Of a stretch of DNA of 64,000 nt, positions 1 to 64,000 are shown one piece after another. The stretch comes from Prochlorococcus sp. AG-363-A16 (GTDB taxonomy: Bacteria > Cyanobacteriota > Cyanobacteriia > PCC-6307 > Cyanobiaceae). Position 1 is the stretch's first letter; every line of letters starts with the position of its first letter. A model generated the notes under the pieces. The model saw only the letters and a program-made list of their open reading frames with translations, ran no database searches and was not told the origin of the DNA. The stretch covers positions 1 through 64,000 of the forward strand of contig QCFB01000008.1 of NCBI GenBank assembly GCA_003280345.1. Reading direction: 5' to 3'. Made by a program: the position numbers and the translations under genes.

Positions 1-1
1 T

Positions 2-3000
2 AGGGGTATGAGAGCTGATCGTTTGCCTGATTTGGTAAATAGTCGAGTTTTGCGCGCAGGTAAATCAGCGGAAACAGAAGTTTCTGTAACTTTTGACCTG
101 ACTGATTGGAAGCCTGATGCTGCCGAAGAAGGTTTAGAGCCTCCGGAGGAAGGACCTTGGATTAAATCTGATCAAAAAGAGTGGACTGTTACTCGTCGTT
201 TGCGGGTGATGCCTGGTGGGTCTTATAGCTCAAGCTATAGCTCAGATGGCGAAGCTTGTAATCTCCAACAGCTTCAGACTCAGTTAAGGCGTCTAAGGAT
301 TGACCCTGAGGGCAGCAATGTGGTTATGCAGGGTGATGTGACACGAATAGTTTCTATGAGCAATAAAGATCGTCGAGGCTTGATTGATGAATTGGCTGGG
401 ATAGCTCTTTTCGATAATCGCATTGAGCAGACACGCTCTAAATTAGATGATGTTCAAGAAAGGCAGGAACGTTGTCGGATTGTTGAACAGGAGCTCTTGG
501 CTGCAAGGCAACGCTTACAGAAAGATTGTGAAAAAGCCAGGATATATAAGGAATTGCGTGAGCAACTTCAAAAAGGTAGGCAGCAAGAATTGGTGTTGGC
601 TTTTGAGACTGCAAAGAAGGACTTATGTGATTTAAAGAATCGTTATGAACAATCAGGCCAGAAGGAAGTCCGTGATTCGGAGAACTTAGTCGAGTTAGAA
701 AAGAAGCTGTCTGTTTCAGTTGAGAAATTAAAGGTCCTTCAAGAGAACGTTAAAGCTTTGGGAGAAGATCAATTGTTAGCAGTTCAAGCAGAAATTGCAG
801 GATTAGATACTCAGGCTCGAGAATTAGAAAGACAGGGGATCAACCATAGGCAAGAGGGAGATAAGTTAAAAGTTCAGAGAGATGAATTAATTAATCGACG
901 TAGAGAGATTCAAAAAAATGGCGAAGATGAGAAGTTGAAGGATACCTTTTCAGAGGACTTAGCAATTGCTGAGAGAACTTGTAAAGAGGCAGAAGCAGCT
1001 GTTGAAGTTTCTCGAAGAAGACTTGGTGATGTTGCAGGTAGATCTGGCGCATTGGTAGATGAACAACGTCAGAGGAATTTGAGCCGTCAAAAATTGCAAG
1101 TAGAATTAAAACCTCTTGAGGTTGAAAAACAAAAGATTGAAGAGCTATTACTTCAAGATGAGGTAAGGGAAAAGGAATTAGAAGTTGAGCAAGAACGAGA
1201 TTGTGCAGAGAATCAGCAATCAGATCTTCTGCTAGAAAATCTTGATAAAGAATGGAGTACTCTTTTAAAGAAAATTTCAGAGCAGAAAAAGGTTTTAGAT
1301 CAAGCTCTTGACAAGCTTGCTGTTCAGCAAAGAACCCGCTCTCGCTTGGAACAAGAGCAAACAAGACTAGAGAAAGAAATTGCTCGGATTGAAAGCCGTA
1401 GAGACACTCTTTTGGAAAGTAGAGGAACAGGTGCTTTGAAACTTCTCCTAGAAGCTGGTTTGGAAGGAATACATGGCCCTGTTGCTCAGTTAGGAGAAGT
1501 AGATGATTGTCATAGGTTGGCGCTTGAAGTTGCTGCAGGTTCGAGGATGGGACAAGTTGTTGTAGATAATGATCAAATTGCAGCTAAATCTATTGATTTA
1601 CTTAAAAAACGTAGAGCAGGGAGATTAACATTTTTGCCTCTAAATCGAATTAAGCCTTATGGCAATGGAGGACAAAATGTTTTTGAAAAGGGAAGAAAAT
1701 TTATAAATAATGAGCAAGGAAGTGGCCTTATTGGCCGAGCAGTAGAACTAGTCAATTATGAGCCAATTTATAAAAGTGTCTTCTCATATGTTTTTGGAGA
1801 TACCTTAGTTTTTTCTGATTTGAATTCGGCTCGAACTCAGATTGGTCAGAATAGAGCTGTCACTCTTGATGGAGAGTTGTTGGAAAAAAGTGGCGCAATG
1901 ACAGGAGGTAGTTTTTCAGGAAGAGGAATTGGTTTGAGTTTTGGCAGGAGTAATGACTCTGATGACTTAGAACCAATTCGATCGAGATTGCTAGAGCTTG
2001 GAGAGACTCTTGTTCAATGTCATTCTGAGGAGGCAAAACAAATCAAATCTCTTGAGGTGTTGCGCCCTACCTTGAGACAACTTGAGCAGCGACAAGCAGC
2101 TTTAGATGCTCAAAGAGAGGCCTCTCGTTGTTCTAATGCTCCTCTTGTAGAACGTAGGCTTGAAAGATCTAAACGCTTAAAAGAAATTAATCAGATTAAA
2201 GAGCGTAATCAAATGCGATTAGCTGCCCTTGCTAAAGAAATTGAACCATTAGCTTGTAATTTAAAAGAGTTAGAGCACAAACAAGACTTATTGCAATTAG
2301 ATGAAGGCTCTGGGAATTGGTTGAAATTACAAACTGATCTTGAGGTTGCTGATACTGCTCTTGAAGCTGCAAGGAGTGAAAGAGATAGCTTGTTAAATGA
2401 GCAGAGTAAGAATGAACTCAAATTAGAGCGTTTAGATAATGAGCAGAAATCACTTTTGGCGGAAGAATCACGCCTTCAAGTAGCGGTACAAGCTTTGTCT
2501 AATGCTCATAAAGATTGGAAGGTGCAACAAGATAATCAGCAAAAACAGCGTAAAAAACTCGAGGATCAGCAAAAACATCTTCAAGTTCGTTTAGGCGAGC
2601 AACGAAAGGAAAGAGATGAGGCTGAGAATGATTTAGCGAGCCAGCGTCAAAGCTTCCAAGAAGCTCAATGGAATTTAGAACGATTGAGACAGGATCGTCA
2701 TGCTTTGGCAGAAGAACTTCGAAGTAACAAGATCAGAGTTCAGGAAATGGAAAAAACTCTTCCCAACCCATTACCTGAAATCTCAGATGACCTTCGCAAT
2801 GCTGGTTTAGACAGTCTTCAAGATCAATTGCTGAAGTTGCAGAGCAAAATGGAGTCGTTGGAACCTGTAAATATGCTTGCTCTTGAGGAATTGGAACAAT
2901 TAGAAGAAAGACTGGGTGACCTTGTAGAAAGACTCGATGTTTTAAGTAAGGAGCGTTCTGAATTATTACTGCGCATTGAGACCGTGGCTACTTTGCGTCA

Positions 3001-3451
3001 AGAGGCATTTATGGAGGCATTTGAGGCCGTGGATCGACATTTTCGTGAGATTTTTGCGAGCCTTTCTGAAGGTGATGGACATCTTCAACTTGAAAATCCA
3101 AACGATCCATTGGAAGGGGGGTTAACGCTAGTGGCGCATCCCAAGGGCAAAACAGTTAGAAGACTTGCATCAATGTCTGGCGGAGAAAAATCTCTAACTG
3201 CTTTGAGTTTTCTTTTTGCACTCCAGCGTTTTCGTCCCTCGCCTTTTTATGCATTGGATGAGGTTGATAGCTTTTTGGATGGTGTCAATGTAGAAAGGTT
3301 GTCAGCACTTATTGCTAGACAAGCGGAACAGGCTCAATTTTTAGTTGTTAGCCATCGTCGACCGATGATAGGAGCATCAACTAGAACCATTGGAGTAACT
3401 CAGGCTAGGGGTTCGCATACTCAAGTTGTTGGTTTACCAGTTGCAGCGTGA
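2..3451 (+). CDS. smc: Chromosome segregation protein SMC (5' truncated by window edge)
   Basis: SMC dimers form ATP-driven rings that compact and segregate the chromosome. The frame is open to the window edge, so the ATG at 8 is an internal Met and the Walker A head (a few dozen residues in SMC proteins) lies upstream. Visible in order: the end of the N-terminal head with QGDVTRIV and GIALFDNR, a long coiled coil rich in Glu, Gln, Lys and Leu, a hinge at about residues 485-645 (GIHGPVAQLGEV to GGSFSGRG), a second coiled coil, and a C-terminal head with the ABC signature MSGGEKSLTA (about 1055) and Walker B with FYALDEVDSFLDG. The length seen, 1147 residues, suits a nearly complete protein. 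No scpA or scpB is in the window. Confidence 0.97.
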   Translation, partial: RGMRADRLPDLVNSRVLRAGKSAETEVSVTFDLTDWKPDAAEEGLEPPEEGPWIKSDQKEWTVTRRLRVMPGGSYSSSYSSDGEACNLQQLQTQLRRLRIDPEGSNVVMQGDVTRIVSMSNKDRRGLIDELAGIALFDNRIEQTRSKLDDVQERQERCRIVEQELLAARQRLQKDCEKARIYKELREQLQKGRQQELVLAFETAKKDLCDLKNRYEQSGQKEVRDSENLVELEKKLSVSVEKLKVLQENVKALGEDQLLAVQAEIAGLDTQARELERQGINHRQEGDKLKVQRDELINRRREIQKNGEDEKLKDTFSEDLAIAERTCKEAEAAVEVSRRRLGDVAGRSGALVDEQRQRNLSRQKLQVELKPLEVEKQKIEELLLQDEVREKELEVEQERDCAENQQSDLLLENLDKEWSTLLKKISEQKKVLDQALDKLAVQQRTRSRLEQEQTRLEKEIARIESRRDTLLESRGTGALKLLLEAGLEGIHGPVAQLGEVDDCHRLALEVAAGSRMGQVVVDNDQIAAKSIDLLKKRRAGRLTFLPLNRIKPYGNGGQNVFEKGRKFINNEQGSGLIGRAVELVNYEPIYKSVFSYVFGDTLVFSDLNSARTQIGQNRAVTLDGELLEKSGAMTGGSFSGRGIGLSFGRSNDSDDLEPIRSRLLELGETLVQCHSEEAKQIKSLEVLRPTLRQLEQRQAALDAQREASRCSNAPLVERRLERSKRLKEINQIKERNQMRLAALAKEIEPLACNLKELEHKQDLLQLDEGSGNWLKLQTDLEVADTALEAARSERDSLLNEQSKNELKLERLDNEQKSLLAEESRLQVAVQALSNAHKDWKVQQDNQQKQRKKLEDQQKHLQVRLGEQRKERDEAENDLASQRQSFQEAQWNLERLRQDRHALAEELRSNKIRVQEMEKTLPNPLPEISDDLRNAGLDSLQDQLLKLQSKMESLEPVNMLALEELEQLEERLGDLVERLDVLSKERSELLLRIETVATLRQEAFMEAFEAVDRHFREIFASLSEGDGHLQLENPNDPLEGGLTLVAHPKGKTVRRLASMSGGEKSLTALSFLFALQRFRPSPFYALDEVDSFLDGVNVERLSALIARQAEQAQFLVVSHRRPMIGASTRTIGVTQARGSHTQVVGLPVAA

Positions 3452-3469
3452 GATGGTTACATTTGGGTC

Positions 3470-4570
3470 TTGAGTCAAAATGATTCGATTAGCTCACTTC
3501 TTATTGGCTTGCGTTTGACGAATACACAATCCCAAAATAATTCAATTGACCCTGTCCCCAGTGACAGACTTTGGCTTCGTTCGGAGTTAATGGGTACCCA
3601 GGTAATTACCCGTGATACAGGAAGAAGGCTTGGTGTGGTTGGGGAAGTGGTGGTTGACATTGATCGTCGCGAAGTTGTTGCTCTTGGTTTAAGAGACAAT
3701 CCACTGACACGTTTTCTCCCAGGTCTTCCAAGATGGATGCCATTAGAGAGGATTAGACAGGTAGGAGATGTCATCTTGGTGGACTCTGTAGATTCTTTAA
3801 GTGAAGGATTTACACCAGAAAGATTTAGCAGCGTAATTAATTGCCAGGTGATCACTGAATCTGGTCAGTTGTTAGGAAGAGTTCTTGGATTCTCTTTTGA
3901 CATTGAAACAGGAGAACTGACGACTTTGGTCACAGGTGCTTTGGGTGTTCCTTTGTTAGGTGAAGGTGTATTGAGCACATGGGAGATCCCTGTTGATGAA
4001 GTTGTCAGCAGTGGCTCTGATCGAATTATTGTTTATGAGGGGGCTGAAGAAAAGCTGAAGCAACTAAGTAGTGGCTTTCTTGAAAAACTAGGAGTTGGTG
4101 GTCCAAGCTGGGAAGAACAGGAACGTGAGCGCTACAGGGTGGACCTTGTTCCTGTTGAGAATCAATTGACATCAGGAGAAGCTCTTGAGACCAACGATAG
4201 GGCTTTACAAGCTTCAACTGATGAGGTCTTTGAGCAAGAAGAAGAATTTGAATATGTTGAATTAGAAGATAGACAACAAAATCGTATGCAAAAGCGAAGA
4301 TATTTAGATGAATCAGTCCAAGACTCATCTTTGAATTTAAACAATTCTATGGAATCAAGGAAAGAGTTTAATCAGCCTGATTTGCCTTCAAAAGATGCTC
4401 AAGTTAAAGATGAATTTTTAAATGCTCCAAGAGCTGCTTCTCGTAGAATATCTCAGAGCGGTGAAAGCCCGCTTGATGTAGAACCCTTAGATTTTGATTC
4501 TCCTCGCAAGAAACAAAATGATGACTTATTTACTGAAAAAAATGATGGTGAAATAGAAGACCCTTGGTGA
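3470..4570 (+). CDS. PRC-barrel domain protein with acidic C-terminal tail
   Basis: This 366-residue protein has two PRC-barrel-like units: about residues 33-110 (LWLRSELMGTQVITRDTGRRLG, shortened here as the first unit's start) and about 115-190 (the unit with GQLLGRVLGFSFDIETGELT). PRC barrels are small beta folds found in photosynthetic reaction-centre H subunits and RNA-processing proteins such as RimM. From about residue 200 the chain is strongly charged, low-complexity and probably disordered. The start is TTG at 3470, 18 bases after the smc stop, so the two may be co-transcribed. Cyanobacteria carry conserved proteins of this type with no settled function. The domain call is fairly firm; the role is unknown. 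Confidence 0.8.
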   Translation: MSQNDSISSLLIGLRLTNTQSQNNSIDPVPSDRLWLRSELMGTQVITRDTGRRLGVVGEVVVDIDRREVVALGLRDNPLTRFLPGLPRWMPLERIRQVGDVILVDSVDSLSEGFTPERFSSVINCQVITESGQLLGRVLGFSFDIETGELTTLVTGALGVPLLGEGVLSTWEIPVDEVVSSGSDRIIVYEGAEEKLKQLSSGFLEKLGVGGPSWEEQERERYRVDLVPVENQLTSGEALETNDRALQASTDEVFEQEEEFEYVELEDRQQNRMQKRRYLDESVQDSSLNLNNSMESRKEFNQPDLPSKDAQVKDEFLNAPRAASRRISQSGESPLDVEPLDFDSPRKKQNDDLFTEKNDGEIEDPW

Positions 4571-4607
4571 TTAACAATAAATTATTTGCTTAATTAATTC
4601 CTTAAAT

Positions 4608-5903
4608 TTACTTCTTTAACTTAGAGACTTGCTTTTTTTTCAACTCCTTTTGCAAAAGGTCAATCACTTCTTTGCTCATTGCTTCCACTGCCCCAGGCAT
4701 TCCTCTTAATGATTGTAAATCTTCTTTTTGCCCTTTAAGGCGATTTGGTGCTTTTAGCCAGTCCGCGGCTTCTTGAGCGATTTCATTTGGAAAAATTTTC
4801 CCTACTTTCTCTGGAACAATTAAGCGCCCTGCTGAGATATTTGGCCATGCAAGAAAACCTTTATTTTTTAAACGCCAAGCGCTTAGTAAAAAGCCTATGC
4901 ACCATCTCAGGCCAGGAATTCTTCCAAGGATGCCTAAGAAGCCATCCCAGGCTTGCATAACAGTTAAATGTTGTGTTGGAACAACAACTATCATAGGTAC
5001 ACCAAGTGCACCTAATTCTGCAGTATTTGCTCCTACTGTTGTTAATGCAATATCACATTGACTGAGTAAATTATGTGCTGGTGGGTTTTCTTGTAAATGA
5101 ATTTCTGTGCCTTCTTTAGTGATTAATCTTCTCCAAGGAGATTTGGTTTCGGCTTCTTTAATACTTTTAATGGACGAGTAATACTTATCGGCAATAGGAT
5201 TTTGTGAACTAATAAAATATGTAATTTCTTCTAAGCTTGTTGTTGGTGCTACAGGTAAAAGAAATCGACATTCTGGAAGTAGCTTTGCGAGGTGGTCGGC
5301 TACTTCTATTAAGAACGGAACTCCAACACAAAGTTTTGCTGTTTTAGAGCCTGGCATTAGAGCGACCCACTTGCCAGGTGGAAGAGGCTCTTCATTTTTT
5401 GCAAGGTTGTTGAGATCAGCCATTAGATCTCCCACAATTGTGCAACGTTTCTTAAAGCGTTTTGGTAAACGATCTTTTACTTTTGATGACATCGCAGCAA
5501 TCCGATCATTCCATTGCGGCCATCTAGCAATCCACTCTGCATAAGTGATGTGTCGATAACCAAGCCTTGCCGAGAGAAGCACACTCCAGAATTGGTCTCC
5601 TCCAAGAAAAACCACTATTCCTTTGGATGGCCATGGCCCAAAACTTTGAGGAGAGATTAAAAGTTTCCAAAAAGATTTGGCTGGTGTTATTTGTTCAAAT
5701 TGTTTCCATTTTTTGGCTGCATTCATTTCATGTCCAGTTGCATTAGGACATGGAACTAATACGAGCCTTAGACTCGTTGCTGCTGCATTTCTAGGACGCA
5801 TTAGCAATTTTGAATGAAGTTTTTCTGCAAGAGGTCTGACCCAGGTAGCAATTTCTCCAGGACCATTCGACATGAGAACTACCACTAGCGAAGTTTCCTG
5901 CAT
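4608..5903 (-). CDS. Lipid-A-disaccharide-synthase-like glycosyltransferase family protein
   Basis: The N-terminus MSNGPGEIATWVRPLA and the downstream GDLMADLNN, MPGSKTAKL and NTAELGALGVPMIVVVPTQ segments match the LpxB-related cyanobacterial family known from comparative annotation (the TIGR03492-type group). These resemble a GT-B fold but differ from true LpxB, and their substrate is unknown. I use the ATG at 5903. An in-frame TTG at 5927 would add eight residues. It is convergent with the PRC-barrel gene, with a 37-bp gap, and lies just downstream of tRNA-Leu on the same strand. A role in cell-envelope glycolipid synthesis is inference only. Confidence 0.8.
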   Translation of the reverse strand: MQETSLVVVLMSNGPGEIATWVRPLAEKLHSKLLMRPRNAAATSLRLVLVPCPNATGHEMNAAKKWKQFEQITPAKSFWKLLISPQSFGPWPSKGIVVFLGGDQFWSVLLSARLGYRHITYAEWIARWPQWNDRIAAMSSKVKDRLPKRFKKRCTIVGDLMADLNNLAKNEEPLPPGKWVALMPGSKTAKLCVGVPFLIEVADHLAKLLPECRFLLPVAPTTSLEEITYFISSQNPIADKYYSSIKSIKEAETKSPWRRLITKEGTEIHLQENPPAHNLLSQCDIALTTVGANTAELGALGVPMIVVVPTQHLTVMQAWDGFLGILGRIPGLRWCIGFLLSAWRLKNKGFLAWPNISAGRLIVPEKVGKIFPNEIAQEAADWLKAPNRLKGQKEDLQSLRGMPGAVEAMSKEVIDLLQKELKKKQVSKLKK

Positions 5904-5942
5904 TTCAGCTGGAGGTAGTGAAGTCAAGTTTTAAATAAATTA

Positions 5943-6024
5943 TGCGGATGGCGAGACTTGAACTCGCAAGGCCGAAGCCACACGCCCCTCAAACGTGCGT
6001 GTCTACCAATTCCACCACATCCGC
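5943..6024 (-). tRNA. trnL-GAG: tRNA-Leu (anticodon GAG)
   Basis: Read on the minus strand, the gene starts GCGGATGTGGTGG and ends with the T arm GAGTTCAAGTCTC and CATCCGCA. The 7-bp acceptor stem GCGGATG/CATCCGC is perfect. The D-loop has the class II sequence AATTGGTAGAC. The anticodon stem CACGT/GCGTG closes the loop TTGAGGG, giving anticodon GAG. A long variable arm, TGGCTTCGGCC, fits tRNA-Leu. The discriminator is A and CCA is not encoded. At 82 nt it has normal length. Confidence 0.97.
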
Positions 6025-6060
6025 GTGACAAACAAAGTCTCTCGGACTAAGTCGAAAGGG

Positions 6061-6066
6061 ATCATA
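6061..6066 (-). promoter_or_regulatory. Candidate -10 element for tRNA-Leu
   Basis: On the minus strand this reads TATGAT, one base from the bacterial -10 consensus, about 36 bases before the mature tRNA 5' end. No convincing -35 is present at 17 bases. That is common in picocyanobacterial promoters, so this is a weak, sequence-only call. Confidence 0.3.
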
Positions 6067-6147
6067 ACGGTCAATCTTCCACTCTTAAGAATTAACTTTG
6101 GGGTATAAGCGCTGATACGATCCGCCCCAAGCCTTGATAAATCTTGG

Positions 6148-7494
6148 ATGCCTATAGGCAAAGTCCTAATAGCCAATCGCGGCGAGATTGCTCTACGGAT
6201 TCTCCGTAGTTGCAGAGAATTAGGAATAGCAACAGTGGCCGTTTACAGCACTGTGGATCGCAATGCATTACATGTGCAGCTTGCTGATGAAGCGGTCTGT
6301 GTTGGAGATGCTCCTAGTAGCAAAAGCTATTTGAATGTCCCCAACATTCTTGCTGCTGCAACCTCACGGGGGGTTGATGCAATTCACCCTGGCTATGGGT
6401 TTCTTGCGGAAAATGATCGATTTGCTGAAATTTGCCGTGACCACGGGATTGTTTTCATTGGTCCTTCTCCCCATGCGATTCGTTCGATGGGTGATAAATC
6501 AACAGCAAAAGCAACAATGCAGAAAGTAGGTGTTCCTACTGTCCCAGGAAGTGAAGGGTTATTGGCTAGTCCTGAAGAAGCTGCTTTATTAGCAAATGAA
6601 ATGGGTTACCCCGTAATGATTAAGGCCACCGCAGGAGGAGGTGGAAGGGGCATGCGCTTGGTTAATGGTGCTGACCAGCTTGAGAATCTCTTTAAGGCTG
6701 CTCAGGGGGAAGCTGAAGCGGCTTTTGGCAATGCAGGGCTCTATATGGAGAAATTTATTGATCGACCTCGTCATGTTGAGGTTCAGGTATTAGCTGATAG
6801 ACAGGGGAATGTCGTTCATTTAGGTGAACGAGATTGTTCCATTCAACGACGCCATCAGAAATTGCTTGAAGAATCTCCTAGTCCAGCCTTGGACCCTGAG
6901 TTAAGACTGCGAATGGGCCAAGCTGCTGTTGCAGCAGCAAAAAGCATTAATTATGAGGGTGCGGGAACAGTTGAATTCTTGCTTGATAGACAGGGAAATT
7001 TTTATTTCATGGAGATGAACACTCGCATTCAAGTGGAGCATCCTGTGACTGAGATGGTCACAGGCGTTGACTTGATTGCAGAACAATTACGTATTGCTTC
7101 AGGTGATTCCATAAGTCTTAAGCAGGAAGATATTCAACTTTCAGGTCATGCAATCGAATGCAGGATTAATGCTGAAGATTCAACTCACAATTTTCGTCCT
7201 TCACCGGGAAGAATTACTGGTTGGTTACCTCCAGGAGGACCAGGAGTTCGCGTAGATAGTCATGTTTATACCGGTTATGACATCCCGCCTTTTTACGATT
7301 CGTTAATCGGCAAATTAATTGTTTGGGGCCATGATCGCGAAGCAGCTCTAACCAGAATGAAGCGTGCACTTAATGAGTGCGCAGTTACTGGAATACCCAC
7401 AACAATTGAATTTCATCTTTCTTTGCTGGAGAGAGAAGAATTTTTGAGAGGAGATATTCATACAAAATTTGTGGAACAGGAAATGCTTGGTTGA
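6148..7494 (+). CDS. accC: Acetyl-CoA carboxylase, biotin carboxylase subunit
   Basis: It carboxylates biotin on the AccB carrier with ATP and bicarbonate, the first step of fatty-acid synthesis in the cytosol. All family landmarks are present: the N-terminal [16 protein letters not shown], an ATP-grasp glycine-rich loop [13 protein letters not shown] (about residue 160), [11 protein letters not shown], the metal and catalytic site [14 protein letters not shown] (about 289-302), and the C-terminal cap [12 protein letters not shown]. The length of 448 residues is the usual one. ATG at 6148 begins the conserved motif, so the start is secure. The gene stands alone between tRNA-Leu and the convergent YggT gene. 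Confidence 0.98.
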
Positions 7495-7508
7495 ATTTTT
7501 TAATTCAA
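7491..7508. terminator. Possible bidirectional AT-rich hairpin between accC and the YggT gene
   Basis: TTGAATT, TTTT and AATTCAA form a perfect 7-bp inverted repeat with a 4-nt loop. It overlaps the stop codons of both convergent genes. The stem is almost all A-T, so it would be weak. Position between two convergent genes is the main support for calling it a terminator. Confidence 0.3.
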
Positions 7509-7822
7509 TTCAATGCTTGGCTATTTGTCAAAATTTGAGAGAGCACTCCTTGTGGCCCAACTAATAATTCACGTAAAAGACTTGTCAAGCCAACCCAGAT
7601 AACAGGTGTTATATCCACCCCCCCTATAGGTGCAACGAACCGTCTGGTAAGTGCAAGGAATGGTTCCGTAGGCCAAGAAATAAAACGCCAAAAACCTTGA
7701 TCGAGATTGATGTTTGGGTACCAAGTAAGCACAATTCTCAATAAAAAAAACAGAGTTAAAGCTGCCAGAAGAAAAGCTAGGAATACATTCAAAAAAGGCA
7801 GTACTACTAATAGCGCTGGCAT
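7505..7822 (-). CDS. YggT family membrane protein (Ycf19/CCB3-like)
   Basis: This small integral membrane protein has two predicted hydrophobic segments (VFLAFLLAALTLFFLLRIVL and a C-terminal ITPVIWVGLTSLLRELLVG region) and the YggT hallmarks ILTWYPNIN-like (VLTWYPNINLD) and EPFLALTRRFVAPIGGVDITP. In plastids the homologue CCB3 takes part in cytochrome b6 haem attachment, and bacterial YggT proteins are linked to osmotic tolerance. I choose ATG 7822, preceded by GAGG. A GTG at 7864 would extend it by 14 residues. It is divergent from psbX. Confidence 0.85.
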   Translation of the reverse strand: MPALLVVLPFLNVFLAFLLAALTLFFLLRIVLTWYPNINLDQGFWRFISWPTEPFLALTRRFVAPIGGVDITPVIWVGLTSLLRELLVGPQGVLSQILTNSQALN

Positions 7823-7911
7823 GACAAACCTCAAAACATCAAGATCTGCATCGTAGAAAGTCACTATGCATCCGTAAGATTGCTATGGTTTTGCCCTAAC
7901 AAGCGGTTGCC

Positions 7912-8076
7912 ATGGCACTCCCTTCCCTAAATCTTCTTCTTGACGTTTCATTGGAGGCTTCGAGGCTTTCAGCAGAGGCAATGGTAGGCAGCTTTTTTGC
8001 GGCAGCCTTCGTTATTGTTATTCCTGCGGCTGGGATCTTGATATGGGTTAGTCAGAAAGACGCCCTAACTCGATAA
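7912..8076 (+). CDS. psbX: Photosystem II small subunit PsbX
   Basis: This 54-residue protein has one transmembrane helix ([20 protein letters not shown]) followed by [11 protein letters not shown], the typical C-terminal pattern of PsbX, which packs near cytochrome b559 at the edge of photosystem II. It is below the size that ORF callers usually report. ATG at 7912 is the natural start. The family is cyanobacterial or plastid, so it supports the taxonomic call. Confidence 0.88.
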
Positions 8077-8172
8077 ACATCTGCACCTAGTCAATCCTTG
8101 AGTAATTCGTAGACTGACAGGAATGAGGTTGATTCTCAGCCTCCTGTCCGGTCGTCTTCAGGGGGCACAACT

Positions 8173-9138
8173 TTGGTCAATGCCAGTCTTAATTGGGCCA
8201 GCATTGTAGGGATAGTTCTGGCCGTTTGCGGCGCAGGACTATATTTCCTACGTTCTTTTAAACCTGCTTTAGCTCGAGACTATGACGTCTTTTTTGCCGC
8301 AATAGGTTTGCTTTGCGGTGGAATTCTTTTTTTTCAGGGCTGGAGATTGGATCCGATTTTGCAATTTGGTCAGTTTCTCTTGGCAGGGACAACAGTTTTC
8401 TTTGCGTATGAAAGTGTGCGGCTAAGGGGGATAGCTACAGATCAGGCAAGACGTTCTTCTTATTTTGATGATGAGCCAGCCCCTGCGAGAATGCCTAGTG
8501 GTGGAGGACGAGGATCTTGGGATGATTCTTCTTATGATCAATTTGAAGAATCACCTTCTCTGAGACGCAGATTTTCTGGGAGGAGTAATTCAGATGGTGA
8601 TTCCTCAGGAGATGATTTTTATCGGCCAAGACGTACCTCTAGAGCTGCTATACCAGAACAAGCTGCAAGTCGCCGAGCCAGAACTCGAACTCAGGATGAT
8701 TCATGGAAGCAAGATTCAGATCAACCAAGACGGACATCTAGATTTGGTCTGGAAGAAGATCAACAACAAGAAAATATTCCAAGTTTCGGACAAAGGAGGA
8801 ATTTGAGAGAGGAGCAAAGAAGAGGTACTCGACCTTTTGCTAATGAAAGAACTTCGGGTAGACGAAAAAACTTTGACGAAGATTCAAATGCATCTTCTCA
8901 AGTAAATGGATATAAGTCTGCACGAAGACCTGAAGTCTCTAAAAGGGAATCTATAAATAATCAGGCTGAGGATGCCTCTTTCTCAACTGCTAGAAGGCCC
9001 AATTCATCTCAGCCAAACGAGAGAAAAAATAGGCCTTCAGTTGATCAAAATTCTTCAACTTATTCAAAATCTAGTTATAGACGTTCCTCTCCTAGAAGTT
9101 CAAGACCGAGGGATAACAGTTCTCGTTTCGATGACTGA
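8173..9138 (+). CDS. ycf66: Ycf66 family protein with long charged tail
   Basis: The N-terminal 90 residues have three hydrophobic segments (NWASIVGIVLAVCGAGLYFL, VFFAAIGLLCGGILFFQGW and FGQFLLAGTTVFFAYES) and match the Ycf66 family found in cyanobacteria and some plastids, of unknown function. Residues 95-321 are low-complexity, rich in Arg, Ser, Asp and Gln, with recurring RRTSR-like pieces, and are probably disordered. The start is TTG at 8173 giving MVNASLNW. The next gene begins only 2 bases after the stop, so they may be an operon. Confidence 0.88.
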   Translation: MVNASLNWASIVGIVLAVCGAGLYFLRSFKPALARDYDVFFAAIGLLCGGILFFQGWRLDPILQFGQFLLAGTTVFFAYESVRLRGIATDQARRSSYFDDEPAPARMPSGGGRGSWDDSSYDQFEESPSLRRRFSGRSNSDGDSSGDDFYRPRRTSRAAIPEQAASRRARTRTQDDSWKQDSDQPRRTSRFGLEEDQQQENIPSFGQRRNLREEQRRGTRPFANERTSGRRKNFDEDSNASSQVNGYKSARRPEVSKRESINNQAEDASFSTARRPNSSQPNERKNRPSVDQNSSTYSKSSYRRSSPRSSRPRDNSSRFDD

Positions 9139-9140
9139 AC

Positions 9141-9671
9141 TTGCCTTATAAACAATTGAAGAATTTTGTATTAATTATTGGATGTTTAGGCCTTTGTAGT
9201 TGCATAGCAAAAGTTGATCGATTACAAGGCAGCTTGTTGAATGGCAGTCAAAAAGATCCTGCTTTGAGTGCAAATGGAGAAAAGCTTGCTTTAATTGTTG
9301 ATCAAAATGGCAGGCCAACTGTTCAGTTGCGAGATCTGCGGAATGGAAAAATTCTTCCATTGCGTTATCTCAGGCGGCATCAACCTCATAGTTCGCCTTC
9401 TTTAAGTTGGAATGGAAGATATATCGCAGTAATAGCTCAGCGAGGTAATAGGCGTTTAGCAATTGTTGAAGACCGACTTACGGGACGTATTCATCAGCTT
9501 GTAGTTCCTGGAGAACGCATACCTATTCGATTGAGCTTGGCTCCAGATGGAAGCAAGTTAGCCCTCCAAGTTGCTGAGCAAGGTCAATGGAAAATTCAGC
9601 TTTTTGATTTGACTCACAAAATAGAACTTGATCAACCTAGTGGGGTTCTTCGCACAACAGTTTCAGATTGA
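9141..9671 (+). CDS. TolB-like lipoprotein (beta-propeller repeat), copy 1
   Basis: The N-terminus KQLKNFVLIIGCLGLCSC is a lipoprotein signal with the lipobox LGLC or LCSC. The rest carries PD40/TolB-like propeller repeats such as DPALSANGEKLALIV, SPSLSWNGRYIAVIA and LSLAPDGSKLALQV. It is only 176 residues, too short for a closed propeller, so it may dimerise or pair with its neighbour. The start is TTG at 9141, two bases after ycf66. It overlaps or abuts the next gene and shares its architecture. Function is unknown; the location is probably membrane-anchored and periplasmic. Confidence 0.75.
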   Translation: MPYKQLKNFVLIIGCLGLCSCIAKVDRLQGSLLNGSQKDPALSANGEKLALIVDQNGRPTVQLRDLRNGKILPLRYLRRHQPHSSPSLSWNGRYIAVIAQRGNRRLAIVEDRLTGRIHQLVVPGERIPIRLSLAPDGSKLALQVAEQGQWKIQLFDLTHKIELDQPSGVLRTTVSD

Positions 9672-9679
9672 GCAGATAT

Positions 9680-10162
9680 ATGAGATCAGTTATTTTTATT
9701 TTCCTTTCCCTTGGGTTAAGTAGTTGCTTCAGAGGTCAAATGAGGCCGCTTCATGCTCTGAATGACTCGCTTTTTCAAGCTGCCAGTAGCTATCGCGAGC
9801 CTTCTTTAGGAAAACGTTGGTTGGTTACATTGACTAATCGACAGGGCAAAGAAAAAATCGAATTAATAGATCTTCGTAATCGAAGAAAAATTGCTCTTCC
9901 AGGAATTAATAGACCGGACTCTCAACCAATTAGCGTAAGTGTTAGCGCTAACGGAGATCGACTTGCATTTGTTCGGCAAAGAGCCGACCAAACAGAATTG
10001 CTGATTTACCGCAGAAATTTTGGGACCTTACAAAAATTAGAAATTTCTCCTAGGGGTATTCCTCGAAGGGTGAGCTTGGATGCATCAGGAAAAGTATTAG
10101 CAGTACAAGTCAGTCGGCAAGGGCGTTGGGATGTAGATGTAATTCGCTTGACAGGTTCTTGA
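9680..10162 (+). CDS. TolB-like lipoprotein (beta-propeller repeat), copy 2
   Basis: Another short lipoprotein: MRSVIFIFLSLGLSSC carries a lipobox LSSC, followed by propeller-like repeats (SVSVSANGDRLAFVR and RVSLDASGKVLAVQVS). It resembles the upstream gene; the ends RWDVDVIRL and QWKIQLFDL align, pointing to tandem duplication. The ATG at 9680 is used. A TTG at 9668 overlapping the upstream stop would add four residues. Probably translationally linked with copy 1. Substrate or partner is unknown. Confidence 0.75.
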   Translation: MRSVIFIFLSLGLSSCFRGQMRPLHALNDSLFQAASSYREPSLGKRWLVTLTNRQGKEKIELIDLRNRRKIALPGINRPDSQPISVSVSANGDRLAFVRQRADQTELLIYRRNFGTLQKLEISPRGIPRRVSLDASGKVLAVQVSRQGRWDVDVIRLTGS

Positions 10163-10178
10163 ATATAGATTCATAAAT

Positions 10179-10427
10179 TTATTGCATCAGCCCGGACCAA
10201 TGTAGAAAGGTTTCATGACTAACAGCTTCAATAATTAAAACCGCAATGAATCCGATCATTGCAAAACGACCATTAACTCGCTCTGCATAAGCACTCCAGC
10301 CAAAGGCAGGCTCGTCTGGGGTGGTTGCACTGTGGGGATCTATCTCACGTATGGATCCCTCTGCTTCTTTTGAAGATGTTTCAAGAACATCTTTTTCTTC
10401 GGGGAGGTTTGAATTAGTTGAGGTCAT
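10179..10427 (-). CDS. hli: High-light-inducible protein (Hli/ELIP family)
   Basis: The single helix with PAFGWSAYAERVNGRFAMIGF matches the chlorophyll-binding motif ExxNGRxAMxGF of one-helix light-harvesting-like proteins, which protect thylakoid membranes and help handle chlorophyll under light stress. At 82 residues it has an unusually long polar, acidic N-terminus (about 40 residues) before the helix. It is convergent with the lipoprotein pair and lies 9 bases downstream of the ABC transporter on the same strand. Confidence 0.93.
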   Translation of the reverse strand: MTSTNSNLPEEKDVLETSSKEAEGSIREIDPHSATTPDEPAFGWSAYAERVNGRFAMIGFIAVLIIEAVSHETFLHWSGLMQ

Positions 10428-10436
10428 CGAACAAGT

Positions 10437-12425
10437 TTAGGATTGTTCAAAGTCATAACTAGCTGAAGGTAGGAGACGCCAACGACCATCACCTATTAGT
10501 TCAAGTACAGATGAATGAAATTCTATAAGGGTTGGTCGATGGCCAACACTTATGACAGCAAGATCACGTTTTTTTAGCAGATTGTATAAATGCTCTTCTG
10601 TTTTTACATCTAAAGCACTTGTCGCTTCATCCAAAACAGCAAATCTAGGCGCATTAAGTAATAGGCGACCAAAAGCAAGTCTTTGTTGTTCACCTAGAGA
10701 AAGGATTCTTGGCCAATCTTGTTTAATATCGAGATCTGGGTAACGCTCTATAAGTGAACTTAACCTGACTTCATTTAGGACCGACTTTAATTGATCATTG
10801 CTAAACTTATTTTCTTCTGTTGGGTAACACAATTGTTCTCTTAGCGAGCCAAGAAGCATATAGGGTTTTTGAGGTATGAATAATAGTTCTCCAGGCTCTG
10901 GTCTGTTTACACTTCCATTCAATGGCTTCCATAAACCACTTATCATTCTAAGAAGTGATGTTTTGCCACATCCTGATGGTCCGACTACTAGAAGTCTGTC
11001 ATTTTTCTCTATGTTGATATTGAGATTTCTGATTATAGGGGAATCACTTCCTGGTGGATATAAATCAGCATTACGGATCAAAATATAATTTGTATAAGAA
11101 GTTAGTGTATTCTGGTTAATAGTTTTTTGATTACTTACTTGTTCTATTTTTGATTGAAAACCTTCCAGTCGACTAATACCTGCAGTGAACTTAGCTAACT
11201 CTTCAATTTGATTAACAACAAAGAATAAGGAACCTTCGACCATCCCGAAGGCGAAACTAGCCTGAATAAATCTTCCATAGTCAATTTCCCCAGCGAAGTA
11301 AGGGATGGCCATAATTAAATATGGAAAGAAGTTGCCTGCATAATTAATTGAACGACGCATAACATCTATAATTACTCTCCAAATAATTAGAAGATTAAAA
11401 TTCCGAACAACTTCATCTAATCGTCTTTGCGTCTCAGCTTTTTCCGGATCTTCACCTGAGTAGAAAGCAATAGACTCTGCATTGTCACGAACATGTACTA
11501 AGCCATAGCGAAAGTCAGCTTCATATCGCAACTGATCGAAGTCAATTCTAACTAAGTTTTTCCCTGCTATTAGTAGAACGGTTGTAGCAAATGTTGCATA
11601 GCCAAAAAGTGACCATGTCAGGGTTTTGCTGATACTCCACAAAATTAAGATGTTGAGAGAAAAAGTAAGAAGGGCGTCAAAGATACCGAGTGTGAAAGTA
11701 AGGCTTTGGCCAGTAAATGCCCTTGTGTCATCGGTAATACGTTGGTCAGGGTTGTCTATATCTGTCTCTTCTTCATTATTTGGATTTAGTACATAGTAAG
11801 CTTTATTCTTCATGTAATCAGAAATTAAGCTATTTGAAAGCCATTCCCTCCAAATAATTCCTAGCTTATATGTAAAGAATATCTGTGAAACACGTATGGG
11901 TAGAGCAACTGCAAAGCAACATGCGTAGATCCAAAGTATCCTATAAAATCCATCTTCTTTCTTTTCAACTAGTGCATTAGTCAGATCTCTAGCGATAAAA
12001 CCTATCCCTGCATTAATTCCATTAACGGCAAGTAACATTAGCACTATGATTCCTAAGAAAAGCCAGTGGATCCATCTTTTGTTGCGTAGTTGCTGACGAA
12101 GACTAAAGAAACTTATTGCACCAACAACAAATAAGACCAAGAACATCCATCCCCAAAGGCTTGTCCATATTATTTGAATAGTGCTAACAACTCCACCAAA
12201 GTATTTTTCGGTAAGGATAGGTTGGAATTTTTCAAGTAGTTCAATTAAGCCAGTTAGTGAGATCAGGACGATCCCTCCAACACAAAATAGCAGTGATATT
12301 AATAGCCAAATGAATTGCCAACCATTACTTTGATCCAGTGGGAGAAAGAATGGTTGCGATAGACGCCGAAGCTTATCTAGCTGACTACCAAGTCCCTGTC
12401 GCTCTTCGTTTACAGCGTTGCTCAT
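10437..12425 (-). CDS. ABC transporter, fused membrane and ATPase domains (SbmA/BacA, YddA-type)
   Basis: The N-terminal 440 residues hold about six membrane helices and the family motif YYVLNPNN plus ADFRYGLVHVRDNAESIAFY, diagnostic of the ABC_membrane_2 (SbmA_BacA) group that includes vitamin B12 and peptide transporters. The C-terminal ATPase has Walker A GPSGCGKT (about residue 480), signature SLGEQQR, and Walker B VLDEATSALD. The length of 662 is normal for a half-transporter that dimerises. Substrate is not predictable from sequence. It ends 9 bases before the hli gene on the same strand. Confidence 0.92.
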   Translation of the reverse strand: MSNAVNEERQGLGSQLDKLRRLSQPFFLPLDQSNGWQFIWLLISLLFCVGGIVLISLTGLIELLEKFQPILTEKYFGGVVSTIQIIWTSLWGWMFLVLFVVGAISFFSLRQQLRNKRWIHWLFLGIIVLMLLAVNGINAGIGFIARDLTNALVEKKEDGFYRILWIYACCFAVALPIRVSQIFFTYKLGIIWREWLSNSLISDYMKNKAYYVLNPNNEEETDIDNPDQRITDDTRAFTGQSLTFTLGIFDALLTFSLNILILWSISKTLTWSLFGYATFATTVLLIAGKNLVRIDFDQLRYEADFRYGLVHVRDNAESIAFYSGEDPEKAETQRRLDEVVRNFNLLIIWRVIIDVMRRSINYAGNFFPYLIMAIPYFAGEIDYGRFIQASFAFGMVEGSLFFVVNQIEELAKFTAGISRLEGFQSKIEQVSNQKTINQNTLTSYTNYILIRNADLYPPGSDSPIIRNLNINIEKNDRLLVVGPSGCGKTSLLRMISGLWKPLNGSVNRPEPGELLFIPQKPYMLLGSLREQLCYPTEENKFSNDQLKSVLNEVRLSSLIERYPDLDIKQDWPRILSLGEQQRLAFGRLLLNAPRFAVLDEATSALDVKTEEHLYNLLKKRDLAVISVGHRPTLIEFHSSVLELIGDGRWRLLPSASYDFEQS

Positions 12426-12577
12426 GTCGATATCTTAAGCATTAATTGAAAAAAGAAAGAACATTTGTTGTAGAGATATTGTATTGATAATACTCATTAA
12501 AGTCTAAGATCATTTATCTGTTTTAAAACAAGTAATTCATGTGAGCTTTTTAATATATTTTAATTTCCAACGCTTTA

Positions 12578-12877
12578 CTATTCTTGGCATGTTATTCGAT
12601 TATTAATTGCGTTGAGCATGGCTTCTTTCTCTAACGGGGCTATTGGTATGCACAAGATTTCATCTACTAGATCTAGTCTCCAAAGAATTTGACTATTTTG
12701 TACGCTTGGATCTTCATATCTGTAGTGGATGCCTTCAATAAATTGCTGTGCATATTCATCCAACTCTGCTTTTGATAAGCCTAAATATTCAAGCAGTTCA
12801 GTGGTAGAAAACCATGGAGTTGGTTTACTTGTAATCCATTGTCTCGTGGCCCTTTCTTTTTTATTGTTCATTGCCAT
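12578..12877 (-). CDS. Small conserved protein with HTH-like segment
   Basis: This 99-residue protein has WFSTTELLEYLGLSKAELDEYA near residues 22-43, which could form a helix-turn-helix or winged-helix unit of the excisionase/MerR type, then a Trp- and Tyr-bearing segment (HYRYEDP, ILWRLDLVDEIL). I do not recognise the family, and the HTH reading is inference. There are no mobile-element partners nearby, so an excisionase role is unlikely. The start is ATG at 12877. A second Met, at codon 3, is also possible. Confidence 0.6.
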   Translation of the reverse strand: MAMNNKKERATRQWITSKPTPWFSTTELLEYLGLSKAELDEYAQQFIEGIHYRYEDPSVQNSQILWRLDLVDEILCIPIAPLEKEAMLNAINNRITCQE

Positions 12878-13025
12878 ATTTCAAATCTTTTCTTTAAGGA
12901 TCCCTCTAAAAATTATTAAAGCAATAGCTATTCTTAAAAATAAATATAATTTCTTGTTTTTATTCTTTTAAGCAGTACTCGCTACTTAATGAATAGGAAT
13001 CTTTCAAGTAGGTTTTTGTCTGACT

Positions 13026-13367
13026 TTATCCTGGAGGCCAATGGAAGTTGCGACCTCCTAAGATATGAATATGTAAGTGGAATACTGTTTGCCCTGCTTC
13101 TAAGCCAGTGTTTATAACTGTTCTCCAGTTAGTTAAGCCTTCTTGCTTTGCGACTTTAGTCACTACCCATAGTAAATGTCCCAAAAGCTCTTTATCTTCT
13201 TCTTTAGCTTCGAGCATACTTTCTATACCTTTGCGAGGTATGACGAGAATATGAATCGGTGCTTGAGGTTCGATATCACGGAATGCTAGACACCATTCAT
13301 CGCTATAAACTTCATCACAAGGAATTTCACCTTTTAGGATTTTATTGAAAATGGTTTTACTGGTCAT
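13026..13367 (-). CDS. HIT (histidine triad) family hydrolase
   Basis: The C-terminal HLHIHILGGR is the histidine triad HxHxH that catalyses hydrolysis of nucleoside phosphoramidates and similar bonds in HINT-type proteins. The N-terminal FNKILKGEIPCDEVYSDE and the FRDIEPQAPIHILVIPRKG segment also fit. It is 113 residues, the family norm. Start ATG at 13367. It is preceded by a long 481-bp gap up to rpsU on the same strand. Its physiological substrate is unknown. Confidence 0.95.
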   Translation of the reverse strand: MTSKTIFNKILKGEIPCDEVYSDEWCLAFRDIEPQAPIHILVIPRKGIESMLEAKEEDKELLGHLLWVVTKVAKQEGLTNWRTVINTGLEAGQTVFHLHIHILGGRNFHWPPG

Positions 13368-13848
13368 CGCAAGGTCAGTAGTTATAAAACAAATTGTTGA
13401 TTTAAATATATTGACTCAATTCATTGAAAAGAGCATTTTTTGCTTTTCAATTAGTTGCATCACTTCGATTTGATTGTTTCTGATGTCAAGCAGGATCTTG
13501 GCCATGGCTTAGGTTTGGAGAATTGTGGGACGGGTTGCTTTGGACAAATAATCTCTGAAGAGCCTTTGTGATAGGAAGGTTTTACAGGCTTATCTTTATA
13601 TGCTCGCGGACCTATTGGAGGAGGTACATGGTTGTTTCAATAGGATTAAAGAAAGTCAACTCAAAGGCTATTGCAGGACAATATTTTAGAACTTTAATTG
13701 TTTTTTGTTTTGGTGAAAGATATTAATTGGCATACCTTTTTCGAGTTTGTGTATAGCTCTAATGTTGGAACGAGTAATTTTACTCTTTTGTGAAATTCAT
13801 ATTTTCCACTAATGCATGACTTAATTATGAATAAAACTTTGCTTGAGA
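13368..13848. other. Gap between HIT gene and rpsU with no clear gene
   Basis: These 481 bp hold no convincing gene. They contain a 9-bp inverted repeat (see 13423-13451) and one 32-codon reading frame at 13628-13726 that is preceded by GGAGGAGG, the best ribosome-binding-like run in the stretch. Short competing frames exist too. Composition is ordinary for the window. The gap may be the long 3' region of rpsU together with a leader for the HIT gene. Confidence 0.5.
13423..13451. repeat. 9-bp perfect inverted repeat, possible hairpin
   Basis: ATTGAAAAG and CTTTTCAAT are separated by 11 nt, giving a hairpin in RNA from either strand. It lies 56 bases before the HIT start, and downstream of rpsU on that strand. 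It could be a terminator for rpsU or a leader structure for the HIT gene. Sequence only. Confidence 0.45.
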
Positions 13849-14019
13849 TTAGCGTCTGCGACGTCTAAGCTGAGCTTTTCTTTTGTATTTCTCCACAGGT
13901 GTCTCGTGGTGACGTAAGCGTTTTAAATCTGCGAAGACCCCAGCCTTGGAGACTTGTCGCTTAAAACGCCTTAATGCAGATTCAACCCCTTCAGTTTCCC
14001 CAATAGTGACCTGTGTCAT
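13849..14019 (-). CDS. rpsU: 30S ribosomal protein S21
   Basis: This 56-residue protein reads [20 protein letters not shown] near the N-terminus and ends with the Arg-rich tail [10 protein letters not shown], both standard for bacterial S21, which sits on the small subunit near the 3' end of 16S rRNA and aids translation initiation. It is below the length listed by common ORF filters. ATG at 14019 fits the family start. It lies about 100 bp downstream of the def gene on the same strand. Confidence 0.95.
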
Positions 14020-14118
14020 GTCAAATAGGAACTCATCAAGATTATAAACTTCACAAGGAATGAAAATAAACTCTTTTTTTTCATAGTCGAGAAATGAATT
14101 CAGATTATTTCTTGAAAT

Positions 14119-14742
14119 TCAACACAGAGCTCTTACATCTTTTTGTTCGAAACCATGTTCTTTTAATTCTCGACTGAGATCTTCCTCATTTTTGACACGA
14201 TCAACAAAAAGCACACCTTTCAAATGGTCCATTTCATGCTGTATGCATCTTGCTAGGAGCCCATCTGCGTTCATTTTTTTGGGCCTTCCCATTTCATCCC
14301 TAAAACTGACTTTTATTGAAGAAGGTCTAATGACATCTAAATAGACACCTGGGATACTTAAGCAACCTTCTTCATAAGTTTCTAGACTTGCACCAAAGGC
14401 AATAATTTCAGGATTAATTAGTACTAATGGCGGCGTACTAGGTGTCTCTAAATCTGTATCAATTACTAAAAGCTGTTTGTTGATCCCTACTTGAGGTGCT
14501 GCTAACCCAATTCCCTTTGCAGAGTACATGCTTCTTAGCATTTCTCGGGTTAGTTCTCGTATTGATTCATCGACTTTGGCGATTCTGCGGGCCTCTTGAC
14601 GCAAAGCTCTATTACCTAAAGTATGAATTTCTAGTGAAGGGTCCTCAATTGGCTCTTTGGAAATTGCAATAGAGGACTTATCCTTTTCTGCATTTCGTGC
14701 AAGTTGAGCAAAACTACGAGCCAAGGTAGAAATCTCATTCAT
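14119..14742 (-). CDS. def: Peptide deformylase
   Basis: It removes the formyl group from nascent N-terminal methionine using a metal centre. All three signature motifs are present: GIGLAAPQVG, EGCLSIPG and QHEMDHLKG, whose Cys and two His bind the metal. It has an N-terminal extension of about 50 residues relative to minimal forms. I use the ATG at 14742. A TTG at 14766 would add eight residues. It is divergent from the S9 peptidase gene. Confidence 0.97.
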   Translation of the reverse strand: MNEISTLARSFAQLARNAEKDKSSIAISKEPIEDPSLEIHTLGNRALRQEARRIAKVDESIRELTREMLRSMYSAKGIGLAAPQVGINKQLLVIDTDLETPSTPPLVLINPEIIAFGASLETYEEGCLSIPGVYLDVIRPSSIKVSFRDEMGRPKKMNADGLLARCIQHEMDHLKGVLFVDRVKNEEDLSRELKEHGFEQKDVRALC

Positions 14743-14790
14743 TAAGAGTATGAGTTTAGTCCTCAATAGGTATTTGGTATGTATTGAAAG

Positions 14791-16752
14791 ATGAACTTCA
14801 ATTTGAATCAGACTTCAAGCTCTTTAAAAGCCATGATCCCTTTGCAGGCCAATATTGCATTGGCTGAGTTGCCCACCCTGAAAGAACCTCGTTTGATTGA
14901 AGGTTGGGTTTTGTGGTTAGAACAACGGTCTTATGAAGGAGGACGCACTACTGCTTTTATTAGGCCATTTGGCCATCCTGACTTTCCAGCTCTGGAGTTA
15001 ACCCCAAGACCAATTAATCTTCGCAGCAGAGTGCATGGATATGGTGGTGGTGCTCTAGCTACTGAAAGCAATTCAAATAATTTATTCCTGGCTTGGATTG
15101 ATGATCAGGATGGTTGTCTTTGGTTTCAATCTTGGATAGGCCTTCAAAGTTCGAAAAGAAGCAATGATTGTTTTTTGAAACCAGTGAAAGATCCAATTTG
15201 TCTTTCATGCAAGGGCGATTTCTTATTAGCAGATGGATTGATTGATTTAGTCCAAGATCGTTGGCTTGGTGTAATGGAGTTCAGTGGCAAAGATTTTTTA
15301 GTTTCATTTTCTCTTGATAAAGAGAATCAGGACCCCGAAATTATTTATTCTCCTGAAGATTTTATTGGTTATGCATCTTTAAGTCCTAGTGGGGATCAAA
15401 TAGTTTGGGTTGAATGGCAAAAACCTTCTATGCCTTGGGATATTAGTCAACTGTGGTGGGCCAAATTAGATGATTTTGGTGAGATTAGAGAGAAGAAATG
15501 TATAGCTGGAAGCCTGTTGGAAAATGATATTCAAGTATCAGTTTTTCAACCTATTTGGCTATCTACTGATGAACTTGTCGTTGTTGAAGATATTAATGGC
15601 TGGTGGAATATAATGATTAATGGTTCTAAATTGGACCTCGATTTACCTGTCCAATGGAGACGTTTATGGCCAATGGAGGCAGAGGCTGCTATGCCTCAAT
15701 GGGTCTATGGAATGTCAACAATTTCTTCTGATGGAGCAAATATATTTGCTTTAACTTGTAAGGATGGATCTTGGACTATTCATATATTTACTGCTGATGG
15801 ATTCATTACTGAGTTTAAACAACCATTCACTGACTTAGCTTTTTTGGATACTGATAAAGGGAAAGGCATAGCGATTGCAAGTAATTCTATTAACGAATCT
15901 GGCTTATTAGAATTTGATGTCAATCATGGGACTTGGCAACACAATTCATGTCGCAGTTCATTGTTAAAAGTAGATCAAATAAGTGTGCCTGAGCCATTTT
16001 GGTTTGAAGGGTTTAAAGAGCGTCTTACTCATGCTTGGTATTACCCCCCAAGCAATGGAAAGAACGCCCCCCCTCCATTGCTTGTTAAAAGTCATAGTGG
16101 GCCGACTGGAATGGCTCGAACAGGGTTGAACTTGTCAATTCAGTTTTGGACCTCAAGGGGCTGGGGTGTAGTAGATGTCAACTACGGGGGTTCTACTGGA
16201 TTTGGGAGAAAATATAGGGAGCGTCTCAAAAGTGGGTGGGGTGAAGTCGATGTATTTGATTGTGCAGCAGCAGCTAAAGCTTTGGTAAAAGCAGGTAAAG
16301 CTGACCCAAACCTTGTTGCTATTGAAGGAGGAAGTGCTGGTGGCTTCACTACTCTGGCTTGTTTATGCTTTACGGATGTTTTTAGTGTCGGAGCTTGTAG
16401 GTATGCGGTTAGTGATTTAACTGCTATGGCTCATGAAACTCATCGTTTTGAGGCTGGCTATCTTGACTATCTTGTTGGTTCTTTTGATGAAAATATTCAG
16501 AGATATAAAGATCGCTCTCCAATCAATCATGCTGCAATGATTAATTGTCCAGTCATCTTTTTCCAAGGATTAAAGGACACAGTTGTTTCTCCTGAACAAA
16601 CAGAGAGGATGGCTAAAGCATTAAGAGTGAAAAATATTCCGGTTGAAGTGCATACTTTTGCGGAGGAAGGTCATGGCTTTAGAGGTAATAATGCACAGAT
16701 CAAAGTACTTGAACTTACGGAGTGCTTTTTTCGTAAGCATTTGGGTCTTTAA
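14791..16752 (+). CDS. Prolyl-oligopeptidase family (S9) serine peptidase
   Basis: The first about 380 residues look like a beta-propeller gate and the rest is an alpha/beta-hydrolase. The catalytic triad is readable: Ser515 in GGSAGG, Asp596 in LKDTVV, and His628 in EEGHGF. The family, including acylaminoacyl-peptidase-like and DPP-IV-like enzymes, cleaves short peptides. No signal peptide is evident, so it is probably cytosolic. The start could also be a Met at 14833. Its 3' end overlaps the sufS stop by 4 bp (convergent). Confidence 0.93.
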   Translation: MNFNLNQTSSSLKAMIPLQANIALAELPTLKEPRLIEGWVLWLEQRSYEGGRTTAFIRPFGHPDFPALELTPRPINLRSRVHGYGGGALATESNSNNLFLAWIDDQDGCLWFQSWIGLQSSKRSNDCFLKPVKDPICLSCKGDFLLADGLIDLVQDRWLGVMEFSGKDFLVSFSLDKENQDPEIIYSPEDFIGYASLSPSGDQIVWVEWQKPSMPWDISQLWWAKLDDFGEIREKKCIAGSLLENDIQVSVFQPIWLSTDELVVVEDINGWWNIMINGSKLDLDLPVQWRRLWPMEAEAAMPQWVYGMSTISSDGANIFALTCKDGSWTIHIFTADGFITEFKQPFTDLAFLDTDKGKGIAIASNSINESGLLEFDVNHGTWQHNSCRSSLLKVDQISVPEPFWFEGFKERLTHAWYYPPSNGKNAPPPLLVKSHSGPTGMARTGLNLSIQFWTSRGWGVVDVNYGGSTGFGRKYRERLKSGWGEVDVFDCAAAAKALVKAGKADPNLVAIEGGSAGGFTTLACLCFTDVFSVGACRYAVSDLTAMAHETHRFEAGYLDYLVGSFDENIQRYKDRSPINHAAMINCPVIFFQGLKDTVVSPEQTERMAKALRVKNIPVEVHTFAEEGHGFRGNNAQIKVLELTECFFRKHLGL

Positions 16753-18005
16753 ATGTGCTTTTTGAGAAAAGATATTGTTGAGACGAGTTCTTCCGAGAAT
16801 TGATCTATTTCGTCGATTGTTGAAGTAAAACTAAGACTTGCTCTCGCAGTAGAATTTAGTCCAAGATGCCTATGCAAGGGTTGACAACAATGGTGACCAC
16901 TACGAATGCAAATGCCATTTGTATCTAGTAGGGCTGCTATATCATCCGCATGAATTCCTTGAACAGTGAAAGTTGCTAAGGCCCCTCTGCTTGGTTGTTG
17001 TTCTGGGTTTGGTCCAAGGATTTGCAACCCATCAATACTTTCTAATTTCTCAAAAAGGTGTTTGGTTAAGGTTTTTTCCCAAGATTGTATGTTTTTCAAT
17101 CCGATCGATTTGAGATAATTAAGAGCAGTACCCATTGCAATTGCTTCACCTATTGCTGGTGTGCCTGCTTCAAATTTGTGAGGTAGTTCTGCCCAAGTGC
17201 TGTGATCAAGGAATACATCTTGAATCATTTCACCGCCACACAGAAAAGGAGGCATTTCTTCTAGTAGTTTTTCACGAGCCCAAAGGAATCCAATCCCTGT
17301 CGGGCCACAAAGCTTATGTGAGGAGCCAGCGAGAAAATCTATCTTTAGCTTTTTTACATCAATGGGTTGATGGGCAAGACTCTGACATGCATCTACTAAA
17401 ACTAAGGAACCAACATTGTGAGCAAGTTGCGTAATCTCAGCGATGTCATTGCAACACCCTAAAGTGTTACTGATGTGAACAAGACTTAATAAGCGTGTAC
17501 GGCTATTAAGTTTTTCTCGAAGATCTTCAAGATCCAATTCACCAGAGGAAGTAATGCTTATATGACGAATGATGCAACCTGTTCGCTGGGCTAAAAGTTG
17601 CCATGGAACAAAGTTGCTGTGATGCTCCATGAGAGTAATTAGAATTTCGTCTTTTTCTTTCAGCTCAGCTTCACCCCAAGATCTTGCAACAAGGTTGATT
17701 GCTTCAGTTGCATTTCGGGTGAAAACAATTTCTCTAGGAGTCTCTGCATTTATAAATTCTGCTGTGATTTGTCTCGCCTGTTCAAATCCATCAGTAGCCC
17801 TGGCACTTAATTGATGAGCACCTCTATGTACATTTGCATTGTCATTACTGTAATAATGCTTTAGGGCTTCAATTACCTTGTATGGTTTTTGACTAGTTGC
17901 TGCATGATCTAAATAAATTAGCTTTTGATTTTCTAATGAATGATTAGAAAACATTGGAAAATCAACGCGAGTTTGATCTGCAAGTGTTGGCGAACTAATT
18001 GTCAT
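16749..18005 (-). CDS. sufS: Cysteine desulfurase SufS (group II)
   Basis: A pyridoxal-phosphate enzyme that takes sulfur from cysteine for Fe-S cluster assembly. It has N-terminal YLDHAATSQKP, HRGAHQLSARAT, the PLP lysine in SSHKLCGPTG and the active cysteine region RSGHHCCQPLHRHLG. The group II motif of one SxHxC type loop fits SufS rather than IscS. The length of 418 is normal. It is the last gene of the suf operon: the start codon overlaps the sufD stop by one base (TAATG). No sufE is in the window. Confidence 0.97.
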   Translation of the reverse strand: MTISSPTLADQTRVDFPMFSNHSLENQKLIYLDHAATSQKPYKVIEALKHYYSNDNANVHRGAHQLSARATDGFEQARQITAEFINAETPREIVFTRNATEAINLVARSWGEAELKEKDEILITLMEHHSNFVPWQLLAQRTGCIIRHISITSSGELDLEDLREKLNSRTRLLSLVHISNTLGCCNDIAEITQLAHNVGSLVLVDACQSLAHQPIDVKKLKIDFLAGSSHKLCGPTGIGFLWAREKLLEEMPPFLCGGEMIQDVFLDHSTWAELPHKFEAGTPAIGEAIAMGTALNYLKSIGLKNIQSWEKTLTKHLFEKLESIDGLQILGPNPEQQPSRGALATFTVQGIHADDIAALLDTNGICIRSGHHCCQPLHRHLGLNSTARASLSFTSTIDEIDQFSEELVSTISFLKKHI

Positions 18006-19240
18006 TATTTTATCCTTGCCAAAAGATTATTTATGTCAAACCAACGACTTGCATCCACATGGAAATTATTAAGTATTTCTTGGCAATATGCTTTCAAAAG
18101 TAGAGATGTAGCAGTCTCAGCCTTTATTCCTCTACTTTGAAGGTAGAACAACTCTTCTTCCTGAAGATTACTAATAGTTGCGCCGTGGGTACACCTCACA
18201 TCATCTGCAACGATCTCTAGCTCTGGCTTTGTGTCAATACGTGCTCGATTGGAGAGCAATAAGTTCCGACTTAATTGAGCAGCATTTGTTTTTTGAGCAA
18301 TTTGAGGGACATTAATCTCTCCATTAAAGATACAGTGAGAACTTTCACTTGCAGCTGTCTTTTGCAATTGCTCTAATTGCCCTTCAGGACCATTAAACTG
18401 AACAGATGAATGAGTTGCTAATTGTTGTTTTCCATTAGATATTTGAAGCCCTTTCAGCTTTGTTTTTGCTTTACCATTTAATTGATTTATTCGAGGCTCT
18501 AATCTGCTTAGTGCCCAGCCATGTTGCAGTGCAGCAAATGAATAGTTACTTCCATTCATTTGGTTAACTGCAATCTGGGCTAATAAACTGGCTTGTCCAC
18601 CTCCAAGGGCGATGAAATTATGTTGGAGCTCAGCATCTTGACCAACTTCTATATCTATTAGATGACTTTGAGCGGAATTTTCCGAGCCACTAACAACCTG
18701 TAGCAAATCCAACTTTGTATTTTTTTCTAATAGTAGAATAACTCTTGTTGGAGAGAAAAAACCTGCTTGAGAAGGTATTACTAACTCTAGCGGTGGTAGT
18801 TCTTTACCTTCGATTTTTAAAGCAAGTATTTGTTCAGTAGATGCATGATTAAGTGCTATTGTCCAATTTTCATTTATTGAATCATATAACTTTGATTGAT
18901 CAAGTTTTTCTTGAAGTTCTTTGGAGCTGAGTACTTTAAAACCAGTAGGTAGATTAGTAGATTCAAGTGGATTTTTTAATGGGTCGATGATAATTTGTAC
19001 AATATTATTAGGAGCTTTTACAAATGATTCGTTGGTTTTGATCTTTAGTTCATTATCTTTTGCAGAGATAGGTAAATTAAGAATTTCCTTGAGTCGATTT
19101 AGGTCTGTAAGTCTCCAAGCTTCCAGTTCATGAGTTGGCAAGCCAAAGTTCATTAATGCCTGGCGACTTATACGCTGGCACTTCTCAAGTACTCCATCCG
19201 GTGGGGGCAAATATTCCACCCATTGGCGGCATGCCGCCAT
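18005..19240 (-). CDS. sufD: Fe-S assembly scaffold protein SufD
   Basis: SufD partners with SufB and SufC to form the Fe-S scaffold. The C-terminal domain resembles SufB, with DDVRCTHGATISNL and [14 protein letters not shown] (the shared beta-helix core and its end). The N-terminal part is more divergent, as usual. It is 411 residues. ATG at 19240 lies 2 bases after the sufC stop and the gene overlaps sufS, so these are co-transcribed. Confidence is high because of position and the C-terminal motifs. Confidence 0.95.
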   Translation of the reverse strand: MAACRQWVEYLPPPDGVLEKCQRISRQALMNFGLPTHELEAWRLTDLNRLKEILNLPISAKDNELKIKTNESFVKAPNNIVQIIIDPLKNPLESTNLPTGFKVLSSKELQEKLDQSKLYDSINENWTIALNHASTEQILALKIEGKELPPLELVIPSQAGFFSPTRVILLLEKNTKLDLLQVVSGSENSAQSHLIDIEVGQDAELQHNFIALGGGQASLLAQIAVNQMNGSNYSFAALQHGWALSRLEPRINQLNGKAKTKLKGLQISNGKQQLATHSSVQFNGPEGQLEQLQKTAASESSHCIFNGEINVPQIAQKTNAAQLSRNLLLSNRARIDTKPELEIVADDVRCTHGATISNLQEEELFYLQSRGIKAETATSLLLKAYCQEILNNFHVDASRWFDINNLLARIK

Positions 19241-19242
19241 AG

Positions 19243-20058
19243 TTAATGGCCCTCCTTGCTTGTGACAGTTTGCTCGATCCAGTCATACCCAGATTGCTCT
19301 AATTCAATTGCAAGTTCTTTACCTCCAGTACGAAGAATTTTTCCTGAAGACATTACATGTACATAGTCAGGGATAATTTCATTGAGAAGGCGTTGGTAAT
19401 GAGTAATAAGAAGGGTTGCGGTACTAGGTTTGGAGAGTTGATTTACTCCAGAAGCAACAACTCTAAGTGCATCTATATCAAGCCCTGAGTCTGTTTCATC
19501 AAGTATTGCAATTATTGGTTCTAAAAGAGCCATTTGGAGTATTTCATTTCGCTTTTTCTCTCCTCCTGAAAAACCTTCGTTGACACTTCTCTCTAAAAAG
19601 TTTGGGTTCATTTGAACCATTTGCAGTCTAGTTTGTACAAGATCTTCAAACTCAAAAGTGTCTAGTTCTTCCTCTCCGGTTTGTTGTCTTCGGATATTGG
19701 TAGCTACACGAAGAAATTCAAGATTGCTTACACCTGGAATTTCTACTGGATATTGGAAACCTAGAAACACTCCAGTGCGTGCTCTTTCTTCTGGTTCCAT
19801 TGCAAGAAGATCTTTACCTTGAAAGCTCACTGAGCCTGAAGTGACTGTGTATGCAGGATGGCCAGCAATGACTTTTGAAAGAGTGCTTTTTCCACTACCA
19901 TTTCGCCCCATTACTGCATGTATTTCACCTGCCCGCACTTTCAGATTTACTCCTCGCAGGATCGGCTGATCCTCAACGCTTGCGTGAAGATTTGAAATCT
20001 CAAGAATAAGATTGGAGTCTGGGCGGATCACGTCAGAAGAAAAAAGATTTTTGGACAA
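19243..20058 (-). CDS. sufC: Fe-S assembly ATPase SufC
   Basis: An ABC-type ATPase that energises the SufBCD scaffold. Walker [10 protein letters not shown], signature [10 protein letters not shown], Walker [15 protein letters not shown] and the H-loop LITHYQRLL are all intact. It lacks membrane helices, as expected. It is about 271 residues from TTG at 20058. A GTG at 20031 is another possible start, and neither is settled by sequence. It lies 30 bp downstream of sufB. Confidence 0.97.
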
Positions 20059-20088
20059 GCAAAATGCTGGGTTTTCATGAAGAACTTT

Positions 20089-21531
20089 TTAGCCCACGGA
20101 ACCCTCCAGTTTGAGGGCTAGCAGTTTGTCCGCTTCTGCAGCGAACTCCATTGGTAATTGGTTGAACACATCACGGCAGAAACCACTAACCATCATTGAA
20201 ACTGCTTCTTCAAAACCTATACCCCTACTTTGCAAATAGAAAAGCTGTTCTTCGGAAATTCTGCAGGTGCTTGCTTCATGTTCAATATTTGCCTGGGGCT
20301 GTTGTGAACGAATATATGGGTATGTATTTGCTGCTGCTTGGTCGCCTATCAACATGGAATCACATTGGCTGTAGTTTCTAGCTCCAAAAGCTTTAGGTCC
20401 TATCTGTACAAGTCCACGGTAACTATTACTAGAATTTCCTGCGCTAATACCTTTGCTAACAATTGTAGACCTTGTTTTAGGACCAATATGAATCATTTTG
20501 GTACCTGTATCAGCTTTTTGAAGATTGTTTGTAAGTGCTACAGAATAGAATTCTCCTACTGATTCTTCACCTTGAAGAATACAACTTGGATATTTCCATG
20601 TAATAGCAGATCCGGTCTCAACTTGGGACCAGCTAATTTTGCTTTTTTTACCCTTGCATTGTCCGCGCTTAGTTACAAAATTGTAGATGCCTCCAATACC
20701 TTTTTCATTGCCCGAATACCAGTTTTGTACAGTTGAATATTTGATTGAGGATTTCTCAAGGGCAACAAGCTCGACAACGGCAGCATGAAGCGTATTAGTA
20801 TCAAACATTGGTGCTGTACAGCCTTCTAGATAGCTAACACATGACTCCTCTTCTGCAATTATTAATGTCCGTTCGAATTGACCGGTGTCATTTGAATTAA
20901 TCCTGAAGTAAGAGGATAATTCCATGGGACATTCAACCCCTTTTGGGATAAAGACAAAAGAGCCATCACTGAAGACAGCAGAATTCAAAGCTGCAAAGAA
21001 ATTGTCATTAATTGGGACTACTGTGCCCAAATAACGTTCAATTAAATCAGGGTATTTATCTACTGCCTCGCTTATTGAACAAAAGACCACGCCATGCTCA
21101 GCGAGCTTCTCTTTATATGTAGTAGCTATTGAAACACTATCAAAGACAGCATCTACAGCAACATTTGACAAACGCTTTTGCTCGCTCAGTGGAATGCCAA
21201 GCTTATCAAATGTTTCTAGAAGCTTTGGATCTACCTCTTTTAAAGAGGATTTTTTTTGGTTATTTTTTGGTGCTGAAAAATAGACGACGTCTTGGTAATC
21301 TATTTTTTTGTAACCTAATTTAGCCCAATCTGGCTCTTTCATATTAAGCCATTGTTTATATGCTTTTAGTCGAAAATCTAATAAGAATTTTGGCTCCTTT
21401 TTTTTCGCAGATATTAATCGGACGATTTCTTCATTTATTCCTTTTGAAATCTTTTCGGTTTCTATTTCAGTAATAAAACCGTATTTATATGGCTTTGAAA
21501 CGAGGTCAATAACTTTATTTTGGTTGTTCAT
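20089..21531 (-). CDS. sufB: Fe-S assembly scaffold protein SufB
   Basis: The main scaffold on which Fe-S clusters are built. Diagnostic segments are [40 protein letters not shown] and the C-terminal [21 protein letters not shown]. Cysteines for the cluster and many conserved His and Glu residues are in place. The length of 480 fits. ATG at 21531 is used. A TTG at 21543 would add four residues. It is the first gene of the leftward operon sufB-C-D-S, with about 400 bp upstream that also serve sufR. Confidence 0.98.
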
Positions 21532-21776
21532 AATTTTGATCAATTAATGATTTTAGAGCAGTTGAGGAGTTTCTGCTGAGTTGGCTTTTGATGGAATATC
21601 AAGTTTGTTGTTCATTAGAAGTCATTGCAAGTCTGTTGACTTTCATCTCTTTTGCTTCCTCAGGTTTTTGCATGAAGGGATGGTTCTCGAGATTAAGTTG
21701 GGGCTGACTGAATGCTTTGCTGAATGGTTTGGATTGAAATGAAAGCTCTGCAAAGGCTTTCTTCAGTCAAGGAATA

Positions 21777-21794
21777 CGAAACAAATTGGTTTCG
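21777..21794. promoter_or_regulatory. Candidate SufR operator, inverted repeat CGAAAC-N6-GTTTCG
   Basis: CGAAAC, AAATTG and GTTTCG form a perfect inverted repeat with a 6-nt spacer. The published SufR site in Synechocystis is CAAC-N6-GTTG, and this one keeps AAC-N6-GTT at its core. It lies between sufB and sufR, where a repressor would act on both. A second CGAAAC half-site is at 21823-21828. Its identity is an inference from position and partial match. Confidence 0.5.
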
Positions 21795-21802
21795 ATTCTA
21801 TA

Positions 21803-21812
21803 AGCCTAGGCT
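21803..21812. repeat. Palindrome AGCCTAGGCT in the suf regulatory region
   Basis: A perfect 10-bp palindrome, flanked by CTAT(A) and ATAG, which extend it to a near-perfect 19-bp structure with one bulged base. It lies between the inverted repeat at 21777-21794 and the CGAAAC at 21823-21828. It also overlaps TATAAG-like and TATAG-like sequences on the two strands that could serve as -10 elements. Confidence 0.35.
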
Positions 21813-21964
21813 ATAGCCCATACGAAACTATGACCTTGTTGTTTTGGCTTTGATGAGAGGTTCAAAACCAAGTCGAGTGTCCAAATTGAATAGTAATTTC
21901 GTTAAGTGCTGAGCTCCCTATTAAACTTATTAACTAAGGAGGGTTGTATTTCAACATAGGTCCA

Positions 21965-22621
21965 ATGACCTCAGAGGTACAAGAAACCACAAGAGAAGCT
22001 GTGCTTAGCTTGCTTCTTAAGAATGGAGAAAGCAGTGCTTCCAAGCTGGCTTCTTGTCTAGGTGTCTCAGTTCAAGCAATGCGAAGACATCTTCGAAGTC
22101 TCCAAGATGTCGGCTTAGTAAAGGCTAGTCAATCTTCTAAAGGCCCAGGCAGGCCGTCTAATTTGTGGGAATTAACAGTTCAAGGCCGTACTCGATTTAA
22201 TAGTTTTAATAGTGGGAGTCAGGATTTTGCTTTAGATCTTTTATCTGCAGTTGAAACAAATTTTCCTAAGGACAAGCTGGCTAATTTATTTGCCAAGCAA
22301 ACAATAACTAAGGCAAATCTTTATAATAAAAAGATTGGACCAGGAAGTATTAACACAAGACTGGCTAAATTTGTTGAATTGCGTAATCAAGAAGGTTACT
22401 TAGCAGAACTGCACCCTCAGCCAGATAATTCTGGATGGTATTTAAATGCTTTTCATTGCTCTATAAGCAGTATTGCTGAACAGTACCCTTTTGTTTGTGA
22501 TCAAGAGTTACAGCTCATTAATCATATTTTTCCTGACTGTGAGGTTAAACGTGTCCAATGGAGACTTGATGCCGGACACTCTTGTGGTTTTTATATAGCT
22601 CCAATTCAAGCTGATGGATAA
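21965..22621 (+). CDS. sufR: SufR, iron-sulfur-cluster-binding transcriptional repressor
   Basis: The N-terminal half is a winged helix (LLKNGESSASKLASCLGVSV, MRRHLRSLQDVGLV). The C-terminal half has four Cys with spacing CX12CX13CX14C, the same ligand pattern described for cyanobacterial SufR, which binds a 4Fe-4S cluster and represses the suf genes when clusters are sufficient. It is divergent from sufB. ATG at 21965 is my start. A TTG at 21944 would add seven residues but directly abuts a GGAGGG run, which is too close to act as a ribosome site. Confidence 0.95.
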   Translation: MTSEVQETTREAVLSLLLKNGESSASKLASCLGVSVQAMRRHLRSLQDVGLVKASQSSKGPGRPSNLWELTVQGRTRFNSFNSGSQDFALDLLSAVETNFPKDKLANLFAKQTITKANLYNKKIGPGSINTRLAKFVELRNQEGYLAELHPQPDNSGWYLNAFHCSISSIAEQYPFVCDQELQLINHIFPDCEVKRVQWRLDAGHSCGFYIAPIQADG

Positions 22622-22997
22622 GCAGCAAAGTTTTCCTCAGAGTCCATTGTGTATGGAAGACATTGAAAGGATTGAAGGCACAGGTCTATCAATCCTTGAG
22701 CGCCACCACTTGCGTTTACTTGCTCATTGTCTTGAGTGCTTTAAAGAAATGGCTAATGAGTCTTCTTTGGGTTCATTGCCTCAAGAGAAAGATCGGTTGA
22801 GATGGTGCTTGGAGCAGCCGAGCTTGGAAAATGATCAAGCTTTCATTTCGCTTCTTTTAGAACAATTTGCTGTCGCAGGAAGGCAGTTGGAGAAAGTCGC
22901 AGCCTTAATTGAGATTCCTCCCCTTGAGCTAACACTTGAGGATCTGATTCGAATTACCATTCAGCGAGAAACGAGGGAGCGAATAGGGAGCGAATGA
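22614..22997 (+). CDS. Conserved hypothetical protein downstream of sufR
   Basis: A 127-residue protein with no recognisable domain. It is acidic, largely helical and has Cys at positions in PLCMED, HCLECFKEM and RWCLEQ. ATG at 22614 overlaps the end of sufR by 8 bp, so it is likely translationally coupled to it. The context suggests a link with Fe-S control, but that is inference. Comparable genes sit after sufR in related cyanobacteria to my knowledge; I cannot confirm it here. Confidence 0.7.
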   Translation: MDKQQSFPQSPLCMEDIERIEGTGLSILERHHLRLLAHCLECFKEMANESSLGSLPQEKDRLRWCLEQPSLENDQAFISLLLEQFAVAGRQLEKVAALIEIPPLELTLEDLIRITIQRETRERIGSE

Positions 22998-23054
22998 ATC
23001 CTTGTATTTTCGATCAGTAGTTTTGAGACGGATTCGAGAAAAGTGGCGGTTTTT

Positions 23055-23069
23055 TGCGATCCCAAAGAA
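23055..23069 (+). repeat. Direct repeat copy 1, TGCGATCCCAAAGAA
   Basis: Consensus TGYGATCCCAARKAA. Copy 1 lies 205 bp upstream of copy 2 and differs from it by one base. Confidence 0.5.
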
Positions 23070-23259
23070 AAAATGATTTCTGCCAAATTTTTTGATTATC
23101 GCTTATTGACACTGATGCCTAAGAGCGAATTCCAGAAAACTGAAGGTCATGATTGATTCTTAGATGAAGCTTCAGAAGGCTTGTATGACAAGGGATTTAC
23201 GGAGAAAGTTGATAGATTGCCGGTTTCGCTGGGAGTCAGTGGATGCTGACCACATGTGA

Positions 23260-23274
23260 TGCGATCCCAAGGAA
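23260..23274 (+). repeat. Direct repeat copy 2, TGCGATCCCAAGGAA
   Basis: Second copy of the TGYGATCCCAARKAA element. It is 28 bp (start to start) from copy 3. Confidence 0.5.
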
Positions 23275-23287
23275 TAGTGAATACTTA

Positions 23288-23302
23288 TGTGATCCCAAAT
23301 AA
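23288..23302 (+). repeat. Direct repeat copy 3, TGTGATCCCAAATAA
   Basis: Third copy of the element. It ends 18 bases before the GTG start of the DUF4912 gene. Confidence 0.5.
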
Positions 23303-23320
23303 AAACGGAGATTTTTAGGT

Positions 23321-24439
23321 GTGACCAAAGACCAAGATTCATTGTCGCGCTTAACTCTCCGTCAGCTTCGCCATGAGGCTAGTGATTTAGGAGTCCCGTT
23401 ATATAGCCGAAAAAGCAAGGCAGCTCTTGTGAAGGAGATTTCTCTATATAAGAAAAAGAAGGAAGAGAAGGAAAAGCAGGAAAAGCAGGCAAAGCAGTTT
23501 GTGCCTTTTTGGAGAGCTCCAGAAAAATCCCAATCTGACTTCAATTCTGAATCTCCTGCCAAAAATTCTTCAAGAGTTGTTTTTCTCCCTAGAGACCCAA
23601 AATGGGCTTATGTATTTTGGGAAATATCTGAATCTGATCGAGAGAAGGCACTGGCTAAAGGTGCAAGTAAATTGTGTTTACGCCTTGCCGATGTGACAGG
23701 CCTTGATGATGGAACAGCTAATAAACAAATTCTTCAAGAAGTACCTGTAGATAGCCATAGCACGGAATGGTATTTGCCAATACCCATGAGTGATAGAGAC
23801 TATCGAATTGAAATTGGTTACCGTTATAAGAATCTATGGACTTCTTTGGCCTTTTCCTCTGTTGCTCGAGTGCCTTCGCTTTATCCAAGTGATCAGATTC
23901 TTGATCAGTTTGTTCCATTTAGCTTGGAAGCCCCTTCTTCTGGCGATAGCTCTGTTTTAAGCACGAATGTTGTGACTGAAACTAAAGACACTGGACTTCA
24001 TGAGCGTCTTTATCAAACAGCAACAAAACATATCCGTAGTACTCGTATAGGTTCTGAGGAATTTCATGAACATGGATTAACACATAGTGGATTGAATGAT
24101 TCAGGTTCTGGTTTATGGGCTAGTGGTAGAAATGAATCTGGTTTAGGTGGGATCGCACCTGATAAAAGTTCTTTTTGGTTGGTAGCTGATGCAGAACTCA
24201 TTCTTTATGGTTCAACGGATCCATCAGCTAAGTTGACTATTGGTGGTGAAGATGTGCCTCTCTCTAGTGATGGTACATTTCGTTTGCAAGTTCCTTTTCG
24301 AGATGGAATTCAGAATTATCCGATCAAAGCAGTTGATGCTGATAGAGGTCAAATGAGAAATATCACGATGAAGTTTGAGCGTATTACTCCAGTTGATAAT
24401 ACAAATCCAAGTGATCAAGCCAAGTCTGAATGGTTTTAA
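23321..24439 (+). CDS. DUF4912 protein with N-terminal Rho/SAP-like domain
   Basis: Residues 8-45 (LTLRQLRHEASDLGVPLYSR) match the Rho-termination N-terminal/SAP-like helical module, followed by a Lys/Glu-rich linker. From about residue 85 the DUF4912 domain begins (RDPKWAYVFWEISESDREKA), found in cyanobacteria and clostridia, of unknown function. The C-terminal part (LFLYGSTDPSAKLTIGG-like region) may be an Ig-like fold. 372 residues, GTG start at 23321. The upstream repeats suggest regulation. Confidence 0.88.
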   Translation: MTKDQDSLSRLTLRQLRHEASDLGVPLYSRKSKAALVKEISLYKKKKEEKEKQEKQAKQFVPFWRAPEKSQSDFNSESPAKNSSRVVFLPRDPKWAYVFWEISESDREKALAKGASKLCLRLADVTGLDDGTANKQILQEVPVDSHSTEWYLPIPMSDRDYRIEIGYRYKNLWTSLAFSSVARVPSLYPSDQILDQFVPFSLEAPSSGDSSVLSTNVVTETKDTGLHERLYQTATKHIRSTRIGSEEFHEHGLTHSGLNDSGSGLWASGRNESGLGGIAPDKSSFWLVADAELILYGSTDPSAKLTIGGEDVPLSSDGTFRLQVPFRDGIQNYPIKAVDADRGQMRNITMKFERITPVDNTNPSDQAKSEWF

Positions 24440-24459
24440 CCTCACTCTCTTGATTAACA

Positions 24460-24630
24460 ATGTTGCGTTGGTTTGTTTCAGTTACACCCTTGGCAGGGGC
24501 AATTATTTTCCCACTAGTTGTGCCATATACAATTTCTAGATTAGGAATTGCTCCTGGGGTGATAACTGCAATTGTTTTAAGTATCCTGTGGTTTGTTGCA
24601 ATGCTTAGAACATCTGAAATGCCTCATTGA
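24460..24630 (+). CDS. Small membrane protein (56 residues), conserved type unknown
   Basis: MLRWFVSVTPLAGAIIFPLV begins a protein with two hydrophobic segments, the second being GVITAIVLSILWFVAML. ATG at 24460 follows the DUF4912 stop by 20 bases, so it may be co-transcribed. It is too short for usual ORF filters, but the hydrophobic layout and clean frame support it. No family is recognised. Confidence 0.6.
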   Translation: MLRWFVSVTPLAGAIIFPLVVPYTISRLGIAPGVITAIVLSILWFVAMLRTSEMPH

Positions 24631-24723
24631 AATTAGATAATGCAAATTTTATTTTGCTAATTGCATTGTTTTTATTTCCTTTTGATTAATGTCTAGCAAC
24701 TCTGATTTTTAGAGCTTAAGCAG

Positions 24724-26349
24724 ATGCAGGTTTTACTTTCAACTTCATTTACTGATCAGAAGCCTGGAACCTCAGGTCTACGTAAGAGTAGTAAGCAGTT
24801 TGAAGAAACTCATTATTTAGAAAGCTTTATAGAAGCTATTTTCCGAACATTGCCCGGAGTTGAAGGAGGTGTTTTGGTTTTAGGTGGCGATGGTAGATAT
24901 GGAAATCGGAGAGCAATTGATTTAATTCTTCGTATGGGTGCAGCTCATGGATTGAGCAAGGTGATTACTACAGTTGATGGCATCCTTTCAACACCAGCTG
25001 CATCTCATCTTATTCGTATAAATCAAGCTATAGGAGGCATAATCCTTTCGGCTAGTCATAACTCAGGTGGCCCAGATGGTGACTTTGGTGTCAAGGTTAA
25101 CGGAGCCAACGGAGGACCAGCCCCTGAAGCGGTTACAGATGCAATTTATTCATGCACATTAAATCTGGATAAATACAAGATAATTGAAAATTCCTCTATA
25201 TCACTCAAAAATCCAGGCCAGCATTACATCGGAGATATGTCTGTAGAAGTAATTGATGGTGTTTCAGATTACTTATCTTTAATGCAAAAACTTTTTGACT
25301 TTGATCGCATTAGTGAATACATAAGGAATGATTTCCCGATTGCTTTTGATGCCCTAAATGCTGTAACTGGACCTTATGCCATAGATCTTTTCGAAAAACT
25401 GCTTGGTGCACCTATTGGCACTGTTCGCAATGGAGTGCCGCTAGAGGATTTCGGTGGTTGTCACCCTGATCCAAACCTTACCTATGCAAAAGAATTAGCT
25501 GATTTGCTACTTCAAGGCAATAGTCATTGTTTTGGAGCTGCGTGTGACGGAGATGGAGATCGCAATATGATTTTGGGTAAAGGTTGTTTTGTAAATCCAA
25601 GTGATAGCCTTGCAGTTATCGCAGCAAATGCAAATTGTGCGCCAGCATATGCCGATGGTTTATTAGGCGTTGCTCGTTCTATGCCTACAAGTGCAGCGGT
25701 TGATGTTGTCGCACAAGACCTAGGTATTCCTTGTTTTGAAACACCAACTGGTTGGAAATTCTTTGGAAACCTGTTGGATGCAGGACAAATTACTCTTTGC
25801 GGAGAGGAAAGCTTTGGTACTGGTAGTAATCATATAAGAGAAAAAGATGGTCTCTGGGCTGTTCTTTTTTGGCTGCAGATACTTGCTCAAAAGCAATTAT
25901 CAGTAGCTGAAATAATGTCACAACACTGGAGTTATTATGGAAGACATTATTATTCTCGCCATGATTATGAGGCTATTTCTAATGATATAGCTAGTCAACT
26001 TTATAATAGAGTCGAATTAATGCTTCCTTCACTAGTTGACAAATCTTTTGCTGGCTCATTCATAACTTGTGCTGATAATTTTAGTTATCATGACCCTGTT
26101 GATGGATCTTTGACTAGTGCACAGGGTTTGCGGATTTTGTTAGATGATGGGAGCAGAGTCATGTTACGTCTTTCTGGAACAGGTACTAAAGGAGCAACTC
26201 TAAGAGTTTATTTAGAAAGATATGTTTCTCAAAATGGTAATTTAAATCAAAATCCTCAGCAGGCTCTATCAGAATTGATTAGTGCGATTGATTCGATGGC
26301 GGAGATTAGTAAACGTACTGGAATGTCAACACCAACTGTAATTACTTAA
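24724..26349 (+). CDS. pgm: Phosphoglucomutase (alpha-D-glucose)
   Basis: It interconverts glucose-1-phosphate and glucose-6-phosphate, linking glycogen and sugar-nucleotide synthesis with central metabolism. Motifs are in order: substrate loop QKPGTSGLRK, active phosphoserine loop ASHNSGGPDGDFGVK, metal loop CDGDGDRNM, sugar-binding GEESFGTGSNHIREKDG and the phosphate-binding RLSGTGTKGATLRVY. The length of 541 matches the alpha-PGM subgroup. ATG at 24724 sits shortly before the first conserved strand. Confidence 0.97.
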   Translation: MQVLLSTSFTDQKPGTSGLRKSSKQFEETHYLESFIEAIFRTLPGVEGGVLVLGGDGRYGNRRAIDLILRMGAAHGLSKVITTVDGILSTPAASHLIRINQAIGGIILSASHNSGGPDGDFGVKVNGANGGPAPEAVTDAIYSCTLNLDKYKIIENSSISLKNPGQHYIGDMSVEVIDGVSDYLSLMQKLFDFDRISEYIRNDFPIAFDALNAVTGPYAIDLFEKLLGAPIGTVRNGVPLEDFGGCHPDPNLTYAKELADLLLQGNSHCFGAACDGDGDRNMILGKGCFVNPSDSLAVIAANANCAPAYADGLLGVARSMPTSAAVDVVAQDLGIPCFETPTGWKFFGNLLDAGQITLCGEESFGTGSNHIREKDGLWAVLFWLQILAQKQLSVAEIMSQHWSYYGRHYYSRHDYEAISNDIASQLYNRVELMLPSLVDKSFAGSFITCADNFSYHDPVDGSLTSAQGLRILLDDGSRVMLRLSGTGTKGATLRVYLERYVSQNGNLNQNPQQALSELISAIDSMAEISKRTGMSTPTVIT

Positions 26350-26471
26350 TATCAATTATATCTATGATTGATTAACTTACCCTTCTTTATTTTTGGGAAA
26401 ATATTTGACATTATGCAAATCAGGTTTCGATCGTTAAAGTTTTCGCAAATGCAACTCTTAATTGAGCGAGA

Positions 26472-28703
26472 ATGAACAATAGGGTTGAGGCAGGATTGGG
26501 GCAAGATCTTTTTACTTATCAAGGTGACCAAGAATTGAAGCGGAATGCCCCGCTTGCTGATCGCCTTCGCCCTACGACGCTTGATGACTTCGTTGGACAA
26601 AGTGCGATATTGGCGGAAGGACGTCTTTTGCGAAGAGCTATTACTGCTGACAGAGTTGGCAACTTGCTTTTACATGGTCCTCCTGGTGTTGGAAAAACTA
26701 CATTGGCACGCATTATTGCTGCTAATACTCGCTCGCATTTCAGTGTTTTGAATGCTGTTTTGGCTGGCGTAAAAGAACTTCGTCAGGAGGTTGAGCAAGC
26801 AAGAGGAAGACTTGACCGCCATAGACTTCGTACCATTCTTTTTATTGATGAGGTTCATCGCTTTAATAGTGCTCAGCAAGATGCATTGTTACCTTGGGTA
26901 GAAAATGGCACCCTGACACTTATAGGAGCCACAACAGAAAATCCTTATTTTGAGGTTAATAAAGCATTATTAAGTCGCTCTAGATTGTTTCGACTACAAA
27001 CACTTGAGCCCGAGGATTTACATCAGCTTCTTGATCGAGCTTTGCTTGATAAAGATAAGGGTTTTGGGAATCGAAATGTAAGCCTTAAAGCTGATGCCGC
27101 GAATCATTTAGTTGATGTCGCTAATGGAGACGCTCGGAGTTTGCTTAATGCTCTAGAACTAGCAGTAGAAAGTACACCCCCTGATACAAATGGATTTATA
27201 AATATTGACTTGAATATTGCTGAAGAATCGATTCAGCAACGTGCTGTTCTTTATGACAAACAAGGAGATGCTCACTTTGACACAATTAGTGCCTTTATTA
27301 AGTCTTTGCGTGGCTCAGATCCAGATGCAGCTTTGTTTTGGCTAGCTCGCATGATTGAAGCTGGTGAGAATCCTAGATATATTTTTCGCAGAATGTTGAT
27401 TGCTGCTAGTGAAGATGTTGGTTTGGCAGATCCACAAGCAATTGTGGTTGTTGAATCTTGTGCAACAGCTTTTGAACGTATTGGTCTCCCAGAAGGTCTA
27501 TATTCCTTGGCTCAGGCTGCTCTTTATTTGTCAGTTGCAGAAAAAAGTAATAGCATCTTAGGTTTTTTTGAAGCTCAGCGAACTGTTCGAGAGGCTCAAA
27601 AACAAATTATTCCAACTCATCTGCGTGATCCTCATAGAGATGGTAAGACTTTTGGAGATGGGATTGATTATAAATATCCTCATGCTTTTGCTGAACATTG
27701 GGTTAACCAGCAGTATTTACCTAAGGAATTGCAAGGAGAAATTTTTTGGAAACCTAGTCAACAGGGATGGGAAGGTAAACGTAGGTTTTTAATTTTAGAA
27801 AGACGAGCTGCTCAGTTAGCTACAGCTGTGGAGTCAGAGAATCAATATCCTTTGTTTTTAAGCAATGGTCCTCGAAACAATGAACTTGATAGTTGGCTGC
27901 AGCGTCAACTAACGAATGAGGGTAATAGGTTACAAAAACTTTTAGAAAGGTTATGGATGGGAGTTCCTTGGCAAAGAAATGATCGCGTCTTGGTAATAGG
28001 TGGACGCTCATTACTTTGGGCGTTAACGCCACTGAGTGAGGTACCTGAAGGCGGAGTGACGATACTTAGTAGTTCTAAAAATGACTTGTCTCGTTTAAAG
28101 GCTCAAATTGAAATCCTAGATCCAATTTGTCGTCCAGACTTAATTCATGAGGATCTTGTTCGGTTAGGTGAGTTGCCTGCTAATTGTCAGTTTGAATGGA
28201 TTGGAGGGAGACTGTATAATCAGGATTTCGCTTCTGAAAGGATCAATAATGTTTGGACCAAAATTTCTAATAAATGCAGTTCTAATGCAGGATTAAGGCT
28301 TCTAATAACTCATTCGATATGTGGACCCGCAAAATCTTTGATAAAGTTATTAGACCATCATGAAATTACAGATTCTGAAAATTCTATCTTAAGCGACTTA
28401 GTCCAATTAGAAGAAAATTGGTTGAATTCTTTAAGGCAAGAGAATGTTCTTTTAGAAAAATTGTTAGAGCTTGGCTGGATAATTAAATGGGAATCATGGG
28501 AAGAATCAATCACATTGCAAATTGATGAGCATTTAGAAACTAGATGGTTAGGCGAAGGTAATGTATACCGTAATTTTTTGGCTAAGAATACTTCTCAAGA
28601 AGTTGTGAGTATTATGCATAATTTGCTTAAGCGAATGCGAGGTAAATCTTTGCCACAGAATTTAATACATAAAAAAATAATAGGAAGCTTGAAATCCTCT
28701 TAA
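26472..28703 (+). CDS. rarA: RarA/MgsA-type AAA+ ATPase fused to a C-terminal extension
   Basis: Residues 1-440 match replication-associated recombination protein RarA: Walker A GPPGVGKTTL, Walker B LFIDEVHRF, sensor ATTENPYFEVN and the C-terminal helical part SLRGSDPDAALFWLARM and HLRDPHRDG. Residues about 440-743 are extra and include VLVIGGRSLLWALTPLSEVPE (start of a Rossmann-like strand) that resembles a methyltransferase-type fold. RarA alone is about 440 residues. The fusion appears to be the cyanobacterial form; whether the tail is catalytic is unknown. ATG at 26472. Confidence 0.9.
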   Translation: MNNRVEAGLGQDLFTYQGDQELKRNAPLADRLRPTTLDDFVGQSAILAEGRLLRRAITADRVGNLLLHGPPGVGKTTLARIIAANTRSHFSVLNAVLAGVKELRQEVEQARGRLDRHRLRTILFIDEVHRFNSAQQDALLPWVENGTLTLIGATTENPYFEVNKALLSRSRLFRLQTLEPEDLHQLLDRALLDKDKGFGNRNVSLKADAANHLVDVANGDARSLLNALELAVESTPPDTNGFINIDLNIAEESIQQRAVLYDKQGDAHFDTISAFIKSLRGSDPDAALFWLARMIEAGENPRYIFRRMLIAASEDVGLADPQAIVVVESCATAFERIGLPEGLYSLAQAALYLSVAEKSNSILGFFEAQRTVREAQKQIIPTHLRDPHRDGKTFGDGIDYKYPHAFAEHWVNQQYLPKELQGEIFWKPSQQGWEGKRRFLILERRAAQLATAVESENQYPLFLSNGPRNNELDSWLQRQLTNEGNRLQKLLERLWMGVPWQRNDRVLVIGGRSLLWALTPLSEVPEGGVTILSSSKNDLSRLKAQIEILDPICRPDLIHEDLVRLGELPANCQFEWIGGRLYNQDFASERINNVWTKISNKCSSNAGLRLLITHSICGPAKSLIKLLDHHEITDSENSILSDLVQLEENWLNSLRQENVLLEKLLELGWIIKWESWEESITLQIDEHLETRWLGEGNVYRNFLAKNTSQEVVSIMHNLLKRMRGKSLPQNLIHKKIIGSLKSS

Positions 28704-28716
28704 ATTTTTGAATGTA

Positions 28717-29415
28717 TTATTTTAAATTTATACCATCTTGGCAGATGATTAATGTTTCTGGATGAACATTTCGATCATAAGCAATGCCGAGACACCATAT
28801 ATTATTTATTATTTGATGAACCTTTACCTGGAATCCATGTTGATTGTGAGTTGCAAGTCTTGATTTATCACAATAATTCCAGTGAGATATGTTTTCTAAA
28901 AGCCTCCCTCTCTGCCACTTAATTGCAGCTTCTTTGATAACCCATTTTTTCAGGACATTGAATCGCAACTCATCATCTTTTAAATCTTTTAAGGAATCTA
29001 TTTCTTTGTTTGAGTAGTATCGTTTTGCTAATTCATTTGCGTTAAATGATCTATCAGTGCGCTCTATATCTACACCAATCTTTTTTTTTGACCAACCAAT
29101 GAATAAAGCATCGCAACAATGACTGAAGCTGATATATCCCCATCCTTTTGCCAGTTTTGGAGGTTTGCCTGGAGGAGCATTTAAAGGAATAGTGAGTGCA
29201 GGTACTTTCAAAAGCTCTGCCAATGCTTTCCTAACACAGCCTCTGGAATGCTGGAATTGCATTGCCCTGGTTGAAGGCAATGCACGAGCATATGCCTCTT
29301 CTCTTGCAGTGATTGGTTTTTGGGAACCATTCATCGGGAATAGCCAAAGTGCCAGTACGCTTGGTGTGCTGACTTCATTACTTGGGAATGACTTTGAAAA
29401 TTGGTGATCTAGCAC
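28717..29415 (-). CDS. 4'-phosphopantetheinyl transferase (Sfp/HetI type)
   Basis: It attaches phosphopantetheine from CoA to carrier proteins. The motif GVDIERTDR (about residue 113) holds the metal-binding Asp and Glu, and FNVLKKWVIKEAAIKW is the family's second motif. In picocyanobacteria one Sfp-like enzyme is thought to serve the fatty-acid ACP. GTG at 29415 is used because LALWLFP near residue 22 fits the usual start. It overlaps the 5' end of the divergent bcp gene. An ATG at 29334 would avoid the overlap but delete that segment. Confidence 0.9.
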   Translation of the reverse strand: MLDHQFSKSFPSNEVSTPSVLALWLFPMNGSQKPITAREEAYARALPSTRAMQFQHSRGCVRKALAELLKVPALTIPLNAPPGKPPKLAKGWGYISFSHCCDALFIGWSKKKIGVDIERTDRSFNANELAKRYYSNKEIDSLKDLKDDELRFNVLKKWVIKEAAIKWQRGRLLENISHWNYCDKSRLATHNQHGFQVKVHQIINNIWCLGIAYDRNVHPETLIICQDGINLK

Positions 29416-29855
29416 CAGACTTCACTCTCCCTAATCAGAATGGCTCCCCTTTAACTCTCTCATCTTTGAAAGGTCAAAGGGTCGTTATTTATTTTTATCC
29501 GAAAGATTCCACGCCTGGGTGTACAAAGGAAGCTTGCAATTTTCGAGATCAATGGAATCTATTTAAATCTAATGGAATTAAGGTCATAGGAATTAGTAAA
29601 GACGGTGCTGCTTCACACGTTAAATTCATAAATAAATATGATTTACCATTCACTCTTTTGACTGATGAAGAACCATGCCCTGTAGCCACTTCTTATGAAA
29701 GCTATGGACTTAAAAAATTTATGGGACGCGAATATATGGGAATGATGAGACATACTTTTGTTATTGATATTCAAGGCAAGATTGAAGCTATTTATCTTAA
29801 AGTCAAAGCAGCTTCAATGGCTGATCAGATTGTTAAAGATCTTGGTCTTGATTGA
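29388..29855 (+). CDS. bcp: Thioredoxin-dependent peroxiredoxin Bcp (PrxQ)
   Basis: A peroxidase reducing H2O2 and organic peroxides. Peroxidatic cysteine lies in TPGCTKEACNFRD, which also has the PrxQ resolving cysteine five residues on. The N-terminal LKIGDLAPDFTLPNQ is typical. 155 residues from ATG 29388. A TTG at 29382 adds two residues. It overlaps the PPTase start divergently and the coaX stop convergently (about 23 bp), so both ends are packed. Confidence 0.95.
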   Translation: MTLKIGDLAPDFTLPNQNGSPLTLSSLKGQRVVIYFYPKDSTPGCTKEACNFRDQWNLFKSNGIKVIGISKDGAASHVKFINKYDLPFTLLTDEEPCPVATSYESYGLKKFMGREYMGMMRHTFVIDIQGKIEAIYLKVKAASMADQIVKDLGLD

Positions 29856-30543
29856 TTTGAAGATATAGGTCAACCATTCCCTCTAGTACAAGATTGGGAT
29901 GGTGGAACACTTTTATGTTGCGTTGTTTGAGCTCTTCATAGAGTATTGGCGCATCACCACCACAAAGCCATATTGGCATTTGTTCTTCCCTGAGTGCTTC
30001 TACTATTGTTCCCAATAAAGATTGCAGACTACCTCTTTGCATTGCCTCACCAGTCTTCAAAGGGAACTTTGGGGTATTAAATAAAGATAGTCCTGGATCT
30101 TTGAGATTCAAGGCTCCATCCGCCATGGCTGTAAGTTGTAAGCGTAAACCTGGTACCAGTTGCCCTCCTGCGAATGCTCCATCAACTGTGATTCGTGTAA
30201 GGCTCAAAATCGTTCCTGCATCAGCGATGAGTATTCCAGAGGAACTTATGTTTGAAGTCTTTGCTTTTTGAAATGCTCCCCATCCAGCCAGAGCTCTATC
30301 AATACCCAGCCAATGAGGCAAATTCAACAATGGAACATCTTGGGTTGAAAGACGAAGAGTTGGGTTTAATGAAATCTCTGAAGGGATGGGGCCAACTGCT
30401 GCCCATGCCAATAGAGATTCTTTGTTAGATGCAAAGGTATGAGGTTTTGGAGAGGTATGTACAAAATCCCATTGATTTGTTTTTTTGATAGCCCAATGCC
30501 AGCGACTGTTGCCGATTAAAAGACAACGCTTGAGACTATGCAC
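29833..30543 (-). CDS. coaX: Type III pantothenate kinase
   Basis: First step of CoA synthesis. The N-terminus LIGNSRWHWA stands at the position of the DIGN phosphate loop, the central ADAGTILSLTRI is the DxGT motif of the acetate-kinase-like fold, and FAGGQLVPGLRLQ is the family's substrate loop. The length of 236 is ordinary. GTG at 30543; the cysH stop is adjacent on the same strand (1 base gap). It is less conserved than typical CoaX at the first loop. Confidence 0.88.
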   Translation of the reverse strand: MHSLKRCLLIGNSRWHWAIKKTNQWDFVHTSPKPHTFASNKESLLAWAAVGPIPSEISLNPTLRLSTQDVPLLNLPHWLGIDRALAGWGAFQKAKTSNISSSGILIADAGTILSLTRITVDGAFAGGQLVPGLRLQLTAMADGALNLKDPGLSLFNTPKFPLKTGEAMQRGSLQSLLGTIVEALREEQMPIWLCGGDAPILYEELKQRNIKVFHHPNLVLEGMVDLYLQINQDQDL

Positions 30544-30544
30544 T

Positions 30545-31336
30545 TCAGATGCCTTCCCCCATCACACCTGGCAAATGTATGCCGCATTCTTGTTTGAGCC
30601 CTCCGAAACGAGTGTCTCTTCCTTTTGAGGCAGAACCTTCTGGTGCACTTGAATGCCAGTCTCCGACTGTTGAATAACCCTTTTCAAATAGTGGGTGCTG
30701 AGGCAAATTATTTTTTTGCATATAGTAAAAAATATCTTTCTGAGTCCATTCGAGCAATGGCCTTAATGAGAAACGACCTCGAATCGGGTCTAGATAAGTC
30801 ATTGAACGACGATGATCAGTTTGACCACCTCTTACTCCACTGGCCCAGCATCGAACCTCAAGATCTTCTAAAGCATTGTCGAGAGGCTTTACTTTGCGAA
30901 TGAGGTGATATTTTTCTAGATCTTCTACAGAATTCGTTTCCCACAATCGTCCAAACAAAGCCTCCATTCGCGCTGGTGAGATACGGCTTTGATAAACCTT
31001 TAAATCAAGGTCGAATTGGTTGGTAAGTTTTTCTGCATATTTGTATGTTTCTGCAGGAAGGTAGCCAGTGTCTATCCAAATAACAGGTATTACTAATCCA
31101 CGATCCTTTAGGCCATGGACCATGTGCAAAAGGACTGATGATTGAATCCCGAAACTTGTTGTTAGAACAAAGCCTGAGCCAAATTGTTCATAAGCCCAAG
31201 CAAGGCGTTCTTCTGCTCGAAGTTTTTGAAGTTGACTACGAGAGTCATCTATTGACAGTTTGAGCATTGGGATTAATTCCACTTCCTTAGTAATAGGGAT
31301 ATTTTGCGTGGATTTTGTATTGGAGCTATTAGTCAT
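30545..31336 (-). CDS. cysH: Phosphoadenylyl-sulfate reductase (PAPS reductase)
   Basis: It reduces activated sulfate to sulfite in assimilation, using thioredoxin. Motifs include TSFGIQSSVLLHMV, WIDTGYLPAETY and GVRGGQTDHRRSM, plus the C-terminal ECGIHLPG with its catalytic Cys. It lacks the Cys-Cys pair of APS reductases, so PAPS is the likely substrate and no Fe-S cluster is expected. ATG at 31336 is used; TTG at 31351 adds five residues. It lies directly before coaX and is divergent from the NDH-2 gene. Confidence 0.93.
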   Translation of the reverse strand: MTNSSNTKSTQNIPITKEVELIPMLKLSIDDSRSQLQKLRAEERLAWAYEQFGSGFVLTTSFGIQSSVLLHMVHGLKDRGLVIPVIWIDTGYLPAETYKYAEKLTNQFDLDLKVYQSRISPARMEALFGRLWETNSVEDLEKYHLIRKVKPLDNALEDLEVRCWASGVRGGQTDHRRSMTYLDPIRGRFSLRPLLEWTQKDIFYYMQKNNLPQHPLFEKGYSTVGDWHSSAPEGSASKGRDTRFGGLKQECGIHLPGVMGEGI

Positions 31337-31406
31337 GCCACTATCATCCAATGCCGTGCTTCCAATTTGTTTGCTTAGCGTTTTAAATCATCTCAGGCTT
31401 TGAACC

Positions 31407-32615
31407 ATGGCCGTTAGTTTTCTCAATCCTGACCCTGTTGTTGTTGTTGGTGGTGGGTTTGCAGGTTTAACAACTGCATTGGCTCTTAGCCGTTCTAATC
31501 AAAGGCCTCCATTGGTTTTGATTGAGCCACGTAATCGGTTCGTATTCTTGCCTTTGCTTTATGAATTGTTAAGTGGTGAGCTTCAATCATGGGAAGTTGC
31601 TCCTACATATCATTCCCTAATCGCAAAAGATGGCATTTCTTTGGTAGAAGATTTTGTTGTGAAGGTTGATACAGATCAGGAAATAGTCATTACATCTTCG
31701 GGCTTAAGACTGAAATATTCGCAATTAGTACTTAGTACAGGTTCAGCACCTCAGGATTTTGGTGTGCCTGGAGTTAAACAAAATGCTTATATGTTTCATC
31801 AATTTGAAGATGTTTTGAGGCTTAGACATTTGATAACGGAAATAAAAATTTCGAATCAACGAAAAAATGTTTTGATTATTGTTGGAGCTGGGTCAACAGG
31901 TGTTGAACTTGCTTGTAAATTAGCTGACCTTTTAGAAGGCAAGGTTGAAATACATTTGATTGAACTTGCTGATAGTATTTTAATGAATAGTAAATCATTT
32001 AATCAGGAGCAAGCCAAACTTGCTCTAGGCAAACGAGGAGTTTTAATTCATTTAAAAACCCGTGTAGTTGCTATTTCTGCAGAACAAGTTGAATTAGAAA
32101 GTTTGCAGGAAAATAACTCTTCACCTCTTTCTTCATTAAGCTTTAGAGGCTTGATTTGGACAGCAGGTACAAGAGCAGTTGCTCCTGCTGGGTTATCAGA
32201 AAAACATTTTAGGGAAGGACGAATTCATGTTGATTCATACTTGCGATTGAAGGGATTGAAAAATGTGTTTGCTCTTGGTGATGTTGCTTGTAATAATGAA
32301 AGTTCCTGGCCCCTCACTGCACAGGTAGCGATGCAACAGGGAGAGGCTCTTGCAAAGATTTTGATTGCATTGCAACAAGGTCAAGCTCCACTCCCCTTTA
32401 AGTTTTTAGATCTTGGTGAAATGCTTAGTCTAGGAATCGAGGATGCGACCATTACTGGAATGGGAGTCACTCTCTCTGGTACTAGGGCGTTTCAAATTCG
32501 CCGATTGACTTATTTATCAAAGATGCCAAAGTTATCTTTAGGAATTCGCTCGGCTGGAGCGTGGCTATTGGGTAACTTGCAAGAATTTTTGGCCCCCAAG
32601 GATTCGATTACTTAA
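31407..32615 (+). CDS. Type II NADH dehydrogenase-like flavoprotein
   Basis: A membrane-peripheral, non-proton-pumping quinone reductase that recycles NADH or NADPH. The FAD dinucleotide fold starts VVVGGGFAGLTTALAL, the NAD fold is IIVGAGSTGVELACKLA, and VFALGDVACN closes the FAD site. 402 residues. ATG at 31407. It sits 54 bp upstream of the SLC13 permease on the same strand, which may mean co-transcription. The exact quinone is not readable from sequence. Confidence 0.92.
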   Translation: MAVSFLNPDPVVVVGGGFAGLTTALALSRSNQRPPLVLIEPRNRFVFLPLLYELLSGELQSWEVAPTYHSLIAKDGISLVEDFVVKVDTDQEIVITSSGLRLKYSQLVLSTGSAPQDFGVPGVKQNAYMFHQFEDVLRLRHLITEIKISNQRKNVLIIVGAGSTGVELACKLADLLEGKVEIHLIELADSILMNSKSFNQEQAKLALGKRGVLIHLKTRVVAISAEQVELESLQENNSSPLSSLSFRGLIWTAGTRAVAPAGLSEKHFREGRIHVDSYLRLKGLKNVFALGDVACNNESSWPLTAQVAMQQGEALAKILIALQQGQAPLPFKFLDLGEMLSLGIEDATITGMGVTLSGTRAFQIRRLTYLSKMPKLSLGIRSAGAWLLGNLQEFLAPKDSIT

Positions 32616-32668
32616 TTCTCTAAACAGTGGCGGGGCAGAATCATTAAAAGGGCATACCTAAAGCAAGC

Positions 32669-34489
32669 ATGAATGAGCTAAGCGCAGTTCTTCAGAACCC
32701 GCAGGCTCTTATCACAGTAGGAGTCTTGTTTCTTGCTGTCGTGCTTTTTATCAGTGGCTGGCTGGCGCCTGAGTTAACAGGCTTGTTGAGTTTGGCCTTG
32801 TTAATGGCCACGGGAGTTCTAACTCCACAAAAAGCTTTGGCAGGTTTTGGTAGTCCTGCTCTCATAACTTTGATGGGACTCTTTGCTGTTTCTGCAGCAC
32901 TTTTTAAAAGTGGAGCATTAGATCGTTTGCGCGAATTGATTGCTTCAGAGCGAATTAGAACACCACGAAGATTAATTGCTTTATTGGGCTTGGTTGTTGG
33001 TCCCGTTTCAGGCATTGTGCCGAACACACCGGTAGTCGCTTCATTACTTCCTGTCATTGAAGCTTGGTGTGCTAGACGGAAACTTTCTCCTTCTCGCGTA
33101 TTACTTCCGCTCTCATTCGCAACAGTATTGGGTGGGACCCTCACCCTTTTGGGGAGTTCTGTAAATCTTCTTGTAAGTGATATTAGTGAACAATTGGGAT
33201 ATGGCTCTTTAGACCTATTCAGTTTCACTGCTATTGGAGTGCCGATTTGGCTTGTAGGTACTGCTTATTTGTTACTTGCTCCCTCATTCCTTTTGCCAGA
33301 TCGAGGCAGGGATAGTAATGAGCTTGCTAGCTCTAGCAATCAAACTGGTTATTTCACAGAGGTAACAATTCCTCAAGACTCGAATCTGGTTGGCCAATCG
33401 CTTCACAACAGTCGATTGCAACGTCGTTTTGATGTTGATGTATTAGAGCTTCAAAGAGGCAAAGAAAGATTTTTACCTCCACTAGCTGATCGGCGAATTG
33501 AGCCTGGAGATAGATTGTTGCTTAGAGTCACGAGAGCAGATCTTCTACGCCTTCAACAGGAACATACTGTTCAATTGGCTAAGCGAGTATCTAGTCAACA
33601 GATCAAATTATTTCCATCTTCTGTTGGGGATGGTCAGAAAACAGTAGAAGTTCTCCTTCCGGCTGGTTCAACCTTGGCCGGAGCTAGTTTGCGTGAATTA
33701 CGATTTCGTCAACGTCATAACGCAACTGTCTTAGCCTTAAGGCGCGGACAGCAGACAGTCCAAGAACGCCTTGGTCAGGCTGTTTTGCGTGAAGGAGATG
33801 TCTTGCTTTTACAAGCGCCTTTGGATGCAATCCGTGGATTACAGGCCAGTAATGATTTGCTTGTGCTTGATCAATTCGAAAATGATTTGCCGACAGCTCG
33901 TCGTAAACCAATAGCAATTGCAATTGCTATATCTATGTTGATTGTGCCAACTTTAACTCCTTTGCCTCTTGTAGCAGCTGTCCTTTTGGCTGTAATTGCA
34001 ATGGTAGTAGGTGGTTGTCTCAGGCCAGCAGAAGTACAAAGATCAATCCGACTTGATGTGATTCTTTTGTTGGGATCTCTTTCGAGTTTCAGTGTGGCTA
34101 TGCAAAGCACAGGGCTTGCGGATGCCTTGGCGACAAGTCTTGAATACTGGCTTGAGGGGTTGCCAACTTATTCTGCCTTACTAGTCATCTTTTTAGCTAC
34201 GACTATTTTCACCCAAGTACTTAGCAACGCCGCCTCGGTTGCTCTTCTGGCGCCAGTGGCTATTCAGCTTGCTCCAGGTATGAATCTGCCTCCAACAGCC
34301 CTTCTAATCACTGTGTTATTTGGTGCTAGCCAATCTTTTTTGACTCCTATGGGTTATCAAACCAATCTGATGGTTTTTGGTCCAGGTCGTTATCGCTTTC
34401 TTGATGTAACAAGGTATGGTGCTGGATTAACAGCTTTGATGACTTTCATGATCCCAGGGTTAATTCTTTGGCAATACGGAGGATTTTGA
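32669..34489 (+). CDS. SLC13/DASS-type permease with two RCK_C (TrkA-C) domains
   Basis: Around 606 residues: several membrane helices at the start (LITVGVLFLAVVLFISGWLA) and the end, with hydrophilic residues 215-400 holding two RCK_C domains (GDRLLLRVTRADL and GDVLLLQAPLDAIRG pattern). The family moves dicarboxylates, sulfate or phosphate with Na+. Homologues such as algal SAC1/SLT are linked to sulfur. The nearby cysH gene hints at sulfate, but the substrate is unproven. ATG at 32669. Confidence 0.88.
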   Translation: MNELSAVLQNPQALITVGVLFLAVVLFISGWLAPELTGLLSLALLMATGVLTPQKALAGFGSPALITLMGLFAVSAALFKSGALDRLRELIASERIRTPRRLIALLGLVVGPVSGIVPNTPVVASLLPVIEAWCARRKLSPSRVLLPLSFATVLGGTLTLLGSSVNLLVSDISEQLGYGSLDLFSFTAIGVPIWLVGTAYLLLAPSFLLPDRGRDSNELASSSNQTGYFTEVTIPQDSNLVGQSLHNSRLQRRFDVDVLELQRGKERFLPPLADRRIEPGDRLLLRVTRADLLRLQQEHTVQLAKRVSSQQIKLFPSSVGDGQKTVEVLLPAGSTLAGASLRELRFRQRHNATVLALRRGQQTVQERLGQAVLREGDVLLLQAPLDAIRGLQASNDLLVLDQFENDLPTARRKPIAIAIAISMLIVPTLTPLPLVAAVLLAVIAMVVGGCLRPAEVQRSIRLDVILLLGSLSSFSVAMQSTGLADALATSLEYWLEGLPTYSALLVIFLATTIFTQVLSNAASVALLAPVAIQLAPGMNLPPTALLITVLFGASQSFLTPMGYQTNLMVFGPGRYRFLDVTRYGAGLTALMTFMIPGLILWQYGGF

Positions 34490-34593
34490 ATTAAAAGGAA
34501 TTGTGGAAGATTTTTCGAGGGAACACTATTTTGTTCTAAAGAGTATTTTGCAGAAGATTTTTAAGTTTTGGAATGTTTAGCAGGTAATCTCCG

Positions 34594-35997
34594 GTGCCAC
34601 TCTCTCAAGCAGTACATCGAACTCAGGTTTGGTACCGGCGTCTAACGGTACCTCAATTCACTGTAGTTACTGGCTTGTTGGTGGTCATTCTTGGTGCCTG
34701 CCTTTTGTCTACACCTATTTGCTCTAGTTCAAAAGTTGGTGTATGGGAATCTTTGTTTACGGCTACATCCGCGGTAACAGTGACTGGTTTAACGGTTATT
34801 GATGTAGGCGAGGATTTAACGATATTTGGTCAGTTAGTACTTGCAGCCATGCTTCTTATTGGAGGCCTAGGATTGATGGCTATAACCACTTTTTTGCAAG
34901 GATTTGTGGTTAGTGGAACTGAGTTGAGGACTCGTTTAGATCGCGGCAAAACCTTGGATGAATTTGGGGTTGGTGGAGTGGGTCGAACTTTTCGGGGAAT
35001 TGCGCTAACTGCTGCTTCATTAATCATGGTTGGAGCAATCTTGCTTTTTTGTTTTGGATTTAACGATATTTCTAATATAGGAGAGAGAATTTGGGCTTCT
35101 TTATTCCACAGTATTTCTGCTTACAACAATGCTGGTTTTGGTCTTTGGTCAGACAGCCTGCAGAGTTATCGAACAAATTGGGTAGTCAATCTTGTAATAA
35201 TTACTTTGATCATTCTTGGGGGATTGGGTTGGAGAGTTACTAGTGATTTGTGGAGTAATCGTCATCATTTGCATCGTCGTAACCTCAGCTTGCATACACG
35301 CTTGGTTCTGAGAACAACTTTCTTTTTGATTGTTTTTGGGACAATTGGATTACTTATTACTGAATCATTAGGACATGGGAATTTCTTTACAGATTTATCA
35401 TGGAGAGAACGCATTATGAGTGCGTTTTTTGAATCTATAAGTGCAAGGACGGCAGGATTTACCAATTTCCCGATATCTATTGAAAGCATTTCAGAATCAG
35501 GCCTTTTACTTTTGATGACCTTAATGTTTATAGGAGCTAGTCCAGGGGGGACAGGTGGCGGAATTAAAACCACAACTTTGGCTGCTTTGATGGCCGCGAC
35601 TCGTTCGACTCTGAGAGGACAGGATGATGTTGTGATTAGAAATCGTCAGATTTCTGACAAGGTGGTATTAAAGGCAGTCGGAATCACGGTTGGTTCTCTT
35701 CTGTTTGTTTTGATGATGGCTTTATTACTTAGCATCTCTAGTAACTTTGATGGAGATAAGCCTTTTTCATTTTTGGAAATGCTTTTCACATGTATTTCAG
35801 CCTTTGCAACAGTTGGTTTTGATGTTGGGGTTACACAACAACTGGATCATTTTGGTCAACTCGTTCTTGTTGTAGGGATGTTTGTTGGACGACTTGGAAT
35901 ATTGCTATTGCTAAGTGCAATTTGGGAAGCTTTGAATAGGGGAACATTTCACCATCAGAATCGAATTGGTTATCCGCGGGAAGACCTTTATGTCTAA
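34594..35997 (+). CDS. ktrB: K+ uptake channel subunit KtrB (TrkH family)
   Basis: The K+-translocating subunit of a Ktr system. Four pore loops are readable: TVTGLTVID, NNAGFGLW, RTAGFTNFP and ATVGFDVG. The GASPGGTGGGIKTTT segment is the KtrB membrane loop after the third pore. 467 residues with GTG start at 34594. It lies 24 bases upstream of ktrA, forming an operon. Na+ may couple transport, as in cyanobacterial Ktr. Confidence 0.96.
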   Translation: MPLSQAVHRTQVWYRRLTVPQFTVVTGLLVVILGACLLSTPICSSSKVGVWESLFTATSAVTVTGLTVIDVGEDLTIFGQLVLAAMLLIGGLGLMAITTFLQGFVVSGTELRTRLDRGKTLDEFGVGGVGRTFRGIALTAASLIMVGAILLFCFGFNDISNIGERIWASLFHSISAYNNAGFGLWSDSLQSYRTNWVVNLVIITLIILGGLGWRVTSDLWSNRHHLHRRNLSLHTRLVLRTTFFLIVFGTIGLLITESLGHGNFFTDLSWRERIMSAFFESISARTAGFTNFPISIESISESGLLLLMTLMFIGASPGGTGGGIKTTTLAALMAATRSTLRGQDDVVIRNRQISDKVVLKAVGITVGSLLFVLMMALLLSISSNFDGDKPFSFLEMLFTCISAFATVGFDVGVTQQLDHFGQLVLVVGMFVGRLGILLLLSAIWEALNRGTFHHQNRIGYPREDLYV

Positions 35998-36021
35998 TTC
36001 TTTCTATTTTGAGGAAAAAAG

Positions 36022-36726
36022 ATGAGTGATTGGTGGCAGTGGTCTCCTAAAAAGGAGACGGATCAACTTGGATTCGCTGTTGTAGGTATAGGACGCTTTG
36101 GTAGTGCTGTATGTAGGGAACTGATGCGTAATGGCGTTGAAGTTCTCGCGATTGATTCGTCTGAAAGAGCTATTGATGAGTTACGTCAATTAGAACCTTC
36201 AATTGAGGCAAGGGTAGTTGATTCAACTGATGAGGAATCTATGAGGGAGGCCGGTGTCCTAGATATGGGTACAGTGGTTGTTGGTATTAGTGAACCGATT
36301 GAAGCAAGTATTACTACAACGTTAATTGCTAAAGATAGTGAGGGAAGCAAGGTTCAACAGGTCATTGCTAGGGCTACTAGTGATTTGCATGAAAAAATGT
36401 TGACTCGGGTTGGGGCGGATCGAGTTGTTTTCCCATCAAGGATGCAGGGAGAGAGATTGGGCCTAGAGCTTATTCGCCCCAATTTGATTGAACGTTTGGA
36501 ATTAGATAATCAGACAGGAATTGATGAGATCAAAGTACCGGCAAGATTCGTGGGAAGGTCTCTTCGCGACCTTAACCTTCGCAAGAATTATTTGGTCAAT
36601 GTTTTGGCAGCAGGACCCACCAAGGGCCTAACTGTTAATCCTCCTGCCACTTTTGTTCTTAAAAAACATCATGTTCTTGTTGTTATGGGGTTAATGGAAG
36701 ACCTTCAGAAATTGCCTGAAAGTTGA
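36022..36726 (+). CDS. ktrA: K+ uptake regulatory subunit KtrA (RCK/TrkA)
   Basis: The cytosolic gating subunit that binds nucleotide. The Rossmann fold begins FAVVGIGRFGSAVCREL, and a C-terminal RCK_C domain ends the chain (VPARFVGRSLRDLNLR). 234 residues, ATG at 36022 with GAGG nearby. It overlaps anmK by 4 bp, likely sharing an mRNA. Cyanobacterial Ktr also needs KtrE, which is not in this window. Confidence 0.96.
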   Translation: MSDWWQWSPKKETDQLGFAVVGIGRFGSAVCRELMRNGVEVLAIDSSERAIDELRQLEPSIEARVVDSTDEESMREAGVLDMGTVVVGISEPIEASITTTLIAKDSEGSKVQQVIARATSDLHEKMLTRVGADRVVFPSRMQGERLGLELIRPNLIERLELDNQTGIDEIKVPARFVGRSLRDLNLRKNYLVNVLAAGPTKGLTVNPPATFVLKKHHVLVVMGLMEDLQKLPES

Positions 36727-37871
36727 GCAATGTAATTGTGCTGGGGCTTATGAGTGGCACCAGTGCTGACGGAGTAGACGCTGTACTTGTGCAATTCCGT
36801 GGGAACCCAAAGAGACCAAAATGGAAATTATTGAATTTAACTTCAATTTCCTATTCCGCTGGTTTGCGGGCAAAAATTATTGATGCAGGTCAAGGTTTTA
36901 AGTTCACTTGCCATGAATTGCTTGGGTTAGCAGAGGAAGTTACAGAGATTTATGCTGAAGCAGCATTAAATTGTGATCCACAAGGCAAGTCTCAAATTAT
37001 TGGTTGTCATGGTCAGACGGTTTGCCATCGGCCGCCAAAAAATAATCATTATGGTTCCACTTGGCAGCTTCTTCAGGCTCCATTGCTGGCTCAAATCGTA
37101 AATCGACCAGTCATCTATGACTTCAGATCAGCGGATCTTGCTCTTGGAGGTCAAGGAGCACCATTGGTTCCTTTGCTTGATGCCGCTTTACTGGGAAGAG
37201 TGGGTGGTTGGCGTGCCTTATTAAATCTAGGAGGTATTTCTAACTTGACTTTGATCCCACCAAGAAGTGGTCCAGATAGATATTCGTCAGTTATGGGATG
37301 GGATTGTGGCCCAGCAAACAGTCTTATAGATCTTGCAGTTGAGCAATTCACCAGTGGTGAACAAATTTTTGATCGTGATGGATTATTTGCAAAACGTGGG
37401 TCAGCTAATATTGAGATTATCAAGCATTGGTTAAAGGAGCCTTTTTTTCAAGAATTGCCACCAAAATCTACTGGCAGGGAGATATTTGGTTTGCAAGATT
37501 TAGAAAGACGAATTAAAGAGGCTTCTCCGAGCTCGAAAGAGGATTTGATTGCTACCTTAACAACCTTTACTGCCGCAATTATTGGTCAGGATTTAGATAA
37601 TTTATATGCCACACAATCGATCCGTCCTATTGAATTACTGGTTGCAGGTGGTGGCTGCCGCAATCATGTGATGTTTAGTGAAATTGTTAAAAGATGCAGA
37701 GGAATTTGTGTAAAAAATATTCAACAAATTGGCATTCAACTTGAGGCACGTGAATCTTTGGCTTTTGCCTTATTGGCTTGGTGGCACGTTCTTAAATATC
37801 CAGGCAATTCTCCTGCTATTACAGGAGCAAATAGGTCTGGTGTGCTTGGAATAAGAGTAGACCCTATTTAG
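36723..37871 (+). CDS. anmK: Anhydro-N-acetylmuramic acid kinase
   Basis: It phosphorylates anhydroMurNAc released from peptidoglycan for recycling. The N-terminus has LGLMSGTSADGVDAVLV, followed by CHGQTVCHRP, LNLGGISNLTLI and GWDCGPANSLIDLA, the ATP- and sugar-binding signatures of the family. 382 residues. The start is TTG at 36723, overlapping the ktrA stop in TTGA. The link to K+ transport genes looks positional only. nagZ at the end of this window is another cell-wall recycling gene. Confidence 0.96.
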   Translation: MSNVIVLGLMSGTSADGVDAVLVQFRGNPKRPKWKLLNLTSISYSAGLRAKIIDAGQGFKFTCHELLGLAEEVTEIYAEAALNCDPQGKSQIIGCHGQTVCHRPPKNNHYGSTWQLLQAPLLAQIVNRPVIYDFRSADLALGGQGAPLVPLLDAALLGRVGGWRALLNLGGISNLTLIPPRSGPDRYSSVMGWDCGPANSLIDLAVEQFTSGEQIFDRDGLFAKRGSANIEIIKHWLKEPFFQELPPKSTGREIFGLQDLERRIKEASPSSKEDLIATLTTFTAAIIGQDLDNLYATQSIRPIELLVAGGGCRNHVMFSEIVKRCRGICVKNIQQIGIQLEARESLAFALLAWWHVLKYPGNSPAITGANRSGVLGIRVDPI

Positions 37872-37915
37872 TTAATGATTTAAAGGAAATATGGTTAGGC
37901 TGGAAATTCAGTTGG

Positions 37916-38224
37916 CTAAGATTTTCTGTAAAGTCTTAGACGACGAGGTGCTCCTCTTAAACGCTTTGTTTCGCGGACTTCCAAAGCCGATCTAAACCCT
38001 TCAGTGCTTGCAATGGTTGAGTGAGAGTGAGGTCCAATTGTTGATAACCGAGTTTGTTCATATTGCTTGACTCCTTCTTGGATAAGAACTTTCGCCATAT
38101 TGCTAACGGTTCTTGACTCTCGTTCGGCTAAATCTGTAAGCCGGTTGCATAAATCCTCCGGCAACACGACTTGCACCCTGGGGGATTTTGGCTTTCCGTT
38201 TAATGAGTTTTGCCGGGTTGCCAC
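37916..38224 (-). CDS. Ribbon-helix-helix (CopG-like) DNA-binding protein
   Basis: 102 residues. The segment PRVQVVLPEDLCNRLTDLAE then RESRTVSNMAKVLIQEGVKQYE is a typical RHH fold of the MetJ/CopG class. No toxin partner is adjacent. A basic C-terminal tail (RGAPRRLRLYRKS) follows. GTG at 38224. Picocyanobacteria carry such proteins as free-standing genes; the regulon is unknown. Confidence 0.75.
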   Translation of the reverse strand: MATRQNSLNGKPKSPRVQVVLPEDLCNRLTDLAERESRTVSNMAKVLIQEGVKQYEQTRLSTIGPHSHSTIASTEGFRSALEVRETKRLRGAPRRLRLYRKS

Positions 38225-38432
38225 GACTCACTAAAGGTAACGCGTAATAACTAGTGTACAGTAGTATGCAAGGATAGTATCCAGCACTATGATTTCCTCA
38301 TAGTTTTAAAAGGCCTCCCTTTTCGCGGCAAACTTTAAGGTTCTTTGACGCCAACTGATTTTTTTCTGGCGTTGAGTCTTTTAGATCAAGCTTTTCGTAT
38401 TGGGTAGGTCAACTCAGCAAAAGGAGTGACTA

Positions 38433-38789
38433 ATGACTAAACCCTCCCTTCCAACAGCAACTCTTCCAAGAGGCTCGCGTTCAAAAGATTCTAAAGGTGC
38501 TTCTTCTACTCGTCGAAGGAGAGTACGCAACAAGACCAACGAAAATAGTGATGTTTTGGTTTCGGCTGTGATTAGCAGCTATTTGCTGACACATCTTCAT
38601 CATGTTCTTCAGCGCGCAGAATATGGTGCTTTTAAAGATGGGCGAACATCCCAAGCTGCCAATTTTGCTCAATTGCGTAAGGTTCTTTGCATGGATGCTC
38701 GCAGCATGAAGGATGCTTCGGCTTCTGGCATGAGAGAGGATGAATCAGAGAGGTCACATCACGCAGAATTTGAGTCAAAAGTCGCTTAG
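38433..38789 (+). CDS. Conserved small protein with basic N-terminus
   Basis: 118 residues. The first 35 are rich in Ser, Arg and Lys. The next part (VLVSAVISSYLLTHLHHVLQ) looks helical, and a later piece (ANFAQLRKVLCMDARSMKDA) is also helical. No domain is recognised. ATG at 38433 is preceded by AAGGAG, a good ribosome-binding site. It is 33 bp upstream of the next small gene. Confidence 0.65.
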   Translation: MTKPSLPTATLPRGSRSKDSKGASSTRRRRVRNKTNENSDVLVSAVISSYLLTHLHHVLQRAEYGAFKDGRTSQAANFAQLRKVLCMDARSMKDASASGMREDESERSHHAEFESKVA

Positions 38790-38822
38790 ATGAATAGTGT
38801 TGGATTAATCGATTGATTTCTT

Positions 38823-39053
38823 ATGAGCAGCAATGCTGCAGAGCTGTATAAGCGCATACAGGAGGACCCTCAGCAAACACAGGAATTATTTCGCCAAGCC
38901 CTCCAAGATCCTCAAGGTGCTTTGAGATCTATTTGTGATTTTGGAGCAAGTATTGGCCTTCCAGTTACCTCAGAAGAGGTAAAAGCATATCTATCGAGTA
39001 TGGATGAATCTGATACCAAGCAATGGCTTGTTAAAGCCCGTGGGGGCCTTTAG
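38823..39053 (+). CDS. Small protein resembling a Nif11-type leader (no core peptide)
   Basis: 76 residues with a helix (AAELYKRIQEDPQQTQELFR), then QALQDPQGALRSICDFGASI and LPVTSEEVKAYL, in an order like Nif11 leader peptides (helix, Ala/Gly-rich turn, second helix). It ends KARGGL, close to a double-glycine leader ending, but there is no core after it. The Nif11 match is by eye and could be accidental. ATG at 38823. Its end overlaps the opposite-strand small gene by 23 bp. Confidence 0.55.
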   Translation: MSSNAAELYKRIQEDPQQTQELFRQALQDPQGALRSICDFGASIGLPVTSEEVKAYLSSMDESDTKQWLVKARGGL

Positions 39054-39222
39054 ATCTTGATTGCTTTGGAGTCTTTTCGAGGCTTTGTTCCAAAATAGGC
39101 TGTTGCCCCATTTTTCGGCGATTGTATCCACCACCACCTGCCAAACTCCAAAAAAACCAATAGCTAGGAATTGCTAGGCCAGCAGCTAACACTAGGGCGG
39201 TAATTTGCTCCAGTCTTTTCAT
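39031..39222 (-). CDS. Small membrane protein, glycine-rich
   Basis: 63 residues from ATG 39222: MKRLEQITALVLAAGLAIPS then YWFFWSLAGGGGYN, a single transmembrane segment followed by a polar basic tail ending KGPHGL. A frame extends farther upstream, but that part looks non-coding and would overlap the ABC-F start. Family unknown. Confidence 0.6.
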   Translation of the reverse strand: MKRLEQITALVLAAGLAIPSYWFFWSLAGGGGYNRRKMGQQPILEQSLEKTPKQSRSKGPHGL

Positions 39223-39301
39223 GGTATTAGAGCTAGAAGGGATAATGCATTTTCTGCTTTTATAAGAAGCTAGATGAAAGTCGTTCGAGTGTTTTCCAAG
39301 A

Positions 39302-41020
39302 GTGTTACGACTTGAGCGAATTAGCAAGATCTATCCCACTGGTGAAGTCCTTAGGGATATCACCTGGGAGATAAAGGCTGGAGACCGAATAGGACTGGTT
39401 GGAGTAAATGGTGCAGGTAAATCTACCCAACTCAAAATAATCGCGGGCTTAGAAGAAGCTAGTGGTGGGAAAGTAGTTCGTCAGGGTGATCCAAGCATTG
39501 CGTTTCTCAAACAGGAATTTGAAGTTGATGGAAGGCGAACGGTTCGAGAAGAGTTATTTCAAGCTTTTTCACATGCAGCGGCTGTTTTGAATGAACAACG
39601 AGAGGTTGAGCAAGAGATGGGATCTACTCGTGCATCTAACGATGCAGATTTGTTGGATAAACTTATAAAAGATTTGGGAGATCTACAGCGTCGCTTTGAA
39701 TCATTAAATGGATATGAGTTAGAAGCCCAAATTGAGAAACTTTTACCTTCAATTGGATTTACTTCTCAAGATGCAGATCAATTAGTAGGAGATTTTTCAG
39801 GTGGTTGGCAGATGCGCATAGCTTTGGGAAAGATTCTTTTACAAAGCCCAGATCTTCTTTTATTAGACGAACCTACTAATCATTTAGACCTAGAAACAAT
39901 TCAATGGTTAGAGAATTATTTAATTGAGCAAACTTCAGCAATGGTTGTTATTAGTCATGATAGAACCTTTCTTGATAAAATATGTACACAAATTGTTAGT
40001 ACCGAGAGAGGAGTCTCACGTACTTATAATGGAAACTATACATCACATGTAGAACAGAAAAGAATTGAGCAGCAATCAATTCTCTCAGCTTTTGAACGCC
40101 AGCAAAAGGATCTTGCTAATCAGCAAGCTTATATAGACCGTTTTAGAGCTAGTGCAACAAGAAGTACTCAAGCTAAAAGTCGAGAAAAATTACTCGAAAA
40201 AGTCGATAAAATTGAAGCACCTATAGATGCAGTTAGTGGCCCAAGGTTTCAGTTTCCACCAGCCCCAAGATCAGGAAGCCAAGTTGCGAGAGTTAAAGAT
40301 TTATCGCATAACTATGGCGATAAAATAATATTTTTAGATGCAAATTTGGAGGTTGAACGAGGTAATAGAATTGCTTTTGTAGGACCAAATGGTTCTGGAA
40401 AGTCAACTTTGCTTCGATTAATTATGGGGCTAGAAGTCCCAGAAGATGGGAGCGTCTCACTTGGGCCTCATAATGTTGAAGCTAGTTATTTTGAGCAGAA
40501 CCAGGCAGAAGCCCTTGATCTTGAGAAAACTGTAATTGATACATTATTTGAGGCTGTCCCTGACTGGACTCAGACGCAAGTGCGTTCACTCTTGGGAAGC
40601 TTTTGTTTGAGTAATGACTCTGTTTTTAAAGAAGTCGGCAAACTTAGCGGAGGTGAAAAAGCTCGTCTAGCTCTTGCTTTGATGCTAGTAAAGCCTTGCA
40701 ATCTATTAGTTCTTGATGAGCCTACTAATCATTTAGATATTCCAGCAAAAGAAATGTTGGAGAATGCAATTAGAGAATACCAAGGAGCTGCTTTAATTGT
40801 TTCTCATGATCGTTACTTTATTTCACGTGTAGCCAACAGAATTGTAGAAATACGTGATGGACAGTTAATTCTCTATCGTGGAGACTATGAGTATTTTCAG
40901 GAGAAGAAGGCTGAAGAAAAGGCTCTTGCACTTAAACAAATTGAATTAGCAAAAAAAGAAGCTAAGCGCTTAGCTAAGAGAGATCACAAAAGGAAAAAGC
41001 AGTCTAGGAAAAAGGCATAA
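39302..41020 (+). CDS. ABC-F family ATPase (Uup/EttA-like)
   Basis: Two ATPase domains in one chain with no membrane part. Both Walker A loops (GVNGAGKST and GPNGSGKST), signatures (FSGGWQMR, LSGGEKARLAL) and Walker B with NHLD (LLDEPTNHLDLE and LVLDEPTNHLDIP) are intact. ABC-F proteins act on the ribosome, easing translation stalls. The C-terminal Lys/Glu/Arg-rich tail (RLAKRDHKRKKQSR) is an extension of the type seen in Uup. 572 residues, GTG at 39302. Confidence 0.95.
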   Translation: MLRLERISKIYPTGEVLRDITWEIKAGDRIGLVGVNGAGKSTQLKIIAGLEEASGGKVVRQGDPSIAFLKQEFEVDGRRTVREELFQAFSHAAAVLNEQREVEQEMGSTRASNDADLLDKLIKDLGDLQRRFESLNGYELEAQIEKLLPSIGFTSQDADQLVGDFSGGWQMRIALGKILLQSPDLLLLDEPTNHLDLETIQWLENYLIEQTSAMVVISHDRTFLDKICTQIVSTERGVSRTYNGNYTSHVEQKRIEQQSILSAFERQQKDLANQQAYIDRFRASATRSTQAKSREKLLEKVDKIEAPIDAVSGPRFQFPPAPRSGSQVARVKDLSHNYGDKIIFLDANLEVERGNRIAFVGPNGSGKSTLLRLIMGLEVPEDGSVSLGPHNVEASYFEQNQAEALDLEKTVIDTLFEAVPDWTQTQVRSLLGSFCLSNDSVFKEVGKLSGGEKARLALALMLVKPCNLLVLDEPTNHLDIPAKEMLENAIREYQGAALIVSHDRYFISRVANRIVEIRDGQLILYRGDYEYFQEKKAEEKALALKQIELAKKEAKRLAKRDHKRKKQSRKKA

Positions 41021-41138
41021 ACGAAAAAAAAAGCTTTTGTCAAAAAAACTTCACATTCCCTTAGGCAGTAAGACTCATTTCTCTTTACCAATTTTAAATA
41101 TTTGCATAGGGTATAAAGAGAAGCTATAGCCCAACAAC

Positions 41139-41303
41139 GTGATTAAGTCCTCTTCTGCTCATAGTTCAGGCGACCATAGCCAGAACCTAATGCAGGCATG
41201 GGACGCAGTTGAAACTTATTTTGAGTGCATCACAACCTGTTCAATAGATGATGGAGAATGCGTAACTCGTTGTGTTGAGCAACTCAGGGAGAATGACTCT
41301 TGA
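41139..41303 (+). CDS. Small cysteine protein with twin CX3C motifs
   Basis: 54 residues from GTG 41139. The C-terminal half has AWDAVETYFECITTCSIDD and GECVTRCVEQLR, giving CX3C-X6-CX3C. Such twin CX3C helices may form a disulfide-paired hairpin or bind metal. A shorter start at an ATG (41190) keeps all four Cys. No homologous family is named here. It lies between the ABC-F gene and the HtrA gene, 28 bp from the latter's end (opposite strand). Confidence 0.6.
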   Translation: MIKSSSAHSSGDHSQNLMQAWDAVETYFECITTCSIDDGECVTRCVEQLRENDS

Positions 41304-41331
41304 AATATTTGATATCTGAACTGGTTTTGAT

Positions 41332-42528
41332 TTAATTCTTGCGAAGGTTATTGATATCCACTGGAGTTATTTGAAACTCCAGCCTTTCTCCACTTCTAAT
41401 TACACTAAAATTTAGTGGGTTTTTTGTTCCATGCTTGTTTATAGCACTTACGACTTGTCCAGGAAGTTCTATTGGAAAATTCCCAACTGCGACTATTCGG
41501 TCATTAACCTTTAAACCTCCAAGATCTGCAGGACTTTTCGGCACTATGTATCGAATTACAGCTCCAGAAGAGGGGTAGAAATCTCCTCTTACCTGTTGAT
41601 TGGAATTAGCAGGAGCGAGGCTAACGCCAATAATTGGATGTATAGCTCGTCCATTTTGAACTAATTGCTTTGCGATGGTCCTGGCTCGGTTTATAGGGAT
41701 AGCAAATCCCAATCCTGCGCCTGGGCCTGATCTCACAAGCGTGTTAATTCCAACTACTTCTCCATCGGCATTAAGCAAAGGTCCTCCAGAATTTCCAGGA
41801 TTAATTGCGGCATCAGTTTGAATTAAATCAAGACGTTTGCCAGAGATCCCAAGTTGAGCAACATTTCTATTCAGGTTACTAATAATTCCTAGTGTCACTG
41901 TGTTCTCAAGACCAAAGGGATTACCTACAGCAATAGCCCAGTCCCCTACAGCAAGTTTGTCAGAGTTGCCCAAAGGTGCTGTTGGCCAAGGCCCTGATCC
42001 ATTCAGTTTTATAACTGCTAAATCTGTAAGTGTGTCAAGGCCTACAACTCTTCCAGGAACTCTTTTGCCATTTGACATTCCTACTATTAATTGCTCGGTT
42101 TTTTCGACTACATGTGCATTTGTTAGAACTAGTCCATCAGTTGAAAAAATAACACCACTACCTTGACCGTGTTCTATACGTGAACGAGGTGTATTAAGCC
42201 CTTCTAAGCCGAAAAAATTCCGAAAGTAGGGATCCATTAATAATCCTGGGGGAAAACTTTCATTACCTTGAGTAAAAACTCTTCTTTGTGTTTCAAGGGT
42301 GACGACTGCAGGGCCTGTTCTCGCGACAGCTTCCGCGACAAAAGACTGGCGAGAAAATTTGTTTAAAGGTGATGCAATTAGCTTTCTAGGAGGAGGGTTT
42401 GGAAGGAAAGGGAGGCAGATGCAGCCTGCTAAGCCTATAAAGCATTGAAGACACTTCTTGCGAAAGAACTTGCTTCGTCTAACTGCAGCTGCAAATGAAT
42501 GTGATTGCTCACTTAATTCATCATTCAT
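41332..42528 (-). CDS. HtrA/DegQ-type serine protease
   Basis: A periplasmic or thylakoid-lumen quality-control protease. The N-terminus has a hydrophobic anchor (CFIGLAGCICLPFLP). The catalytic triad is readable: His in TNAHVV, Asp in TDLAVIKL, Ser in GNSGGPLL. A PDZ domain occupies the last 100 residues (SSGAVIRYIVPKSPADLGGL). 398 residues is a normal single-PDZ length. ATG at 42528; another start upstream is unlikely. Confidence 0.95.
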   Translation of the reverse strand: MNDELSEQSHSFAAAVRRSKFFRKKCLQCFIGLAGCICLPFLPNPPPRKLIASPLNKFSRQSFVAEAVARTGPAVVTLETQRRVFTQGNESFPPGLLMDPYFRNFFGLEGLNTPRSRIEHGQGSGVIFSTDGLVLTNAHVVEKTEQLIVGMSNGKRVPGRVVGLDTLTDLAVIKLNGSGPWPTAPLGNSDKLAVGDWAIAVGNPFGLENTVTLGIISNLNRNVAQLGISGKRLDLIQTDAAINPGNSGGPLLNADGEVVGINTLVRSGPGAGLGFAIPINRARTIAKQLVQNGRAIHPIIGVSLAPANSNQQVRGDFYPSSGAVIRYIVPKSPADLGGLKVNDRIVAVGNFPIELPGQVVSAINKHGTKNPLNFSVIRSGERLEFQITPVDINNLRKN

Positions 42529-42605
42529 CCGGCTTGCGAGAAGAAATTGTTCTTAAGCACTTTAGAAAGTGTGGACATACAACAAATCAAGTGAAAACAA
42601 GATTC

Positions 42606-42716
42606 ATGATTTATTTAACGTGGTTTAAAGCAGCTAATGAGGCATTAGCCTTGGCTAGTATTGGGTTACATATTGCGACAGCTTCTACTGATTGTCTGCT
42701 ATTGATACAGCACTAA
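42606..42716 (+). CDS. Very short possible protein, low support
   Basis: 36 codons beginning MIYLTWFKAANEALALASIG and ending with Cys and Leu-rich residues. It has one hydrophobic helix, no clear ribosome-binding site, and no recognised family. It may be noise. It is listed because it is the cleanest frame in the gap. Confidence 0.25.
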   Translation: MIYLTWFKAANEALALASIGLHIATASTDCLLLIQH

Positions 42717-42779
42717 ATCGTAGAGATCAATTTAATTAGATTAGAAATTCGTTTAAGAAGTCGCTATCTATGCAAGGAG

Positions 42780-42793
42780 AGTTCTCTAGAACT
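42780..42793. promoter_or_regulatory. Palindrome AGTTCT-CT-AGAACT
   Basis: A perfect 6+6 inverted repeat with 2-nt spacer, extended imperfectly by GAGA and TTTCTC. It may be an operator for the gene at 42846. No known regulator site is matched. Confidence 0.3.
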
Positions 42794-42845
42794 TTCTCTT
42801 CAGATCAAAAGGTTTAGAGCTTGTTCCTTTCATTTATAAGTTGCC

Positions 42846-43121
42846 ATGTTGAACTTTCTATTCCCGCTCCTATACGGCACATTTGTAATCATTCTGCTTT
42901 GGCAAGCATTTCGCGTTATTGGTAAAGGCTTTTCAGCTGCGCAACAGCCATCTAACCTGGCTGTACAACCTAATCAGACAAATGGGGATAGGACTGGCCG
43001 ACTGACTATTCATCCTGAGCTTCTAGATCAAGAAGGTCGTATTACAGATGAAGAGTTGCTTACAGTCCGTTTTTCTGGGGATATTGACCCGCCTCAGTCA
43101 GCAGAAACCTCTGCTGAATAA
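42846..43121 (+). CDS. DUF2973 family protein
   Basis: 91 residues: an N-terminal helix in the membrane (FLFPLLYGTFVIILLWQAF) followed by a hydrophilic part with GRLTIHPELLDQEGRITDEELLTVRF, the DUF2973 signature. It is restricted to cyanobacteria to my knowledge, with unknown function. ATG at 42846. The next gene follows after 58 bp on the same strand. Confidence 0.8.
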   Translation: MLNFLFPLLYGTFVIILLWQAFRVIGKGFSAAQQPSNLAVQPNQTNGDRTGRLTIHPELLDQEGRITDEELLTVRFSGDIDPPQSAETSAE

Positions 43122-43179
43122 TTTGGTTTGGGAATTCTCAATTTTTATCACGAGAAATGGCTCTAGGGGGAGGTAACTA

Positions 43180-43563
43180 GTGGATCAAAGAACTCGCATA
43201 GTTGGGGCAGTCCTTAAGTCTGTCAAATTGCCTCCAAGGTTTCGATTGAGACTCTTGAAAGAGGACCCTGTTCGCCTTGAACTAAGTCTTACACCTGCTT
43301 ATGGGAAAGAACCTGTTCAGGTGGGATTAGTTGAGTCTCTTGATTTAGTTGCAAGAAGGGATAGAGAAGGTCGAATACCAAGAGATCTGCAAGGCACTTG
43401 GGATTGGACCGTTCGCCATGGTGAAGTTAGTACAGGTGGTTGGAACCCGTTTCTCAAGGAAGCTCTTCAAACAATGTTTGAAACTGGACTCCCAGCAATT
43501 ATTTATGAGGAGCTAACTGGAGAGGACTATCACCCTGTTGATGGAGCAAAGCACGTACGCTGA
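43180..43563 (+). CDS. Conserved cyanobacterial hypothetical protein
   Basis: 127 residues, GTG at 43180 behind GGGGGAGG. It has VGAVLKSVKLPPRFRLRLLKE, LQGTWDWTVRHGEVSTGGWN and TGLPAIIYEELTGEDYHP. No domain is named here; the even, mostly beta and alpha composition and good ribosome-binding site support a real, soluble protein. Function unknown. Confidence 0.75.
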   Translation: MDQRTRIVGAVLKSVKLPPRFRLRLLKEDPVRLELSLTPAYGKEPVQVGLVESLDLVARRDREGRIPRDLQGTWDWTVRHGEVSTGGWNPFLKEALQTMFETGLPAIIYEELTGEDYHPVDGAKHVR

Positions 43564-43671
43564 AGATCTTTGATAGTCGTGGGTTGGCTTATGTGCTTGT
43601 AGATGAAGGTATTTGTATATTCACCATGAGATCTATTGATCGCTAAACTTAATTTGTCACTGAGGGGAGGA

Positions 43672-43818
43672 ATGTCAGAAAAAAATCAGCCGCGCTTTGG
43701 TTTTGTAAATTTTGCTGAGACCTGGAATGGTCGTCTTGCAATGATAGGAATTTTGATTGGCTTAAGTACAGAACTTTTGACTGGGCAAGGAATTCTTGGG
43801 CAAATCGGTCTTGGATAA
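43672..43818 (+). CDS. hli: High-light-inducible protein (short form)
   Basis: 48 residues: MSEKNQPRFGFVNFAETWNG to MIGILIGLSTELLTGQG, matching the ExWNGRLAMIG chlorophyll-binding helix of Hli proteins, which associate with photosystem assembly intermediates. ATG at 43672 has GGGGAGG close upstream. A TTG at 43636 gives a longer frame but lacks the ribosome site. Shorter than the Hli at 10179 and without its acidic N-terminus. Confidence 0.93.
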   Translation: MSEKNQPRFGFVNFAETWNGRLAMIGILIGLSTELLTGQGILGQIGLG

Positions 43819-43945
43819 ATTTGAGTAACAACTAGATTAAGTAAATTGTTGAAAGTGATTTTTGTTTGCTTTTATTCACATGACTTATCACCTTGTCTCG
43901 TTGTTATGTATTTAAGGCAAAGTAGTTAGAGTTTAAAGAAATCTC

Positions 43946-44122
43946 TTGTCAAGGTTTTTTGCAAATAATCGACGAGATGGAGCACGCTTGATTAGTAGTG
44001 GAATTTTAATTTTCACTATTGGCATGACTTTTCTTAATCATCCATTTGGCAAGATCACAAGTGCATTAAGTCTGGTTATATGTGCTTATTGGGCATTTGC
44101 CTATAGTCGTCTTGGTCGTTGA
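43946..44122 (+). CDS. Small membrane protein before xseA
   Basis: 58 residues from TTG 43946, containing LISSGILIFTIGMTFLNHPF and ITSALSLVICAYWAFAYSRL, two hydrophobic segments. Its stop lies 8 bases inside the proposed xseA start, so translation could be coupled. Not matched to a known family. The TTG start is the only one that keeps the first basic segment. Confidence 0.5.
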   Translation: MSRFFANNRRDGARLISSGILIFTIGMTFLNHPFGKITSALSLVICAYWAFAYSRLGR

Positions 44123-45269
44123 AACTTTACCAAATTATTCCGTAAGTCAACTTAATGCGGCAATAGGACTTCTTCTTGCAAGAGGATTTGCTCCTCGCTT
44201 TCTATTAAATGCAACTGTTTCGAAGTCTCAGCTTAAAAAAGGGCACTTATGGCTGACATTGACTGATGGGGAAAGCAGCATATCTTGTGTTGTTTGGTCC
44301 TCACAACTTAAAAAGTTTACTTTTAGGCCAAATGAAACTGACGGAGTTGTTGTTATTGGAAAACTGAATTTTTGGGAAGCGCGAGCGAGCTTAGTTGTTC
44401 AAGCATTAGAACTTCGGCCTAGCATTTCGACCGTACTGCGGAAGTTTGAAAATACTAGAGATTTGTTGTTTAAAGAAGGTTTGATTGCTGAGGATCGGCG
44501 TAGACCTTTCCCAAAATATCCAACAAAAATTGCAATACTTACTAGCTCTCCTAGTTCAGCACTTGCAGACATGCTTCGCACTGCAAAAGATCGCTGGCCA
44601 CTCACCAAGTTGGTTCTGATTCCTATACCTGTGCAGGGCTACGTAGAGAAAGAACTTCAGGCTTGCTTAAAACAGTTAGCTAGTTTAAGTAAACAATTGG
44701 GCATTCAGGCTCTTGTCATTGCAAGAGGAGGAGGTAATAGAGAAGATTTAATGCTCTTTGATGATGAACTTCTTTGTAGGGAGATTGCGTCCTTTCCACT
44801 TCCAGTTGTGACGGGAATTGGTCATGAAGACGACTTGACAGTGGCTGATTTGGTTGCTGATCACCGTTCTGCCACGCCAACGGCAGCAATTGTGCATTTA
44901 TTACCAAGCCTTGAGATGGAACAAAATGAATGCTTACACAGAGAAAATCGTTTGAATGATCATTTTGCGTGGAGACTTTGTAAGGAAAGACAGGCATTAC
45001 TTGAGAGGCGACACTCCTGGAATGATCAGGCACCTTTGAACTTAGTAAAACGGAAAAGAGAACAACTCATTCAGAGGATGGAACTTTTAAAGGCTTTATC
45101 CCCAGACAGATGGTTTTCTCGTGGATTTTCAGTTGTGTGCGATGAACTGGGGGTAGCCATTAGAAGTATTAGAGACGTTTCAGTTAACGATAAACTTGTA
45201 ATACAACTAAGCGATGGTGAGATTCATACCAATGTGGAAACTATTCAGAAAAAGAGGAAATCTTCATGA
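44112..45269 (+). CDS. xseA: Exodeoxyribonuclease VII large subunit
   Basis: Degrades single-stranded DNA bidirectionally together with XseB. The N-terminal OB fold starts NYSVSQLNAAIG, with HLWLTLTDGESSISCVVW; the nuclease core has TSPSSALADMLRT, VIARGGGNREDLMLFDD and PVVTGIGHEDDLTVADLVAD. At about 385 residues it is shorter than the 456 of E. coli, mainly in the C-terminal coiled region. I take TTG 44112; GTG 44082 extends it by 10 residues with no conserved sequence. It overlaps xseB by 4 bp. Confidence 0.93.
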   Translation: MVVETLPNYSVSQLNAAIGLLLARGFAPRFLLNATVSKSQLKKGHLWLTLTDGESSISCVVWSSQLKKFTFRPNETDGVVVIGKLNFWEARASLVVQALELRPSISTVLRKFENTRDLLFKEGLIAEDRRRPFPKYPTKIAILTSSPSSALADMLRTAKDRWPLTKLVLIPIPVQGYVEKELQACLKQLASLSKQLGIQALVIARGGGNREDLMLFDDELLCREIASFPLPVVTGIGHEDDLTVADLVADHRSATPTAAIVHLLPSLEMEQNECLHRENRLNDHFAWRLCKERQALLERRHSWNDQAPLNLVKRKREQLIQRMELLKALSPDRWFSRGFSVVCDELGVAIRSIRDVSVNDKLVIQLSDGEIHTNVETIQKKRKSS

Positions 45270-45592
45270 CTAAATCTAAATCAAGTAATGTCAACCCTAA
45301 AGATTTTCAAGGTGATCAATCTGGTTTAGATCCAGGTTTTTCTAAGAGTCATTCGATGCAAGAAAAGGTTGATGTTTTAAGAGATCAAATCAGTGGGCTT
45401 AGCTATGAGGAGTCTTTAGAAAAATTAGATCTTTTATTAATAGAACTTCGCGATGAAAAAATTCAGATTCAAGATTTTCAATGGCATTATATTTCTGCGA
45501 ATATTTATCTTGAGCATTGCCAGAATCTTCTCAATGTAATTGAACAGCAGGTAGTTGAGGTTGATTTAAACTCCTTCAAAGAGTCTAAATAG
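45266..45592 (+). CDS. xseB: Exodeoxyribonuclease VII small subunit
   Basis: 108 residues. The conserved core is SYEESLEKLDLLLIELRDEK with a following helix (YISANIYLEHCQNLLNVIEQQ), as in XseB. The N-terminal 40 residues are polar and poorly conserved, making it longer than many XseB. ATG overlaps the xseA stop by 4 bp in ATGA, so the two subunits are translationally coupled. Confidence 0.9.
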   Translation: MTKSKSSNVNPKDFQGDQSGLDPGFSKSHSMQEKVDVLRDQISGLSYEESLEKLDLLLIELRDEKIQIQDFQWHYISANIYLEHCQNLLNVIEQQVVEVDLNSFKESK

Positions 45593-45617
45593 AAAGGATA
45601 TAAATTAGATTAATTTT

Positions 45618-45965
45618 TTAATCAATATCTTTTGGAGTGATATCAATAGTAGCAGAGCTTGCTGGAATAGAACTATCTGATTGATCGCCTATTCCTTTTG
45701 ATTGTTTGTCATTGGACACCTGAGATCCACACACAGGACATTGAGCCGTATCTGTAAAAATGCTTGCTCCACATACTGCGCATTTTGTTAATCTTGACTG
45801 AAGGATACGCCAGCCAATCCAACCAGCACCAGCAATTAAGAAGGGCAGAGCTAAGAGAACAAGCATTAAGCTTCCTGCTACATCAAGAAGAAATCTTCCT
45901 AATGCAGTAGGTAATAGAAATATCAGGATAAGAATTAACCAGATCAATGGAGAAGGCCTGGCCAT
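45618..45965 (-). CDS. Membrane protein with zinc ribbon
   Basis: 115 residues: two hydrophobic segments (LIWLILILIFLLPTALGRFL and SLMLVLLALPFLIAGAGWIG) then a CxxC-CxxC ribbon, CAVCGASIFTDTAQCPVCGS. The C-terminal tail is Ser/Asp-rich. It is convergent with xseB. Zn ribbons of this kind are common in cyanobacterial hypotheticals; function unknown. Confidence 0.7.
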   Translation of the reverse strand: MARPSPLIWLILILIFLLPTALGRFLLDVAGSLMLVLLALPFLIAGAGWIGWRILQSRLTKCAVCGASIFTDTAQCPVCGSQVSNDKQSKGIGDQSDSSIPASSATIDITPKDID

Positions 45966-46006
45966 TTTCTCTAAGAAAAGATAGTTTTATGATTGACTTT
46001 TCAATT

Positions 46007-46948
46007 CTAGCTATAGACCTTTAGAGAGTTCGAATCTCTTCGCTGGGAACGTGACATGCTTGCGAAGACAACACTCCAACATTGTCCAAAATAAATAATT
46101 ACACCTATCATCCAAACCCAAAGAGTCAACACAAGAACGCCACCGATGAACCCATATGCTTGAAAACGTGATCCAAGTGAAAGGATGCTTCTACTTACGG
46201 CTAGATTAAGTATCGTTAAGAGAGTGCCAATCATTAATGCTCCAGGTATCAAAGGTCGAAGAGGAACTCTTCGACTTGGAAGTAGTGCTTGCAATAACAT
46301 TGCCATCGCAGATAATCCGATGAGAGGAATTACAAACTGACCAACTTCTAGTACTGGAAACTTTGATAATGAGTTCGCTATCCATGGACTTGTTTGAGTT
46401 AGGTCTTCATATACAGCTCCTGGAATCATGCGAACATTCGCACTAATCTGATCAACAACTACTAGTAATCCCACGAGAAGTACAACAAGAAAAGCTTCTA
46501 TTCGAGTACGAATAAACCTGAAAGCTTGGATTCTCCATGGAGTTGCAGAATTGAGTTGTGGAAAAGCATCTTCCCAAAGGCGGTCAGACCCTCTTTGTAG
46601 TGTTAAATAGGCATTGCCTGCAGTTACCATTAGGAACATTGCACCTAAGATTCCAGCTCCAAAACCTTGGTTTACTAATTTGACTAAAGTTGTATCGACT
46701 AATCCAACTACTGAAGGGGGTAGAACTTGGGCCGCATAATTAATAATTTGTTGATCCAGTCCGTTTTGTCGGCCTAGAAACCAAGATGCAACAGAAAGAG
46801 ATATTAATAAAATTGGGAAAAATGATTGGAGTGTGTAGTAAGCAAAGGCAGCACTTAAATCGATACAATCACATCTGGTCCATTTCTCATAGGCACGCCA
46901 TAAACTCCCTACAAACCATTTTGTCTTACGCTTCAAACGAAAAACCAC
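46007..46948 (-). CDS. YihY/BrkB family membrane protein
   Basis: 313 residues with about six membrane helices (ILLISLSVASWFLGRQ, GILGAMFLMVTAGNAYL, AMLLQALLPSRRVPLRPLIPG). The signature AAFAYYTLQSFFPILLI near the N-terminus is the YihY family start. The family was once called RNase BN, which is wrong; a transport or membrane-lipid role is suspected. GTG at 46948. It precedes an AT-rich 176-bp gap before the inositol-phosphatase-like gene. Confidence 0.9.
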   Translation of the reverse strand: MVFRLKRKTKWFVGSLWRAYEKWTRCDCIDLSAAFAYYTLQSFFPILLISLSVASWFLGRQNGLDQQIINYAAQVLPPSVVGLVDTTLVKLVNQGFGAGILGAMFLMVTAGNAYLTLQRGSDRLWEDAFPQLNSATPWRIQAFRFIRTRIEAFLVVLLVGLLVVVDQISANVRMIPGAVYEDLTQTSPWIANSLSKFPVLEVGQFVIPLIGLSAMAMLLQALLPSRRVPLRPLIPGALMIGTLLTILNLAVSRSILSLGSRFQAYGFIGGVLVLTLWVWMIGVIIYFGQCWSVVFASMSRSQRRDSNSLKVYS

Positions 46949-47125
46949 GATTGACTTTATTTTGATTGTAGTAAGATTAGCGGCAACTTTATAGAAGTCC
47001 TAGAATTTGCAAAGTAAATTATAAAACTTTCAGAGAAAATATTTTTCAATCATTTATAATTGATAATCTATATTTGCTTATGATTTCTTGATTTAATTTA
47101 TAGAATCAAAAAAAATCATTGCATT

Positions 47126-47941
47126 TTACGCTTCCATTAAAGCTTCTCCCCAAGGGAGAAGCTGATTCAATTCGTTCGGTGTGCTAGCCGCTAGAACTGG
47201 GAAATTGACTGAGCATAGATCTGCTCCAGCCTGAAGATTACTGGGGTCTAACTTTAACCATTTAATAGAACAATTGAGCTCAGAAAGAACAAGCCAAGCT
47301 GCAGCTAGATCCCAGATTTTCGGGGTTGCTTCAAGGGCAGCAATGGTTTGTCCTAGCGCCACACTGGTCAGATTTAAACTTGAAACACCAAGTAATCTGA
47401 TTTTTCCTGGAAATGGTTTGTTTGGTTTTCTTTGAAGCACTCGAATCGAGCGACTGCAAAGAGAAACACAATCACTCGTAGTTTTAGAACGAGTTGCAAT
47501 TGTTAGGGGCTTTCCATTTAGCCAAACTCCTTTTCCTTTAAGGGCCACAATTCTTTTATTTAGTGCAGGGATATCTAAAAAAGCTGCTTCCGGTTTTCCG
47601 TTTACAAAACGTGCGATAGAAATTGCCCAGTAAGGAATTCCAGCTGCAAAATTGGTTGTCCCATCTAATGGGTCTACAACCCAATAGGCAGAAGAGTGAG
47701 GAACAGTTGTGAGGCCCTCTTCGCTTAAAACACCTTCTTTATAAGTGATGGTTGAAAGGCCTCTAACAATTCTTGAGTCACTCCATCTGTCACATGTGGT
47801 GATAAGTGTTCCGTCAGGTTTGGTCTCAGAACTGATCTGCCCGAAATCTTCTAGTTGCCTAAATGACACTTCATCAAGAAGTTGATTAATTGAACTTAGT
47901 TGTTGACTGGTGAGGTTTTGAGTCAATGGTTCGCAGCTCAT
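47126..47941 (-). CDS. Inositol-monophosphatase-like phosphatase
   Basis: Mg2+-dependent, Li+-sensitive phosphatase fold. Motif A VDPLDGTTNFAAG and the C-terminal IWDLAAAWLVLSELN are both present, with EEGL before them. Family members act on inositol phosphate, fructose-1,6-bisphosphate or PAP. Substrate cannot be settled from sequence. ATG at 47941 overlaps the TolC-like gene by 4 bp, so they share an mRNA. Confidence 0.93.
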   Translation of the reverse strand: MSCEPLTQNLTSQQLSSINQLLDEVSFRQLEDFGQISSETKPDGTLITTCDRWSDSRIVRGLSTITYKEGVLSEEGLTTVPHSSAYWVVDPLDGTTNFAAGIPYWAISIARFVNGKPEAAFLDIPALNKRIVALKGKGVWLNGKPLTIATRSKTTSDCVSLCSRSIRVLQRKPNKPFPGKIRLLGVSSLNLTSVALGQTIAALEATPKIWDLAAAWLVLSELNCSIKWLKLDPSNLQAGADLCSVNFPVLAASTPNELNQLLPWGEALMEA

Positions 47942-49629
47942 TCCTGTTTTTGAAGAGTTGATAGGTAACAGGCATTAAATAATTCTGTTTTTTCATCAAT
48001 GTTCAATTTATTTGACACTCTTTTCCCCACTCTTGAGCTGCAAGTTTTAATTTGATCTGTTCCTGTTCTTCTTCGAAGTTCTACAAGACTTGTATTATAT
48101 GCTGTTATTGCATCTGAGTAATGGACTTCTGCTTGTGTAAGGTCCCTTAGATTATTAACTACTTCTCGTTGTGTGCTTACACCTGAATTGAACCTTAATC
48201 TTGCAAGCCTCAGAGCTTCACGAGCAGCCTTCACCTCAGCTTTACTAGTCACTATATCTTGATTAGCCGTTTGAAGATTAAAGAAACTCTCTTCTACTTC
48301 CTTTCGGATTAGATTTCTTTGCGATGCAAAGTTTGCTTCTGCTTCTTTTGCTTTCTGCTTGTTATATTTATAGCGTGATTTAGATTTTCCACCATCAAAA
48401 ATATTCCATTTTGCGTTAAGACTAATCGTATTACTTATACTTGAACCATAGTTGTCCATATCCGGATTCGTTACCGCTAATTGACCTCTTGCATAAGAGG
48501 AACTCATTGTATTGACAATACTAAGTGTAGGTTGACTTGTTGCTAATGCGGAATTTGCATTACTATTGCTAATTGAGATATCTAGCATTAGCTTGTTAAG
48601 TTCTTCACGGAACTTGTACGCGAAAATAATACTTTCCTCTAACGGAGCAGTCCATAAACCAATAACCTTCGCGGGTGATGCCGCTTTCGGATTAACGGTT
48701 TGTGGAAGACTTAGGATTTCTGCAAGTGCTCTTTGATTGATTTTTTGATCACCTAATTTACGAGCAAGTAATTGTTTATCTCTTGCTAGTTGGGTTTCTG
48801 CCTCTAAGATTTCTAACCTTGTAGCAACTCCTGATTCAAAGCGAGCTTTAGCATCACGCAAATTTAGTAAAGATGATTTAACTGACTCTTCTCCAATGCG
48901 TACGCCTTCATCTGCTTGTTGAAGTAGAAAATACCTGCTTAATGCATTTAGGCGCACATCTCTCAATTTAATTAAATAGGAGTCTCTTGCTTTTTCATAG
49001 CCATCTCTTGCCGCTGCAATTTCTGGAACTCTAGCTGGATCTATAAGATTCCATTTGATTTCTACTGATACGGAAGCCTTTAATTGCTCACTAGATGTAT
49101 CTGAAGCAAAGTCTGGATTATTATTTTGCTCTGCTTGGAGATATTGAGGTAATCCATTAGCAGATAGATTGAGGGTAGGGTACCAAGCAGACAAAGCTTC
49201 TACTACCAAGGCTTTGGCTTGATTGACTTTTCTTCTACTTGCTTCAAGGCTTGGATTATTAGATTCAACTAATTTTTCTATATCTTCAATTTTCAGACGA
49301 CGACTCTGCTTGATTTTTACTTCTGAGGCTTTTGTTGGAGTAGAGATGTTAATAGGCCTAATCAAGCTGAAGGGAGGCTCTTTATCTGTTGGGCTTTCAG
49401 CAAGAAACTTAGGAATACTATTATTTGAAATTGATTTTTCAATTCCAAATACAGTATTTGGATTAATTGCTTCAATTGAGTTTGAAAAGGATTCTTTTTG
49501 CTCTGATGGCAAAGCAAAGCTTGGGTTTAGATATCTGCTTAAGTCATTAGTTTGGGCTGCCATGGCCGAATTAATTCCGTGAACAAGGCCACTGACTAGG
49601 AAAAAAATTTTTGCAGTACTCCTCCGCAC
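47938..49629 (-). CDS. TolC-family outer membrane efflux protein
   Basis: 563 residues. N-terminal signal-like sequence (IFFLVSGLVHGINSAMAAQT) then a long polar linker, and two OEP domains with coiled-coil repeats (VRLNALSRYFLLQQADEGVR, SESFFNLQTANQDIVTSKAE pattern) typical of TolC channels. These carry substrates from inner-membrane pumps or type I secretion across the outer membrane. No pump gene is adjacent. GTG at 49629. Confidence 0.92.
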   Translation of the reverse strand: MRRSTAKIFFLVSGLVHGINSAMAAQTNDLSRYLNPSFALPSEQKESFSNSIEAINPNTVFGIEKSISNNSIPKFLAESPTDKEPPFSLIRPINISTPTKASEVKIKQSRRLKIEDIEKLVESNNPSLEASRRKVNQAKALVVEALSAWYPTLNLSANGLPQYLQAEQNNNPDFASDTSSEQLKASVSVEIKWNLIDPARVPEIAAARDGYEKARDSYLIKLRDVRLNALSRYFLLQQADEGVRIGEESVKSSLLNLRDAKARFESGVATRLEILEAETQLARDKQLLARKLGDQKINQRALAEILSLPQTVNPKAASPAKVIGLWTAPLEESIIFAYKFREELNKLMLDISISNSNANSALATSQPTLSIVNTMSSSYARGQLAVTNPDMDNYGSSISNTISLNAKWNIFDGGKSKSRYKYNKQKAKEAEANFASQRNLIRKEVEESFFNLQTANQDIVTSKAEVKAAREALRLARLRFNSGVSTQREVVNNLRDLTQAEVHYSDAITAYNTSLVELRRRTGTDQIKTCSSRVGKRVSNKLNIDEKTELFNACYLSTLQKQE

Positions 49630-49668
49630 AGTAATCGTTGAATTAATTGAATCTTAAACAATCATTCC

Positions 49669-51051
49669 TTAGTTTCCTATCGCTGCGGCCACGATGTCAT
49701 CGGCTCCATGCACAATTCGTATTGACACATCCAGTTCTTCACTTAGATCTTTTAATTCCATGTCGTCAAGAAAAACTTGTTGTTCCTGTTTCAACATCAC
49801 AGAGGGGAGCAAAAGCTCTTCTCCTAGTTCCATTCCCTGCAACCCATTTACTAGGTCTTCTCCTGTTAGCAAACCTGTTACTACTTGCTCTTGTCCCCAG
49901 TAGGGGCTTGGCAGTCCATATAAACGCACTTTCAAACCTTGTATTTTGTTCAGCCGCATGCATGCTGGAGTTAACGCTTTTTCTACTAATCGACCAACAA
50001 CCCAGCTACAACTTTTAGGCTTCATCACTGTCTTAGGCAGATTTGCTGTGGCAAGGTCCATATTTTCCAAAAATGCTCTGATCGTGCCTACTCCATTTTC
50101 TTGTTGAGGGAGATTTTCGTAAGCATTTCGAGCTGGTAATTCTTTGCCAGCAATTAAGTACCATTCGTCTGAAAGCCAAGCAAAACGAGAACCGATGGTG
50201 GCTTGGAATTTTGCTTGTAATTTTTCTACTTGACAGATCACCTGCTTTGCACAGTTTGGGTCTACAGGTATTAAGCCATCCTCTGCAGGGCGAAAGCGAG
50301 TTAGTCCGACTGGCACCACAGCAATTGAGAGGACAACTGGCCACTTTCCCTTGCCATGACTGGCAAGATCTTGAAGAGTTTTTTCTAATGCAATGCCATC
50401 ATTTAGTCCTGGACAAACAACTATTTGTGCATGTAATTGAAGATCTCTTTCTGCAAACCATGACAGTTGCTCCATAAGAAGCCCCGCCCGTGGATTTTTT
50501 AATAATTGAGCCCTTAAAGTAGGATCAGTGGCATGTACAGAGACATATAAAGGGGAAAGTCGTTGGGCTTCGATGCGTTGCCAATCAGTTTTTTTTAGGT
50601 TAGTTAATGTTAAATAGGAACCATAAAGAAAGCTCAGTCGATAATCATCATCTTTTAGATATAGAGTTTTGCGTCGACCTGGTGGCTGTTGATCAATAAA
50701 GCAAAAAGGACAATTATTGTTGCATTGATGAAGTTCATCAAATAATGCTTCTGTGAAGTTAAGCCCCAGTCCATCGTCTGCTTCTTTTTCAAAATCAACT
50801 GTGTGGATTTTTCCGAGAGAATCCATTACCTCTATATGAAGTTCTTCCTCAACAGTGAGTAGTTGATAATCAATTAGATCTCTGGCTCGCATCCCATTGA
50901 TGCTGAGAATTTTGTCTCCTGGCTCAAAACCAAGATCTTCCCCTATAGAAGGGGAGTCAACTGATTCAATGACTGCCGGTACAGGCAGCCTATGGGAATT
51001 AGAAAGCTCTTTTTTTGAAACCGCTACTCCGGCGGAAGGCTCATTCCACAC
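49669..51051 (-). CDS. PDZ and Fe-S radical-SAM-like protein (DUF512)
   Basis: 460 residues: an N-terminal PDZ-like unit (PAVIESVDSPSIGEDLGFEP), then the Fe-S motif CNNNCPFCFIDQQPPGRRKT (CxxxCxxC) and a DUF512 domain ending in EQVVTGLLTGEDLVNGLQG. The family is known in cyanobacteria and clostridia; in others the cluster has been proposed to act in radical chemistry. Function is unproven. GTG at 51051 is the best start; the gap to uppP is 22 bp on the same strand. Confidence 0.9.
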   Translation of the reverse strand: MWNEPSAGVAVSKKELSNSHRLPVPAVIESVDSPSIGEDLGFEPGDKILSINGMRARDLIDYQLLTVEEELHIEVMDSLGKIHTVDFEKEADDGLGLNFTEALFDELHQCNNNCPFCFIDQQPPGRRKTLYLKDDDYRLSFLYGSYLTLTNLKKTDWQRIEAQRLSPLYVSVHATDPTLRAQLLKNPRAGLLMEQLSWFAERDLQLHAQIVVCPGLNDGIALEKTLQDLASHGKGKWPVVLSIAVVPVGLTRFRPAEDGLIPVDPNCAKQVICQVEKLQAKFQATIGSRFAWLSDEWYLIAGKELPARNAYENLPQQENGVGTIRAFLENMDLATANLPKTVMKPKSCSWVVGRLVEKALTPACMRLNKIQGLKVRLYGLPSPYWGQEQVVTGLLTGEDLVNGLQGMELGEELLLPSVMLKQEQQVFLDDMELKDLSEELDVSIRIVHGADDIVAAAIGN

Positions 51052-51073
51052 AGCTAAACTGGGGTGGCTCCTC

Positions 51074-51937
51074 TCAGTTTGACGAGAACTTCCACCACCA
51101 AATCAGTAGGACAACTCCAAATAATATTCTATAGATAATAAAAACAAATGTGCTGTGCTTTTGGAGATATTTCAAAAGCCAATCTATAGAAAGCCATGAA
51201 AACGTTGTTGCAGACGCGATTCCAATTAAAAGTGGTAACCCTCCTGGATTTAGCTCAGAATGGAAAGCATCTTTCAGCTCCACCAAGCCCGCAAACGTTA
51301 TTGCTGGTATGCCAAGAAGAAAAGAAAATCTTGCTGCATCTTGACGTTGCCAGCCATTAATTAGTGCGGAGCTAAGCGTGATTCCTGAGCGAGACACACC
51401 TGGGACTAAGGCAAGCATTTGGCCCAATCCAACTATTAATCCTTCTTTCCCTGAAACATTTTTTAAGTTCTTTTTTCTTTTGCCTATTGCCTCAGCAAAG
51501 GAAAGTAAGCCTGCCATGGTAATAGAAACTATGGCTATGGACGGGAGACTCCTTAGAGAAGAACCTTCAAAGTCATGCCAGAAATACTTGATACTCATCC
51601 CAGCTAAAAGAATTGGCAAAGTTCCAACGCAGATTGCGAAACAAAGCTGTGCATTTGGTTCACGCCATTGTCCGCGTTTAAATGCAAAAGAAAAACCTTG
51701 GATGATTTCAATCAGATCTTTTTTGAAATAAGCAATAACGGCCAGGATGCTGCCTAACTGAATTACAGCAATCACAGAAAGTCCTGGGTCCTCCCATCCA
51801 ATCATTACTGGCAGAGCTTTTAAATGAGCGGTGCTGCTAATAGGTAGGAATTCTGTTAGTCCTTGAACTAGACCCAATACAAAGCATCGCCAGCAGGCTT
51901 GGAGGAATTCAGTGGTATTAGACAAGTCAGTCATCAT
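51074..51937 (-). CDS. uppP: Undecaprenyl-diphosphatase (UppP/BacA)
   Basis: It recycles the lipid carrier for peptidoglycan and O-antigen synthesis and confers bacitracin tolerance. QGLTEFLPISSTAHL (about residues 25-39) and PGVSRSGITLSSALINGW are the two active-site regions. 287 residues with eight hydrophobic helices. ATG at 51937 begins two tandem Met; either works. Located before the DUF512 gene on the same strand. Confidence 0.97.
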   Translation of the reverse strand: MMTDLSNTTEFLQACWRCFVLGLVQGLTEFLPISSTAHLKALPVMIGWEDPGLSVIAVIQLGSILAVIAYFKKDLIEIIQGFSFAFKRGQWREPNAQLCFAICVGTLPILLAGMSIKYFWHDFEGSSLRSLPSIAIVSITMAGLLSFAEAIGKRKKNLKNVSGKEGLIVGLGQMLALVPGVSRSGITLSSALINGWQRQDAARFSFLLGIPAITFAGLVELKDAFHSELNPGGLPLLIGIASATTFSWLSIDWLLKYLQKHSTFVFIIYRILFGVVLLIWWWKFSSN

Positions 51938-52022
51938 GAGGGCTCACTAATAGGAAGAAGGTATTACTCACCACGATTCCCATCATTTGTACAAAATAGA
52001 CAAGAAAGTCCTGTAAGGTTCG

Positions 52023-52844
52023 TTGTCTTTGGCACACAGTGGAGGGAAGACTTTGTCTAGTAGCTCAGTCAAAACTGCCTCCACGTATCATTCAAGCATT
52101 GCAATTAAACATCCACTGAGTACTTCTAAAGGTTTCGAAGAGAACTCTGCATCTTCTGACCCATATCTTTCTAATCCAAAGACATTAAGTTTTTGGGCTA
52201 GTGCAATGGTTGTTCTCCCTGTCTTTCTTCAAGCTCCTTGGGTCAGACTTCACCCTTTTTCGGCTTGCCTTTTTACGTTCTTCCTTTTAGGGATAGGTTT
52301 CTGTCTTGTTGAATTTGGAGGTGAGAGATGGTCTCATGCTGGTTCACTTTTAGTTGGGGTTAGTGGCAGTTGGCTGGGCGGATGCCTTTTCTGGGGTTGG
52401 TTACGTGCCCACCCTCTTTGGCACCTTCCTGTTGAGGCGATAGCACTTCCTCTTGCTTGTGTTGGCATTGGGACTAGGTGGAGAATTGGAGCAGTCTTTT
52501 ACTTGGCCTGTCTGCTTGGAACGGCTTTTACTGACATCTTGATGGTTTTTACTGGAGTAATGGATAAGTGGCCGTCAGTCGTCAATGCTCAATTAAGTCA
52601 AGCTCCTCAACTGCTCCATGAAGCTGCCCAAGATTTGTTGCATTTAAAGCCAATTCTTTTTCTTTTATCAGCTGCAGCTTTGATTTTGTTTTTAGCCAAT
52701 TTGATGCACCAAAGGTCAAAAATGAATGCGCCTATTGGGACTTCATGGCTTGTAGCAAGCGCAGCACTCAAAACTACCCTTTGGGTTGATGGGTTGTTTT
52801 TGTTGACAGCCCTAATCCAACCACGATTAAGTGGGTTGATTTAA
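52023..52844 (+). CDS. DUF3120 membrane protein
   Basis: Residues from about 58 on hold six or so hydrophobic segments (LSFWASAMVVLPVFLQAPWV, LFTFFLLGIGFCLVEFGGER). The family is cyanobacterial with unknown function. The first 60 residues are polar and Ser-rich, possibly non-coding: a later start at an ATG near 52206 would leave the conserved domain. TTG at 52023 is the longest choice. Confidence 0.8.
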   Translation: MSLAHSGGKTLSSSSVKTASTYHSSIAIKHPLSTSKGFEENSASSDPYLSNPKTLSFWASAMVVLPVFLQAPWVRLHPFSACLFTFFLLGIGFCLVEFGGERWSHAGSLLVGVSGSWLGGCLFWGWLRAHPLWHLPVEAIALPLACVGIGTRWRIGAVFYLACLLGTAFTDILMVFTGVMDKWPSVVNAQLSQAPQLLHEAAQDLLHLKPILFLLSAAALILFLANLMHQRSKMNAPIGTSWLVASAALKTTLWVDGLFLLTALIQPRLSGLI

Positions 52845-52968
52845 AAAAATCATCTAAATAAGCTGAAGATAAATTATTAAATGGTTGCTACTCAAGGCCA
52901 TCTTTCCTTTTTTCATCTAAATCAGTTCAACAAGGATTTATCGGCTTGACTTGATTCTTGAAGGCTTT

Positions 52969-54636
52969 ATGAGGTTTCCTTCTTCTACAAGTTCAATACC
53001 TTCAGGACCTTGGGATGTGGTTGTGATAGGTGCAGGTGCGGCTGGTTTAATGACTTGCCTAGAGTTGCCAGCGCATTTAAAGGTGCTGCTCTTAAATCGT
53101 AATACCAGTAGACGTTCATCAAGCAGATGGGCCCAGGGTGGCATTGCTGCAGTAACTCGACCTGACGACAGTATTGAGAGTCATGCAGATGACACTTTAA
53201 ATGCAGGCGCTGGTTTATGTGACGGAAATGCAGTGAGGATGCTGGTTGAACAAGCGCCTCATTGCGTTAGTCGCTTGCAAAGCCTTGGAATGGAGTTTGA
53301 TCGTGAGTCAGATCAACTTGCGACCACTCTTGAAGCTGCGCATAGTCATAGGCGAGTTTTGCATGTACAGGATCGTACTGGGCGTGCACTTGTTGAGGTT
53401 CTCCAAGATCAAGTTGAAATGCGACCCAATCTCATGCATCGACGTGGTGTGCGTGTTACTCAACTTTGGGTTGATGCCAATCGTTGTTGTGGAGTACAAG
53501 TTCTAGATGGTCCATTTCTGTATTGGGTTTCAGCTAGAGCAGTTGTCTTAGCAACCGGCGGGGGAGGACACTTATTTGCGAATACTACAAACCCAGCACA
53601 AGCCTGTGGAGAAGGCTTGGCTTTGGCTTGGCGGGCAGGAGCTGTAGTTGAGGATCTGGAATTTGTGCAATTTCATCCAACGGCATTAAAGCTTGATGGA
53701 GCTCCTTGTTTTTTGCTTACAGAAGCATTGCGAGGGGAAGGAGCTGTTTTGGTTGATTCCAATGGCAAAAGTCCTGTAAAGGATTTGCGCGGCTATGACT
53801 TGGCTCCAAGGGATCAAGTGAGTAGGGCTTTAGTTCAAGCTATGCAACTCCAACATGCAACTCATATGGGATTGAATCTCAAGCCAATTCAAAGTGTGCG
53901 AGCTGAGAAAAGATTTCCGAATATTCTTCATCGCTGTAGAGAACTTGGTTTAGATCCAATCAATAAGCCGATACCAGTGGCACCTGCAGCACATTATTGG
54001 ATGGGGGGAGTGGCTACTAATTTGCGAGCTGCCACCACACTTCCTGGCCTTTATGCAGTTGGAGAAGTTGCGTGTACTGGATTACATGGAGCCAATAGAC
54101 TTGCTAGTAATTCTTTAATGGAATGCTTGGTATTTGCAAAACAATTGGAAGCAATTGAATTAGGTCCTCAAAATAAGGCTTTAAGTACAATTAAGGATGA
54201 TGTTCCAACTAAGTATTCATTCTCTAAAAATGATATTGATAGTGAGAACTTAAAGAGGGCGATTGAAGATCTGCGCCAATTGTGTTGGCGCGAAGCAGGA
54301 GTGGCTCGCTCGGCACGGGGTATGAATCAAGCTCTTCGAGTAATTCGTGAAGATATTCAGCATTTAATGGATGAACCTATGATTCATTTAGTGAATAATC
54401 AGGAGTTAGGCAAATGCCATCAGTTTGATGACATTGGCCGGAGAGATTTAAATTTACTATTGGACTTAAGTAACCGCCAATTGACTAGCTCATTGCTTCT
54501 TGAAGCTTGTTTGTTTCGCCGTGAAAGTAGAGGAGGACATTTTAGGACAGATGCACCTTCAGCACTTCCTCACTGGAAATGCCATTCACGACAAAAATTC
54601 GGACAAAGCATGTCTACTCGCCCTGTAAAAACTTGA
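52969..54636 (+). CDS. nadB: L-aspartate oxidase
   Basis: Makes iminoaspartate from aspartate for NAD synthesis. The FAD fold starts VVVIGAGAAGLMTCLEL. Signatures include SSRWAQGGIAAV, HRRVLHVQDRTGRALVE, FHPTALKLDG, EALRGEGAVLVD and HYWMGGV, in family order. I use ATG 52969. TTG 52951 is less likely. 555 residues. nadA and nadC are not nearby. Confidence 0.96.
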   Translation: MRFPSSTSSIPSGPWDVVVIGAGAAGLMTCLELPAHLKVLLLNRNTSRRSSSRWAQGGIAAVTRPDDSIESHADDTLNAGAGLCDGNAVRMLVEQAPHCVSRLQSLGMEFDRESDQLATTLEAAHSHRRVLHVQDRTGRALVEVLQDQVEMRPNLMHRRGVRVTQLWVDANRCCGVQVLDGPFLYWVSARAVVLATGGGGHLFANTTNPAQACGEGLALAWRAGAVVEDLEFVQFHPTALKLDGAPCFLLTEALRGEGAVLVDSNGKSPVKDLRGYDLAPRDQVSRALVQAMQLQHATHMGLNLKPIQSVRAEKRFPNILHRCRELGLDPINKPIPVAPAAHYWMGGVATNLRAATTLPGLYAVGEVACTGLHGANRLASNSLMECLVFAKQLEAIELGPQNKALSTIKDDVPTKYSFSKNDIDSENLKRAIEDLRQLCWREAGVARSARGMNQALRVIREDIQHLMDEPMIHLVNNQELGKCHQFDDIGRRDLNLLLDLSNRQLTSSLLLEACLFRRESRGGHFRTDAPSALPHWKCHSRQKFGQSMSTRPVKT

Positions 54637-54645
54637 GGTCTTCCT

Positions 54646-55590
54646 TCAAAAATTATTAGCGTCTTGATAGCCACTCTGAATAGCTAATTCCTGTAAAGAT
54701 TGAATGCCTGATTCAATCTTTCCATTTATTTCCCAGGAAGGATAACCAGTGATTCCTTTCCTTTCACATAGAGAGCGTTGATTGTTTTTCCCATCTGCTG
54801 CGCATTCAATTATTGATAGTTCCCTAACAGCTTCTTTCCCAAATAATTCCTTTTGATCATGGCAATGTGGACACCAATATGCGCTATACATGACAGCTCC
54901 TTTTTCTTGCAAATGTCTTGCCAAAGAAATTGATGCAGGATTGCTTCTTGCCTTAACTGCTGGAGGAATACCTGGTTGAAGACTTAAAGAGTTATTTGCT
55001 TTATTTGGATTAGCAGATGATGCCCAAATGAGACCTCCTAATAACACAGCTAATGAGAGTAGAAATCCTCGAAAAAAAAGTTTTCCACGGTCATCCCATC
55101 CTCCCCCAATTAATGTCAAAATTAATATTGCAATTGAAATAAATGCAGATAACCAGCAAAAAAAGCAAAATGCTTTGATTCGAAATACCATTATCCCGAC
55201 TAGCAGGATACTGAAGGTAGCCATACTGCATGAGGTGAAAAATAGTCCCCACCAAGTGCGGTTTGAGAGATTGATTTTGTTTTCAGATAATCCCGGAAGT
55301 AGAGGCAATATTGCCATCAAAAGCACTGAGATATATGCAAGCAATCCCCAAAAAGATAAGGGACTTGAGAAGTTGTCACCTATTACTATTGTTCCCCAAG
55401 GACTAGAAAGAACTTTGTCGCAACCTTCTGCTCCGCCGGGACACGTAAGGGAGCCAATGAGGCCCCATCTATTTAAGGTAATAGAACCTGTATCTATTAC
55501 CCCTATTGTGGACAGTATGGCCATCGCGACTCTGATCCATTTGGACCCCTGATCTTGACGACGGCGACTTTTAAGGCGAGATGAACCCAT
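54646..55590 (-). CDS. VKOR domain fused to thioredoxin-like domain
   Basis: A disulfide-forming membrane protein: four to five helices with Cys pair in CPGGAEGCDKVLSSPWG, the CxxC CFFCWLSAF, and a C-terminal thioredoxin-like domain carrying CPHC (WCPHCHDQKELFG). In cyanobacteria this fusion oxidises lumenal or periplasmic thiols using quinone. 314 residues, ATG at 55590. It is divergent from rimO. Confidence 0.95.
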   Translation of the reverse strand: MGSSRLKSRRRQDQGSKWIRVAMAILSTIGVIDTGSITLNRWGLIGSLTCPGGAEGCDKVLSSPWGTIVIGDNFSSPLSFWGLLAYISVLLMAILPLLPGLSENKINLSNRTWWGLFFTSCSMATFSILLVGIMVFRIKAFCFFCWLSAFISIAILILTLIGGGWDDRGKLFFRGFLLSLAVLLGGLIWASSANPNKANNSLSLQPGIPPAVKARSNPASISLARHLQEKGAVMYSAYWCPHCHDQKELFGKEAVRELSIIECAADGKNNQRSLCERKGITGYPSWEINGKIESGIQSLQELAIQSGYQDANNF

Positions 55591-55663
55591 TGACTAAGAA
55601 GAGATTTTGTAATTCTGACAGTTTTGGCATCGCCAGTCTGCTATCTAATGTAAATAAAGGCAC

Positions 55664-57061
55664 ATGCCTTCAAAAATGATCATGCATCAGTTTCAAGATG
55701 GCATGCAAGTGAAAGGAAGAACCTTTATTCAAGGCAAACCATCAGTTGCCTTTGCTCATTTGGGATGCGAAAAAAACCGAGTTGATACTGAGCATATGAT
55801 TGGCTTGTTGAGTGAAGCTGGTTATTCCGTAAGTAGTAATGAAGATGATGCAGAAGTTGTTGTAGTTAACACATGTAGCTTTATTCAAGATGCTAGGGAA
55901 GAGTCTGTTCGTACTTTGGTGGGATTGGCAGATAAGGGAAAACAATTGATAATTGCTGGTTGCTTGGCGCAACATTTTGAGAAAGAATTATTGGATTCTT
56001 TGCCAGAGGCAAAGGCGATTGTTGGTACAGGTGATTATCAACATATTGTTGAGGTTCTCAAACGTGTTGAAGAAGGTGAAAGAGTTAACCAGGTCAGCAA
56101 AGAGCCGACATTTGTTGCTGATGAAAACTTGCCTAGACGAAGAACAACTGGGAAGGCAGTTGCATTCTTAAAAGTTGCTGAGGGTTGTAACTACCGATGC
56201 GCATTTTGTATTATTCCAAAGCTTCGAGGTGATCAACGAAGTCGTCCTATTGAGTCAATAGTTGCTGAAGCTCAACAACTTGCTTTAGAAGGTGTAAAAG
56301 AGCTCATCCTGATTAGCCAAATAACTACCAATTATGGATTAGATCTATATGGAAGCCCTTCTCTTGCGAAGCTTCTTAGAGCTCTTGGCGAGGTCAATAT
56401 TCCGTGGATTCGTGTTCATTATGCTTACCCCACAGGTTTAACTTCAGAGGTGCTTGCTGCATATAAAGAAGTGCCCAATGTTTTGCCATATCTTGATCTT
56501 CCTTTGCAGCATAGTCACCCTGATGTGCTTAAGGCGATGAATAGACCCTGGCAAGCTGATGTGAATACTATGGTCCTTGACAGAATTCGCAACCAGCTTC
56601 CTGAGGCTGTTTTGCGAACTACCTTAATTGTTGGTTTTCCAGGAGAAACAGAAGAGCATTTCGAACACCTTGCTTCTTTTATTGAGCATCAGAGTTTTGA
56701 TCATGTTGGTGTTTTTACTTTCTCTGCTGAAGAAGGGACCCAAGCTGCGAGTTTGCCGTGCGATGTAACTGCAGAGATTGCGCAAGCGAGAAAAGATAAA
56801 CTGGTAGCTATTCAACAACCAATTGCGGCGGAAAAAAATCGAAATTGTGTTGGACATACTGTAGATGTATTAATTGAGAAAAAAAATCTTCAAACAGGTG
56901 AGATGATTGGACGCAGTGCTCGTTTTGCGCCAGAAGTAGATGGAGAAGTATTTTTGCAGCCAGCTCCAGATGGCTTGAAAGTTAATCCTGGGATGATTGT
57001 TCCAGCAATTATTACAAGCGCTGATTTATATGACCTAAACGGCAAAATTGTTCGAAGTTGA
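55664..57061 (+). CDS. rimO: Ribosomal protein S12 methylthiotransferase RimO
   Basis: Adds a methylthio group to Asp of ribosomal protein S12. The N-terminal Fe-S site includes [24 protein letters not shown] and AGCLAQHF; the radical-SAM motif is [15 protein letters not shown]; the C-terminal TRAM domain ends the chain ([20 protein letters not shown]). 465 residues. ATG at 55664 with two later Met nearby. A hairpin downstream (57155-57172) may terminate it. Confidence 0.97.
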
Positions 57062-57154
57062 ATCTATTGCTAATGGCATTAGAAGTGAATATTGATCAAG
57101 CATATTTAACTAACTAATTTTTCCAGTGTCCAGGCAAATTTAGCGCAGTAGTTG

Positions 57155-57172
57155 ATGCTGGAATGCCAGCAT
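57155..57172. terminator. Hairpin after rimO (possible terminator)
   Basis: ATGCTGG-AATG-CCAGCAT forms a perfect 7-bp stem with 4-nt loop, GC-balanced. No T-run follows closely, so intrinsic termination is not certain. It sits 93 bases after the rimO stop and before the convergent petL-like gene. Confidence 0.4.
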
Positions 57173-57199
57173 TAGAGAAATTAATCGAATGGCAGCAAA

Positions 57200-57292
57200 T
57201 TAGATTAATTTGAAGGCTCTAAGCAGTTTGTTGAGGGCGATTGCTGTGCCCAGACCAATACCCACAATCGCAAGATAAAAAATGATTCCCAT
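57200..57292 (-). CDS. petL: Probable cytochrome b6f subunit PetL
   Basis: 30 residues: MGIIFYLAIVGIGLGTAIAL, then NKLLRAFKLI, a single transmembrane helix with a basic end. Length and the KLI terminus resemble picocyanobacterial PetL, a peripheral helix of cytochrome b6f. Such tiny proteins are hard to separate from other one-helix subunits, so the call is moderate. ATG at 57292. It lies 83 bp from the DUF4346 gene on the same strand. Confidence 0.6.
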   Translation of the reverse strand: MGIIFYLAIVGIGLGTAIALNKLLRAFKLI

Positions 57293-57375
57293 CTTAAAAT
57301 TAAGTTTGCCTAACTATTAGATCAGATCATTTGACTATTTAGTCTTTCTCGGCAGAAAAAATAATTTTTTTGGCA

Positions 57376-57777
57376 TTAATCCTGAACGTAGGGAGTTGCT
57401 GTGAGCAAGCACTCTTCTGCCTTTTGGAGCTCTCTGCCCAGGTATAGGGCATGATCGAATCGACTGAGAGGAATTGGTCCACTACCTTCTGTGATCTTGA
57501 TTCCAATTTCTTTTGCACTGCGACCTTTAAAGATTTTTGTTGGGGTCCTCATTACACTATTACTACAGTCAATAGGTTTGCCAGTATCTGGATCGGTTGC
57601 GAGGCCAGCATCATCAATATCATTGGTGTAATGCTCGACTACAAGTTCTTTTGTTAATTGGTTTAACTTGATCAGAAAATATCCACTTGGATCTAGTTCA
57701 ATGAACCTTTTAGAAAGCTCATCATCTAGAACTTGAATTGCTTTGGTGGTTTCGTTTTTGATGATGTTATTAATCAT
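57376..57777 (-). CDS. DUF4346 family protein
   Basis: 133 residues. GYFLIKLNQLTKELVVEHYT and the C-terminal HALYLGRELQKAEECLL match the DUF4346 domain, known in cyanobacteria and some archaea where it sometimes is fused with dihydropteroate synthase-like proteins. Function is unknown. ATG at 57777. It follows the DUF482 gene by 16 bp on the same strand. Confidence 0.8.
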   Translation of the reverse strand: MINNIIKNETTKAIQVLDDELSKRFIELDPSGYFLIKLNQLTKELVVEHYTNDIDDAGLATDPDTGKPIDCSNSVMRTPTKIFKGRSAKEIGIKITEGSGPIPLSRFDHALYLGRELQKAEECLLTATPYVQD

Positions 57778-57793
57778 CTCTTTAGGTTAAAAA

Positions 57794-58975
57794 TTAGAGG
57801 GTTGGACCATTGATTTTAAAAGGCAATTCATTATTTTCTGCTTCTATTTGATTAATCATAAATTTGTTTGCTTTTGGAAGCCACTGCTTAATCATCTCAC
57901 TCATTGTTTTGTCATACCACCTATGCAGACTTGCATGTTCTTTAGCTAGGAACCCCCTTCTTTGTTTATGATTGCCCCCAGCACCCGGATCAAAACTTTT
58001 TATTTTATTGTCTAACGCCCAGGAGATAGGGGAGTAATAACAGACTTCAAAATGAAGATAGTCGATTTCTTCTTTGCTGCCCCAGTATCGACCCCAAAGC
58101 ATGTCCCCATCTGTAACACATAAAGACATAGCTATGGGATCTTTTGAATCTAAACGATGTGCATTAAATAATATAATGTTATTTCTTTGCTTTGGATTTG
58201 CAAGTTCCTCGAAGAATGATTTAGATAGGTATTTGCTGCCCCATGGTCCCCAACGTGCGCAATGATTCTCATACAAATCATACATACAGTTCAAAATATC
58301 TTTATCAATTTCCATACCTGTTAGAGCAGAAATCTTGATCCCTGATTTTTGTATATATTGCCTTTCTCTTTTGATATTTCTTCGTTGATTTGAATTGAAA
58401 CTATTAAGATAATCTGAGAAATCTTTTTTCTCTTCAGCTAGCCAGAGGCTCTGCTTGTTTAGCCAAGTTGAGCACCCTGCATCTTCAGCGAGAGGACGCC
58501 AAATTGGGTCAACATACAAAAAGTTACAGCTAAGAATTCCATTTTCTTGAGCAAATTGATCGATTATTTGCATCATCAATTGAGTTAATTTTGCTTTGTC
58601 TTGGCCTGACTTGAAGAAAAATCGATATCCCTCTACTGGGCTTAGAGGACTCATCCCAAGAAGTTTTGGATAATAGTTAAGTCCTAGATCATTTGCTAAT
58701 TGTGCGAAGGCCTGATCAAAGACAAATTCACCAAAACTATGACTTTTAAGATATAAAGGAGCAATTGCTATCGGGTAGTTATCGCTCCACAAAGCTAAGT
58801 GTAGAGGTTGCCAACCTTTTTCAGAATAGATTGATTCTGACTTCTCTAGTGATTTAAGCCACTCCCATTTATAGAAAGGAATGACTCCTTCTCCAGCTAA
58901 TTCCTGCCATTGATACTCAGGAATTTCTTCTATTGATTGGTGCCAGCGGATATTGATGCGGGCCACGTTATTCAA
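57794..58975 (-). CDS. DUF482/peptidogalycan-type acyltransferase-like protein
   Basis: 393 residues with a FemAB/GNAT-like fold by family: LAGEGVIPFYKWEWLKSLE near the N-terminus, NQRRNIKRERQYIQKSGIKI, FDPGAGGNHKQRRGFLAKE near the C-terminus. Members (COG3146) are thought to transfer acyl or aminoacyl groups, perhaps in envelope biosynthesis. No experimental role is known to me. TTG at 58975; GTG at 58966 is possible. Confidence 0.85.
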   Translation of the reverse strand: MNNVARINIRWHQSIEEIPEYQWQELAGEGVIPFYKWEWLKSLEKSESIYSEKGWQPLHLALWSDNYPIAIAPLYLKSHSFGEFVFDQAFAQLANDLGLNYYPKLLGMSPLSPVEGYRFFFKSGQDKAKLTQLMMQIIDQFAQENGILSCNFLYVDPIWRPLAEDAGCSTWLNKQSLWLAEEKKDFSDYLNSFNSNQRRNIKRERQYIQKSGIKISALTGMEIDKDILNCMYDLYENHCARWGPWGSKYLSKSFFEELANPKQRNNIILFNAHRLDSKDPIAMSLCVTDGDMLWGRYWGSKEEIDYLHFEVCYYSPISWALDNKIKSFDPGAGGNHKQRRGFLAKEHASLHRWYDKTMSEMIKQWLPKANKFMINQIEAENNELPFKINGPTL

Positions 58976-59049
58976 ATGTGTAAGATTGATGAATAGTCAT
59001 AATTGATAGGTTGATTTTAGATTGGGATTTAGAGAGAATTTATCTATTA

Positions 59050-59739
59050 TTAATACAAGGTATTTAAAGATCTTTTTCTAAGATATTTTAGCATTAATTC
59101 ATTGTTACTTAGGCGCTTGATTGAGTTTATAATCCAGGCATTTGGATTGCTTAATTCAACAGGTAAATTATTGATTTCATTTGGAATCCACGAATATTTT
59201 CCTCCAAGAAGTTTAGGAGTGAGAGTAAGTTGTAACTCATCTATTTGGTCTTCTTTTAACAATGAGCCTATTAATTGAGCTCCACCAAGAACTAATAGGC
59301 GTGAGATCCCTGCGTCTGTTAGTTGAGGCAAAGTTTCTGACCATTTTTCTTTCATAATTAATTCACGGTCAAATCCATATGTAGGAGAAGGACTTTTTTG
59401 TAATTTTTTTGGACTCAGTAGCCATCGATGAATTGGGGCATGAAAAAAAGGCCAATCTGTGCAGAAATCCTTGCGAGTACTTATTACCATTGCAATTGGT
59501 TGTTCAGATCGCCCTTCAATAGTCCTTTTTTTTATCAATTCAGGTTCACGAATCAAACAAGTGTTGCGATGTATACGCAATGTTCTCCCTCCAAGGAGAG
59601 TTATATCTGACCAAGCCAGTGCCTCCTCTAAAACATATCGGTCTCCTTCTCCTCCTAATGGGGTTTTACCTCCATGCGCTAGAGCTAGTCGACCATCAAG
59701 GCTGATCGCCAAAACAAGACGAGTCCATGGCTTTTTCAA
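59050..59739 (-). CDS. RibD C-terminal-type pteridine/pyrimidine reductase
   Basis: 229 residues with VLAISLDGRLALAHG at the start, DITLLGGRTLRIHR and LLVLGGAQLIGSLLKEDQID, the dihydrofolate-reductase-like fold of RibD_C. There is no deaminase domain, so it is a free reductase. It is 7 bp downstream of the PTPS gene, which suggests a pterin or folate substrate rather than riboflavin. TTG at 59739. The role is inference. Confidence 0.85.
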   Translation of the reverse strand: MKKPWTRLVLAISLDGRLALAHGGKTPLGGEGDRYVLEEALAWSDITLLGGRTLRIHRNTCLIREPELIKKRTIEGRSEQPIAMVISTRKDFCTDWPFFHAPIHRWLLSPKKLQKSPSPTYGFDRELIMKEKWSETLPQLTDAGISRLLVLGGAQLIGSLLKEDQIDELQLTLTPKLLGGKYSWIPNEINNLPVELSNPNAWIINSIKRLSNNELMLKYLRKRSLNTLY

Positions 59740-59746
59740 AGGGACT

Positions 59747-60667
59747 TTAGTGAATGGTCATAGTTTGGAGCTTTTGTGGTAATTCACCTAAGAGTGGTGT
59801 CTCGGCATAAACCTCAGCAGAATTGTTTGGACTTTCTTGAAGACGAACTTTGTGCAAGTTTGCTCCAATTTTTTTTATAGGTTGTTTAAGACGATCGTTA
59901 ATGTGGAGAGCAATATTTTCTGCAGTAGGCACACATTCCGAAAAATAAGGTATGTCCTTATTTAGGAATGTGTGATCAAAGGGCTCTGTAACCAAATCTT
60001 GGATTAATTGATTGATTTTGGATAGGTCACAAAGCATGCCTGTGCGTTTATCAATTGCTCCACGAATGGTGATATCTACGAGGTAGTTGTGCCCATGTCC
60101 GTTGGGCCTTGCACACTTCCCATAGATCTTTTCATTTTCTTCTTGGCTCAGTTCCTCTCTTGCTAAGCGATGCGCAGCAGCAAAATGAGTGCGAATGGTT
60201 AAGTAGGCATCCATAGCATTTCCTAAATAGTCGGCCCAAAGGTTTGGTTGTTCATACAGGCGAAGTCCCACAAGAGGTAAAAGGGGTTTTAGACGAGTCC
60301 AAATAATTCTGGCAAGAGCTTCTGTAGTTGGTAAGCATCCATTAGGTTGCGAGAGATCAAATTCTGGCCATGCTTCATTTAGAAAACGAAAGTCCAGTTG
60401 ACTTGTAATCTCTTCGTGGATCGCATGCTTAACATTTGAGAGGTTTAAAACCATGCCATCTGCATTTAGTTCTCCAATCATTGAGACAATCAACTCATAG
60501 TTATGTCCATGTCCAGGAGTAATTGCACATGATCCAAATTGAGCATGGTTGTCTGCGGGTGACAACTCAGGAAGCCAGTAAAGATGACTTGCACTGAAAC
60601 AAGCTCTCCTATTGATGACACAGCATCGACCCTCCCCATGCCGTGCCTGCGTTTGGATTTCAGTCAT
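59747..60667 (-). CDS. Tandem 6-pyruvoyl-tetrahydropterin-synthase-like protein
   Basis: 306 residues, two T-fold repeats. Each has a Cys-containing zinc and catalytic motif: CAITPGHGHNYEL in the first half and CARPNGHGHNYLV in the second, resembling the eukaryotic PTPS CxxPxGHGHNY pattern rather than E. coli QueD CxxxHGH. Zn ligand His appear in SASHLYW and AAAHRLA. Most PTPS are about 120-150 residues, so this is a duplication-fusion. It converts dihydroneopterin triphosphate or a relative. ATG at 60667. Confidence 0.92.
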   Translation of the reverse strand: MTEIQTQARHGEGRCCVINRRACFSASHLYWLPELSPADNHAQFGSCAITPGHGHNYELIVSMIGELNADGMVLNLSNVKHAIHEEITSQLDFRFLNEAWPEFDLSQPNGCLPTTEALARIIWTRLKPLLPLVGLRLYEQPNLWADYLGNAMDAYLTIRTHFAAAHRLAREELSQEENEKIYGKCARPNGHGHNYLVDITIRGAIDKRTGMLCDLSKINQLIQDLVTEPFDHTFLNKDIPYFSECVPTAENIALHINDRLKQPIKKIGANLHKVRLQESPNNSAEVYAETPLLGELPQKLQTMTIH

Positions 60668-60719
60668 GGCACGTTTATATCCATTTTTATATTAATTAGC
60701 TCTACTCCCTTTTGCTGTT

Positions 60720-61316
60720 ATGAATAATTCTGATCATGCACATCCCCTTAAGCAGAGGTTAGGTGGGCGAAACTTGTATTTGATAGGCATGATGGGCTGC
60801 GGTAAGAGTCTTACAGGCCCATCATTAGCTAAGAAGCTTTCCTATGGTTTTGTTGATACAGATGCAGTGATTGAACAGGCTTGTCAAAGGTCAATTATGC
60901 AAATTTTTGAAGAGGAAAGTGAAAACAGTTTTAGGGATATTGAAACTAAGGTTCTCAAGGAAATTGGTCGACGCCATTCTCTTGTGGTCGCTACAGGTGG
61001 CGGTGTTGTAACGCGATCAGAAAACTGGGGCGTACTTCATCAGGGCATTGTGATTTGGATTGATCCAGGTCGCAATCAACTAATTGAAAGATTGCATTCT
61101 GATCAAAATAAAAGACCTTTGCTAATGAATAGTGATCCATTAGCTTCTTTTGATGCTTTGTTGATAGCTAGAGAGCCGCTTTATATGGAGGCTGATTTAC
61201 GAGTATTGGTTAATGAGGAAACACCTGAGGAAGTGGCTATGAAAATTCTTGTTGGTTTGCCTGCAATAATTCATGATCCGAAGGGTTCAACCTCACAGCA
61301 AACCATTGAACGGTAA
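60720..61316 (+). CDS. aroK: Shikimate kinase
   Basis: Phosphorylates shikimate in aromatic amino-acid synthesis. Walker A is [11 protein letters not shown] (about residues 24-34), VDTDAVIEQ binds Mg2+, FRDIETKVL and ATGGGVVTR bind shikimate, and the lid is NKRPLL. 198 residues. ATG at 60720. The gene ends 80 bp inside the opposite-strand CRR7 gene. Confidence 0.96.
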
Positions 61317-61533
61317 ATCCAGGCTGAATTTCTAAATCGCATGCCGTATCTATTAAGCGATTAGCAGCATCTTTAGTTGATGGTTGATCTTGAAGATCTT
61401 GTGGCAGGTTACTTAGTTTTTTTAACCAAGTTTCTAGCCATTTTAAAGTTTCTTCTGAAGTTAGAAATCTCTCCGGTTTGCCTGGTTCAAGTACAACGTA
61501 ATCATCGCATTCATAGATTAATGGATTTGACAT
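61237..61533 (-). CDS. CRR7-type NDH-1 assembly protein
   Basis: 98 residues. [21 protein letters not shown] and [11 protein letters not shown] resemble the chlororespiratory reduction 7 family, needed for NAD(P)H dehydrogenase assembly in chloroplasts. It is conserved in cyanobacteria. ATG at 61533. Its last 27 codons overlap the aroK 3' end; the C-terminal [14 protein letters not shown] region lies partly near that overlap. Confidence 0.75.
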
Positions 61534-61539
61534 TTTTGA

Positions 61540-62265
61540 TTAAATTGCAGTTGGTTTAGCTTGAAATAGAGACTTTTCTAGTTGATCTCTCCATTGGAAT
61601 AGCGACTGTAATTGAGGGTGATCACTTAGCCCTTGACAACCTTTGCCCTTTAATTGTGCCCCTGATGATTTTGGGAAACGAATCAGTGACAATTGAGCGG
61701 CAATAGCTATATCAGCAACAGTTAGTGCGTTCCCAATTACCCATTGATTAGCTTTAACTAGGTGGGCTACTTCTACAAGACTTTTAAGGAGTTTTGCACC
61801 TTCTTCTTTGTTTAGGAACTGGGAAAGGCTACTCACTATTTCATAGGGAAAATCCCTCATAAATTTTTGAAATGGGCGAGGTAATTCTGTTGGGAGGAGA
61901 GCAGCACGTAACTCAGGATTGATTGCTGCAGCATGAATCAAGGCTTTTCTTCCTGCACTTGCCAGAGTTGTGTCTGCCCAATTTTCTAAAAGATGAACTT
62001 GAGCGACTTCTTTAGGGTCATCAGGCAAAAGCCTGGGATTTGGGTATTTGTTATCCAAGTAGCGAACAATTACGCTTGAATCAGTAAGAACCGTGTCTCC
62101 ATCCACTAGGACTGGGAGCTGACGTTGCCCTGATAATCGAAAGATTGATACTTGACCAACACCAGGTGTTATTTCAATTACTCTATAAGGAAGCTTTTTC
62201 GCTTCTAAGGCCATTCTTACCTTGAGGCAAAATGGTGAATGGCGGAATTGATTTAGTTCCAACAT
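61540..62265 (-). CDS. Glutathione-S-transferase-like protein
   Basis: Thioredoxin-fold N-terminal domain MLELNQFRHSPFCLKVRMAL with SPFC at the active site, then GDTVLTDSSVIVRYLDNKYP, and a helical C-terminal domain with VIGNALTVADIAIAAQLSLI. 241 residues from ATG 62265. A longer frame to 62343 adds 26 residues that look non-coding and overlap DUF751. The substrate and whether it binds glutathione are unknown. Confidence 0.88.
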   Translation of the reverse strand: MLELNQFRHSPFCLKVRMALEAKKLPYRVIEITPGVGQVSIFRLSGQRQLPVLVDGDTVLTDSSVIVRYLDNKYPNPRLLPDDPKEVAQVHLLENWADTTLASAGRKALIHAAAINPELRAALLPTELPRPFQKFMRDFPYEIVSSLSQFLNKEEGAKLLKSLVEVAHLVKANQWVIGNALTVADIAIAAQLSLIRFPKSSGAQLKGKGCQGLSDHPQLQSLFQWRDQLEKSLFQAKPTAI

Positions 62266-62323
62266 GGTATGCCGTCTCCTCAGAGAGGCAGAGTAGCCAG
62301 CAAAGTCAACAGCAGCTAGTGCA

Positions 62324-62530
62324 ATGGGTGAGTTTTTTTCCAATGTTTCTCGTTATCCCAAATACCTCATAACAATCATTCTTGGAGTGTTTACAGCTCT
62401 CCTAGAACCTTTGATTCGTCGTAGTAGTAATCCCTGGACAGCTGTTGCTCTGATTGGAGCCTTAATTAGTGGTCTTATCACCCTTGCTTTTGTTTTAAGA
62501 GCAATGGTTTTTCCAACACCTTTTGCATAG
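62324..62530 (+). CDS. ycf33: DUF751/Ycf33 family protein
   Basis: 68 residues with two hydrophobic segments: [19 protein letters not shown] and [20 protein letters not shown]. Matches the DUF751 (Ycf33) family of cyanobacteria and plastids, unknown function. ATG at 62324. The next gene starts 2 bp after its stop. Confidence 0.85.
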
Positions 62531-62532
62531 TC

Positions 62533-62931
62533 GTGGCACAGGGACGTCGAGTTGAAAGAGTAGCTGCACTCATTCGCCGTGAAGTGAGTCAGTTGTTGAT
62601 GAATGGCATTAGAGATGAAAGGGTCAGACAAGGCATTGTGAGCATTACAGAAGTAGAAGTTTCTGGAGATTTACAGCACTGCAAAATTTTTATCAGTATC
62701 TATGGCGAAAAAAGTCAGGAAGATGATGTGCTGGCTGGTTTGCATTCTGCGAGAAATTTTTTAAGGGGAGAATTAGGTCGAAGGCTCCAAATGCGTAGGG
62801 CTCCAGAACTTGTTTTTCAGTTAGATCGGAGATTAGAAAAGGGAACTTCGGTACTCAATTTGCTAGGACGGTTGGAGCAAGAGCGCAAAACACGTTTTGA
62901 AGTGTCTTCCGAGACAGATGAAGACCTATGA
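62533..62931 (+). CDS. rbfA: Ribosome-binding factor A
   Basis: A 30S maturation factor with KH-like fold. [17 protein letters not shown] at the N-terminus and [18 protein letters not shown] are typical, with [19 protein letters not shown] near the end. 132 residues. GTG at 62533. Stop overlaps the nagZ start by 4 bp (ATGA). Confidence 0.97.
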
Positions 62932-64000
62932 GGATTGAGGACCATAGTTTTCTCAAGCAACAAGTTGCAGAACTTTTGATTGTTAGAGCTAGTGGACATT
63001 GCTATGACTCTCAACGTAAATATCCTCAATGGGAATTGAGCAATCACGAATTAAAACGCTTGTTAAATCTAGGGGTAGGTGGAGTTATTTTTTTTGGAGG
63101 TAGCACTAAAGAATTAGAAAATCGAATTAGAACTATTAAGTCTTGGTCCTCTAAGCCGCTTTTGCTATGTGCTGATATCGAAGAAGGACTGGGACAACGT
63201 TTTGAAGGAGGTACCTGGTTAGTCCCTCCAATGGCTTTGGGGGATTTACATCGCAAAAACTCTGATGAAGCAATAGCTCTGGCATTGGAATATGGACGAT
63301 GTACTGCTACTCAGGCAAGAAAATGTGGACTCAATTTAGTGTTAGCTCCTGTTTGTGATGTGAATAGCAACCCTGCTAATCCAGTGATTAATTTGCGTGC
63401 CTGGGGTGAGGACCCTTTTACTGTGTCTCAACTTGTTAGTGCGTTTCATAAGGGAGTCGCGTCAGCAGGTGTATTGAGTTGTGCGAAACACTTTCCAGGT
63501 CATGGAGATACAGCAATTGATTCTCATTTGGAGTTACCACAACTTGATTGTTCACGTAGCCGTTTGAACGAGCTTGAATTATTGCCTTTTCAAGCTGTTA
63601 TTGCTGAGGGGATAAATAGTGTAATGACAGCACATTTGCTTGTGCGATCTATTGATTCAAAGAAACCTGCGACACTTTCTTTTGAAATCGTCACTAATTT
63701 GTTACGCAAAGAACTTGGCTTTGATGGCCTTGTAATTACTGATGCGCTAGTGATGAAGTCTATTAGCCAAACATATGGCTCTGGAGAGGCCGCAGTATTG
63801 GCATTTGAAGCAGGAGTCGACTTGATCATGATGCCTAATGATGCTGATCAAGCCATTTCGGCGATTTGTGAAGGCTTACGATCTGGTCGGCTATCTATGA
63901 ATGCATTAGATAAAGCATTGCAACGTAGAAGGAAGGAATTAGCAAAAGTGAAGGTTTCCCTTCAAAAGCAAATATCAAAAAAATGCAATTTCGAAGACGA
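62928..64000 (+). CDS. nagZ: Beta-N-acetylhexosaminidase (GH3), 3' truncated by window edge
   Basis: Starts ATG at 62928, [20 protein letters not shown], and reads without stop to the window end (357 codons). Glycoside hydrolase family 3 landmarks: [16 protein letters not shown]-type [30 protein letters not shown] (catalytic His and Asp region) and [11 protein letters not shown] (nucleophile Asp). NagZ removes GlcNAc from peptidoglycan fragments, which fits anmK in this window. The remaining C-terminus lies outside. Confidence 0.95.

Follow-up and report, generated by a model that had tools for sequence, protein, structure and literature searches.

Prochlorococcus and Synechococcus rank among the most abundant phototrophs. 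The locus described here raises the question of which enzyme carries out the last step of folate synthesis in these and other cyanobacteria. A 2007 study (PMC1971073) reported that Prochlorococcus marinus has no recognisable dihydrofolate reductase (DHFR), though folate synthesis needs one, and listed the gene as missing; a 2026 paper (PMC12903740) calls the DHFR step "not clear" for most cyanobacteria. In the open-licence literature, no statement was found that names a RibD_C protein as the cyanobacterial DHFR. The window, that is, the whole stretch of DNA that was analysed (64,000 nucleotides of Prochlorococcus sp. AG-363-A16), comes from a 1.74-Mb genome assembly of 47 contigs that is 89% complete. 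Four of its genes are considered here:

59747 to 60667, minus strand: gene for a tandem 6-pyruvoyl-tetrahydropterin synthase (PTPS)-like protein, 306 aa (PF01242, E 7.4e-61, two PTPS stretches)
59050 to 59739, minus strand: free RibD_C reductase gene, 229 aa, TTG start (PF01872, E 9.6e-23)
57794 to 58975, minus strand: FemAB_like gene (PF04339), the downstream neighbour of the reductase gene
57376 to 57777, minus strand: PterinBD-DUF4346 gene (PF14251), encoding a small protein, on the same strand after the FemAB_like gene

An earlier note on this DNA proposed that the first two genes form a pair that either produces or regenerates a reduced pterin or stands in for an absent folate reductase. 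Its description of the locus is accurate in that 7 bases separate the two open reading frames, both on the minus strand, the reductase has no riboflavin deaminase domain (PF01872 is its sole Pfam match), and a GHGHNY motif occurs in both halves of the PTPS. As for function, the folate-reductase half of the proposal is supported for the reductase, which is probably the DHFR of the majority of cyanobacteria, Prochlorococcus and marine Synechococcus among them; the case for the PTPS and the reductase acting together as a functional pair is weak. The evidence for both statements is given below.

The order of the two genes is not due to chance. The reductase gene follows the PTPS gene on the same strand in 30/30 loci (the window's own and 29 other best-scoring PTPS loci) and in all 80 of the named loci, which are mostly of the Prochlorococcus, Synechococcus and Cyanobium type. 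The gap between them, measured to the start codon closest to the PTPS stop, ranges from -23 to +35 bases, and because the genes either overlap or lie at most 35 bases apart they are probably co-translated and probably share an operon in picocyanobacteria. At least 71 of the 80 named loci, a number of which are truncated, have the PterinBD-DUF4346 gene. Synteny in the picocyanobacterial family extends over the whole neighbourhood, from rbfA to nadB, which rules out the adjacency within that family as an independent sign of joint function.

The neighbourhood was also examined in other cyanobacteria, in 20 regions that each contain a free RibD_C gene and were picked by hand for family spread and long contigs; one of them (L274, family f23) carries another form of RibD_C. 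A PTPS gene lies near the reductase in 0/20 of these regions. In 11/20 the free RibD_C gene is immediately followed by a FemAB_like orthologue with the same orientation, and DUF4346 is close by in 3/20. Judged by eye among the matches listed, the PTPS and the reductase are close in two genomes outside the window's family, G149, in which they are adjacent, and G265, in which they are ~2.5 kb apart. The G149 locus, from another family, has the PTPS, reductase, FemAB_like and DUF4346 genes (the last partly seen at the end of the stretch) in the window's order. The earlier note had named a clear folA elsewhere in the genome together with no conserved pairing as grounds for giving up its proposal; no folA was found, and the pairing is kept in one family and one relative. 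The adjacency is real but local, a picocyanobacterial arrangement. Since elsewhere it is the FemAB_like gene that adjoins the reductase (11/20, against 0/20 for the PTPS), the deeper link is that of the reductase with FemAB_like, and the PTPS and the reductase need separate readings. We take COG3146 to correspond to PF04339 (FemAB_like). DUF4346 is a predicted pterin-binding domain, and COG3146 is listed as a predicted pterin-dependent enzyme (PMC3223725).

The tandem PTPS appears to be a separate, near-universal cyanobacterial enzyme. Among the matches listed, PTPS is found in 119/121 genomes of the window's family (76/76 near-complete ones), and the tandem form in 189 of 194 Cyanobacteriia genomes (188 at E<1e-90), with or without folA. 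The earlier note took both halves to be of the catalytic type, which holds for one of them. The C half (residues ~151-290) has His166/191/193, Cys185, Asp231-His232 and Glu278, presumably the PTPS catalytic set, complete in 110/110 cyanobacterial rows. In the N half (residues ~15-150), Glu139 and the zinc ligands His28/53/55 are kept in 110/110 rows, Cys47 in 109 (one Thr) and Asp92 in 107 (three Asn), but the position of the catalytic His is Phe93 in 101/101 family rows and Phe (seven) or Tyr (two) in the nine rows from other cyanobacteria. This retention of residues suggests that the N half serves as a binding site or carries out a different chemistry and is not decaying. Both halves are modelled as alpha-beta folds with a mean pLDDT of 88.7. 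Most likely the C half forms 6-pyruvoyl-tetrahydropterin, from which unconjugated tetrahydropterins would be made.

Two other identities were considered for the tandem PTPS and rejected. The whole protein scores 120.8 bits against the QueD profile (NCBIfam TIGR03367), above the cut-off of 89.25, and its halves score 51.2 and 73.6 bits, both below it, so that the cut-off is passed only by summing the two. A role as a FolB replacement is rejected since FolB, which the earlier note had asked to be looked for, is present in 76/76 near-complete family genomes and the PTPS Cys is retained; PTPS-III has a Glu in place of this Cys. A third PTPS-family protein is encoded in the source genome (G000:C10:36407-36808; L003:1459-1938). 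It has a single domain with HGY replacing HGH, its gene is divergent from a hisIE-like gene, and it scores 43 bits against QueD, far below the cut-off. Three PTPS matches are present in most family genomes among the matches listed.

The case for the reductase begins with the folate gene content of the family. None of the 121 family genomes, of which 76 are near-complete and one is the source, gave a DHFR_1 (PF00186) match at E<=1e-3. ThyX is present in 76/76 near-complete family genomes. A FolP-type PF00809 match is found in 67/81 genomes, in frames of 276-355 aa with one of 496 aa, lengths that give no sign of a fused reductase form, and no fusion of FolP to another domain was seen among these 67 frames. 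Other PF00809 matches lie in ~1200-aa frames that are presumably MetH, and in G020 and G034 no other type was seen. The source genome carries ThyX, FolB, FolP and the third, single-domain PTPS (contig C10), as well as a full-length RibD (C2:129164-129775, 381-aa frame).

Several additional observations were made on these genes. The ThyX match is split into parts ~1.3-1.4 kb apart within one 663-713-aa frame in G043, G058, G073, G102 and G104, as expected for an intein. ThyA-like matches occur in 22 genomes, and 20 of these span profile positions ~87-230 inside frames of ~500-576 aa; these partial matches represent a longer, divergent thymidylate-synthase-like protein. Thirteen of the 121 family genomes (G029, G089, G101 and ten others) have 3-5 RibD_C matches among the matches listed and so hold other copies. 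Annotated dihydrofolate reductases are reported for 21/67 freshwater picocyanobacteria (PMC9361551); the PF00186 search did not find these, and the extra RibD_C copies may be the proteins that were listed there. No relatives of the reductase were found in viral contigs (68 pattern matches, 0 relatives).

The distribution of folA and of free RibD_C proteins was compared across 194 Cyanobacteriia genomes. A strong DHFR_1 match (E<1e-30) is present in 23 (12%), and a further 14 have weak matches only. Free RibD_C proteins, which were re-searched in 52 of the 194 genomes, comprise type A, the form of the window reductase, in 157 genomes (one a fragment; the label was given by score and family, with 42 read by residue and 33 placed in the tree), and a form of family f23 in 18 genomes (G156 and G202 assigned by match alone); the remaining 19 have none. 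Strong folA occurs in 9/157 type A genomes, in 0/18 genomes with the f23 form and in 14/19 genomes without free RibD_C. In a contingency table counted by hand from the match tables, any free RibD_C is missing from 14/23 folA genomes and from 5/171 others (Fisher p=9.8e-12, with genomes and not independent events being counted), and by genus the p value is 7.6e-9 (G271's genus counted as lacking). The 14 folA genomes without free RibD_C belong to 12 genera and 11 families. The exclusion is weaker for type A alone (missing from 14/23 folA genomes and 23/171 others, p=2.0e-6) than for all free RibD_C forms together, and 18 of those 23 genomes have the f23 form.

The same pattern is seen within families. 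Four families (f4, f15, f24 and f32) include both states of both genes, and in these every loss of the reductase falls on a folA genome; the product of the exact probabilities is 1.4e-6 by genome and 4e-4 by genus. This test leaves out f3 (both genomes without the reductase, one with folA) and f13 (six genomes that keep the reductase, five with folA), which offer no contrast. Family f32 looks like a transition with every intermediate state, since G227 and G244 have both genes, G250 has folA alone and five others have the reductase alone. A 105-aa remnant of a free RibD_C protein (G210:C1:2537312-2537611; L232/L253) is found in a complete folA genome of f32. folA does not always displace the reductase, as nine of the 23 folA genomes retain it (five of f13, G222, G227, G244 and, as a piece, G210). 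The reductase is lost without any folA in f10 and f25, and five genomes have neither folA nor free RibD_C (G122, G124, G144, G206, which is 62% complete, and G211). It was also considered that thyA drives the loss of the reductase, and this was rejected (p=0.057, G271 counted as lacking).

These distributions bear on two alternatives. An unlikely one is that the reductase acts on unconjugated pterins, reducing the side chain of the PTPS product or converting dihydropterins to tetrahydropterins for glycosides of the biopterin or cyanopterin type, with FolA as a substitute because DHFR reduces dihydropterins poorly but sufficiently. In its favour, tetrahydropterin glycosides are described as abundant in cyanobacteria, where they are made in quantity (PMC3546692). 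The reductase gene directly follows the PTPS gene in all picocyanobacterial loci examined, the pterin-binding DUF4346 gene is nearby, and Asp33 and Thr172 of the reductase (discussed below) suit any 2-amino-4-oxo pterin; the PTPS, FemAB-like and DUF4346 neighbours suggest pterins at large rather than folate. Against this, the tandem PTPS is retained in 14/14 folA genomes without free RibD_C, which means that the PTPS product does not need the reductase, the PTPS is absent from the 20 regions around the reductase elsewhere, and the essential DHFR step would be left without a gene in these genomes.

It is still less probable that tetrahydrofolate is made by some other enzyme, such as a FolM/PTR1-like SDR, a flavoprotein or a member of a new family, with RibD_C doing an unrelated job and the exclusion reflecting lineage history. 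The five genomes with neither gene fit this, and both PMC1971073 and PMC12903740 leave the DHFR step open. However, the losses of the reductase fall together with folA in 12 genera from 11 families and also inside four families, the source genome's PF00186 and PF01872 matches, among those listed, are RibD and the free reductase only, and an earlier candidate, COG4319, failed to replace E. coli folA (PMC3223725).

The residues of the reductase also point to a folate role for it. All 36 RibD rows have Lys9, Asp57 and Glu151 (window-protein numbering), and the window reductase has Val9, His57 and Leu151 in their place. Across the 42 type A rows the first position is Val or Ile (42/42), the second is His, Tyr, Leu or Glu and never Asp, and the third is Leu, Met, Ser or Thr and never Glu (42/42); the Glu at the catalytic-Asp position, seen in six rows, is as in Rv2671 of Mycobacterium tuberculosis. 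A paper on yeast Rib7 and RibD/RibG (PMC3631187) proposes that the Lys recognises the C2 oxygen of the bacterial substrate and reports that yeast Rib7 needs both Asp83 and Glu180 to be active. Two other residues set type A apart from RibD. Asp33 is fixed in 42/42 type A rows and is Ala or Ser in 36/36 RibD rows, and Thr172 is likewise fixed in 42/42 and is Val, Met or Phe in RibD (36/36). In a profile comparison with four cyanobacterial FolA proteins, which gave a weak score (probability 29, E 6e-4), Asp33 and Thr172 fall on the invariant Asp35 and Thr124. The pterin-pocket residues of E. coli FolA are, we assume, Asp27 and Thr113. In the alignment, Asp33 has two further counterparts, Asp67 of Rv2671 and D33 of M. 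mazei Rib7, and both of these enzymes have a ligand with a 2-amino-4-oxopyrimidine ring.

The contacts of Rv2671 with antifolates are given as Asn32/Asp55/Glu181 (PMC10530724), and the numbers used here (Asn44/Asp67/Glu193) are those plus 12, an offset that we infer. Only one of the three, the Asp, is kept in type A, where Val and Leu replace the Asn and the Glu. All three Rv2671 residues occur in the f23 form (16/16 rows read), which is present in 18/19 f23 genomes; M. mazei Rib7 has the same set, which alone is no proof of a DHFR. In a tree built on 73 of 103 rows (10/30 family RibD and 12/22 family reductases kept), type A (support 95/88), the f23 form (99/96), RibD (100/99) and a group of 177-198-aa proteins (100/100) form separate clades. 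This last group of RibD_C/DHFR-like proteins (L245-L248, L254-L256) has the same Asp in 7/7 rows, and its presence in G144 and G211, which have no folA and no other free RibD_C, means that it may be a third replacement.

The fold of the window reductase is predicted by AlphaFold with a mean pLDDT of 93.1. By VIA-align, the model matches archaeal Rib7 (Z 25.6) above Rv2671 with a bound dihydropteridine ring (23.8), RibD/RibG (mostly 21-23) and T. maritima DHFR (17.4). That a riboflavin enzyme stands above Rv2671 is a point against the folate reading, and the predicted fold alone does not choose between Rib7, Rv2671, RibD and DHFR functions. A further alternative, that the protein is a second reductase of the riboflavin pathway which either duplicates RibD or uses the archaeal-type diaminopyrimidine, has the Pfam RibD_C assignment and these archaeal Rib7 matches in its favour and is nevertheless highly improbable, as a full-length RibD (381 aa) is encoded in the same genome, type A has lost the Lys and the Glu in 42/42 rows and has His, Tyr, Leu or Glu for Asp57, both acids are needed in yeast Rib7 (PMC3631187), and the folA exclusion would be left unexplained.

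Gene content, mutual exclusion and active-site residues make the reductase the best candidate found for DHFR in cyanobacteria. It would be an enzyme of the RibD_C fold, presumably dependent on NADPH, that no longer takes the riboflavin substrate, having lost the Lys that reads the C2 oxygen of the uracil and the two acids of ribose reduction. Asp33 and Thr172 would take the positions from which DHFR binds the 2-amino-4-oxo pterin ring, and the enzyme would turn the dihydrofolate (or dihydropteroate) from the FolP and FolC steps into the tetrahydro form. Because ThyX releases no dihydrofolate, only a low, biosynthetic flux through the reductase would be needed. A study of M. tuberculosis (PMC4879365) described viable strains without dfrA and thyA and proposed that Rv2671 and ThyX are sufficient. 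The content of ThyX and free RibD_C here is the same as in those strains, and the low flux would parallel that of strains living on ThyX and Rv2671, a distant relative.

We lean, if only slightly, towards a broader scheme in which a repurposed riboflavin-reductase fold replaces DHFR in most of the phylum, with type A being ancestral or nearly so in Cyanobacteriia and having been displaced by folA in ~12 sampled genera and by the Rv2671-like form in one family. The scheme would include a pterin block (RibD_C, FemAB-like, DUF4346 and, in some lineages, the tandem PTPS) whose other members are also folate or pterin enzymes, and the reductase would contribute to trimethoprim tolerance. Trimethoprim at up to 1.6 mg/L is reported to have had no inhibitory effect on the freshwater cyanobacteria under test in PMC4531292, which suggests the absence of folA as the reason and cites a paper of 2003, 'Life without dihydrofolate reductase FolA'. 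The locus provides a candidate gene for the last step of folate synthesis together with a residue-level prediction. If the assignment is true, it would fill a hole in cyanobacterial metabolic models, help to explain the rarity of folA in cyanobacteria, and mean that RibD_C proteins took over the DHFR step more than once.

The closest known systems can be compared with the two proteins as follows. The C half of the tandem PTPS aligns along its length with mammalian PTPS, of the eukaryotic type (PDB 3I2B, 1B66; E 3e-33), and has all of the catalytic and zinc residues; the cyanobacterial protein differs in being a fusion of two halves, with the N half lacking the catalytic His in every row. The reductase shares with Rv2671 (PDB 4XRB, 4XT4, 4XT6), a reported functional analogue of DHFR, a stand-alone RibD_C fold without a deaminase (Z 23.8 over 213 residues) and an Asp at the pyrimidine anchor (Asp67, corresponding to Asp33). 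The two proteins differ in that they are ~21% identical, the window reductase has Val and Leu in place of Asn44 and Glu193, and M. tuberculosis has Rv2671 in addition to DfrA, whereas no FolA was found here.

The closest fold is that of the archaeal and fungal Rib7/RED proteins (PDB 5XUX, 6P8C, 2AZN, 4HA7), with Z up to 25.6, and M. mazei Rib7 has an Asp in the Asp33 column that has been mutated there (5XV0, D33N). In contrast, the counterparts of Asp83 and Glu180 of yeast Rib7 are gone in 42/42 type A rows (Glu for Asp in six). The reductase domain of RibD/RibG has the same Pfam RibD_C assignment and the same cofactor-site glycines, but the window reductase has no deaminase, has changed the Lys, Asp and Glu, has Asp33 and Thr172, and belongs to a separate clade. 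With FolA (PF00186) it has a fold in common (Z 14-17), and Asp33 and Thr172 align, with a weak score, with the invariant Asp and Thr; it differs in having no PF00186 match and in its length, 229 aa as compared to 166-177 aa in four cyanobacterial FolA proteins.
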